Assembly (NCBI GenBank): GCA_025355875.1
Contig: JANXYV010000032.1
Location: forward strand, 1-40,173
Source: Prolixibacteraceae bacterium
GTDB taxonomy: Bacteria; Bacteroidota; Bacteroidia; Bacteroidales; Prolixibacteraceae
Reading direction: 5' to 3'
Length of the DNA: 40,173 nucleotides
The notes beneath the pieces were generated by a model. That model made no database searches. It was not told where the DNA came from and saw nothing but the letters and a program-made list of their open reading frames with translations. Position numbers and translations under genes: made by a program. Shown in pieces: positions 1 through 40,173 of this stretch. Numbering within the stretch: the first letter of the stretch is position 1; the number at the start of each line of letters is the position of its first letter.

Positions 1-38
1 TTATAACGGTAAGTTTGTCAAGCAATAACCCGGTTACC

Positions 39-94
39 GGGTGGCGCGAATTGTATTCGCGCTGTTTAAACGGCGATTAAAAATCGCCGCACCC
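39..94. repeat. REP element A (two-hairpin palindromic repeat)
   Basis: This 56-bp unit opens with GGGTGGCGCG and closes with CGCACCC. It contains two small stem-loops, GCGCGAAT/ATTCGCGC and CGGCGAT/ATCGCCG, separated by a T/A-rich spacer. The same layout recurs at 95-154, 1520-1574, 2031-2085 and 2306-2360, next to a RAYT transposase gene. I read it as a REP/BIME-type unit mobilised by that enzyme. The repeat is seen directly; mobilisation is inferred. Confidence 0.8.
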
Positions 95-154
95 GGGTGA
101 CGCGGTTTCCGAACCGCGTTTTTTTTAATCGGCGGATCAGAAACCGCCGCACCC
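95..154. repeat. REP element B (two-hairpin palindromic repeat)
   Basis: This unit directly abuts element A, so the two form a tandem BIME-like pair. It runs from GGGTGACGCGG to CGCACCC, with stems CGCGGTTT/GAACCGCG and GGCGG/CCGCC around a run of eight T. The hairpin arms differ in sequence from those of element A but keep complementarity, which suggests selection on structure. Confidence 0.8.
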
Positions 155-222
155 GGAGAAATCCCGAAGTGATGGCACATCTGGAAACTCAGATGATCAA
201 CGACATTGTAATCTTTTCAAAT

Positions 223-399
223 TTAATTCTACTTTAACCCATTCGAAAAATCGGACTATTTTTACCCTGAGTCACGTTCGGCTGAGCTCACGTCGAAGCC
301 TAAAGGGAATAGCCCGATTTTTCTCCTGTCTCCCTTTAGGGAAGGGGTAAAACAGGAGAAAAATCTTGACACATTATATATCTGTTAAAGTAGAATTAA
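223..399. repeat. MITE-like nested inverted-repeat element
   Basis: A 16-bp perfect terminal inverted repeat, TTAATTCTACTTTAAC at 223-238 and its complement at 384-399, bounds 177 bp of non-coding DNA. Inside lies a second inverted repeat (245-260 against 308-323, one mismatch). Partly overlapping it is a third (321-329 against 352-360, perfect). The element sits about 55 bp upstream of the Fic gene. It has no coding capacity, so it is best described as a MITE-like or stem-loop element of unknown mobility. Confidence 0.65.
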
Positions 400-453
400 T
401 TAGATTCGCATAGCATTGAGGAGTAAGTAAGAATTAAACAGGTTCACTGGGTT

Positions 454-1431
454 ATGACATCAAATTATCAACCACCTTTTAGCATCAGTTCCAAATCGAT
501 CAATTTGATTGCAGACATTTCTGCACAAATTGAACGATACGTCATCCGCATGGAGCAAGAAGATGGTCTTTTGTTGCGGAAAATAAACCGCATCAAAACC
601 ATTCAAGGCTCACTGGCAATTGAGGGAAACACGCTTTCGGAAAGCATGATTACCGAGATCCTCGAAGGCAAATCTGTTATCGCACCTTTGCGGGAAATTC
701 AGGAAGTAAAAAATGCCATCAAAACTTATGACTCTTTTACCTCTTTTAATCCATTCGAGGTAAAAGATTTATTGAAAGCTCATGGTTTAATGATGGAAGC
801 CCTGATAGACGACTCCGGACGTTTCCGCCGTGGAGGTGTGGGCGTGTTTGCAGGCGCCCGGGCTGTTCACATTGCCCCGCCAGCCGAACGAGTTCCATTT
901 TTGATGAACGATTTGTTCCGGTGGCTAAACGAATCGCACGACCATTTGTTGATCAGAAGCTGTGTTTTTCACTACGAGTTTGAATTTATTCATCCGTTTA
1001 GTGATGGCAACGGGCGTTTGGGGCGGTTATGGCAATCGCTTATACTTAGCCGATTGCACCCCATTTTTGAGCATTTACCCGTCGAAAATATCGTTTTTCA
1101 GAACCAGCAACAATACTACGATGCTATAAGCAAAAGCTCTGGCGCCACCGACTGCGGGGCTTTCATTGAATTTATGCTTGAAGAAATACATACTACGCTC
1201 AAAAAGCGGCAAGGTGTTGCGTTGAAAACCGGAACAAATGACACTGTAAATGACACTGTAAATGACACTGTAAATTTAATCAGATCCAATCCGAAAATTA
1301 CTATTGATGAGCTGGCAAAGAAACTAAACAAATCGCGCAGAACCGTGACACGCATCCTTCGGAAATTGCAGGAAGAGAAAATAATTTCACGAATTGGTTC
1401 CGACAAAACAGGTTATTGGGAAGTAAAATAA
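454..1431 (+). CDS. Fic family protein with C-terminal winged helix (probable AMP-transferase)
   Basis: This 325-residue protein has the complete Fic active-site motif HPFSDGNGRLGR at residues 180-191, including the catalytic His180. Fic enzymes usually transfer AMP from ATP to hydroxyl side chains of target proteins. An N-terminal inhibitory motif of the (S/T)xxxE(G/N) type is present as SLAIEG at 53-58, so this is a class II, self-inhibited Fic protein. After a short TNDTV repeat linker (262-274), residues 275-325 form a helix-turn-helix/winged-helix domain, as in many Fic-DNA-binding fusions. The gene stands alone between two clusters of REP repeats. No antitoxin-like gene lies next to it, consistent with built-in inhibition. 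The target protein cannot be told from sequence. Confidence 0.92.
   Translation: MTSNYQPPFSISSKSINLIADISAQIERYVIRMEQEDGLLLRKINRIKTIQGSLAIEGNTLSESMITEILEGKSVIAPLREIQEVKNAIKTYDSFTSFNPFEVKDLLKAHGLMMEALIDDSGRFRRGGVGVFAGARAVHIAPPAERVPFLMNDLFRWLNESHDHLLIRSCVFHYEFEFIHPFSDGNGRLGRLWQSLILSRLHPIFEHLPVENIVFQNQQQYYDAISKSSGATDCGAFIEFMLEEIHTTLKKRQGVALKTGTNDTVNDTVNDTVNLIRSNPKITIDELAKKLNKSRRTVTRILRKLQEEKIISRIGSDKTGYWEVK
1237..1272 (+). repeat. Three perfect 12-bp tandem repeats in the Fic gene
   Basis: AATGACACTGTA occurs three times head to tail and encodes NDTV repeats between the Fic domain and the winged helix. Because the unit is a multiple of three, slippage would change linker length without shifting the frame. 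Confidence 0.95.
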
Positions 1432-1464
1432 GCTCCCAAAGCAGGGTGCAGTGTTTTTTTGCAT

Positions 1465-1519
1465 GGGTGACGCGGAACGGGTGGCGCGAATTGTATTCGC
1501 GCTTTTTATTTCGGCCACC
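1465..1519. repeat. Partial REP units
   Basis: A truncated GGGTGACGCGG start (1465-1478) is followed by GGGTGGCGCGAATTGTATTC and its GCGC stem end (1479-1502), then CGGCCACC. These are recognisable fragments of the units at 39-94 and 2306-2360. They lie just after the Fic stop codon and next to the intact unit at 1520-1574. Confidence 0.65.
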
Positions 1520-1574
1520 GGGTGACGCGATTTTCAATCGCGTTTTTTTTCGGCGATTAAAAATCGCCGCACCC
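1520..1574. repeat. REP element D overlapping the RAYT 3' end
   Basis: This 55-bp unit runs from GGGTGACGCG to CGCACCC, with stems CGCGATT/AATCGCG and CGGCGAT/ATCGCCG. The RAYT gene, read on the minus strand, runs into this repeat. Its last codons (GCGDF) and its stop codon at 1557-1559 lie inside the repeat. Confidence 0.85.
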
Positions 1575-2246
1575 ATTACCCGGCCAATCTTTACGATCTT
1601 TTACCAATCCAGCCGATACCGGGTTATTCAGGGTATATTCAATGGCATAATACAAGTGTTTTTCATCCCGGATGGTGGTATCGAAACTCTCCTTTTGCCA
1701 TAAAGTTCCTGTTCTTCCTTCAGCCTTATTAATCCGGTTGGCTGTGTGCCTTTTCACCGACTGCAAGATATCCTGCAAATAAACCGGGGTACCATCTTCG
1801 TCTTTTTCCAGCAACTGAAAAACCCAGTGAACATGGTTCGGCATGATTGAAAAGGCGTGGTTCGAAAGCTTTTTTCCTTCCCAAAACTGAATGGCTTCAG
1901 CTATGGTTTTTGTGTTGCCCGGGTTCGATAAATTTACGATTGGATTTCGTTCAGCATCAAGCAAATCGTCGTAAGCTTTGATGTATTTCTTTCGGAGAGA
2001 GTAATATTGCATCTGAAGTTTTTCCAATTGGGGTGACGCGATTTCCAATCGCGTTTTTTTTTCGCGATTAAAAATCGCGTCACCCAAAAACTCCAATTCA
2101 TCGGTATATCGTTTCAGCGCTTTTTTAGGAACAGCATCCTTTAAACACCAGGTTACAAAATACGCCTGACCAGGTTGTTGGAAATGAGGTAAAGCGTGTT
2201 TGTATGATTCTTTCTTTTCCAAGGGACTCGTAGTTTTTAACAGCAA
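1557..2246 (-). CDS. REP-associated tyrosine transposase (RAYT, IS200/Y1_Tnp superfamily), carrying an in-frame REP insertion
   Basis: This protein of about 229 residues resembles RAYT enzymes. It has an N-terminal HFQQPGQAYFVTWCLKDAVP block, the HUH metal-binding motif NHVH in SIMPNHVHWVF, and a candidate catalytic tyrosine in the YYAIEYTLNNPVSAGL segment. Such enzymes cut and join single-stranded DNA at REP hairpins. Unusually, a 55-bp REP (2031-2085) lies inside the gene without breaking the frame and is translated as GDAIFNREKKTRLEIASP. The stop codon also comes from a REP. No ATG is available at the N-terminus. The likely start is TTG at 2246, because an in-frame stop lies at 2274-2276 inside another REP. 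Activity is therefore uncertain, although the catalytic motifs are intact. Confidence 0.85.
   Translation of the reverse strand: MLLKTTSPLEKKESYKHALPHFQQPGQAYFVTWCLKDAVPKKALKRYTDELEFLGDAIFNREKKTRLEIASPQLEKLQMQYYSLRKKYIKAYDDLLDAERNPIVNLSNPGNTKTIAEAIQFWEGKKLSNHAFSIMPNHVHWVFQLLEKDEDGTPVYLQDILQSVKRHTANRINKAEGRTGTLWQKESFDTTIRDEKHLYYAIEYTLNNPVSAGLVKDRKDWPGNGCGDF
2031..2085. repeat. REP element inside the RAYT coding sequence
   Basis: This 55-bp unit has symmetrical ends, GGGTGACGCGATT and its inverse, separated by a run of nine T. It lies inside the RAYT gene at a point between the conserved N-terminal block and the LEKLQMQYYSLRKKY helix. It is open in the RAYT reading frame and adds about 18 residues. 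Confidence 0.9.
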
Positions 2247-2261
2247 TTTAACGATTTTTTC

Positions 2262-2305
2262 GGGTGGCGCGATTTATAATCGCGCTTTTCATTTAATCGG
2301 CGACC
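2262..2305. repeat. Partial REP unit upstream of RAYT
   Basis: The unit GGGTGGCGCGATTTATAATC with its GCGC stem end is followed by a degraded second hairpin ending CGGCGACC. It lies immediately upstream of the presumed RAYT start and contains the in-frame stop that limits the N-terminus of that gene. Confidence 0.75.
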
Positions 2306-2360
2306 GGGTTGCGCAAATTGTATTCGCGCGTTTTTCGGGCGATTAAAAATCGCCGCACCC
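2306..2360. repeat. REP element F
   Basis: The unit runs from GGGTTGCGC to CGCACCC, with a CGGGCGAT/ATCGCCG stem like elements A and D. It is in tandem with the partial unit at 2262-2305. Together they separate the RAYT gene from the promoter region of the surA operon. Confidence 0.8.
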
Positions 2361-2447
2361 GTTTCTGCTTAACAACTTTTAAGATACATTAAATTTTATA
2401 GGGTATATCGCCCAAAAACATCGGGGTTTTTGTACATCTTTTTTTAG

Positions 2448-2455
2448 TAGTTTTG
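2448..2455 (+). promoter_or_regulatory. Candidate -7 element for the PPIase/surA operon
   Basis: TAGTTTTG matches the Bacteroidota -7 consensus TAnnTTTG. A TTTG at 2429-2432 could be the -33 element, although the 15-bp spacing is shorter than usual. It lies about 150 bp upstream of the first gene of the envelope operon. Confidence 0.4.
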
Positions 2456-2603
2456 CGGCTTAAACAAAATATCTAATTACAAGAAATGACATCCGTCTGA
2501 GAATAGTTCACTACCAAAATTAAAATCAATTAATAATCATTTATATCCATTTAGACCTATGAAACTGCATGAAATTATCCATTTTAAAAGCAAACTTAAA
2601 AAC

Positions 2604-4553
2604 ATGATCAAATCATTTGTAATCGTACTCTTTGTCTTCTTTTCGATCATTGTTTCAGCGCAAAAGAAGAATGATATTGTGGTAAACATTGGCGATGTGC
2701 CGGTTAGCAAAGAAGAATTTGAAGCCAATTACAAAAAGAACAATACCAATATCCTGGATGAAAAAGACAAAAAAACGCCAGCCCAATACATGGATTTGTA
2801 TGTCAATTTTAAGTTAAAAGTGATTGAAGCTCAAAAACTTGGATATGATACAGCCAAGGCGTTTGTTACTGAATTGAAAGGTTACCGTCAGGAACTTGCC
2901 AAACCCTACCTGACCAATACAACCTATAACGAAGAGATGGTCAAAAATGCCTATTACCGTACTTTGCATGAACGGAAAGTCAGTCATATCCTGATTAAGG
3001 TTACCCCTGACGCATCTCCGGCTGATACCCTTGCAGCATGGAATAAAGTTACTGAACTTCGCAAGCAAGTCATAGCCAGTGCCGATTTCAACGAGACTGC
3101 CATTAAAAATTCAGAAGATCCTACTGCAGCCGAGAACAAAGGTGAGATTGGGTATTTCAGCGCCTTTCAGATGGTTTTTCCATTCGAAGATATAGCTTAC
3201 AAAACACCTGTTGGAGAGGTTTCACAAATTACCCGCACCCGTTTTGGCTACCACCTTATCAAAGTTGAAGATGAACGGCTGAGTCGTGGCGAAATCAAGG
3301 TAGCACACATCATGAAAATGTTCCCGAAACAAGCCAGCGAAGAAACCAAAGCCAATTTGAAACTTGCCGCCGACAGTATCTGGCAGAAATTGACTTCCGG
3401 AGCGGATTTTGCTGAAATGGCAAAGAAGTACTCTGACGATAAAAGAACGGGTTCAACCGGAGGAGTTATGAACTGGTTTTCGCAGACCAATATGGTTCCT
3501 TCTTTCGCTGAAGCTGCTTTTGACCTTAAAAATGACGGAGATTTTTCTCCGGTTATCGGCACTCCTTATGGATGGCATATCATCAAGCGCCTTGAAGTGC
3601 GAATCACTCCGCCTTTTGAGAAGGCCCGTCCTGACCTTGAAGTTAAGATCAAGAACAGTTCAACCATCAGTAAATCGGGTGATGAAGTATTTGCCAAAAA
3701 GTTACGCTCTGAATATAAGATGAGAATTGACGATGCCACCTTCACCAACGTGGTAGAATTGGCTAAGGACACTATCGGGAAGAAAAATGTAAAAACTGCG
3801 CTGGAACCGGCAAAGAGCAGTCCTTTAGTTACTTTTGCCGATCAAACGGTATCTGCCGGCGATTTTGCAGAATATCTTCTAAGTGAGAAATATATGCAGG
3901 GAAGGGGAAATCAGGCCTTTAAGTTAAAACCATACCTCGAAAAGTTCATCAATCTGAAATTACTGGAATACGAAAATTCCCAACTGGAAAGGAAATATCC
4001 TGATTTTGCCCGGGTTTACAAGGAATATCATGATGGCATCCTGCTTTTCAACATTTCGAAGGATAAAATCTGGGACGTTGCCTCATCCGATACAGCGCGT
4101 CTGCAAAAATACTATGATCAAACAACCAAAAAATATTTCTGGAACGACCGTTTTATCGGTTGGGTGATTGAAGCCAAAAATGCGGATTTACGGACCAAAG
4201 TTGAATCCATGCTCGATGGGAAAGAAATGAGCAAAAAGGAAATCACCGATTTTTTCAATACCAAAACTGAAAATAATGTTCAAATCACCGAAGTGGCAGT
4301 CGAAAAGGGAGACAATCCGGTGGTGGATTATTATACCTGGAGCGGACCTAAACCTGCCGCATTTGATGAAACGACTACCTTTGTTCACGGTAAAATTGTG
4401 AGTCATCAGCAGAAAACACTCAAAGATGCGTGGGGACTGTACTCTTCCGACTTTCAGGAACAAGTTGAAAAAGAATGGATTGCCTCTTTAAAAGCAAAAT
4501 ATCCGGTTACAATTCATAAAAAAGTGCTTAAAAAAATTCAGTCTATTGAATGA
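2604..4553 (+). CDS. Periplasmic peptidyl-prolyl isomerase with two parvulin (PpiC) domains
   Basis: The protein has a signal peptide (MIKSFVIVLFVFFSIIVSAQ), a SurA-type N-terminal chaperone region, then two parvulin domains. The first spans roughly residues 120-225 and starts at KVSHILIKV. The second spans roughly 230-335, starts at IKVAHIMKMF and ends FGYHL/YGWHI-like. The C-terminal 300 residues are less conserved. Parvulins speed cis-trans isomerisation of prolyl bonds, and this type assists outer-membrane protein folding in the periplasm. I chose ATG 2604 because it places the signal peptide at the N-terminus. An upstream in-frame ATG at 2559 would add 15 residues. The stop overlaps the next gene (ATGA), so the two are translationally coupled. 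It is the first gene of an envelope-biogenesis operon running to 9831. Confidence 0.88.
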   Translation: MIKSFVIVLFVFFSIIVSAQKKNDIVVNIGDVPVSKEEFEANYKKNNTNILDEKDKKTPAQYMDLYVNFKLKVIEAQKLGYDTAKAFVTELKGYRQELAKPYLTNTTYNEEMVKNAYYRTLHERKVSHILIKVTPDASPADTLAAWNKVTELRKQVIASADFNETAIKNSEDPTAAENKGEIGYFSAFQMVFPFEDIAYKTPVGEVSQITRTRFGYHLIKVEDERLSRGEIKVAHIMKMFPKQASEETKANLKLAADSIWQKLTSGADFAEMAKKYSDDKRTGSTGGVMNWFSQTNMVPSFAEAAFDLKNDGDFSPVIGTPYGWHIIKRLEVRITPPFEKARPDLEVKIKNSSTISKSGDEVFAKKLRSEYKMRIDDATFTNVVELAKDTIGKKNVKTALEPAKSSPLVTFADQTVSAGDFAEYLLSEKYMQGRGNQAFKLKPYLEKFINLKLLEYENSQLERKYPDFARVYKEYHDGILLFNISKDKIWDVASSDTARLQKYYDQTTKKYFWNDRFIGWVIEAKNADLRTKVESMLDGKEMSKKEITDFFNTKTENNVQITEVAVEKGDNPVVDYYTWSGPKPAAFDETTTFVHGKIVSHQQKTLKDAWGLYSSDFQEQVEKEWIASLKAKYPVTIHKKVLKKIQSIE

Positions 4554-5404
4554 GAAAAGCTGGCATTTATATTTTTCTGGCAGCCTTAATTCTGACATCC
4601 TGTAATCTGCTTCCTGAAAAGGGGAATCCGGTGGCCAAAGTTGGCGCAAAAGTTTTGACCATGGAAGACCTTGCGAAAAACGTACCCAATTACCTGGATG
4701 CCACAGATAGTTCGCTTTGGGCCGACGACTACATTAAAAAATGGATACAACGCGAATTATTGCTGCAAAAAGCAGAAGAGAATCTGAAAGGCGATTTGAA
4801 AGATGTGAGTGCCGAACTCGAGGAATACCGCAATTCACTTATTGTGTTCAGGTATAAAAATGAAATGGTGAAACAGAAAATGGATACCTTGTTAAAAGAT
4901 TCTGACATTCAGAAATACTTTAACGAGCACCGCGAAAGTTTTATCCTGAACCGGAATATCGTGAAAGCCATTTACATAAAAGTACCTGATGAGGTTTCCA
5001 GTCCTGAAAACCTCAAGGAGCTTTGTTCATCGAACGATCCGGCGAAGCAGGCCAAACTGAACGAATATTGCTTGAGTTATGCCAAAGCCTACGATCGGTT
5101 TAACGATCAATGGGTGGCTGCCGATATGGTTTTGAAAAACATCCCGGAACAAATTCCAGATCAGAAGGAGTTCCTGGAGAAAAACCGTTTTACCGAGAGC
5201 AGTGATAAAGTTTATTACTATATTGTTTACATCCGCGATTACCGGCTCGAAGGACAGGTTTCGCCGGTTGAATACGTTGAAAAAGATATCCGGAATCTGA
5301 TTTTAAGCAAACAGAAAATCGAATTCCTGAAGCAGATCGAAAAAAATATTTATCAGGAAGGCCTTGACCACAATCGGGTCAAACTATTTAAAACAAAAAA
5401 ATAA
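4550..5404 (+). CDS. SurA-like lipoprotein without a recognisable parvulin domain
   Basis: This 284-residue protein carries a lipoprotein signal peptide with lipobox LTSC (Cys18). It is followed by the VAKVGAKVLTMEDLAKNVPN segment typical of the N-terminus of SurA/PpiC chaperones, and then largely helical sequence. I do not see the paired histidine and FGYH-type motifs of a parvulin domain, so it looks like a chaperone core without isomerase activity. It overlaps the upstream PPIase by four bases and ends a few bases before surA. That argues for a joint role of three SurA-like proteins in handling outer-membrane proteins. The lipid anchor would tether it to a membrane. Confidence 0.75.
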   Translation: MRKAGIYIFLAALILTSCNLLPEKGNPVAKVGAKVLTMEDLAKNVPNYLDATDSSLWADDYIKKWIQRELLLQKAEENLKGDLKDVSAELEEYRNSLIVFRYKNEMVKQKMDTLLKDSDIQKYFNEHRESFILNRNIVKAIYIKVPDEVSSPENLKELCSSNDPAKQAKLNEYCLSYAKAYDRFNDQWVAADMVLKNIPEQIPDQKEFLEKNRFTESSDKVYYYIVYIRDYRLEGQVSPVEYVEKDIRNLILSKQKIEFLKQIEKNIYQEGLDHNRVKLFKTKK

Positions 5405-5410
5405 TTGTTT

Positions 5411-6763
5411 ATGATTCGAAAACTAATTGGTTCATTGGTCTTGTTGGGATGTATTGCTTTCTTGGACCCGATTTTTGCCCAGGATAAAGTCGTCGATCAG
5501 ATTGTTTGTGTAGTTGGGAAAAACATTATCCTGAAATCGGATATTGAAGGTACCTTCCAGCAGCAACAGGCTCAGGGCATTACTACCGAAGGGGATATGA
5601 AGTGTGAGATTCTTGAAAATTTGCTGGTCGAAAAACTATTGCTTGCCGAAGCTGAACTCGATACAACCATTATTGTGAGCGACAGTCAGATCAATCAGAA
5701 CCTCGAACAGCGCATCCAGTATTTTATAACACATTTAGGCTCCGAAAAAGAAGTGGAAGCCTATTTTAAAAAATCGATTGTCCAGTTGAAAGCTGATTTG
5801 CAGGAAGTGATTAAAAACCAACAGATGACTCAGCAAATGCAGGAAAAGATCGTGGATAAAGTTACGGTTTCGCCCGCTGAAGTCCGCTTGCATTTCAAGA
5901 GCCTCCCTGAAGCCGAAATCCCTCAGATCGATGCGCAGATCGAATACGCTCAAATCACGGTTTTACCTGCGATTACACAGGAAGAAGAAGACCGTATCAA
6001 AGCGACCCTTCGTGAACTCAAACACCGCATCGAAACCGGAGAAAGCGGATTCGCTCCGTTAGCGGTTATTTATTCGGAAGACGGATCGGCCAGGAATGGA
6101 GGCGAACTTGATTACATGGGTCGTGGAAACCTCGATCCTGCGTATGCTGCAGCGGCATTTAACCTGAAAGGTGACAAAATTTCGAATGTTGTAAAAAGTG
6201 ATTTTGGATACCATATTATCCAGGTGATGGACCGGAAAGGAGAGCAAATTAAAACCAGGCATATCATCATGAAGCCGAAAGTTGCTCCGGAAGCGATGAA
6301 AAAAGCATTTCTCCAAATCGATAGTATCGCGAATTTTATCCGGAAGGGAACTTTTAAATTTGAAGATGCTGCCGTGCGATATTCATTCGACAAAAACTCG
6401 CGCAACAATGGCGGTGCAGTCATTAATCCTGAAACCAGTGAATCGAAATGGAAAATGAGTGAGCTTGATCCGGATGTCAGTAAAGTAATTGCCAAAATGA
6501 ACATCAACGAAATTTCGAAACCATTTTTAACTGTTGACGATAAACAGCGACAGATATATAAAATTGTCAAGTTGCTCAGCAAAACTGATGCGCACCAGGC
6601 AAACCTGCGCGACGACTATGTGGAACTCAGCAACAAATACCTGGCTTCAAAAAAGGAAAAAACGCTCGACAAATGGATCCGCGAAAAACAGGCCGGCACC
6701 TATGTTCACATCGATCCATCGTATATGAATTGCAATTTTAAATATAAGGGCTGGGTGAAGTAG
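5411..6763 (+). CDS. surA: SurA-type periplasmic chaperone / peptidyl-prolyl isomerase
   Basis: This protein of about 450 residues has a signal peptide ending in FLDPIFAQ and then the typical SurA N-domain (VVDQIVCVVGKNIILKSDIE). Two parvulin-like regions follow. The first contains YSEDGSARNGGELDYMGRG and SDFGYHIIQV, and the second begins IKTRHIIMKP. SurA chaperones unfolded outer-membrane proteins across the periplasm. ATG 5411 is preferred to the TTG at 5405. Only six bases separate it from the lipoprotein gene upstream, indicating one transcript. Domain layout and length fit the SurA family. Assignment as the main SurA rather than a paralogue is inferred. Confidence 0.88.
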   Translation: MIRKLIGSLVLLGCIAFLDPIFAQDKVVDQIVCVVGKNIILKSDIEGTFQQQQAQGITTEGDMKCEILENLLVEKLLLAEAELDTTIIVSDSQINQNLEQRIQYFITHLGSEKEVEAYFKKSIVQLKADLQEVIKNQQMTQQMQEKIVDKVTVSPAEVRLHFKSLPEAEIPQIDAQIEYAQITVLPAITQEEEDRIKATLRELKHRIETGESGFAPLAVIYSEDGSARNGGELDYMGRGNLDPAYAAAAFNLKGDKISNVVKSDFGYHIIQVMDRKGEQIKTRHIIMKPKVAPEAMKKAFLQIDSIANFIRKGTFKFEDAAVRYSFDKNSRNNGGAVINPETSESKWKMSELDPDVSKVIAKMNINEISKPFLTVDDKQRQIYKIVKLLSKTDAHQANLRDDYVELSNKYLASKKEKTLDKWIREKQAGTYVHIDPSYMNCNFKYKGWVK

Positions 6764-6814
6764 ATTGGCGTAGAGTTTAAGTTTCTGCAAAGAGACATTT
6801 TAAGAATAGCCGCG

Positions 6815-7006
6815 ATGAAAAATAGTTTTTATTTTGGAACCTGGCTGGCCATAGGCAGTGGAATGGGCACTGCAATTGGAGTTGCAACGAAAAACATCGG
6901 AGCGGGAGTTGCGTTCGGAATAGGATTTGGACTTCTAATGGAAGTAATCATCAGGTATTCAGCAAATAAGAAAGACAAGGATAAAAAACACGAAGATGAT
7001 CTATAA
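6815..7006 (+). CDS. Small glycine-rich membrane protein
   Basis: This 63-residue protein has two hydrophobic stretches rich in spaced glycines (GTWLAIGSGMGTAIGVA and GAGVAFGIGFGLLMEVII), resembling glycine-zipper helices that pack in membranes. A charged tail of lysines and acidic residues follows. It overlaps the MoxR start by 11 bases, so it is probably coupled to that gene. No specific family is recognised. It may be a membrane partner of the ATPase, but nothing in the sequence proves this. Confidence 0.7.
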   Translation: MKNSFYFGTWLAIGSGMGTAIGVATKNIGAGVAFGIGFGLLMEVIIRYSANKKDKDKKHEDDL

Positions 7007-7961
7007 GAATGAAGTTGAAGCGGTAAATACGCTGAGTGTCAAATTTGCGGAACTGCGCAACGAAATAAAAAAACGAATTTACGGACAAGACGAGATCATC
7101 GATCAGGTGCTGGTTACCATGTTCAGTCGCGGGCATTGTCTGTTGATTGGTGTTCCGGGTCTTGCGAAAACCTTGCTGGTAAACACCATTGCCGAAGTCC
7201 TCGGGCTTCAGTATAAAAGGATTCAGTTTACACCCGACCTGATGCCATCCGACATCATCGGAACTGAAATTCTGGACAAAGACCGTGAATTCAAATTCAT
7301 TCGGGGACCGATCTTCGCCAATATCATCCTTGCCGACGAAATCAACCGTACACCACCGAAAACGCAGGCTGCGCTGCTCGAAGCCATGCAGGAACGGACC
7401 GTTACTGCTGCCGGGCAGAAATATGAGCTGGACAAACCATTTTTTGTGCTGGCCACTCAAAATCCGATCGAGCAGGAAGGAACTTATCCGCTTCCCGAAG
7501 CACAGCTCGACCGGTTCATGTTCTCCATCTGGCTCGATTACCCCAAATTTCAGGATGAACTGACCATTGTTCAGAATACCACTTCCGACTACACCACCCA
7601 CCTCAATGAAATTATCAGCAAAGAGGAAATCCGTTTTTTTCAGGACTTGGTACTGAAAGTCCCGGTAAACGAAAACGTACTGAAGTATGCAGTAGGTCTG
7701 TCGGCCAAAACGCGCCCAAACACCGAATTGGCCGCGCCCATCACCAATAAATACCTGAAATGGGGAGCCGGCCCGCGCGCTTCGCAATACCTGGTATTGG
7801 GTGCTAAAACACTGGCCGCCCTCCAGGGAAAATATTCGCCTGACATCGACGATATCAAAAAAGTAGCTGTCAGTATCTTGCGCCACCGTATTATCAAAAA
7901 TTACAAAGCTGAAGCTGAAAACCTTTCGGTGGAAGATATTATCGCGGAATTGATGAAGTAA
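6996..7961 (+). CDS. MoxR family AAA+ ATPase
   Basis: This 321-residue ATPase has Walker A GVPGLAKT (residues 52-59), Walker B IILADEINR, the MoxR signature PPKTQAALLEAMQE, and the sensor region ATQNPIEQEGTYPLPEAQLDRF. MoxR proteins act as chaperones that remodel or activate protein complexes, often through a VWA-domain partner. Here no DUF58 or VWA gene follows. The next gene, five bases downstream, is an OstA-like LPS-transport protein, and surA is upstream. The context suggests a role in envelope assembly. Start ATG 6996 overlaps the upstream small gene. Confidence 0.93.
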   Translation: MIYKNEVEAVNTLSVKFAELRNEIKKRIYGQDEIIDQVLVTMFSRGHCLLIGVPGLAKTLLVNTIAEVLGLQYKRIQFTPDLMPSDIIGTEILDKDREFKFIRGPIFANIILADEINRTPPKTQAALLEAMQERTVTAAGQKYELDKPFFVLATQNPIEQEGTYPLPEAQLDRFMFSIWLDYPKFQDELTIVQNTTSDYTTHLNEIISKEEIRFFQDLVLKVPVNENVLKYAVGLSAKTRPNTELAAPITNKYLKWGAGPRASQYLVLGAKTLAALQGKYSPDIDDIKKVAVSILRHRIIKNYKAEAENLSVEDIIAELMK

Positions 7962-7965
7962 CTGA

Positions 7966-9831
7966 ATGATAAAGAGAAGCATATTCATATCAGCAGTTTT
8001 TCCTTTCATCCTGGTTTCCATGATCGCCTTACTGGTCTTTGCAGGAAGCAGTCTGGCGCAAAACAGGAAAAAGGTTGAAATCCTGCACAGTGATCTGCTT
8101 GACTTTAATCAGCACATTGTTGCAAATGCCCAGCGTCTGCTGGGGAATGTGAATATCACCGTCGACGGTGCAATGATGTGGTGCGACAGCTTGTATTCAT
8201 ATTCAAACAATACCGTGGATGCCTTTGGGCACGTGCATATCGTTCGTGGCGATACCCTCAATATGTATTCTGATTTTATTCATTACAACGGCGGTACCAA
8301 AGTGGCCAAGGCGCGCCGCAACGTCAGGCTGATCGATAAACAAGTTACGCTGACGACCGATTCGCTCGATTACACGATGGCAAATGATCTGGCTTCATAT
8401 AACTATTCAGGAATGGTAAAAGATTCAACCAACGTTCTTACTTCGGTGATTGGTCAATATTATGTGAACGAAAAAAAGGCGTATTTCAAAACCAAAGTGG
8501 TTGGCGTTACCAAAGACTACAGGATTAAATCGGATACGCTCATTTACTTTACCAATTCCAAAAAGGTATATATCGAAGGCCCGACCCATATCTACAATGA
8601 AAAGGACACGCTTTATGCCGAATATGGCTGGTACGACAGCATGAAAAGCTATGCCAAGCTGACTAAAAAACCTCATCTCTGGAATGTCAAACAGAATGTG
8701 AAAGCCGACTCAATTTATTACGATAAGCAAAATGGGGAAGGATTAGCCATGGGCCACGCCCGTTTGCAGGACATTGAAAACAGTATCATTGTCTTGGGAA
8801 ACCGGGTGCAATACAACGATCTGACCAAAATTGCTTCGGCCAGTGATTCTGCCGTCATGATTCAATACTCAAAAACGGATTCACTGTATTTACATGCCGA
8901 TATTCTGAAAACCATGCCAGATACGATCAAATTAAGAAAATCATCCAAAATCATGAGTGGGTCAAAAAGGAATATAGCCGAAGAGAACTATATGGATTCC
9001 GTTGCTATGGCTAGTTTAAAGGCGCAGAAAAGGAATTTGAAACCTGGCAGTCCGGCAGTGGTCTCGGGCGACTCATTGTCACACGTTTCCCCGCAACCGG
9101 AATCAGTACAAGCTAACCTAGAAAAAGGTACCATATCGAAGAGAAACCTGATTAATGAATCTTTAAAACCCGATACGGCATCTGCCAATAAAGACAAAAA
9201 TGCACGCCTGGTGCTGGCCTATTACAAAGTAAGGTTCTTTCGGAAGGATTTACAGGGAAAATGCGATTCGCTGGCCTACTGGTCCAGAGACTCAACCATC
9301 CAGTTTTATACCAATCCGGTTATTTGGTCGGGCAAGAATCAGATCTCAGCCGATTACATCGAAATGATCAACCGAACCAAAGATCCCGATGAGGTTCATT
9401 TGAATAATGATGCTTTTATCATTGCACTGGAAGACGATAGTTTGAGGTTCAATCAGATAAAAGGGAGAAACATGATCGGATATATCCGTAAAAATCAGTT
9501 GAATAAAATTGAGGTCAGTGGAAATGGACAGTCGAATTATTATGCCCGCGACGAAAAGGGATTGATCGGTCTAAATAAGGCCGAAAGCAGTGATATCACG
9601 ATTTATATGAACGAAGGAAAAGTCAAAAAGATCGTATTTATCAAGTCTCCGGAAGGAGAACTCAAACCCATGAAAGATATTGAAACCGGCGATAAAATAT
9701 TGCCCGGTTTTTTGTGGCAGCAGGAAATCAGACCAAAAAACAAAGAAGATATTTTCCGTGTAACTGACCCCGTCATCCCGGCTTTACCTCAGCCAAAATC
9801 ACCTGCTGTCCTTCCTGAAGGTTTGAAATAA
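7966..9831 (+). CDS. OstA/LptA-like periplasmic protein
   Basis: This 621-residue protein has an N-terminal signal anchor or signal peptide (to about residue 31, SSLAQ). It is followed by repeated OstA-type beta-strand units such as DAFGHVHIVRGDTLNMYSD and ARRNVRLIDKQVTLTTDSL. The OstA/LptA fold binds the lipid A part of LPS and bridges it from the inner to the outer membrane. The Bacteroidota version is much longer than E. coli LptA (about 185 residues), with a second OstA-like region at about residues 400-570. It follows MoxR by four bases and is the last gene of the operon. Confidence 0.8.
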   Translation: MIKRSIFISAVFPFILVSMIALLVFAGSSLAQNRKKVEILHSDLLDFNQHIVANAQRLLGNVNITVDGAMMWCDSLYSYSNNTVDAFGHVHIVRGDTLNMYSDFIHYNGGTKVAKARRNVRLIDKQVTLTTDSLDYTMANDLASYNYSGMVKDSTNVLTSVIGQYYVNEKKAYFKTKVVGVTKDYRIKSDTLIYFTNSKKVYIEGPTHIYNEKDTLYAEYGWYDSMKSYAKLTKKPHLWNVKQNVKADSIYYDKQNGEGLAMGHARLQDIENSIIVLGNRVQYNDLTKIASASDSAVMIQYSKTDSLYLHADILKTMPDTIKLRKSSKIMSGSKRNIAEENYMDSVAMASLKAQKRNLKPGSPAVVSGDSLSHVSPQPESVQANLEKGTISKRNLINESLKPDTASANKDKNARLVLAYYKVRFFRKDLQGKCDSLAYWSRDSTIQFYTNPVIWSGKNQISADYIEMINRTKDPDEVHLNNDAFIIALEDDSLRFNQIKGRNMIGYIRKNQLNKIEVSGNGQSNYYARDEKGLIGLNKAESSDITIYMNEGKVKKIVFIKSPEGELKPMKDIETGDKILPGFLWQQEIRPKNKEDIFRVTDPVIPALPQPKSPAVLPEGLK

Positions 9832-9901
9832 TCTGCAAGTCCAGTAATCTTTTCGAAAAAAAATGTCTAATTTGCGATTGTAATAATCAAAATCCTAAAT
9901 C

Positions 9902-10426
9902 ATGAAAAATTTTCTGAAATTATTCGTTTTACTGGCTGCCTGGCTGTTCGTTATGCCTGTGCATGCGGTTCAGCCGCCCGATGATTTTGCCAAATCAGGT
10001 ATTTCGGTAGGTGTTGTGGTGGAAGACCTCAACAAATCGCTCGACTTTTACATCAACGTGATTGGAATGGTCAAAACCGGTGAATTCAGTGTCGATGGTG
10101 CAAAAGCCAAAGAATTAGGGCTGGGCAACGGCGACCGCTTTGACGTAAAAATACTAAAACTCGAGAATAGCGAACAGGCTGCAGAATGGAAACTAATGAG
10201 TTTTGGCAAAAAGTCAGCGCATCCAAAGCAATCGTATGTACCCGATGATACCGGCATGCAGTACATCACCATTTATGTAAAATCGATGAACCCGATCCTG
10301 GAGCGCATCAAGAAATACGGTGTCAAACCATTAGGCAAAACTCCAACAATGCTCGATGCCGAGCGCCAGTTCGTTTCGGTGCAAGACCCTGATGGCAATT
10401 TCATAGAACTGATCGGACCGAAGTAG
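9902..10426 (+). CDS. Exported VOC (glyoxalase/dioxygenase fold) family protein
   Basis: This 174-residue protein has a signal peptide (MKNFLKLFVLLAAWLFVMPVHA) and then two beta-alpha-beta-beta-beta units of the vicinal-oxygen-chelate fold. The first begins SVGVVVEDLNKSLDFYINVIG and the second ends VQDPDGNFIELIGP. The C-terminal Glu in FIELIG is a usual metal ligand. The first-strand His of many family members is absent (GVVVED), so the reaction cannot be predicted. Secretion is unusual for this fold. It is probably a single-gene unit, with the hairpin at 10463-10503 as terminator. Confidence 0.82.
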   Translation: MKNFLKLFVLLAAWLFVMPVHAVQPPDDFAKSGISVGVVVEDLNKSLDFYINVIGMVKTGEFSVDGAKAKELGLGNGDRFDVKILKLENSEQAAEWKLMSFGKKSAHPKQSYVPDDTGMQYITIYVKSMNPILERIKKYGVKPLGKTPTMLDAERQFVSVQDPDGNFIELIGPK

Positions 10427-10462
10427 TTTTCAGTGGCCAGTCTCAGTTGAAAAAAAACAGGT

Positions 10463-10503
10463 TCGGCTGAATAATGGAGAAATTCCGGAGTTCGGCCGCT
10501 TTT
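10463..10503. repeat. Dispersed palindromic repeat / terminator-like hairpin (copy 1)
   Basis: The segment folds as CGGCTGAA ... TTCGGCCG followed by CTTTT. Its reverse complement is nearly the same as 28489-28533: both contain GCGGCYGAACTCCGGA and end ATTCAGCCG. It lies after the VOC gene and could end its transcript. Confidence 0.7.
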
Positions 10504-10563
10504 GGTTTGTATGCTTATTTTCTGTAACTTATCATCTCGAAACTAAACTATTCTAAATTCGAA

Positions 10564-11061
10564 ATGGAACTTCAGATCATTCAAAGTAAAATTTACAAAA
10601 TCCGTGGTCATCGGGTCATGCTCGATTTCGATTTGGCTGAAATGTACGGTGTTGAAACAAGAGTTTTAAATCAAGCAGTTAAAAGAAATATCAAGCGATT
10701 TCCTCCTGATTTTGTGTTTCAACTAGAAAATCATGAACTAGAAAACTTGATATCACAATTTGTGACATCAAGTTGGGGCGGATTTCGAAAACTTCCATTT
10801 GCATTCACCGAACATGGAGTAACCATGTTAGCAAGTGTGTTGCGTAGCTACCAGGCAATTGAGATAAACATACAAATTGTGAGGGCATTTATCGCGCTTC
10901 GGCAATATGCATTGGGTTACGCAGAGCTAAACCAAAAACTCGAAAACTTCATGATTGAAACTAACATGCAATTCAACGATATTTATCAGGCGCTAACTGA
11001 ATTGGCAAGCAGAAAAGAATTAGAAAAGAACCGAACCCCAATTGGATATCTAAAAGATTAA
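10564..11061 (+). CDS. ORF6N domain-containing protein
   Basis: This 165-residue protein begins with the ORF6N DNA-binding domain (residues about 8-95). The domain includes the hallmark YKIRGHRVMLDFDLAEMYGV, RFPPDFVFQL, and the terminal TEHGVTMLASVL block. ORF6N domains are common in phage and mobile-element proteins and also occur singly in Bacteroidota chromosomes. The C-terminal part is helical and may oligomerise. No other phage genes are nearby. It ends six bases before the SUMF1-like gene, but a functional link is not evident. Its DNA target is unknown. Confidence 0.88.
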   Translation: MELQIIQSKIYKIRGHRVMLDFDLAEMYGVETRVLNQAVKRNIKRFPPDFVFQLENHELENLISQFVTSSWGGFRKLPFAFTEHGVTMLASVLRSYQAIEINIQIVRAFIALRQYALGYAELNQKLENFMIETNMQFNDIYQALTELASRKELEKNRTPIGYLKD

Positions 11062-11067
11062 GCTATT

Positions 11068-11805
11068 ATGAAAACTGCTTTCCTTTTATTTACCTTCTTG
11101 TCGTCTTTATGTTTGTATGCACAAAACAAAATGGTTTTGATTCCCGCTGGCGAATTCAACATGGGAAAAAATACGCCCAATCCAACCGATTGGCAGCCTG
11201 AACACCGCGTTGCCATTGATTCGTTTTATCTCGATGCATACGAAGTGACAAATTGGCAATATGCAGAATTTTGCCAGGCAACCAAACATGCCCTGCCCGA
11301 ATTCTGGGGAATGAAAGAGTTTGAATCCGGTATTGATTTTCAGGACTATCCGGTGGTGGGCGTTTCGTGGTTTGATGCAGATGCTTTTGCCAAATGGGCA
11401 GGGAAACGATTGCCTACCGAAGCTGAATGGGAATATGCCTCGCGTGGTGGATTAATTGATCAGAATTTTCCCACCGGCAATCAGATTGATTCCACGAAAG
11501 TGAATTATTCAAAAAAATACAAAGGAAGTTTCCGGATTGGAAGCTTTGAACCGAATAAATACGGACTGTATGATATGGCCGGAAATGTTTGGGAATGGAC
11601 TTCGGATAATTATGCCGGTGATTACTACAAGGTCTCAGAACCGGCCAATCCCAAAGGGCCGAAAGGAGGAAGGTTCAAGGTAATTCGGGGCGGCAGCTGG
11701 CACTCTGGAGCGATGTGCGTTCAAAATTATTTCCGCAATGGCTTATCGCCCAGTTGGGTCGATTTTGCAGTGGGATTCAGGTGCGCAAAAAGTTTGAAAC
11801 CGTAA
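11068..11805 (+). CDS. Secreted formylglycine-generating-enzyme fold (SUMF1/FGE-sulfatase) protein
   Basis: This 245-residue protein has a signal peptide ending CLYAQ, followed by the FGE-sulfatase domain. Recognisable motifs are MVLIPAGEFNMG, DAYEVTNWQYAEFC, RLPTEAEWEYASRGG, YDMAGNVWEWTSD and the terminal FKVIRGGSW ... GFRCAK. True formylglycine-generating enzymes have two nearby active-site cysteines after the GGS motif. Here that segment reads GGSWHSGAMCVQNYFRNG with only one cysteine, so sulfatase activation is doubtful. Many Bacteroidota members of this fold have other or unknown roles. It is followed by a strong bidirectional terminator. Confidence 0.85.
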   Translation: MKTAFLLFTFLSSLCLYAQNKMVLIPAGEFNMGKNTPNPTDWQPEHRVAIDSFYLDAYEVTNWQYAEFCQATKHALPEFWGMKEFESGIDFQDYPVVGVSWFDADAFAKWAGKRLPTEAEWEYASRGGLIDQNFPTGNQIDSTKVNYSKKYKGSFRIGSFEPNKYGLYDMAGNVWEWTSDNYAGDYYKVSEPANPKGPKGGRFKVIRGGSWHSGAMCVQNYFRNGLSPSWVDFAVGFRCAKSLKP

Positions 11806-11838
11806 ACAAACCCATGCCAGAATAGATTTTAAAACAAA

Positions 11839-11868
11839 AACGCAAGGCTTTCAACCTTGCGTTTCGTT
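11839..11868. terminator. Bidirectional intrinsic terminator
   Basis: AACGCAAGG (11839-11847) and CCTTGCGTT (11855-11863) form a nine-pair stem with a seven-base loop. A-rich and T-rich flanks lie on the two sides. It sits between the convergent SUMF1-like gene and DUF2795 gene and can serve both. Confidence 0.8.
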
Positions 11869-11881
11869 ATGTTGACGAGAA

Positions 11882-12103
11882 TTAGTATTCGTCTTCGTTA
11901 AAAAAGAAATCATCCTTGCTCGGGTAATCGGGCCAGATGTCTTCAATACTCTCGTAAATTTCTCCTTCATCTTCTATTTCCTGGAGGTTTTCAATAACTT
12001 CGAGCGGTGCACCGCTTCGAATTGCAAAATCGATCAATTCGTCTTTACTAGCTGGCCAGGGGGCATCTTCTAATTTCGAGGCTAATTCGAGTGTCCAGTA
12101 CAT
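11882..12103 (-). CDS. DUF2795 family small acidic protein
   Basis: This 73-residue, strongly acidic protein fits DUF2795: WPASKDELIDFAIRSGAPLE followed by VIENLQEI and the IYESIEDIWPDYPS end. Such small proteins are widespread in Bacteroidota, usually as single genes, and their function is unknown. The ATG at 12103 is clear. Upstream, the mRNA carries a stretch that copies the 3' tail of 16S rRNA (see 12116-12130). It is probably a monocistronic gene ending at the shared terminator 11839-11868. Confidence 0.85.
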   Translation of the reverse strand: MYWTLELASKLEDAPWPASKDELIDFAIRSGAPLEVIENLQEIEDEGEIYESIEDIWPDYPSKDDFFFNEDEY

Positions 12104-12115
12104 ATCGTTTATTTA

Positions 12116-12130
12116 TTAAGGAGGTGATTA
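12116..12130 (-). promoter_or_regulatory. Anti-Shine-Dalgarno-like sequence in the 5' leader of the DUF2795 gene
   Basis: On the minus strand the leader reads TAATCACCTCCTTAA, which contains ATCACCTCCTTA, the conserved 3' tail of 16S rRNA. It lies 12 to 26 bases before the start codon. It is the wrong sense to act as a ribosome binding site for this gene. On the plus strand it is a perfect Shine-Dalgarno, but no convincing gene follows there. Confidence 0.5.
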
Positions 12131-12194
12131 ACTTGGTTTTTCTAAACTTTTGCGAATATAGTAAAAAAACGAATTCTGCAAATAAATAAATTCA

Positions 12195-12752
12195 TTATTC
12201 CTGAACCTCTGGTGACCATACTATTTCACTCGCTTTTTGATCTGTTGAAACCTTTCTGGAGAGCACGAATAGATAGTCCGACAGGCGATTCATGTATTTG
12301 ATCAGGTTCGGATCGACTTCCGTTTTTTCAGCCAGTTCCACAATCAGGCGTTCGGCCCGACGACATACTGTGCGGGCAACATGGCAAAACGAAGTTGCCT
12401 GACTTCCACCCGGCAAAATGAAGTTCCGCAGCTCGGGCAATTGTTCGTTCATCCGATCCATTTCCTTTTCGAGCACCACAATGTCGCTTTCGCCAACCGG
12501 TAGCTGCTGACTTATGAGCGAAACGGAACCGTCGCTGGCCAGATTTGCTCCAATCACAAAAAGTTTGTTTTGTATTTTTTCGATCATCCGGTCGGCTTGT
12601 TGGTCGGTTTGCATCGATCGAACCACTCCAAGGTATGAATTCAGTTCATCCACCGTTCCATAAGCATCGAGCCTGAGGTCATATTTTTTTACGCGTGAAC
12701 CACCAATCAAACTGGTAGTTCCATCATCGCCGGTGCGGGTATAGATTTTCAT
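12195..12752 (-). CDS. PduO-type cob(I)alamin adenosyltransferase
   Basis: This 185-residue protein begins with the ATP-binding motif KIYTRTGDDGTTSL (residues 2-15). It also has the family blocks DAYGTVDELNSYLG, FILPGGS and RTVCRRAERLIVEL. The family transfers the adenosyl group of ATP to cobalamin to make coenzyme B12 and acts as a trimer. Length is typical for the family. In Bacteroidota the product usually serves methylmalonyl-CoA mutase, but no such gene is in this window. It is preceded by a repeat-rich gap and was probably transcribed alone. Confidence 0.93.
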   Translation of the reverse strand: MKIYTRTGDDGTTSLIGGSRVKKYDLRLDAYGTVDELNSYLGVVRSMQTDQQADRMIEKIQNKLFVIGANLASDGSVSLISQQLPVGESDIVVLEKEMDRMNEQLPELRNFILPGGSQATSFCHVARTVCRRAERLIVELAEKTEVDPNLIKYMNRLSDYLFVLSRKVSTDQKASEIVWSPEVQE

Positions 12753-12814
12753 TATAAAGTATTAAATGTTTAGGCTTTCGAAATTATCTGGATTTACCGC
12801 TTCGAAGTAGAGTC

Positions 12815-12920
12815 AATGATTGTCAGTGGTAGTCATTAAAAGTAAAAAATGTAGCCGAGGTCATTGGTTTTACTATGAATGACGTGAAACAAATGCCCAC
12901 GAATGACATTTCTAAAATGA
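12815..12920. repeat. Degenerate GTCATT/AATGAC tract
   Basis: The gap between the cobalamin adenosyltransferase and the ABC ATPase holds repeated GTCATT or AATGAC hexamers in both orientations. Examples are GTCATTAAAA, GGTCATTGGTTTT, GAATGACGTG and GAATGACATT. A similar cluster precedes thrC (38279-38362). Several copies can pair as hairpins. No gene is supported here. Confidence 0.45.
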
Positions 12921-12934
12921 CAACTCGCACCACA

Positions 12935-13633
12935 TTAATAAACCGGATTGGGATTCACTTTGTCCGACTCAATTTCACCATCCTTCAGTCGGATAATTCG
13001 GTGGGCATGATTGGCAATCGATTCTTCGTGAGTTACCACAATGAGGGTATTTCCTTTTCGGTGAATTTCGGCAAACAACTGCATAATTTCTTCCGAAATT
13101 TTGGAGTCAAGGTTACCGGTTGGTTCATCGGCAAGCAAAATGCAGGGATTGTTTACCAGGGCGCGGGCCACCGCCACACGCTGCCGCTGCCCTCCCGAAA
13201 GCTCGTTCGGTTTGTGTTCGATACGGTCGGCCAAACCCACTTCGGTCAGAATTTTTTCTGCCTGAATAATGCGCTGCTGCTTTTTAATTCCGGCATAAAC
13301 CAATGGCAGCATCACGTTTTCAAGTGCCGTGTTTCGTGGAAGCAGATTGAAGGTCTGAAAAACGAACCCAATTTCCTTGTTCCGGATTTCGGCCAGCTCA
13401 TCATCGGACAAATGGCTCACATCTTGATTGTTCAGTTCGTAAAAGCCACTGGTTGGTGTGTCGAGACAGCCAATCACGTTCATCAAAGTTGACTTTCCGG
13501 AGCCGGAAGCACCCATGATGGCTACATATTCGCCTTTGTTAATCTGAAGCGAAACCGAGCGCAACGCCCTGACAATCTGAGTTCCGACTTTGTAGTTCTT
13601 GACTATTTTTTCGAGTTTGATAACTGCTTCCAT
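12935..13633 (-). CDS. ABC transporter ATP-binding protein, LolD/MacB type
   Basis: This 232-residue ATPase has Walker [10 protein letters not shown] (41-49), Q-loop [11 protein letters not shown], signature LSGGQ (145-149), Walker B LLADEP (166-171) and the switch His in VVTHE. The [25 protein letters not shown] block and VARALVNNP are typical of the MacB/LolD/FtsE group, which powers lipoprotein release or mechanotransmission efflux. No permease gene is adjacent, so its partner must be elsewhere. It diverges from recG across 125 bp, with room for two promoters. Confidence 0.93.
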
Positions 13634-13746
13634 CGTATGGTGTTCGTTTGTTTGATTAGATTAGTTCAGCTTTGTTTCCTGTCATTACAATTTATGCGTC
13701 AAATTTAGGTTTTATTGAACAGAACCTGATTAGTTCATCCTTTTTT

Positions 13747-13754
13747 TATCTTTG
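13747..13754 (+). promoter_or_regulatory. Candidate -7 promoter element for recG
   Basis: TATCTTTG fits TAnnTTTG exactly. Transcription would start only a few bases downstream, at or next to the recG ATG (13759), so the mRNA may be leaderless. No clear -33 TTG is seen at the usual spacing. Confidence 0.45.
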
Positions 13755-13758
13755 TTCC

Positions 13759-15858
13759 ATGTCAGAATTTCTGGATCAGGATATCAAATTTTTGCCCGGT
13801 GTTGGCCCTCAGCGTGCTGACCTGCTCAAAAAGGAATTGAAGATTTTCACTTTCGAGGACCTGTTGTACTACTTTCCCTACAAATATATCGACCGCACAA
13901 AGTTCTACAAGGTTTCTGAAGTCAATCAGACCATGTCGTACATACAGATGAAAGGAAACATTATCCGCTTCGAAACTTCAGGGGAAGGCGTGAAGCAACG
14001 TTTGGTCGCACAATTCCGCGACGAATCGGGCGTGATGGAACTGCTTTGGTTTCAGGGAATCAAATGGGTGAAGGAAAATATCCGGCCTAATATTGAATAT
14101 GTGGTCTTCGGGAAACCATCGGTATTTGGAGGAAAGCTCAACATCATTCATCCCGAACTGGAACCTGCTGATCAGAAACCTATTTCAGCAGGGGTATTTC
14201 AGGCGTTCTACAACACCAGCGAAGCGATGAAAAAGAAATTTATGACGAGCAAGGCTCTGAATAAATTTCAATTTACACTTTCGGCCCTCCTGGAAGGGAA
14301 AATTCAGGAAACTCTTCCGGCAGGTCTGATTTCAAGACTAAAACTGATGTCCCTGTCCATGGCTCTTCGGCAGGTTCATTTCCCTGAAAACCCCAATCTC
14401 CTGAAAACAGCCACCTTCAGGCTAAAATTCGAAGAGCTGTTTTTCATCCAACTGAAGATTTTAAGCCTGAAGCACACGCGTGAAGGTTCATTCAAAGGTT
14501 TTGTGTTTTTGCAGGTTGGCTATAACCTGAATACATTTTTCAGCAATTATCTTCCTTTCGAACTAACCAATGCCCAGAAAAAGGTGATCAGGGAAATTAG
14601 GAAAGATATGGGCTCCGGAAAACAAATGAACCGGCTTCTTCAGGGCGACGTGGGAAGCGGCAAAACGCTGGTCGCTCTGATGACCGCACTGATCGCTTTC
14701 GACAATGGATTTCAGGTTAGCCTGATGGCACCAACTGAAATTCTGGCCATTCAGCACTTTCATTCGATCAAAAAGATGACCGACGGGCTGGGAATCAAAA
14801 TCGCCCTGCTGACTGGCTCAACCAAAAAAGCCAAGCGCGCTGAAATTCATGAGCATCTGGAAGACGGAAGCTTGCAGTTACTTATTGGCACCCATGCCCT
14901 CATCGAAGATAAAGTGAATTTTCTGAAACTTGGATTGGTCATTGTGGATGAGCAGCACCGTTTTGGAGTTGTTCAGCGCGCTAAACTCTGGAAAAAGAAC
15001 GAATTTACACCGCCGCATGTATTGGTCATGACCGCCACACCGATTCCCCGGACCCTGGCTATGACGGTATACGGCGATCTGGATGTTTCGGTCATCGACG
15101 AATTGCCACCGGGACGAAAACCCATCCAAACCATGCATTATCACGAAAACCGCAGGAAGCAGGTATATGAATTTATGCGCGAACAAGTGGAAGCCGGCCG
15201 TCAGATTTATGTGGTTTATCCATTAATTAAAGAATCCGAAAAGTTGGACCTGAAGAATGTTGAAAACGGGTACGAACTCCTGAAACAGGTTTTTGCGCGG
15301 TATTCGATCAGCATGGTGCACGGCAAGATGAAACCAGCCGACAAGGAAGCAGAAATGCAGTTGTTCAAGGAGGGAAAGACACAGATTATGGTGGCTACTA
15401 CGGTGATCGAAGTCGGTGTGGATGTTCCAAACGCATCGGTCATGATTATCGAAAGTGCCGAACGATTTGGATTGTCGCAGCTTCACCAGTTGCGCGGACG
15501 TGTTGGCCGAGGTGCCGAGCAGTCATATTGTTTGCTGATGTCGTCGTACAAAATCAGCAACGAAAGCCGCAAACGCCTCGAAACCATGGTTCGGACCAAT
15601 GATGGATTCGAAATTGCCGAAGTGGACATGCAATTACGAGGTCCGGGCGATCTGGAAGGAACCCAGCAAAGCGGCATCGGGTTTACTCTGAAAATTGCCA
15701 ATCTGGGCCGGGATGGAGAAATTCTGCAGCATGCCCGCAATCAGGCTTCCGATATTTTGGATTTGGATCCAAAACTACAAAGTCAGGATAATCAGATACT
15801 CGTTTACAATCTGCTGAAGATGAAGAATACTGAATTCAACTGGAGTTCGATCAGCTGA
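13759..15858 (+). CDS. recG: ATP-dependent DNA helicase RecG
   Basis: This 699-residue helicase has the RecG wedge/OB domain at the N-terminus (LPGVGPQRADLLKKEL, then LLYYFPYKYIDR). Superfamily 2 motifs follow: Walker A GDVGSGKT (296-303), DEQH box (397-400) in VDEQHRFGVVQRAKLW, motif III TATPIPRTLA, and the C-terminal block ERFGLSQLHQLRGRVGRG. RecG unwinds and regresses stalled replication forks and branched DNA. The start at 13759 (MSEFLDQDIKFLPGVG) matches family N-termini. An in-frame ORF extends upstream to 13672, but that part overlaps the promoter and is unlikely to be translated. Neighbours give no operon partner. Confidence 0.97.
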   Translation: MSEFLDQDIKFLPGVGPQRADLLKKELKIFTFEDLLYYFPYKYIDRTKFYKVSEVNQTMSYIQMKGNIIRFETSGEGVKQRLVAQFRDESGVMELLWFQGIKWVKENIRPNIEYVVFGKPSVFGGKLNIIHPELEPADQKPISAGVFQAFYNTSEAMKKKFMTSKALNKFQFTLSALLEGKIQETLPAGLISRLKLMSLSMALRQVHFPENPNLLKTATFRLKFEELFFIQLKILSLKHTREGSFKGFVFLQVGYNLNTFFSNYLPFELTNAQKKVIREIRKDMGSGKQMNRLLQGDVGSGKTLVALMTALIAFDNGFQVSLMAPTEILAIQHFHSIKKMTDGLGIKIALLTGSTKKAKRAEIHEHLEDGSLQLLIGTHALIEDKVNFLKLGLVIVDEQHRFGVVQRAKLWKKNEFTPPHVLVMTATPIPRTLAMTVYGDLDVSVIDELPPGRKPIQTMHYHENRRKQVYEFMREQVEAGRQIYVVYPLIKESEKLDLKNVENGYELLKQVFARYSISMVHGKMKPADKEAEMQLFKEGKTQIMVATTVIEVGVDVPNASVMIIESAERFGLSQLHQLRGRVGRGAEQSYCLLMSSYKISNESRKRLETMVRTNDGFEIAEVDMQLRGPGDLEGTQQSGIGFTLKIANLGRDGEILQHARNQASDILDLDPKLQSQDNQILVYNLLKMKNTEFNWSSIS

Positions 15859-15986
15859 GGACAGTTAACAGAAGAGGGAAGTGAAGACAAACAACCACTG
15901 AAAGAAATATCATTAAAACAGAAATCGAAGATCGAATAACACTAAAAAACCTGACTTATTTCAGGATGTGCATTCAGGGATTGATC

Positions 15987-15994
15987 TATCTTTC
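15987..15994 (+). promoter_or_regulatory. Weak -7-like element for the C1 peptidase gene
   Basis: TATCTTTC differs from TAnnTTTG only in the last base and lies 24 bp before the ATG at 16018. The gap from 15859 to 16017 shows no other structure. Confidence 0.3.
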
Positions 15995-16017
15995 GCAACT
16001 CAAAAAAAATATTGAAA

Positions 16018-17274
16018 ATGAACAAGTCATTCATAACAATCGGGATATCTGTAATATTCTGTCTGAACCTTCAGGCACAGAACGTAAGTAAAGGCAAGGT
16101 CGTTACTGAAGAAAAGGGAAAAGGCTTTTACTTCGAATCGATTTTAAAAGATGTAACGGCGGTCGAAGAAAAACTGTTGGAGAAAGAACCTTATAAGCGT
16201 TTTGAAATGGATCAGTCGGGCATGGATTTGCCGAACAATCCTTCGCTTTATACTACGGTATGGAGCAATCCAAGCATTTCGCAGGGAAATGCCGGAACCT
16301 GCTGGAGCTTTTCAACCACTTCCTTCTACGAATCGGAAGTGCTTCGCCAACACAACAAAAGGGTAAAAATTTCGGAGGTCTATTCTGCTTATTGCGAATA
16401 TATCGAAAAAGCGCGCCGCTTCATTGAAAAACGGGGAAACTCGGTGTTTTCGGAAGGCTCGGAAGGAAATGCCATTGCCAGGATCATGAAAACTTACGGT
16501 GCAGTTCCTGAAGATGCATACACGGGACTGATTGATGGCCGGAAATACCATAGTCATGCCAAAATGGTGGAAGAAATGACCGCTTTTCTGAATTCACTGA
16601 AAATTTCCAATGCCTGGAACATGGATTACGCGCTGGAAACCGTCAAATCTATCATGAATCATTACATCGGAATTCCTCCTGCCGAATTTGTGGTTGAAGG
16701 CAAAAAGTATACACCGCAATCGTATCTGAAAGATTATCTGCAAATCAATCCAGATGATTTTGTCGAAATCCTTTCATACAAGCAGGAACCTTACTGGCAG
16801 CAGGTTGAATATAAGGTTTCAGACAATTGGTGGCACAACAAGGATTACTACAATGTTCCGCTCGATGATTTTATGGCTGCCCTGAAAAAAGCGGTAAAAG
16901 CCGGATATTCCCTGAGTATTGGTGGCGACGTTTCGGAACCGGGTTTTAGCCGCGAAACGAATTGTGCACTGATTCCGGATTTCGACATTCCGTCAGCCTA
17001 CATTAATGAAGATGCCCGTCAGTTTCGGTTCTCGAACGAAACTACTACTGATGACCATGGTATGCAGGTGATTGGTTACCTCGAAAACTACAAAGGCACG
17101 GGCAAGGACTGGTATCTGATCAAAGATTCGAGTTCAGGCTCGAGGAATGTTGAAAGTTCAAATCCAAATTTCGGTTACTATTTCTTTCACGAAGATTACA
17201 TCAAGTTGAAAATGATGGGATTCACTGTACATAAGGATGCAGTAAAGGAACTACTAAAGAAATTCCCTAAATAA
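16018..17274 (+). CDS. Secreted C1-family (papain-like) cysteine peptidase, bleomycin-hydrolase type
   Basis: This 418-residue protein has a signal peptide (to about residue 20, LNLQAQ). The catalytic core includes oxyanion Gln89 and Cys95 in SQGNAGTCWSFS, and His347 in TTTDDHGMQVIGYL. The position of the usual catalytic Asn is Asp370 in YLIKDSSSG. The layout and large insertion between Cys and His resemble C1B bleomycin hydrolase/aminopeptidase C relatives common in Bacteroidota, but with an export signal. It would cleave peptides in the periplasm. The ATG at 16018 is preferred over the TTG six bases upstream. It is flanked by gaps and appears monocistronic. Confidence 0.87.
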   Translation: MNKSFITIGISVIFCLNLQAQNVSKGKVVTEEKGKGFYFESILKDVTAVEEKLLEKEPYKRFEMDQSGMDLPNNPSLYTTVWSNPSISQGNAGTCWSFSTTSFYESEVLRQHNKRVKISEVYSAYCEYIEKARRFIEKRGNSVFSEGSEGNAIARIMKTYGAVPEDAYTGLIDGRKYHSHAKMVEEMTAFLNSLKISNAWNMDYALETVKSIMNHYIGIPPAEFVVEGKKYTPQSYLKDYLQINPDDFVEILSYKQEPYWQQVEYKVSDNWWHNKDYYNVPLDDFMAALKKAVKAGYSLSIGGDVSEPGFSRETNCALIPDFDIPSAYINEDARQFRFSNETTTDDHGMQVIGYLENYKGTGKDWYLIKDSSSGSRNVESSNPNFGYYFFHEDYIKLKMMGFTVHKDAVKELLKKFPK

Positions 17275-17341
17275 ATTTGGTGATCACCTTGATGATCCTC
17301 TTTTATGAAATCTGAACTGGTTTCATAACGGAGAGATCTCA

Positions 17342-17371
17342 GGAATCTGATCTTTTAAAAGACCAGATTCC
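17342..17371. repeat. 30-bp palindrome between the C1 peptidase and argH
   Basis: GGAATCTG (17342-17349) and CAGATTCC (17364-17371) pair perfectly, and the centre TTTTAAAA is itself palindromic. There is no T run on either side, so it is either a weak terminator for the peptidase gene or an operator-like site ahead of argH. Confidence 0.55.
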
Positions 17372-17399
17372 CGAAATGCCATGGCTGCTGATTTTCCCT

Positions 17400-17407
17400 T
17401 ATCTTTG
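17400..17407 (+). promoter_or_regulatory. Candidate -7 promoter element for argH
   Basis: TATCTTTG matches TAnnTTTG and lies 24 bp before the argH ATG. This would give a leader of about 18 bases. No -33 element is obvious. Confidence 0.5.
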
Positions 17408-17430
17408 GAGCTTCATCAAACATACTTGTC

Positions 17431-18768
17431 ATGAAACTTTGGGATAAAGGTACCACCGTTAACGAACTCATTGAGAAATTTACGGTAGGTAAAGATCGTG
17501 AATTGGATATCTACCTGGCCAAATTCGATGTGCTTGGTTCAATTGCACATGCCAAAATGCTTGCCTCCATTGACTTACTGGAACAGAGTGAGTTGGTCGA
17601 ACTCCAAAAGGAACTGGTTCTTATTTTTCACATCATTGAAAAAGGGGATTTCCGGATTGAAGATGGAGTGGAAGATATTCATTCGCAGGTGGAACTGATG
17701 CTGACCCGGAAATTGGGAGATACTGGCAAGAAAATCCACAGTGGACGTTCACGAAACGACCAGGTTTTACTCGATCTCAAACTCTTTTCCCGTGCCGAAA
17801 TTCAGAAACTTGTTGAGGCAGTCGGTGAATTGTTTGACAAGCTTATAACAAAGGCTGAAGCCAATAAGCAATACCTGATGCCCGGCTACACTCATTTGCA
17901 GGTCGCCATGCCATCGTCTTTTGGACTTTGGTTCAGCGCCTATGCCGAAAGCTTGGTCGACGATCTGGTTATGCTTCAGGCAGCCTATAAAATTGTCAAT
18001 CAAAATCCGTTGGGCTCTGCGGCCGGATATGGCTCTTCCTTTCCTCTTGACAGGCAAATGACGACTGACTTGCTGGGATTCGACGCGATGAATTATAATG
18101 TCATTTATGCACAGATGGGTCGTGGTAAGATGGAAAAAACGGTTGCCTTTGCTCTTTCATCCATTGCAGCCACGATCTCTAAATTTGCCTTTGATGTGTG
18201 CCTGTTCATGAGCCAGAATTTTGGATTTGTATCTCTTCCGGATGAGCTGACTACCGGTTCCAGCATTATGCCACACAAGAAGAATCCGGATGTCTTTGAA
18301 CTGGTCCGTGCCCATTGCAATAAAATCCAGGCAATTCCATACCAGATCAGCCTGATGACCAATAACCTTCCAAGTGGATATTTCCGCGATCTTCAGATTC
18401 TGAAGGAAGTTTTTCTTCCTGCTTTTCAGGAATTGCAGGATTGCATCAGTATTGCAGGATTTGCAATTGATCAGATGGCTGTAAAGACGGATCTGTTGTC
18501 GGACGATAGATATAAATATGCGTTCAGTGTTGAGGACGTGAACAAACTTGTTCTGCAGGGCGTTCCGTTTCGCGATGCCTATAAAGAAGTTGGGAATGAA
18601 ATCAATTACGGAACTTATGAACCAAGCCGGAAATTGAACCATACACATCAGGGAAGCTTGGGCAATCTATGTTTAGAACAAATTTCGGAACGCATGGAGT
18701 TAATCATACGATCATTTGAATTTCAACGGATCGAAAAAGCCTACTCTGGATTATTGGGAGAGCTCTAG
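17431..18768 (+). CDS. argH: Argininosuccinate lyase
   Basis: This 445-residue enzyme of the fumarase/aspartase superfamily carries the signature GSSIMPHKKNP at about residues 276-286. It also has the family blocks HSGRSRNDQV and MPGYTHLQVAMP. It splits argininosuccinate into arginine and fumarate, the last step of arginine synthesis, as a cytoplasmic tetramer. Length is within the normal range of 440-470. No other arg genes lie beside it, so it is separate from the rest of the pathway here. The downstream gap has no clear terminator. Confidence 0.97.
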   Translation: MKLWDKGTTVNELIEKFTVGKDRELDIYLAKFDVLGSIAHAKMLASIDLLEQSELVELQKELVLIFHIIEKGDFRIEDGVEDIHSQVELMLTRKLGDTGKKIHSGRSRNDQVLLDLKLFSRAEIQKLVEAVGELFDKLITKAEANKQYLMPGYTHLQVAMPSSFGLWFSAYAESLVDDLVMLQAAYKIVNQNPLGSAAGYGSSFPLDRQMTTDLLGFDAMNYNVIYAQMGRGKMEKTVAFALSSIAATISKFAFDVCLFMSQNFGFVSLPDELTTGSSIMPHKKNPDVFELVRAHCNKIQAIPYQISLMTNNLPSGYFRDLQILKEVFLPAFQELQDCISIAGFAIDQMAVKTDLLSDDRYKYAFSVEDVNKLVLQGVPFRDAYKEVGNEINYGTYEPSRKLNHTHQGSLGNLCLEQISERMELIIRSFEFQRIEKAYSGLLGEL

Positions 18769-19086
18769 GTTCTGTTAACTAATCGTTATTTTTTAATTCT
18801 TGCCAACTTTCGGTGGCTTGACTTGTTTCAGACATTAAGATATTGAATTCTAGCTTGATGTGGCTGTATTTCATCTTATACGTCACGAGATTAGCCCGGA
18901 ATTTCATTTTCATGAATTTTCATGAATTGGAATCTTTCGTAAAAAACACTATTTTCGCTTTCAGTTCGTAAGGAAAACGATTGATTTGCTTATAAATTCT
19001 TTATTTTCGTAGATTGATTTGTTCAGAATGATTATTAATTGGTCTTTTTGTAAGCTTTTTGCGAAAAATATATTTTAAAATTAGAA
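18769..19086. other. Intergenic region between argH and gltB
   Basis: The 318 bp hold no plausible gene. Only small features are seen: a short stem GCCA/TGGC at about 18802-18817, and a duplicated TTCATGAATT at about 18910-18927. The last 70 bp are very AT-rich and are likely the gltB promoter, but no exact TAnnTTTG is visible. No riboswitch is recognised. Confidence 0.5.
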
Positions 19087-22000
19087 ATGATGAATTTAGG
19101 ATTGCCAAAAGCACAGGGGTTGTACGATCCAGCCAATGAGCACGATAACTGCGGAATCGGTTTTGTGGCCCACATCAAGGGACAGAAGTCGCACGACATT
19201 ATCGAAAGGGGATTAGAAGTTCTTGAAAATATGGATCATCGCGGTGCAACCAGTGCGGATAATAAGACAGGCGATGGCGCCGGTATCTTAATGCAAATAC
19301 CTGATCAATATATTAAGGAAGTATTGAAAGTGAATATTCCCGTTTCAGGGAAATTTGGAACCGGATTGATTTTTCTCCCCCAGGATAAGGATGATGCGCT
19401 TGTTTGCCAGGATATTCTCAGTAAATACATCCAACAGGAAGGGCTCGAATTAATTGAGTACCGTGATGTGGCCGTCGATAGTTCTGCTCCGGGCGAAATT
19501 GCCAAACTGACTGAGCCGTTTGTCCGGCAGATATTTGTAAAAGCCGATCTGGAGCAGGAAGTGCTGGAGCAGAAATTATATCTGGCGCGCAAACAGGCTG
19601 AAAGGGAAATCAGGGAATCCAACCTGGAAAACAAAGGCGCATTTTATGTCCCTAGCTTATCCTCCAAAACAATTATATACAAAGGAATGCTGACTCCCGG
19701 ACAGCTCCGAGATTATTTCAAGGACCTGTCGCATCCGAAATTCACCAGCGCTATTGCATTGGTACATTCGCGTTTCAGCACCAATACCTTCCCGACCTGG
19801 GATTTGGCCCAGCCATTCCGCATGATTGCTCACAACGGTGAAATTAATACCGTGAAAGGAAACCGCATGTGGATGTCAGCCCGTGAAGCCCTTCTGAAAT
19901 CGGAAGTTTTCGGCGAAGATCTGAAGAAACTTTTTCCGGTTATCGAGCCCAATAAATCTGACTCGGCCTCGTTCGATAATACACTCGAATTCCTGCATCA
20001 GACGGGGCGTTCCATGCCTCATGCCTTGTGCATGATGATTCCCGAATCGTTCAATTCGAAAAACCCGATTCCAGATAGCCTGAAGGCATTCTACGAATAT
20101 CATTCAACCATTATGGAACCCTGGGATGGCCCGGCCTCCATGGTATTTTCGGATGGCCGGTACATTGGTGGAACCCTTGACCGGAACGGACTTCGCCCTT
20201 CGAGATACATCATTACCAAAAATGATCTGATTGTGATGGGTTCCGAAGTGGGCGTTCAAACCTTTGCTCCGGAAGAAGTAAAGGAAAAAGGACGTTTGCG
20301 CCCTGGTAAAATCCTTTTGGTCGATACCAAATTGGGAATTATAATTCCGGATAAAGAGGTAAAAGCGCAATTAAGTCAGCGCAATCCATACGGTAACTGG
20401 TTAAAGGAAAACCGTTTGCTGATGGAAGATATTGAAGTCAAACAACGCGTTTCGTCTTCGCTCGGCGATCAGTTCAGTACATTCACGAAAGTTTTTGGCT
20501 ATTCGAAAGAAGACATGGAAATGATCATTAACCCGATGGCCGAAACTGGTGCCGAACCAACCAGTTCGATGGGAAATGACACTCCTCTGGCCTGTTTTTC
20601 GGAAAAACCTCACCGTTTCTTCGATTATTTCCGTCAGGTTTTTGCGCAGGTTACTAATCCGCCCATTGATTCCATTCGCGAAGGATTGGTCATGTCGCTA
20701 ACAAACTACATTGGTTCGTTGCATACCAACATTTTGGACGATTCGCCGGTCCATGCCAAACTGATTAAATTTGAAGATCCGATTATAACCAATACCGATC
20801 TTGGGAAAATTAAAGACCTGAAACACGAGCAATTCTCGCACAGTACCATTCCGATGGTATTTCCAGTGAAAGACGGCGCTGAAGGCTTTCAGAAGGCATT
20901 TGATGATTTGCTTAAACAAGCAGAAAAGGCCGTTGACGACCGAAAGAATTTCATTATTCTTTCCGATCGCCAGGTTTCTGCCGAATATGCGCCGATTCCT
21001 TCTTTGCTGGCGGTTGCAGCCGTTCATCACCACCTCATACAAACTCAGAAGCGGATGCAGATCGGGATCATCGTCGAAACTGCCGAGGCCCGGGAAATTG
21101 CCCACTTTGCACTTTTGTTCGGATATGGGGCCAGTTCGGTCAATCCATACCTCGCTTTTTCGGCCATCGAAGAAATGGTCAAGAACGGCGAAATTGCTAT
21201 GAAATATTCTGAAGCCCGCTATAATTACATTAAATCAATCGACAAAGGTCTCCTGAAGGTGATGTCCAAAATGGGTATTTCAACCTTGCGTAGCTATCAG
21301 GGGTGCCAGATTTTTGAAGCTTTGGGAATCAGCGATGAAGTCATCAAAAAATATTTTACGGGAACTTCTACTAAATTTGGAGGGATTGGTTTTGCAGAAA
21401 TATGTCACGAATCATTGATTTTCCATAAGGAAGCTTATGGAAAAAAGAAACACCTGAACAAGGCGAATTTTGAAACAGCCGGAACCTACCATTACCGGAA
21501 ATATGGCGAACATCATGCCTGGAACCCCGAAACGGTTGGTTTGCTTCAATGGGCCACACGCACCAACGATTACAACGTGTTCAAGGAATTCAGCAAAAAG
21601 GTGGATGCCGAGAATGCCATGCCAACATTTATCCGTGGCTGTCTGAAATACAAACGAAATCCCATTGATATTTCGCTGGTCGAACCGGCCGAAAACATCA
21701 TGAAACGCTTTGTTACCGGGGCCATGTCTTATGGTTCAATCAGTAAGGAGGCGCACGAAGCACTTGCAGTTGCCATGAATTCCATTGGCGGTCGAAGCAA
21801 TACCGGTGAGGGCGGAGAAGATGCCGAACGATTTAAAACCAACAAACGAAGCGCAATCAAACAAGTTGCTTCGGGACGGTTTGGGGTGACCAACAATTAC
21901 CTGATCAATGCCGACGAGCTTCAGATCAAAATTGCACAGGGTGCAAAACCTGGTGAAGGCGGGCAGTTGCCAGGTTTCAAGGTGAATAACATCATCGCCA

Positions 22001-23613
22001 AACTCCGGAATTCAACCCCCGGAATTACCCTGATTTCGCCTCCACCGCATCACGATATTTATTCGATCGAAGATTTGGCGCAACTGATTTACGATCTGAA
22101 AGTGACCAATCCGCGCGCCAAAGTTTCGGTGAAACTGGTTGCTGAAAATGGGGTAGGGACCATTGCTGCCGGCGTGGCCAAAGCCTTTTCCGACCTGATT
22201 ATTATTGCCGGTTGTGAAGGTGGTACCGGAGCTTCTCCGGCAAGTTCGATCAAATTTGCCGGTTTGCCCGTTGAATTGGGGATCGCCGAAACGCAGCAAA
22301 CCCTGGTGATGAACAACCTCCGTGGTCGTGTCAAATTGCAGGTCGACGGACAATTGAAAACCGGTCGTGACGTGGTGATCCTTGGAATGTTGGGCGGTGA
22401 GGAATTTGGATTCTCAACTTCAGCCTTGATTACACTGGGTTGTATCATGATGCGCAAATGTCACCTCAATACTTGTCCGGCAGGTATTGCCACTCAGGAC
22501 GAAACACTGAGAAAACGCTTTATCGGACGTTCAGAATATGCTATCAATTTCTTCCGGTTTGTTGCCCAGGAAGTTCGTGAACATCTGGCCGAAATTGGAG
22601 TAACTACTTTTGACGAAATTGTCGGCCGGGCCGATTTGCTTGAACAGAACCGCGAAGTGGGCAACTGGAAAATGAAAACAATGGATTTTTCCAAGATCAT
22701 TTACATGCCTGAAGAAGCCAAAAAATACGATATCCGGAATACATTCCCGAATATTAAATCGGTTGAGGAACACATGGGCCACACCTTGATTCGTGAAGCA
22801 AACAAAGCAATCAAAAGCAAGGAAAAAGTCTGGCTAGCTCATACCATCACCAATGTCGACCGAACTGTGGGAGCCATGTTATCCGGGGAAATATCACGCC
22901 GATACGGCGAAGAAGGATTGCCAAACAACACGATCATGGCCAATTTTACCGGAACTGCCGGACAAAGTTTTGGCGCTTTCCTTGTAAAAGGCGTCAGCTT
23001 CAGGCTCGAAGGCGATTCAAATGATTATATCGGTAAAGGTCTTTCCGGAGGGCGCATCATCGTAGTACCTCCTGTTGGTTCAACCTTTAAACCTGAGGAA
23101 AACATCATCGTTGGAAATACTTCCTTTTACGGGGCGACTTCCGGCGAAGCTTATATCCGCGGTGTTGCAGGCGAGCGTTTCTGCGTGCGGAATTCAGGAG
23201 CCAAAGCGGTCATTGAAGGCAGCGGCGACCATTGCTGCGAATATATGACTGGCGGACGGGTCGTGGTTTTAGGAACTACCGGGCGCAATTTTGCAGCCGG
23301 GATGAGCGGCGGAATTGCCTACGTACTTGATCTGGAAGGCGATTTCGAATATTTCTGTAACAAAGGTCTGGTTGAACTGGGACCGGTCGAGGATAAAGCT
23401 GACATTGTTGAATTGCAGGACATGGTAAACAAACACCTGCTTTACACCCAAAGTACAATGGCCGCCAAAGTGCTTACAAACTGGGACGAATTCCTTCCCA
23501 AATTTGTTAAGGTGATTCCGTTCGAATACAAGAAAGTGCTGGAGGAACAGAAACTGAAAGAACTTGTCAAGAAGTTACAATTAACTGAGGATGATCCTGC
23601 AAGGCACGAATAG
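19087..23613 (+). CDS. gltB: Glutamate synthase large (alpha) subunit
   Basis: This 1508-residue protein begins with a short propeptide, after which Cys22 (in HDNCGIGF) would become the N-terminal nucleophile of the glutamine amidotransferase domain (to about residue 430). The central and FMN-binding synthase domains follow, with GGRSNTGEGGEDAERF and PGEGGQLPG. The 3Fe-4S cysteines are Cys1119, Cys1125 and Cys1130 in CIMMRKCHLNTC. The C-terminal GXGXG beta-helix ends the protein. It makes two glutamates from glutamine and 2-oxoglutarate, with electrons from the GltD subunit. Length is normal and no disruption is seen. gltD follows after 268 bp of repeats. Confidence 0.98.
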   Translation: MMNLGLPKAQGLYDPANEHDNCGIGFVAHIKGQKSHDIIERGLEVLENMDHRGATSADNKTGDGAGILMQIPDQYIKEVLKVNIPVSGKFGTGLIFLPQDKDDALVCQDILSKYIQQEGLELIEYRDVAVDSSAPGEIAKLTEPFVRQIFVKADLEQEVLEQKLYLARKQAEREIRESNLENKGAFYVPSLSSKTIIYKGMLTPGQLRDYFKDLSHPKFTSAIALVHSRFSTNTFPTWDLAQPFRMIAHNGEINTVKGNRMWMSAREALLKSEVFGEDLKKLFPVIEPNKSDSASFDNTLEFLHQTGRSMPHALCMMIPESFNSKNPIPDSLKAFYEYHSTIMEPWDGPASMVFSDGRYIGGTLDRNGLRPSRYIITKNDLIVMGSEVGVQTFAPEEVKEKGRLRPGKILLVDTKLGIIIPDKEVKAQLSQRNPYGNWLKENRLLMEDIEVKQRVSSSLGDQFSTFTKVFGYSKEDMEMIINPMAETGAEPTSSMGNDTPLACFSEKPHRFFDYFRQVFAQVTNPPIDSIREGLVMSLTNYIGSLHTNILDDSPVHAKLIKFEDPIITNTDLGKIKDLKHEQFSHSTIPMVFPVKDGAEGFQKAFDDLLKQAEKAVDDRKNFIILSDRQVSAEYAPIPSLLAVAAVHHHLIQTQKRMQIGIIVETAEAREIAHFALLFGYGASSVNPYLAFSAIEEMVKNGEIAMKYSEARYNYIKSIDKGLLKVMSKMGISTLRSYQGCQIFEALGISDEVIKKYFTGTSTKFGGIGFAEICHESLIFHKEAYGKKKHLNKANFETAGTYHYRKYGEHHAWNPETVGLLQWATRTNDYNVFKEFSKKVDAENAMPTFIRGCLKYKRNPIDISLVEPAENIMKRFVTGAMSYGSISKEAHEALAVAMNSIGGRSNTGEGGEDAERFKTNKRSAIKQVASGRFGVTNNYLINADELQIKIAQGAKPGEGGQLPGFKVNNIIAKLRNSTPGITLISPPPHHDIYSIEDLAQLIYDLKVTNPRAKVSVKLVAENGVGTIAAGVAKAFSDLIIIAGCEGGTGASPASSIKFAGLPVELGIAETQQTLVMNNLRGRVKLQVDGQLKTGRDVVILGMLGGEEFGFSTSALITLGCIMMRKCHLNTCPAGIATQDETLRKRFIGRSEYAINFFRFVAQEVREHLAEIGVTTFDEIVGRADLLEQNREVGNWKMKTMDFSKIIYMPEEAKKYDIRNTFPNIKSVEEHMGHTLIREANKAIKSKEKVWLAHTITNVDRTVGAMLSGEISRRYGEEGLPNNTIMANFTGTAGQSFGAFLVKGVSFRLEGDSNDYIGKGLSGGRIIVVPPVGSTFKPEENIIVGNTSFYGATSGEAYIRGVAGERFCVRNSGAKAVIEGSGDHCCEYMTGGRVVVLGTTGRNFAAGMSGGIAYVLDLEGDFEYFCNKGLVELGPVEDKADIVELQDMVNKHLLYTQSTMAAKVLTNWDEFLPKFVKVIPFEYKKVLEEQKLKELVKKLQLTEDDPARHE

Positions 23614-23618
23614 AAGAC

Positions 23619-23650
23619 AGCCCCCTTCCCGTTCCCCCGATGGGGAAAGC
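23619..23650. repeat. CCCCC/GGGGG dispersed repeat (copy after gltB)
   Basis: AGCCCCCTTCCCGTTCCCCC followed by GATGGGGAAAGC closely matches the complement of 37005-37036 and, less closely, 36927-36960. It begins five bases after the gltB stop codon. The central CCCC/GGGG arms can form a hairpin. Confidence 0.65.
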
Positions 23651-23674
23651 TGGGATTGCGAGTTAGCTATTTTT

Positions 23675-23723
23675 TTGCCCTGAAGGGGCAACATATCAAT
23701 AACCTGGGGCGAAACCCCGGGTT
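23675..23723. repeat. Twin-hairpin intergenic repeat between gltB and gltD
   Basis: TTGCCC/GGGCAA (23675-23691) is followed by AACCTGGGG/CCCCGGGTT around GAAA (23701-23723). Two GC-rich stem-loops spaced by about 10 AT-rich bases are a common style of REP-like unit in Bacteroidota. They could weaken read-through from gltB to gltD. Confidence 0.6.
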
Positions 23724-23881
23724 CAGAATAGGAAAAAGAAAGCCGTTCGCAAGAAAATAAAGAAAAGTGGAGAAATCTGCTTTCGGAAGGAATAGCGAAA
23801 TATGAGTTTTATTGAAATTTTGAAATATTCGGATGACCATTCAATTTGAATTTTCATCAAAAAATAAAAAATAGAATTACC

Positions 23882-25306
23882 ATGGGAAATCCAAAAGGTT
23901 TCATGACGATAGGGCGAAAAGATGCAGGTTATCGCCCGGTGAATGACCGGATATACGATTACGGCGAAGTAGAGCAGACGCTCGACGAAAACGACCGCAT
24001 GGAACAGGCCGCGCGCTGTATGGATTGCGGTGTTCCGTTTTGCCATTGGGGCTGCCCGGTTGGAAGTAAAATTCCGGAATGGCAGGACCTGGTTTACCAA
24101 GGTAACTGGAAGGGAGCTTATGAAGTTCTGCACTCAACCAATAGTTTTCCGGAGTTTACCGGACGTGTCTGTCCGGCTCCGTGCGAAAAATCATGTGTGC
24201 TGGCCATCCACAACGAAGCGGTTACGATTCGTGAAAACGAAGCATCAACCGTTGAACACGCGTTTAATCTGGGTTTTGTTCTTCCCCGTATTCCTGAAGT
24301 GAGAACCGGCAAAAAAGTGGCCATTGTGGGTTCCGGTCCTGCTGGTCTTTCGGCGGCCGATCTGTTGAATCAGGCCGGACACGAAGTGACCGTTTTCGAA
24401 AAGAACAGCGCCATAGGAGGTTTACTTCGATTTGGCATTCCTGATTTTAAACTCAGTAAAACACAAATTGACCGTCGTCTTGAAATCTTTCTGGATGAAG
24501 GCATCCATTTCAAGCCCAATGTCACTGTTGGAGCGGATATTCCTGCTGCTGAATTATTGGAAAGTTTCGATGCAGTGGTGTTGGCCAACGGAGCCGAACA
24601 GGCCCGCGATTTGCCGGTTGAAGGCCGCAACCTGAAAGGCGTCCACCTGGCTATGGAATTCCTGGTTCAATCGAACCAGCGTGTTGCCGGCGAAGAAATT
24701 CCGGAAGAAATCAGCATTCTGGCTAAAGATAAACGCGTGCTGGTGATCGGTGGAGGTGATACCGGTTCGGATTGTGTCGGAACTTCCATCCGCCAAAAAG
24801 CCAAAAGTGTGACCCAGATTGAAATCCTTCCAAAACCAGCCGAAAACCGTGCCGAGAACAATCCATGGCCCTACTGGCCAAATACGTTGAGAACATCCAG
24901 TTCGCACCTGGAGGGTTGTGAACGTCGCTGGAGTCTTTCGGCCAGGCGTTTTATCGGCGAAAACGGGGAAATCAAACAGGTTGAGCTGGTTACAGTTGAC
25001 TGGGATAAAGACGCCGCCGGACGCTGGGTAATGACCGAAAGGCATGGTTCCGAAGAAATTGTTGAAGTGGATTTGGTGCTGCTGTCAATGGGTTTCACCC
25101 AACCGGTGCACAACGGATTGCTCGATCAGCTGGGAATCGAATACGATAACCGGGGCAATGTAAAAGTGAATTCCAAAAAGCAGACTTCAAATCAAAAAAT
25201 ATTTGCCTGCGGTGATGTCGAAGCCGGTGCAAGCCTGGTGGTCCGTGCCATCGAAGCCGGGAAAATTGCTGCTGGAAATGTGGATGAATTCCTTTGTCCG
25301 GAATAA
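23882..25306 (+). CDS. gltD: Glutamate synthase small (beta) subunit, NADPH-dependent
   Basis: This 474-residue flavoprotein has the N-terminal cysteine motifs for 4Fe-4S clusters: CMDCGVPFC with a following GC (Cys46, 49, 54, 58), and CPAPCEKSC (97, 101, 105). The FAD-binding GSGPAGLSAADLL and the NADPH-binding GGGDTGSDC come next. It passes electrons from NADPH to GltB. ATG 23882 (MGNPKGFMTIGRK) matches family N-termini. An ORF extending to 23846 adds 12 unlikely residues. Transcription may be shared with gltB or separate, given the 268-bp repeat-filled gap. A clear terminator follows. Confidence 0.97.
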   Translation: MGNPKGFMTIGRKDAGYRPVNDRIYDYGEVEQTLDENDRMEQAARCMDCGVPFCHWGCPVGSKIPEWQDLVYQGNWKGAYEVLHSTNSFPEFTGRVCPAPCEKSCVLAIHNEAVTIRENEASTVEHAFNLGFVLPRIPEVRTGKKVAIVGSGPAGLSAADLLNQAGHEVTVFEKNSAIGGLLRFGIPDFKLSKTQIDRRLEIFLDEGIHFKPNVTVGADIPAAELLESFDAVVLANGAEQARDLPVEGRNLKGVHLAMEFLVQSNQRVAGEEIPEEISILAKDKRVLVIGGGDTGSDCVGTSIRQKAKSVTQIEILPKPAENRAENNPWPYWPNTLRTSSSHLEGCERRWSLSARRFIGENGEIKQVELVTVDWDKDAAGRWVMTERHGSEEIVEVDLVLLSMGFTQPVHNGLLDQLGIEYDNRGNVKVNSKKQTSNQKIFACGDVEAGASLVVRAIEAGKIAAGNVDEFLCPE

Positions 25307-25328
25307 AAAGAAGTTAAAATAGAATTTC

Positions 25329-25367
25329 AAAGGCCGTTCCCATTTAGTTGAGGACGGCCTTTGTTTT
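25329..25367 (+). terminator. Intrinsic terminator after gltD
   Basis: AAAGGCCGT (25329-25337) pairs perfectly with ACGGCCTTT (25354-25362), followed by GTTTT. It is positioned 23 bp after the gltD stop. Confidence 0.75.
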
Positions 25368-25415
25368 CATGTATTGATTGCAGGGATAATGCCCAATGTT
25401 GATAGTGCTTATATT

Positions 25416-25435
25416 CCGTCACATAAATGTGACGG
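25416..25435. repeat. Perfect CCGTCACAT palindrome
   Basis: CCGTCACAT and ATGTGACGG form a nine-pair stem with a two-base loop. It belongs to a CCGTC/GACGG repeat cluster that ends at the aldo/keto reductase stop codon. Confidence 0.7.
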
Positions 25436-25474
25436 CAAGGATTAACGGCATTTCATTTCGCAATTAGCAATATT

Positions 25475-25506
25475 CTTTGCCGTCCGCTTTAGCTGACGGA
25501 CATGAT
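25475..25506. repeat. Dispersed CCGTC/GACGG repeat (copy 1)
   Basis: CTTTGCCGTCCGCTTTAGCT followed by GACGGACATGAT differs by only two or three bases from 28335-28366. The arms CCGTC-GC and GC-GACGG form a hairpin. It abuts the stop codon of the minus-strand aldo/keto reductase gene and could act as its 3' end structure. Confidence 0.75.
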
Positions 25507-25507
25507 T

Positions 25508-26530
25508 TTATTCAGGCCACCTTCCCTGGGTTTGCCGGGCCACCATCCATCCCGGATATTCAGGATTTAGTGCACTGACTTCATTTAACCGTTGCAAATC
25601 TTCTGAAGTAAGTTGCAGATCAACTGCTGAGATATTGTCTTTCAATTGTTCCAGCGTTTTGGCGCCAATGATGGTACTGCAAACTCCCGGTTGACGGGTC
25701 ACCCAGTTGAGCGCGACGGTTGCCACCGATACGTTGTGTTGAGTGCCAATTTCTGCCATCACATCAATAATATCGTATGCTTTTGGTTTGTTGATGGGCG
25801 GAAAATCAAAAGCATCACGGCGGCTGTTTCCGGCAACGGCATTGTTCCGGGTGTATTTTCCGGAGAGAAAACCACCTGCCAGCGGGCTCCAGGGCATGAT
25901 CCCGATATTTTCGCTCAAGGCCATCGGAACAATTTCGCGTTCCAGTTCGCGACTGGCAATTGTATAATAATTCTGGGAAGCAACGAATTTGGTCCAGCCC
26001 ATTTTTTCGGCATAACTGTTGGCTTTTACTACCATCCAGGCCGGATGATTGCTGATGCCAAGGTACCTTACTTTTCCCGAGCGGACCACATCTTCCAGCC
26101 CGCGCATGGTTTCTTCGAGTGGGGTTATCGGGTCGACACCATGAATATATAAAAGATCGATGTGCGAAAGATTCATCCGTTGAAGGCTGTCGTTCACCGA
26201 ATCCATGATATGAAGCCGCGAAAGCCCGACCTGGTTAGCTCCCGGACCCATCCGGATCCTCAACTTGGTCGCAATGATTACCTGCTGACGGTTTACACCA
26301 AGCGTTTTGAGCGACTTGCCCAGCATCGTTTCCGATAATCCTTCCGAGTAGGCATTGGCCGTGTCGATAAAGTTGATCCCGCTGTCGAGCGAGGTTTTGA
26401 CGATGTCGGTCACCTCATCCTGAGGTACCTGTCCAATGGCTTGCCAATAGCCTTTTCCGCCGAAAGTCATCGCTCCCAGACAAAGCTCTGACACCAAAAC
26501 CCCTGTTTTACCGAGTTCGTTGTATTTCAT
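25508..26530 (-). CDS. Aldo/keto reductase
   Basis: This 340-residue TIM-barrel reductase has the catalytic tetrad Asp56, Tyr61 (FIDTANAYSEG), Lys89 (IATKL) and His130 (LLYIHGVD). It also has the NADPH-binding C-terminal block (TIIGAKTLEQLKDNI). It resembles the YajO/Tas-like AKR group that reduces aldehydes and ketones with NADPH in the cytoplasm; the substrate is not predictable. It is transcribed alone, converging on gltD, with hairpin repeats at its 3' end. Confidence 0.93.
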   Translation of the reverse strand: MKYNELGKTGVLVSELCLGAMTFGGKGYWQAIGQVPQDEVTDIVKTSLDSGINFIDTANAYSEGLSETMLGKSLKTLGVNRQQVIIATKLRIRMGPGANQVGLSRLHIMDSVNDSLQRMNLSHIDLLYIHGVDPITPLEETMRGLEDVVRSGKVRYLGISNHPAWMVVKANSYAEKMGWTKFVASQNYYTIASRELEREIVPMALSENIGIMPWSPLAGGFLSGKYTRNNAVAGNSRRDAFDFPPINKPKAYDIIDVMAEIGTQHNVSVATVALNWVTRQPGVCSTIIGAKTLEQLKDNISAVDLQLTSEDLQRLNEVSALNPEYPGWMVARQTQGRWPE

Positions 26531-26982
26531 AATTTGGAAAATTTTAGAAAATGAATTGAATTCGTAATGTGTTTAGACTAAAACAAACGGACAAATGGAA
26601 AGTTCCGGGATTACAAAGGATAATCATGCTTTCAACCCTAAAAAACTGCAGAAATTCCTTTGAATGACAGTTTCCGGAGCATGATTCCGGTTGTTATAGG
26701 ATATTTCTTGAAATCAGCAGCAATTACCGGATTCAAAAGTTCTTGTTTTGTAATTCAGCGAAAATAAACTGTTTCAATTTGAAACCAATACCAATCTCAA
26801 TTCATGTGATTTTGTTGTTGAGATGAAACTCTGTACTATTGATTTGTTACTATTTCAATTTGATTACCCACATTACTATTTCAATAAATTCTTCGAAGTA
26901 CAGGGAAGAGTATTTTACTATGAACTAGTTTTGGCAAAATGAGATAGAGCTTCACACAAAACCATTACAGAAATCCAAAACG
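26531..26982. other. Intergenic region between divergent aldo/keto reductase and metallophosphoesterase genes
   Basis: This 452-bp gap holds no supported gene. A 15-bp palindrome GTTTCAATTTGAAAC lies near 26771-26786. TTACTATTTCAAT is directly repeated at 26847-26859 and 26873-26885, exactly 26 bp apart. Spaced repeats in a divergent promoter region could bind a regulator. No exact TAnnTTTG element was recognised. Confidence 0.5.
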
Positions 26983-28161
26983 ATGAATCCAGATTACCCG
27001 ATAAATTTCCAAAGAATAAAAAAACGCACCTCCCAAGCGGCGATATTTCTGATACTTCTTCTGTTTGCTTCGTCTTGTGATATTTTCAACCAGAAGCACC
27101 CCGTTCAGATTGTCTTTACCTCGGATTCGCATTTTGGGTACACCCGAAGCGCTTTTCGCGGCGATTCGAATGTTTCGGCCCTCATCGTGAATGAGGCAAT
27201 GATCCGGGAAATCAATTCGTTGCCCATTTTAACTTTGCCTGCCGACAGCGGTGCAAATGCCGGAATGCCAATAGGTGAAATTGATTATCTGATCAATACC
27301 GGCGATATCGCCAATCGTTCCGAGCCGGGGATTCAAAGCGCTGCCAAATCGTGGGACCAATTTACCACATCTTATATCAACGGGTTAACCACCAAAAACA
27401 TTAAAAATCAAAAAACAGAACTGTGGTTGCTGCCCGGTAATCACGATGTTTCGAATGCAATAGGCCATTATAAAATTGTCGGTGTTCATGCCGACAACAG
27501 TTCATTGCTCGGGATTTACAATTACATGTTTCCTGAAAATAAAAAAACTTCGGCCACCTTCAATTATGCGACCGATAAAATTCATTACTCAAAGGATGTT
27601 GCCGGGGTACATTTCGTTTTTGTGAATATCTGGCCCGACTCCAACGAACGGGTCTGGATGGAAAATGATTTGAAATCGGTTGAGGCAAACACTCCGGTCA
27701 TACTTTTTACCCACGACGAACCGGATGCTGAATCGAAGCATTTTTCGAATCCAAACGGAGTTCACGACATTAATACGACCGATAAATTTGAAAACCTCCT
27801 CTGCGATGTTTTTAAGGATGGCTCAATGGTTTCAGATTCCGACGTCGTTGAACAACGCGAATTTGTTTCTTTCCTGAAGGTACATCCGAATATCAAAGCC
27901 TATTTCCATGGAAATGCCCATCAAAACAGGTTCTATACCTATCAAGGCCCGGATAAAGATGTGAACCTGAAAACGATTGAAGTGGATTCGCCCATGAAAG
28001 GGGAAGTTTCCGGTTTAGACCAGACGAAAATGTCGTTTCAGCTCATTACTCTTGATCCTGAAACCAAATTAATGACCGTTCGCCAGTGCCTGTGGAATAC
28101 CAATCCTGCAAAACCGTATTCGCCAATTGCCTGGGGAGCCAAAACCAACATACAGTTATAA
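26983..28161 (+). CDS. Lipoprotein calcineurin-like metallophosphoesterase
   Basis: This 392-residue protein has a hydrophobic N-terminal segment ending in lipobox ASSC (Cys32). The metallophosphoesterase metal ligands follow: DSH (48-50), GDIANR, GNHD, THDEPD and the terminal HGNAH motif. It would hydrolyse phosphate esters outside the cytoplasm, anchored by lipid; the substrate is unknown. The start could also be downstream, but the residues before the hydrophobic segment are positively charged (KKRTSQ), as expected of a signal. Neighbours give no pathway. Confidence 0.87.
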   Translation: MNPDYPINFQRIKKRTSQAAIFLILLLFASSCDIFNQKHPVQIVFTSDSHFGYTRSAFRGDSNVSALIVNEAMIREINSLPILTLPADSGANAGMPIGEIDYLINTGDIANRSEPGIQSAAKSWDQFTTSYINGLTTKNIKNQKTELWLLPGNHDVSNAIGHYKIVGVHADNSSLLGIYNYMFPENKKTSATFNYATDKIHYSKDVAGVHFVFVNIWPDSNERVWMENDLKSVEANTPVILFTHDEPDAESKHFSNPNGVHDINTTDKFENLLCDVFKDGSMVSDSDVVEQREFVSFLKVHPNIKAYFHGNAHQNRFYTYQGPDKDVNLKTIEVDSPMKGEVSGLDQTKMSFQLITLDPETKLMTVRQCLWNTNPAKPYSPIAWGAKTNIQL

Positions 28162-28334
28162 ATTCAGTATTCCCTCCAAAACAAAAGGATTTCATCTCGA
28201 ATTTGAAGATGGAATCCTTTTCAGTTTACAAATCCATTCATTTCACCTTTTCAAGGTTCTGATAGCCCGGCATCAGGTGCATTTGGGTAAGAACCATTCG
28301 ATTAAGTTGTATCAAACATTTAGGTTGCGATATC

Positions 28335-28366
28335 CTTTGCCGTCTGCTTTAGCTGACGGACAAGAT
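28335..28366. repeat. Dispersed CCGTC/GACGG repeat (copy 2)
   Basis: CTTTGCCGTCTGCTTTAGCT followed by GACGGACAAGAT is the near-identical partner of 25475-25506, in the same orientation. Confidence 0.75.
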
Positions 28367-28381
28367 GTGCAAATAAATCGT

Positions 28382-28417
28382 TTGGCTTTAGCCACAAAAG
28401 GTTGGGCTAAAGCCCAA
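28382..28417. repeat. GGCTTTAGCC hairpin repeat
   Basis: TTGGCTTTAGCC pairs with GGGCTAAAGCCCAA around ACAAAAGGTT. It lies directly after the CCGTC/GACGG repeat, so the pair makes a composite two-hairpin block. Confidence 0.7.
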
Positions 28418-28488
28418 ATCACTGTTCAAACTTTTTCCCGTTGACTAATGGTAAACGGCAAATGATAACCAGAACGCACCCTCAACCC

Positions 28489-28533
28489 AAAAGCGGCTGA
28501 ACTCCGGATTTATTCCGTAATTCAGCCGCTTTT
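28489..28533. terminator. Palindromic repeat acting as probable bidirectional terminator (copy 2 of 10463-10503)
   Basis: AAAAGCGGCTGAA (28489-28501) pairs perfectly with TTCAGCCGCTTTT (28521-28533). It lies between the convergent metallophosphoesterase and HMA lipoprotein genes and has A/T runs on both ends. Its sequence reappears in inverted orientation at 10463-10503. Confidence 0.75.
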
Positions 28534-28576
28534 GTACCCGATCCGGATACTGTAAACCTGGACTGATCACTGTAAA

Positions 28577-28879
28577 TTATTTCGAAGCCACCAGAAATCC
28601 CCGGTCTTCAATGGCTTTTGAAATGTCTTTCAGACTGGTTTTATTGGAATCGAATCGCACGAAAGCCGTCGAATCTTTGTAGTTGGCGCTGATGCTGTCG
28701 ATGCCTGCCAGGGTCTTTACCCCTTTTGCAATAGAAAGTTCACAATCTGTGCAGTGCATGCCATGCACATTCAGTTTTACTTCGACCATTGCAGCCGTTG
28801 CGGCGGCTTTTGGGGCTTGTTTGGGGGTGCAGGCGGCCATACTGAGCGCCAGAACCATCAGGAGAAGAACGTGTTTCAT
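28577..28879 (-). CDS. Heavy-metal-associated (HMA) domain lipoprotein
   Basis: This 100-residue protein has a lipoprotein signal (MKHVLLLMVLALSMAAC, Cys17), a short Ala/Lys-rich linker and a full HMA fold. The metal-binding motif is GMHCTDC (Cys43, Cys46), and the KDSTAFVRFDSNKTSLKDI strand-helix follows. HMA domains bind copper, zinc or mercury. Lipid anchoring outside the cytoplasm suggests metal sequestration or hand-over. The neighbouring heme o synthase serves a copper-containing oxidase in some bacteria, but a link here is only a guess. It has its own start, 73 bp from the ctaB stop. Confidence 0.88.
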   Translation of the reverse strand: MKHVLLLMVLALSMAACTPKQAPKAAATAAMVEVKLNVHGMHCTDCELSIAKGVKTLAGIDSISANYKDSTAFVRFDSNKTSLKDISKAIEDRGFLVASK

Positions 28880-28952
28880 GGGTAAAATTGATTAATGGAT
28901 TTAACTTGAAACGAATCCGGAGTGAATTTGTTTTCGTCCCGGTTTACATTAC

Positions 28953-29822
28953 TTAAAACAAACTGTCTGCAATCAGGATAATCATCATGAAAAGGTACAG
29001 GAAATTCAGTTTATAAAAAGCCGGTCGCGCCTGAATGTCGTGTTTGATGATCATGGCAATGGACAAAGAAAATAGTACATAAAAAATATAAATCAGGAGG
29101 AAAAACATCAGGATATTTCCGCGCAGAACTTCCAACGTTACGATTAACGCGGTGGAAATGGTCGCCAGGATCCAGGTAAAACTCAGCCGTTTGATCTGGT
29201 TGTCGTTAAAAACAGCGTGAAGGCTTGGAAATCCGACCAGTTCGTATTCCTTGCCAAACATGAGCAGCAAAAGCCAGAAATGCGGAATCTGCCCGATGAA
29301 AAAGAACAAGGCGACCCAGAAAATGGGTCCGCTGTCCCAGTTGCCACCACCCGCAAACCAGCCAATGTAGGGCGGGAGAGCGCCCACCAGGGAGCCTGGA
29401 GCCACTGCAAAAGCAGTCACTTTTTTGAGCGGAGTATAAATGGCATTGTACGAAATCAGGGTGAGAAAACTAGTCAGAAAAACCAGGATCGGGAAATTGG
29501 CGATTAAAAGAAAAGCGCCGTATGCAAAGAAACCGGCGGCAACCCAAAAAGTAGCTTTCGGACTGATCTTTCCGGAAGGAATGGGCCGGTTTTTGGTCCG
29601 CGGCATCAGCGCATCGGTTTTGTATTCCTGAAGGTGATTGATGGCTCCCGAACTGCACGACATCAGAAATACACCGGCCATCAGCATCCATGCCTGAACG
29701 TCAAAAATATTGGTTTTCAGGACATATCCGGTTAGTGCAGAAATAGCAATGGGCAAAGAAATCCGCACTTTGCCCAGTTCAAGGATTATTTTTATCCAGT
29801 AATTCAGCTTTATTTTCCTCAT
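28953..29822 (-). CDS. ctaB: Heme o synthase (protoheme IX farnesyltransferase)
   Basis: This 289-residue UbiA-superfamily integral membrane protein has about eight or nine hydrophobic helices. Its first polar motif contains N62, E66 and D70, followed by MPRTKNRPIPSG, and the YNAIYTPLKK loop is typical of heme o synthase. It transfers a farnesyl group to heme b for terminal oxidases. I chose the ATG at 29822, giving normal family length and N-terminus (MRKIKLNYWIKII). The in-frame extension to 29978 adds 52 residues without membrane character and is likely untranslated. Other cytochrome oxidase genes are not in the window. Confidence 0.92.
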   Translation of the reverse strand: MRKIKLNYWIKIILELGKVRISLPIAISALTGYVLKTNIFDVQAWMLMAGVFLMSCSSGAINHLQEYKTDALMPRTKNRPIPSGKISPKATFWVAAGFFAYGAFLLIANFPILVFLTSFLTLISYNAIYTPLKKVTAFAVAPGSLVGALPPYIGWFAGGGNWDSGPIFWVALFFFIGQIPHFWLLLLMFGKEYELVGFPSLHAVFNDNQIKRLSFTWILATISTALIVTLEVLRGNILMFFLLIYIFYVLFSLSIAMIIKHDIQARPAFYKLNFLYLFMMIILIADSLF

Positions 29823-29973
29823 TATCAATTTGTGGTGGCTAATCTTTATTAGATAACCGGTTTTTGACCATCTTAACACTTCCGATATACCCAATGTTTT
29901 GAACGACTCCTCATAAATGATTTGCCAGTTTGCTTCAGGTGAATTACGCCATTTGTTGTTGCCTTCCGGAGCA

Positions 29974-30004
29974 AACAAAAAACCTTGCCATTTTGCGGCA
30001 AGGT
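29974..30004 (-). terminator. Intrinsic terminator after floA
   Basis: ACCTTGCC and GGCAAGGT form an eight-pair stem with a seven-base loop. On the minus strand it is followed by a run of six T. It ends the SPOR-clpS-nfeD-floA transcript just upstream of the ctaB gene. Confidence 0.85.
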
Positions 30005-30023
30005 CCTTCGTTTTGGCAAAATA

Positions 30024-31010
30024 TTATTTTTTCTTTTTGTTTTGTTCTTCCATTGAGATTGCATCGCGCATGGCGGTATCAGCCATGATGTTTTTGTATT
30101 TCATGTAATCCATGATTCCCAGGTTCCCATTCCGGAAAGCTTCGGCAATAGCCATCGGAATCTGGGCTTCTGCATCGATCACCTTGGCGCGGGCTTCCTG
30201 AGCCTTGGCTTTCATTTCCTGTTCGAGGGCCACGGCCATGGCGCGGCGTTCTTCTGCTTTGGCCTGGGCAATATTTTTATCTGCTTCTGCCTGGTCCATC
30301 TGCAAACCGGCACCAATGTTTTTGCCAATATCAATGTCGGCAATATCGATCGATAGGATTTCGAAAGCGGTTCCTGCATCAAGACCTTTTCCCAGAACGA
30401 CTTTCGAGATTGAATCCGGGTTTTCGAGCACTGCTTTGTGAGTATGCGACGATCCGATAGACGAAACAATTCCTTCACCCACGCGGGCTAATACTGTTTC
30501 TTCACCGGCTCCGCCGACCAGTTGCTTGATATTTGCCCGAACCGTAACCCTGGCGCGGCAAATGAGCTGAATACCGTCTTTGGCCACTGCAGCAACCGGA
30601 GGAGTATCGATAACTTTCGGGTTTACCGACATTTGTACCGCCTGAAATACATCGCGTCCCGCAAGGTCGATGGCTGTTGCCATTTTGAACGTCAGCTCGA
30701 TGTTGGCTTTTTGAGCTGATACCAGCGCGTGGACCACTTTTTCGACATGGCCACCCGCCAGAAAGTGGGCTTCCAGTTCGTCGCGGTTCAGGATGAGCCC
30801 GGCTTTGGTACCTTCAATCAGGGCACGGACAATCACCGAAGGCGGCACTTTCCGGAAACGCATCAGGAAAAGCTGAAGCAGTGAAATACGGACATCGGAT
30901 ACCAGGGCCGAGAACCAAAGTCCGACCGGAATGTAATATAAAATGATGACCAGAAGGATGAAAATCCCGATGATCAAACCAAAAATCCCAAGGTTTGCTA
31001 TTTGTTCCAT
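30024..31010 (-). CDS. floA: Flotillin-like protein FloA
   Basis: This 328-residue protein has an N-terminal membrane segment ([24 protein letters not shown]) and then the SPFH/YqfA family body. Characteristic blocks are [43 protein letters not shown] and the Ala/Glu-rich coiled segment [19 protein letters not shown]. FloA organises membrane microdomains and helps envelope proteins assemble. Length is typical. Its start overlaps the nfeD stop (TAATG), the usual pairing of these two families. Confidence 0.96.
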
Positions 31011-31483
31011 TAGTCTAAGCTTAAAGGTTCAACGGTTATTAACGATTTTTCGATTTGAATAATTCGGACTTTCTCTCCCGGGTTCACAAAGGTTCCGGTT
31101 GAGCGTACTTCCACCACTTCATTGTTCACTTTAATTTTTCCCATGGGGGCAAGCCGTCCGATGGTAACGCCAATATCCCCGATTTTCACTTTCTCATGGT
31201 CAATTTCGTTGGCCATCCCGTGCAGTACGGTTTTCAGGATCATTTTTTTGCCGCTTTTCCCTTTAAAAAACTTCACGACAAGGATGGGCGAAACAATCAT
31301 CACAAAGACAAGGGTCAGAAAACCGGCGAGAGATCCGTAAGTGCTGAAGGCCAGATAAATGCTGTACGCAAAAACCAACAAGCCTCCTATTCCGGCAACG
31401 GCGCTTCCCGGAAGGATTGTGAATTCGATCAGCAATAAAACGATTCCAAGAAAAATGAGAAAAAGGATGATCAGAAGGTTCAT
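31010..31483 (-). CDS. NfeD-like membrane protein
   Basis: This 157-residue protein has three hydrophobic segments in its first 75 residues and then a soluble OB-fold domain ([26 protein letters not shown]). This is the short NfeD form lacking the ClpP-like protease part. NfeD proteins are almost always co-encoded with flotillins and act with them in membrane microdomains. Translation is coupled to floA by a one-base overlap. Confidence 0.92.
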
Positions 31484-31494
31484 GGGCAGTTGGG

Positions 31495-31779
31495 TTAGTC
31501 GATGGTCGCTTTCAGATCTTTTTGGATCAGGGCGTTTTTCATTGGTCTAAGATAGGAAAAACTTCCCTTCTTTACATCGCATTTTCCTTTAAAATGAATT
31601 AGCTGAGTACATTGCTCAGCCTGAAGGAGATCATGGTCACAAATCTGCATCAGCGCCTCGATTACATAGTCGAAGGTGTGATAATCATCATTGTGCAAAA
31701 CCAGGAACCGCTCTTTCGATAGTCTCTGTTCAGACTTTTGATCGGCTTCCTTGTGAGGTGATTCTTTTGGGCTCATCAT
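31495..31779 (-). CDS. clpS: ATP-dependent Clp protease adaptor ClpS
   Basis: This 94-residue protein carries the ClpS core: LVLHNDDYHTFDYVIEAL (N-degron pocket Asn-Asp), then a helix and the GKCDVKKGSFSYLRPMKNAL end. ClpS delivers proteins with N-end-rule residues to ClpAP/ClpCP. It lies 11 bp upstream of nfeD and overlaps the SPOR gene by four bases, so it is inside the same operon. The C-terminus is slightly shorter than in E. coli (106 residues). Confidence 0.93.
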   Translation of the reverse strand: MMSPKESPHKEADQKSEQRLSKERFLVLHNDDYHTFDYVIEALMQICDHDLLQAEQCTQLIHFKGKCDVKKGSFSYLRPMKNALIQKDLKATID

Positions 31780-32669
31780 TCTTTGTTTAATTTTCTGGCT
31801 TCATCAACGCTTATTTGTTTTCCTTTCTGAAAAGCTACAATGACCGGATTTTTGACTCCTTCCTGCTTGACCTGACTTTGCATGGTGACGGCCTCCTGAT
31901 GGGTTTTCAGGTTTCCGGTAGTATAAATTTTCATTCCTTTTTCATCGGTAAAGTTTTCCACCTTCCGGAGCATAGAGAGTTTTTTGATCATTTTGTTCGA
32001 TGCATCCGGAATTTTGCCTTTGAAAGCCCCGATCTGAATTTTATAAACCAACGCAGGTGGAACAGGTTCGCCCTTAACTTGCTTGCTTTTGGAGGTTTCG
32101 TGCTGAATAAGGATGGTGTCAGTCATTATTTTGGCCATCTTTTGCGTTTCTTCCTTCAGTTTGCTTAGTGTCAGACTGTCACTGTAAACCTTTATTTTTT
32201 GCTGAATTTTGGTTTTCTCTTCGGCCGATCGCGTTTGCCAGTATTGGTCTTCCAGTTCGCGGGCAGACTGGTACAGCGCAGCTATTTCCTGACCGAGAGC
32301 CATGGAATGTTCTTCATTTTTCAGGATAAATACTGATATTTTCTCTTTTTCATCATTCAACGAAGTCGAATATATTTTTCGCAAGCTGTCAGTTTTTGCT
32401 GAAATTTTTCCCAGCTCCATTTCTTTTTGCCAGGCCTGTTTGAACTTCGATTTTGATTCGGCTTTGGCAAAATGCTTCAGGCTCAGGTAGCTGATTTCAG
32501 AATTGACCTGGAAATGGATCAGGGTATCAGCCTGACTTTCGAAGCTGTTCGTCTGGTTCAGAAACACATTTCCCTTTTTCTCGCTGGAAGCAAATGAATT
32601 TGTGTTCCCAATTATAAACAATAGAGGAAGCAGGCTTGTTTTGATGCTGGATTTGAAATGGGTAAACAT
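31776..32669 (-). CDS. SPOR domain-containing envelope protein
   Basis: This 297-residue protein has a signal peptide (IKTSLLPLLFIIGNTNSFASS), a long charged helical or coiled-coil middle (residues about 60-200), and a C-terminal SPOR domain (YKIQIGAFKGKIP ... MKIYTTGNLKTHQEAVTM). SPOR domains bind denuded peptidoglycan glycan strands at division sites. It is the first gene of the operon with clpS, nfeD and floA. Its exact role is unknown. The start ATG 32669 fits the signal peptide. Confidence 0.85.
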   Translation of the reverse strand: MFTHFKSSIKTSLLPLLFIIGNTNSFASSEKKGNVFLNQTNSFESQADTLIHFQVNSEISYLSLKHFAKAESKSKFKQAWQKEMELGKISAKTDSLRKIYSTSLNDEKEKISVFILKNEEHSMALGQEIAALYQSARELEDQYWQTRSAEEKTKIQQKIKVYSDSLTLSKLKEETQKMAKIMTDTILIQHETSKSKQVKGEPVPPALVYKIQIGAFKGKIPDASNKMIKKLSMLRKVENFTDEKGMKIYTTGNLKTHQEAVTMQSQVKQEGVKNPVIVAFQKGKQISVDEARKLNKE

Positions 32670-32792
32670 ATTTTCCTGAACATTGATTCCGGCTTAAAAG
32701 TACAAAAAATGTAACAAGCTTCGGATAAGTTTTGTCGGGTTTATTTTATTAACAACGAATCGTTCGGCCCAAATTATATTATTATTTCAAGT

Positions 32793-32800
32793 ATATTTGT
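32793..32800 (+). promoter_or_regulatory. Candidate -7 promoter element for bcp-recA
   Basis: TATATTTG matches TAnnTTTG and lies 20 bp before the bcp ATG at 32821. Expression of recA may depend on it, since bcp and recA are one base apart. No LexA-type box was recognised here. Confidence 0.5.
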
Positions 32801-32820
32801 CTAAATTAAAACATACGGAA

Positions 32821-33288
32821 ATGGCAACTTTACGAATTGGCGATCATGCTCCTGATTTTTCGGGGCTGAACCAACATGGAGAACAAGTTTCGTTAAACAC
32901 ATTCAAAGGGAAAAAGCTGATCCTGTATTTTTATCCGAAAGATAGTACTCCCGGATGCACTGCCGAATCGTGTAATTTGAATGATAATTACCAGATGTGG
33001 CTTTCGAAAGGTTATGAAGTGCTGGGAGTAAGCCCCGACAATGTTTCGTCGCATAAGAAGTTTGCCGACAAATTTCAGTTTGGATTTAATCTGCTGGCCG
33101 ATCCGGAAACAAAAATTTTGCAGGCTTATGGCGTTTGGGGCGAAAAAAGCATGTATGGTAAAAGCTACATGGGCGTTTTGCGCACCACGTTTGTTATCGA
33201 TGAAAACGGGATTATTCAGGAAATTTTCGAAAAAGTTGACACCAAAAACCACACCGATCAAATCATTAAAGCAATAGATATCAAGTAA
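32821..33288 (+). CDS. bcp: Thioredoxin-dependent thiol peroxidase (Bcp/PrxQ)
   Basis: This 155-residue peroxiredoxin has the motif [14 protein letters not shown], with peroxidatic Cys46 and resolving Cys51 as in the PrxQ/Bcp group. It reduces hydroperoxides using thioredoxin. ATG 32821 ([13 protein letters not shown]) is the family start; an ORF extension to 32797 includes the promoter element. recA follows one base after its stop, giving a bcp-recA pair that would couple oxidant defence and DNA repair in one transcript. Confidence 0.95.
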
Positions 33289-33289
33289 T

Positions 33290-34315
33290 ATGGCAAAAGA
33301 AGAAAAATTAAGTCAGAACGCAGAAAAGCTAAAAGCCCTGCAATTGACCATGGATAAAATTGAGAAGAGTTACGGAAAAGGCTCAATCATGAAATTAGGC
33401 GACCGTGCAGTGGAAGATGTATCTTCCATTTCTTCGGGTTCTATAGGCTTGGATATTGCCATGGGAGTGGGTGGTTATCCGAAAGGCAGGATCATCGAAA
33501 TATACGGACCAGAATCGTCCGGAAAGACAACCCTGGCAATTCATGCCATAGCCGAGGCTCAGAAAGCTGGTGGAATAGCCGCAGTAATTGACGCCGAGCA
33601 CGCGTTCGATCCGGGATATGCCACCAAATTAGGGGTAAATATTAACGAATTGTTGATTTCACAGCCCGACAATGGCGAACAGGCCCTTGAAATTGCCGAT
33701 AACCTGATTCGTTCGGGTGCGGTGGATATCATCGTAATCGACTCGGTGGCAGCCCTGACACCCAAAGCTGAAATTGAAGGCGAAATGGGCGATTCGAAAA
33801 TGGGGCTTCAGGCACGACTTATGTCGCAGGCCTTACGCAAACTGACAGCCAATATAAATAAAACCAAGACTTGCGTGATTTTCATCAATCAACTTCGCGA
33901 AAAAATCGGGGTCATGTTTGGAAATCCTGAAACCACTACCGGTGGAAATGCGCTGAAATTTTATGCTTCAGTTCGTCTGGATATCCGACGCATTGGTCAG
34001 ATCAAAGATGGCGAAGAAGCACAAGGGAATCATACCCGGGTGAAAGTGGTTAAAAACAAAGTGGCGCCGCCATTCAAGAAAGCTGAATTCGACATCATGT
34101 ATGGCGAAGGAATTTCGAAAACAGGCGAAATCGTTGATTTGGGGGTAGAATTAAACATTATCAAAAAGAGCGGATCATGGTTCAGTTACGGCGAGACCAA
34201 ATTAGGTCAGGGACGTGAATCGGTGAAATCCGTTCTTCAGGATAATCCGGAATTGGCACTTGAACTGGAAGCCAAAATAATGGAAGCTTTTACCGGGACA
34301 ACCACGGTAAATTAA
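33290..34315 (+). CDS. recA: Recombinase RecA
   Basis: This 341-residue protein has Walker [10 protein letters not shown] (73-81), the DNA-binding L1/L2 loop region around [20 protein letters not shown], and the family block [14 protein letters not shown]. RecA forms filaments on single-stranded DNA for homologous recombination and triggers SOS in bacteria that have it. It is one base downstream of bcp, so it is probably co-transcribed. It ends with a strong terminator. No intein or truncation is seen. Confidence 0.98.
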
Positions 34316-34339
34316 ATAAAGTTTAAAAACACAGGATTG

Positions 34340-34380
34340 TCCGGATGAGATGGCTTTGCTGTTTCATCCGGATTTTTTTT
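34340..34380 (+). terminator. Intrinsic terminator after recA
   Basis: TCCGGATGA (34340-34348) pairs perfectly with TCATCCGGA (34364-34372), followed by eight T residues. It is a textbook Rho-independent terminator. Confidence 0.9.
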
Positions 34381-34495
34381 AATACTATTTTGCGCCGCAA
34401 TGTTAATTCGATTGAATTTGTAGTTTATTTGCCGAAAATGTAAATCAGGAAGCCTGAGAACAAAGGTTTTAAGGATTCTGTTAATTTGAATGGTC

Positions 34496-36925
34496 ATGAA
34501 AGTTTTAAAATTTGGAGGTACCTCGGTCGGAAGCGCGGAGAATCTCCGGAAAGTGAAAGAAATCCTGGTGGGGCAGAACGATGATATCATCGTTGTGGTG
34601 TCGGCATTGGGCGGTATTACCGACAAAATATTAAGTGCAGCAAAGATGGCTGCGATCGGAACCGGATACTTTCAGGCTGAATTGACAGAGATCAATAATC
34701 GCCACTACGAAGTGATCGAAAAACTCTTTGAGGGTGAAAAACAATCGATGGTTAAAGGTGGCACACAGGATTTGCTTAGCGAATTGGGGCGCATTGTTCA
34801 TGGAGTTTCGCTGATTGGCGAACTTACTGCAAAGACGCTCGATAAAATAGTAGGCTTTGGCGAACGCCTGTCATCACTCATTATTTCAGAATTCATTCCG
34901 GGAGCAAAGTGGTTTGATTCGGGTAAACTGATCCGGACCAACAGCGATTTCGGGAAAGCCGTTGTCAATTTCGAAATCACAAACCGGCAAATACAATCTG
35001 CTTTTGAGTCTTTTTCTGGAATTGCCATTGTTCCCGGATTTATTTCAGGTAACGATGCTGGCGAGTACACTACCTTGGGACGCGGAGGTTCGGATTATAC
35101 CGGGGCTATTTTTGCCGCCGCCATGGATGTTTCGTCGCTCGAAATCTGGACCGATGTCAATGGCTTTATGACCGCTGATCCGCGGGTAATCAGTAAAGCA
35201 TATACCATTAAAACGCTGAGTTACTCCGAAGCGATGGAACTTTCGCATTTTGGTGCGAAGGTGATTTATCCGCCAACCATCCTGCCGGTATACAAAAAAG
35301 GTATTCCGGTCCGGATCAAAAATACACTGGAGCCTGAAGCGGAAGGAACTTTAATTACTGATAGCAAACTGAACGCCAGCGACTTCCCGATCAAAGGGAT
35401 TTCGTCGATTTCGAATATTACGCTGATAACCATTCAGGGACTTGGAATGGTGGGAGTAACCGGAATTTCGGCACGGCTTTTCGGTGCGCTGGCCCGGCAG
35501 AACGTGAATGTCATCCTGATTTCGCAGGCTTCTTCTGAAAATTCAATCAGTTTTGCCATCGATTCAGCCAGTTCTTCAAAAGCGGAATCGGCCATTCGTC
35601 TTGAGTTTGAGCGGGAGATTCAATTGGATCAGATCAATAAAATTACCATCGAGGAAAACCTTGCCATCGTGGCCATCGTCGGTGAAAATATGAAACACTC
35701 CACCGGTGTGGCCGGAAAACTGTTCAATACCATCGGAAAAAACGGGATTAACATTATCGCCATTGCACAGGGAGCTTCTGAACTCAATATTTCATGGGTG
35801 GTAAAAATCTCTGATTTACGGAAAACCCTGAATGTAGTTCACGAATCCTTTTTCCTTTCTGAAAATATTGAACTCAATGTCTTTTTGCTTGGAATTGGTT
35901 TGGTTGGAGGAAATCTACTCGAACAAATCAAACAGCAGCAACCCAAATTACTCAGGGAAAAGCACCTCAAGATCAAGCTGGCAGGCGTTGCCAACTCCAA
36001 AAAAATGCTTTTTAATCGCGATGGAATTGAGATAGATTCGTTTCGGGATAAAATGAATTCTCAGGGCGAACAATCGGGTTTGGAGGAATTTAAAAATGAA
36101 ATCATCCGGCTGAACATGTACAATTCCATTTTTGTGGATTGTACGGCCAATGATAAAGTTGCCGAATTGTATGCCGAGCTTCTGAATGCAAACGTTTCGA
36201 TTGTTACCGCCAACAAAGCGGCTGCTTCGTCTGAATATGAAAACTATGCGCTCCTGAAAAAGATTGCCAAGCGAAAAGGCACCAAATTTCTGTTTGAAAC
36301 CAATGTTGGCGCGGGTTTGCCAATTATTACCACACTGAACGACCTGGTAAATTCAGGCGATACTATTCTGAAAATTGAAGCCGTTCTTTCGGGAACCTTG
36401 AACTTTATTTTCAATACTATCAGCGAAACGGTTCCTCTGAGTCAAACCGTCCGCATGGCAAAAGATCAGGGATATTCCGAGCCGGATCCCAGAATTGATC
36501 TGAGCGGGGTGGATGTGGCCCGGAAACTGTTGATCCTGGTTCGTGAATCTGGTTACCGGTTCGATATGAAAGATATCAAAATCAATCCATTTATACCTGA
36601 AAAGTATTTCGAAGGCAGCGTGGAAGACTTCTGGAAAAACCTTACGGAGATGGATGCTGAATTTGAGGAAAACCGGAAAAAGCTGGCTGATGCTGGCCGT
36701 TTCTGGAGATTTGTCGCCAGGTTCGATCAGGGAAAAGCCGAAATCGGATTGCAGGAAATTGGGGCGGGTCATCCGTTTGCCGACCTTCAGGGCTCCAATA
36801 ACCTGGTGATGTTTACCACCGAACGCTATCAGGAATACCCGATGATCATCAAAGGTTACGGAGCCGGCGCTGCAGTGACTGCTGCCGGTGTGTTTGCCGA
36901 TATTATCAGGGTGTCGAATATATAA
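34496..36925 (+). CDS. thrA: Bifunctional aspartate kinase / homoserine dehydrogenase
   Basis: This 809-residue fused enzyme starts with the aspartokinase domain (MKVLKFGGTSVGS, to about residue 290). Paired ACT regulatory domains follow (about 310-460, including LGMVGVTGISARLFGALA). The C-terminal homoserine dehydrogenase has the NAD(P) fold FLLGIGLVGGNLLEQI and the catalytic region GAGLPIITTLNDLVNSGD. It catalyses the first and third steps from aspartate to threonine and methionine. ACT domains imply feedback control by an end product, likely threonine. ATG 34490 is an alternative start, two codons earlier. It heads the thrA-apgM-thrC cluster. Confidence 0.96.
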   Translation: MKVLKFGGTSVGSAENLRKVKEILVGQNDDIIVVVSALGGITDKILSAAKMAAIGTGYFQAELTEINNRHYEVIEKLFEGEKQSMVKGGTQDLLSELGRIVHGVSLIGELTAKTLDKIVGFGERLSSLIISEFIPGAKWFDSGKLIRTNSDFGKAVVNFEITNRQIQSAFESFSGIAIVPGFISGNDAGEYTTLGRGGSDYTGAIFAAAMDVSSLEIWTDVNGFMTADPRVISKAYTIKTLSYSEAMELSHFGAKVIYPPTILPVYKKGIPVRIKNTLEPEAEGTLITDSKLNASDFPIKGISSISNITLITIQGLGMVGVTGISARLFGALARQNVNVILISQASSENSISFAIDSASSSKAESAIRLEFEREIQLDQINKITIEENLAIVAIVGENMKHSTGVAGKLFNTIGKNGINIIAIAQGASELNISWVVKISDLRKTLNVVHESFFLSENIELNVFLLGIGLVGGNLLEQIKQQQPKLLREKHLKIKLAGVANSKKMLFNRDGIEIDSFRDKMNSQGEQSGLEEFKNEIIRLNMYNSIFVDCTANDKVAELYAELLNANVSIVTANKAAASSEYENYALLKKIAKRKGTKFLFETNVGAGLPIITTLNDLVNSGDTILKIEAVLSGTLNFIFNTISETVPLSQTVRMAKDQGYSEPDPRIDLSGVDVARKLLILVRESGYRFDMKDIKINPFIPEKYFEGSVEDFWKNLTEMDAEFEENRKKLADAGRFWRFVARFDQGKAEIGLQEIGAGHPFADLQGSNNLVMFTTERYQEYPMIIKGYGAGAAVTAAGVFADIIRVSNI

Positions 36926-36926
36926 C

Positions 36927-37036
36927 AGCCCCCTCTAACTCCCCCGAAGGGGGAGGATATGGAGCTTATTAGGAATATTTTTTGAGAAAAAAGATGATCT
37001 AAAGTTTTCCCCCTACGGGGGAACGGAAAGGGGGCT
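36927..37036. repeat. 110-bp MITE-like element with CCCCC/GGGGG ends
   Basis: AGCCCCCT at 36927 and AGGGGGCT ending at 37036 form terminal inverted repeats. Each end also contains an inner CCCCC/GGGGG hairpin. The right end, read in complement, closely matches the repeat after gltB (23619-23650). It fills almost the whole gap between thrA and apgM and stops four bases before the apgM ATG, placing a G-rich run just upstream of that start. Confidence 0.7.
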
Positions 37037-37040
37037 TTTT

Positions 37041-38249
37041 ATGAAATATATAATTGTTTTAGGAGATGGAATGGCCGATGAGCCTTTGGCTGAATATGGA
37101 GGTAAGACTCCGCTGCAAATGGCGGATAAACCGGCAATTGACAATCTGGCAAAAATTGGGAGAACCGGTCGTTTGAAAACAGTTCCGGAAGATATGCACC
37201 CGGGTAGCGAAATCGCCAATATGTCGGTTTTGGGTTACGATGTACATACTGTTTTTGAAGGGCGCGGTGTACTCGAAGCGGCTAGCATCGGCGTCAGCCT
37301 GGAAGAAAATGATCTGGCCCTGCGGTGCAATTTGCTGACCATCGAAAATGAATGTATTAAAAATCATTCTGCCGGACATATCTCCAATGCCGAAGCTTAT
37401 GAACTGATTGATCTCCTGAATAAAATGCTGGGAAACGAAATGATCCGCTTTTATCCCGGTGTTTCATACCGTCATTTGCTGGTAATCAAAGGCGGTAAGA
37501 AGCAACTGGTTTGCACTCCTCCGCATGATGTTCCGGGAGAGGCATTTCGTCCAAGACTGATTAAACCTGAAAATCAGGAAGCTTCGGAAACAGCCAGATT
37601 GCTGAACTATCTGATACTTCGCTCGCAGGCTCTTTTATCTGACCATCCTATAAACCTTAGAAGAAAAGAGATCGGCAAAGAAGTTGCTAATAGCATCTGG
37701 CCCTGGTCGCCGGGATATAAACCGCAAATGCCAACCTTGAAAGAGCTTTTCGGAATTGAAAAATCGGCAGTGATTTCGGCGGTTGATCTGATTCAGGGAA
37801 TTGGCGTTTATGCCGGAATGGATGTGATTAAGGTTGAGGGTGCCACTGGTTTATACAATACCAATTACGAAGGAAAAGCCAAAGCCACCATGGATGCGCT
37901 GAAAGTTCATGATTTGGTGTACCTTCATGTGGAAGCCAGCGACGAGGCCGGTCACGAGGGAAACGTGGAACTGAAAACCAAAACCATTTCTTACCTCGAT
38001 CACCGGATAGTTAAATATCTGGTGGAAGAAACTGCAAAAATGGACGAACCCGTGACCATTGCCGTTTTACCCGATCATCCAACGCCATGTGCAACGAAAA
38101 TACATACCCGCGACGCAGTGCCGTTTATCATTTACCGACCCGGCGAAACTCCTGATGATGCCCAGTTTTACGACGAATTTGAGGTGGCTAAAGGTTCGTA
38201 TGGAGTTTTGAAAGGCGATGAGTTTATGAGAGCGTTGATAAAGAAGTGA
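37041..38249 (+). CDS. apgM: ApgM-type 2,3-bisphosphoglycerate-independent phosphoglycerate mutase family protein; possible homoserine kinase
   Basis: This 402-residue alkaline-phosphatase-superfamily enzyme has the metal-binding GDGMAD (8-13), candidate nucleophile Ser62 in GSEIANMSVLGYD, and the ligands HVEASDEAGHEG and LPDHPTPCATKIH. These match the archaeal-type (ApgM) phosphoglycerate mutase group. It lies between thrA and thrC exactly where a homoserine kinase (thrB) is expected, and no GHMP-type thrB is present. Family members in this setting have been reported to act as homoserine kinases. The assignment is inferred from context and family precedent; glycolytic mutase activity remains the alternative. 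Confidence 0.88.
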   Translation: MKYIIVLGDGMADEPLAEYGGKTPLQMADKPAIDNLAKIGRTGRLKTVPEDMHPGSEIANMSVLGYDVHTVFEGRGVLEAASIGVSLEENDLALRCNLLTIENECIKNHSAGHISNAEAYELIDLLNKMLGNEMIRFYPGVSYRHLLVIKGGKKQLVCTPPHDVPGEAFRPRLIKPENQEASETARLLNYLILRSQALLSDHPINLRRKEIGKEVANSIWPWSPGYKPQMPTLKELFGIEKSAVISAVDLIQGIGVYAGMDVIKVEGATGLYNTNYEGKAKATMDALKVHDLVYLHVEASDEAGHEGNVELKTKTISYLDHRIVKYLVEETAKMDEPVTIAVLPDHPTPCATKIHTRDAVPFIIYRPGETPDDAQFYDEFEVAKGSYGVLKGDEFMRALIKK

Positions 38250-38278
38250 TCCGTGTTCAGTCGCAGTTTTCAGAAAAA

Positions 38279-38362
38279 ATGGTCATTAGTTGTCATTTGC
38301 TTCAATTCATTTAATCGTCACTCAGTAGTGAAAAATGACAATGAATGACAACCAACGACCAT
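38279..38362. repeat. GTCATT inverted repeat before thrC
   Basis: ATGGTCATTAGTTGTCATT (38279-38297) pairs with AATGACAACCAACGACCAT (38344-38362) with two mismatches, making a long stem with a 46-base loop. Further GTCA and TGAC copies lie in the loop. It resembles the tract at 12815-12920. It lies in the gap before thrC and could reduce read-through. Confidence 0.6.
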
Positions 38363-38393
38363 CAATTACTTAAAATAATAGATACGAATATCG

Positions 38394-39695
38394 ATGAAAT
38401 ACTACAGTACCAATAAATCAATTCCGGCGGTTTCGCTGATGGAAGCAGTGACCAAAGGATTAGCCAGCGACAATGGGCTTTTTATGCCTGAACGGATTGA
38501 TGTCTTTGCATCGGATTTTTTCAGGCAAATTCCTGAAATGAGCTTTCAGGAAATTTCGTTCAGGGTCGCCCGTCAATTATTTGGCGAGGATATCGATGAG
38601 CAGATCTTGAAAGAAATTGTATACGATACGCTGAGTTTCGATTGTCCGGTTGTTCCTTTAAACAACAATATTTATTCGCTCGAATTGTTCCACGGTCCGA
38701 CTTTGGCTTTTAAAGATGTGGGTGGTCGGTTCATGGCTCGGCTGCTGGCACATTTCCTTCAGGGATTTGAAAGGGAAGTCAATGTGCTGGTAGCCACTTC
38801 CGGAGATACGGGTAGTGCCGTGGCCAATGGTTTTTTGGGAGTTCCCGGAATTAAAGTGTTTGTGCTTTATCCCAAAGGTTTGGTTAGTGATATTCAGGAA
38901 AAGCAATTTACAACGCTGGGAAAGAACATCACAGCACTTGAAGTGGACGGAACTTTTGACGATTGCCAGCGACTGGTAAAATCCGCTTTTCTTGATCAGG
39001 AATTGAATGATTCGATGGTTTTGACTTCGGCCAATTCGATTAATGTGGCCCGTTTTCTTCCGCAGTCGTTCTACTATTTCAATGCATATGCCCGTTTGCA
39101 GGAAGCCGGAATAAAAGGCGATCTGGTGTTTTCGGTTCCCAGCGGAAACTTCGGAAACCTCACCGCAGGTTTGTTTGCCAAAAGGATGGGACTGCCGGTT
39201 AACCGCTTTATCGCAGCCAATAACGAGAACGACATTGTATACCAATACCTGAAAACCGGAAAGTACGAACCGCGTTCATCGGTAGCCACCATCGCCAATG
39301 CCATGGATGTAGGAGCTCCGAGTAATTTTGCCCGGATTTTGGAATTGTACGGTCATTCTCATACAGATATTGTCACCTATATGGTCGGTTACCGCTATTC
39401 TGATGCGGAAATCCGTGGAACAATGAAAAAAGTTTTTATTGAAGAAAATTATATGCTCGATCCTCACGGTGCGGTTGGATACCGCGCTCTGAATGCTGAT
39501 TTGAAAGCCGGTGAAGTGGGTGTTTTTCTCGAAACAGCGCATCCGGCTAAATTTACCGAAACAGTGGAAAACGTTTTGGGCAAAGGAACTGTGATAATGC
39601 CTGAGAAACTGGCTGAGTTCATGAAAGGCGAAAAACTTTCGATACCAATGAGCACCAGTTTTTCCGATTTTAAAGACTACTTACTAAAGAAATAA
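38394..39695 (+). CDS. thrC: Threonine synthase
   Basis: This 433-residue PLP enzyme has the cofactor lysine Lys107 in LAFKDVGGRF, the phosphate-binding SGDTGSAVANGF and the SANSINVARFLPQ block of threonine synthase. It converts O-phosphohomoserine to threonine. The N-terminal MKYYSTNKS matches the bacterial ThrC start. It is the last gene of the thrA-apgM-thrC cluster, separated from apgM by 144 bp that include a repeat. A terminator-like hairpin follows. Confidence 0.97.
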   Translation: MKYYSTNKSIPAVSLMEAVTKGLASDNGLFMPERIDVFASDFFRQIPEMSFQEISFRVARQLFGEDIDEQILKEIVYDTLSFDCPVVPLNNNIYSLELFHGPTLAFKDVGGRFMARLLAHFLQGFEREVNVLVATSGDTGSAVANGFLGVPGIKVFVLYPKGLVSDIQEKQFTTLGKNITALEVDGTFDDCQRLVKSAFLDQELNDSMVLTSANSINVARFLPQSFYYFNAYARLQEAGIKGDLVFSVPSGNFGNLTAGLFAKRMGLPVNRFIAANNENDIVYQYLKTGKYEPRSSVATIANAMDVGAPSNFARILELYGHSHTDIVTYMVGYRYSDAEIRGTMKKVFIEENYMLDPHGAVGYRALNADLKAGEVGVFLETAHPAKFTETVENVLGKGTVIMPEKLAEFMKGEKLSIPMSTSFSDFKDYLLKK

Positions 39696-39719
39696 AATTA
39701 TTTGCATCAGGCCAGCAAG

Positions 39720-39755
39720 CCGTTTCCGATGGTTTCGGAAGCGGATTTGTTATTT
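39720..39755 (+). terminator. Probable terminator after thrC
   Basis: CCGTTTCCGA (39720-39729) pairs with TCGGAAGCGG (39735-39744) with one G-T wobble, followed by ATTTGTTATTT. It is a fair Rho-independent terminator. Confidence 0.6.
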
Positions 39756-39797
39756 AAATGCCTTACTTTGGTGGTAAACAATCAATTGTGATCTATC

Positions 39798-40067
39798 ATG
39801 ATAACGGTAAATCAGGGAGATATCCTCCGTTTGTGCACAGAAAAACTGTCTGAATTGTTTGGTACCGAAGTAATCGTAACCCAATCCCGGAATGTGGGTG
39901 GAGGTTGTATTAATCAGGCGATTCGAATGGGAACGAATGTCGGCGAATTTTTCCTGAAATGGAATGCTTCGGCGCCCACTGATATGTTTATCAGAGAAGC
40001 ATTCGCATTGAATGAAATGAGATCAGCGAAAAAGGATCACATGACAAAGTTGTGGGGGACAATATAA
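39798..40067 (+). pseudogene. Truncated fructosamine kinase family gene (5' part)
   Basis: The 89-residue product matches the N-terminus of fructosamine/ketosamine-3-kinases: a SRNVGGGCINQAIRM nucleotide-binding loop, EFFLKWN with the ATP-binding lysine, and FIREAFALNEMR. Family proteins are about 285-300 residues, so most of the kinase domain is missing. Similarity stops near residue 75 (about 40025), and the frame ends at 40067. A transposase start lies immediately downstream (40102), so an insertion probably broke the gene. The remainder may lie beyond the right edge. The intact enzyme phosphorylates glycated amines for repair. Confidence 0.75.
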
Positions 40068-40101
40068 AATTGAATCTTTGTTCCAAACAAATAGAGATGC
40101 A

Positions 40102-40173
40102 ATGACAATGTTAAATGATCATTACCAGAGCTTAATTCAACTTATATTACCCCAAGAGATATTCGATTATTTT
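40102..40173 (+). CDS. Partial insertion-sequence transposase, ISAon1-like N-terminus
   Basis: The frame opens at ATG 40102 (MTMLNDHYQSLIQLILPQEI, then FDYF) and runs off the window edge. The short LIQLILPQEIFDYF block resembles the N-terminal region of ISAon1 family transposases of Bacteroidota. Only 24 residues are visible, so the assignment is tentative. ATG 40108 is an alternative start. The IS left end must lie between about 40025 and 40100, but I could not fix its inverted repeat. Confidence 0.5.
   Translation, partial: MTMLNDHYQSLIQLILPQEIFDYF

Follow-up and report, generated by a model that had tools for sequence, protein, structure and literature searches.

The gene of a REP-associated tyrosine transposase (RAYT) in a Prolixibacteraceae genome carries an inverted pair of REPs (REPIN) which is translated as part of the transposase. 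REP units recur in the same linker in about a third of the homologues surveyed, mostly in frame and mostly similar to the REPs that flank the respective gene. We consider it probable that REPs land in and near their own RAYT gene and that selection spares those which come to lie in one tolerant turn of the protein. The whole stretch of DNA that was analysed, 40,173 nucleotides in length and representing an entire contig (C68), is referred to as the window.

The RAYT gene of the window and its REPIN

The RAYT is encoded by an ORF of 229 aa on the minus strand (1557-2246). The protein scores 83.5 bits against the NCBIfam profile NF047646 (cut-off 80) and 19.4 against Pfam Y1_Tnp, which is under the cut-off of 23. 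The TnpAREP protein of E. coli (PDB 4ER8) is its top match by structure as well as by sequence, with an E value of 7e-6 for the profile match, which covers only the part from profile position 116 on, and of 3.6e-8 for the fold in Foldseek, where the structural alignment has an identity of 16%. No second RAYT could be identified in the own genome at E <= 0.001, the window protein being the sole match; the gene is single-copy and flanked by REPs. The initial annotation described the HUH and tyrosine motifs as intact, and this holds, as H138 and H140 of the HUH motif (H138-V139-H140, 1827-1835, minus strand) and the presumed single catalytic tyrosine Y204 (1635-1637, minus strand) are invariant in 48 aligned homologues. 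The ORF reads through the REPIN and contains neither a stop nor a frameshift, and the possibility of a dead gene was therefore rejected.

The REPIN (2031-2085) comprises 55 bp and encodes residues 55-72 of the RAYT (GDAIFNREKKTRLEIASP). The whole pair lies inside the ORF and is open in its frame, as had been annotated. It consists of a first REP unit in RAYT sense (2063-2085, minus strand) and a second one with its head on the plus strand (2031-2053); the arms (2028-2053 and 2063-2088) are 88% complementary and 9 nt apart. A pattern search revealed further REP units upstream of the gene at 2262-2360 (2262-2283, plus; 2339-2360, minus), at and beyond its 3′ end at 1479-1574 (1479-1500, plus; 1520-1541, plus; 1553-1574, minus) and in a further cluster at 39-154 (39-60, plus; 73-94, minus; 95-117, plus; 132-154, minus). 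The previously noted match between the 55-bp unit and the neighboring REPs could be confirmed, the sequences being near-identical. In the genome (5.18 Mb) the REP pattern is matched exactly at 15 places, 11 of them at 39-2360 of the window and four at 11228-11584 of contig C219; for the number of REP units this is a lower bound, as units deviating from the pattern, for example at 2298-2334, are missed. The reversed pattern has no exact match in this genome. As a control it gave one match for a narrower REP pattern with one mismatch allowed, and seven matches in four genomes when all 140 genomes of the family were searched. The neighboring REPs are real, and the REP family is local and not dispersed in this genome. 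Its members are built like REPs and REPINs in general, with a short palindrome, a conserved head and inverted pairs; the high copy number and the dispersed, extragenic location of such families are not found, as there are two loci in 5.18 Mb and the window copy is intragenic.

The four matches on contig C219 (L058) represent the only other pattern-matched REP cluster of the genome and lie, judged by eye, at the 5′ end of a RecQ helicase-like ORF. The longest reading of that ORF spans one REPIN and includes a peptide of the form GAADSDP..KIATP as in RAYT linkers, the true start being probably located downstream. Genome G019 contains 27 matches of the GGGTG-type REP pattern, which are mostly dispersed, although the units beside the RAYT gene found in it (L008/L114) are of the GGGAC and GGGAA types. 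A different kind of repeat was observed at 1237-1272 of the window, where three 12-nt units in tandem (AATGACACTGTA) lie in frame in a Fic-family gene (454-1431) and encode NDTVNDTVNDTV.

In the AlphaFold2 model of the window protein (mean pLDDT 88.2) two long helices are predicted for residues 45-65 and 72-98 (1953-2114, minus strand), and the REP-coded stretch covers the final part of the first helix and the interruption that follows it before the second, with a mean pLDDT of 71 for residues 61-70. In the model of a relative with a plain linker, predicted helices at residues 33-55 and 60-87 flank the same site. It would be natural to read the two helices as packing into a hairpin.

Position, frame and recurrence of REPs in the linker

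Sequence searches matched 10 of the 23 genomes of the genus and 49 of the 140 genomes of the family, the latter number including the genus. The named relatives of the window RAYT belong mainly to Prolixibacteraceae and to other Bacteroidota; from the scan of named genomes the best 80 of 104 relatives were kept, of which 64 (L061-L124) were used and the 16 more distant ones left out. Linker extraction started from 124 stretches, 122 with a match; with 11 incomplete stretches set aside and duplicates merged (L070 included) 69 remained, and without six distant loci (L009, L011, L054, L055, L123, L124) 63 distinct RAYT loci.

The linker, which is the stretch between the two predicted helices, contains recognizable REP units in 23 of these 63 homologues, is expanded without an intact unit in nine and is plain in 31. 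Plain linkers have a length of 87 or 90 nt (29-30 codons) in 30 of the 31 loci, where the difference between 87 and 90 nt tracks the query chosen to set the linker anchors; the exception is L116 with 78 nt. The linkers of the other 32 loci range from 93 to 322 nt, except for L097 with 57 nt. Several of the nine expanded unit-free linkers, among them L065 and L080, appear by eye to be decayed REPs. Included in the nine is L109 from a Paludibacter genome, where the same linker is broken by another palindromic element (3126-3300), by eye of the CCCCCTGAAGGGGG type and with stops. In L118, which represents the same gene as L046, REP-derived coding sequence is expanded tandemly and in frame, giving GVGVSNSNNPQ-type repeats of about 36 nt each. 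The sister loci L069 and L085 differ in having one and two REPIN-like copies, respectively, and the extra 75 nt are in frame.

The REPIN had been annotated as adding 18 residues between two conserved blocks. The segment is indeed not carried by all homologues, and those free of REPs have other residues at its place. A clean insertion of 18 aa had to be rejected, since the 55-bp unit alone cannot insert in frame (55 is 1 modulo 3) and a plain linker comprises 87-90 nt. The window linker has 96 nt (32 codons), 55 nt of which are REPIN, and if its ancestor is assumed to have had 87 nt, about 41 nt of it are left. The REPIN therefore appears, from these lengths, to be a replacement of about 46 nt with a net gain of about three aa rather than a simple insertion.

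REP units are unevenly distributed along the 63 loci surveyed. Their density is 5.59 units per kb in the linker (45 units from 23 loci, at least one of them an overlap artefact in L061) and, up to 400 nt away from the gene, 4.70 (222 units, 58 of 63 loci). Beyond that distance it is 0.17 (48 units), and inside the gene, with the linker excepted, 0.18 (6 units over 32.6 kb, four loci). In REP density the linker thus resembles the non-coding DNA close by. At the 3′ end of the gene the density is 3.39 (16 units). Three of the six interior units belong to L112 and one, in L097, is located near the linker, while those of L063 and L093 are chance-like. Shuffled linkers gave 0.5 units per set in comparison to 46 in the real set. 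A reversed-sequence control, with 17 named loci left out, yielded 9, 2 and 46 units in linker, rest of the gene and flank, against 45, 10 and 171 real ones, and is not clean because reversal preserves palindromes.

The linker units resemble those of their own locus. Their similarity is 0.74 to units of the own flanks (within 1.5 kb) and 0.37 to those of other loci, and in 20,000 permutations the sum never became as high as the observed one. The own flank ranked first in 12 of the 23 loci and within the top four in 20. An identical unit is common to linker and own flank in 6 of the 23 loci, in comparison to 5 of 506 pairs with the flanks of other loci. Linker heads other than GGGTG occur in 11 loci, eight of which have a five-base head in common with their own flank. 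Against a local origin, the linker REPs of three of the 23 loci (L064, L005 and L067) fail to match their near flanks and rank 20, 16 and 16 of 23. The orientation of the REPIN agrees between linker and flank in all seven scored linker REPINs from six loci, the value for the window being marginal (1.26 versus 1.17), and between upstream and downstream flank in all eight pairs counted, which were those with scores more than 0.2 apart. The linker pair of L061 failed the pair filter and was left unscored; by eye it appears to be reversed.

The length of the REP linkers is divisible by three in 21 of the 23 loci (exceptions L099 and L106), and 19 of them keep the frame and are free of stops, L063 and L103 being excluded as well. 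Over the whole matched gene, stops or frameshifts were found in 6 of the 23 loci with REP linkers (five without L061, whose stop precedes a start), in 2 of the 9 with expanded unit-free linkers and in 3 of the 31 with plain ones, in one of them (L101) near the C terminus.

The initial annotation further suggested that the repeat is pre-adapted to translation in this frame. The lengths of 44 flank REPINs beside 33 RAYT genes are distributed as 13, 14 and 17 over the classes 0, 1 and 2 modulo 3, and those of 11 linker REPINs as 2, 6 and 3. Of the 44 flank REPINs, 20 lack stops in the sense phase in which the window copy is read (18-21 for any single sense phase), at least one sense phase is open in 38, and one antisense phase is open in 31; in the window REPIN two of the three phases are open. 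REPINs are thus fairly easily translated without any special frame, and a particular fitness of the repeat for the RAYT frame was rejected, as there is no preference for a length class and the sense phases are alike. REPINs are often translatable, but we regard the frame of the linker REPIN as the likely outcome of selection acting on the gene.

Origin of the linker REPs

According to the reading we prefer, the RAYT would keep inserting or exchanging its cognate REPs within and close to its own locus. Landings elsewhere in the gene would be purged by selection, whereas those in the turn between the predicted helices (residues 45-65 and 72-98), ahead of the HUH motif, would be tolerated if the frame is kept and no stop is introduced. 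Over time the linker would be overwritten by REP DNA and would grow, shrink and decay like the adjacent non-coding DNA, its peptide being mostly polar. We infer that it was this RAYT that moved the REPs, that insertion and not recombination placed the REPIN, that REPs elsewhere in the gene were lost through selection and that the linker peptide is neutral.

On a tree calculated without the linker the label plain or expanded needs 12 changes, in comparison to 11-12 on bootstrap trees and 21.3 for shuffled labels; the 63 rows of this tree are 61 of the 63 loci (without L106 and L109) together with L123 and L124. The well-supported branches alone force only two changes; the backbone of the tree is weak and its bootstrap unsettled. 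Repeated gain is probably to be favored over loss because of the near-constant length of the plain linkers.

The preferred reading is weakened by the codon phase, which is the same in 13 of 21 forward units; 14 of 24 reverse units have another one in common. The common forward phase encodes small polar residues of the GAADSDP type. Such sharing of phases could be due to common ancestry, to a preferred site or to selection acting on the peptide. A rival reading is a single old insertion that was inherited vertically, stayed similar to the flanking REPs through gene conversion and was lost in some lineages. The prevailing forward phase, the junctions common to the window and L061 and the weak backbone of the tree are in line with such a history, which we nevertheless regard as unlikely, since other phases are found in L069, L085, L074 and L114, the best tree needs 12 changes and the uniform length of the plain linkers, 30 of 31 of which have 87 or 90 nt, would be hard to regain after a loss.

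Alternatively, the turn could be an evolved safe harbor, a target in the own coding sequence which receives cognate REPs in frame. We assign only a low probability to this possibility. If it were true, the RAYT gene would stay physically linked to a matching master copy of the substrate and co-evolve with it, and the peptide would possibly tune protein contacts or the activity of the transposase.

An autoregulatory function of the internal REPIN is very doubtful. In this case the level of the transposase would be limited by binding of the RAYT to the hairpin of its own gene or mRNA or by a slower translation across the hairpin. The RNA of 2022-2094 is predicted to form a very stable hairpin (-39.9 kcal/mol versus -16.3 for shuffles, z -7.7), the linker REPs are of the cognate type, and according to a passage in PMC3733652 the expression of RAYTs may be down-regulated by REP hairpins in the way observed for IS200 transposases. 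However, 31 of the 63 homologues have plain linkers and nine expanded ones without an intact unit, and a unit is present within 400 nt in 58 of the 63 loci anyway. Moreover, the fold does not separate an intact linker (L062, z -2.1) from a decayed one (L065, z -2.6), the compared lengths being unequal.

That a palindromic coding stretch merely resembles REPs by chance can practically be dismissed in view of the near-identity to the flanking REPs, the lack of reversed-pattern matches in this genome and the recurrence of REP units, which 23 of the 63 homologues carry.

If REPs do land around their own RAYT gene and are spared in one turn, as we prefer to think, the linker would be a natural record of REP insertion, in which a single protein turn in many related genomes displays the REPs of its own transposase. 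It could reveal which REP each RAYT recognizes, at what rate REPs are replaced in the vicinity of the gene and which peptides a mobile palindrome can become. It also calls for caution, as hypervariable linkers of RAYT proteins can be repeat DNA and not a conserved function.

Relation to known intragenic REPs

The likeness to Rickettsia palindromic elements (RPEs) that had been pointed out before is a partial one. RPEs are, as described in PMC3733652, palindromic repeats held in frame in proteins, and an in-frame palindrome in an unbroken gene is found here as well. In contrast to RPEs, which occur across many unrelated genes, the coding copies found here are in RAYT genes, and an RPE-like spread into proteins at large is not supported. 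Of 44 REP elements off the RAYT, located in 40 stretches of six related genomes which were picked among the pattern matches listed for these genomes, three lie inside an ORF of at least 100 aa, five cross the edge of one and the remaining 36 are outside. None of the three ORFs gave a Pfam hit. A general spread of REPs into proteins was rejected on these grounds.

REPs and REP dimers inside genes were described for the GTAG and CGTC families by Di Nocera et al. (2013, PMC3733652), dimers or groups of which code for 20-30 aa. The section of that paper on these elements places them in uvrA, recB, DnaE2 and other genes and does not name RAYT genes. The heads of the window-type REPs are GGGTG and variants, in contrast to the GTAG and CGTC types treated there; both linker units of the window start with GGGTGA and some of the flank units with GGGTGG, the REP foot of TnpAREP subclass 2.4 being GT[AG]G.

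The closest known case is that subclass, which corresponds to RAYT group 4 of Bertels and is described in the sections on it in Quentin et al. (2018, PMC6006769) as abundant in Cyanobacteria and Bacteroidetes. According to these sections, in-frame REPs of variable length inside the own RAYT gene are a unique feature of subclass 2.4 and are generally found between HuH and Y on a peripheral extension. Common to both is that REPs lie within the RAYT gene itself and leave its frame undisturbed. The window-type inserts differ, as far as those sections go, in lying ahead of HuH, where they separate two long helices. For subclass 2.4 a small insertion of 8 aa at the end of alphaB is also reported there, which may be nearer to the window site. 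A variable insert between HUH and Y was not observed in 17 aligned proteins including that of the window, where this region has no gap. L112, which is outside this alignment, is the only one of the 63 loci with REPs at both places; besides the REP in the linker ahead of HUH it carries a second in-frame group of three REP units between HUH and Tyr (3463-3562). A REP site ahead of HuH was not met in the open-access literature searched or in the sections of PMC6006769 on subclass 2.4. A partial overlap with the supplement of that paper being possible, the present analysis adds to the known intragenic REPs the site ahead of HuH, its recurrence in a RAYT lineage of Bacteroidota, and the tests for the match to cognate flanks and for the rarity of REPs in the gene interior.
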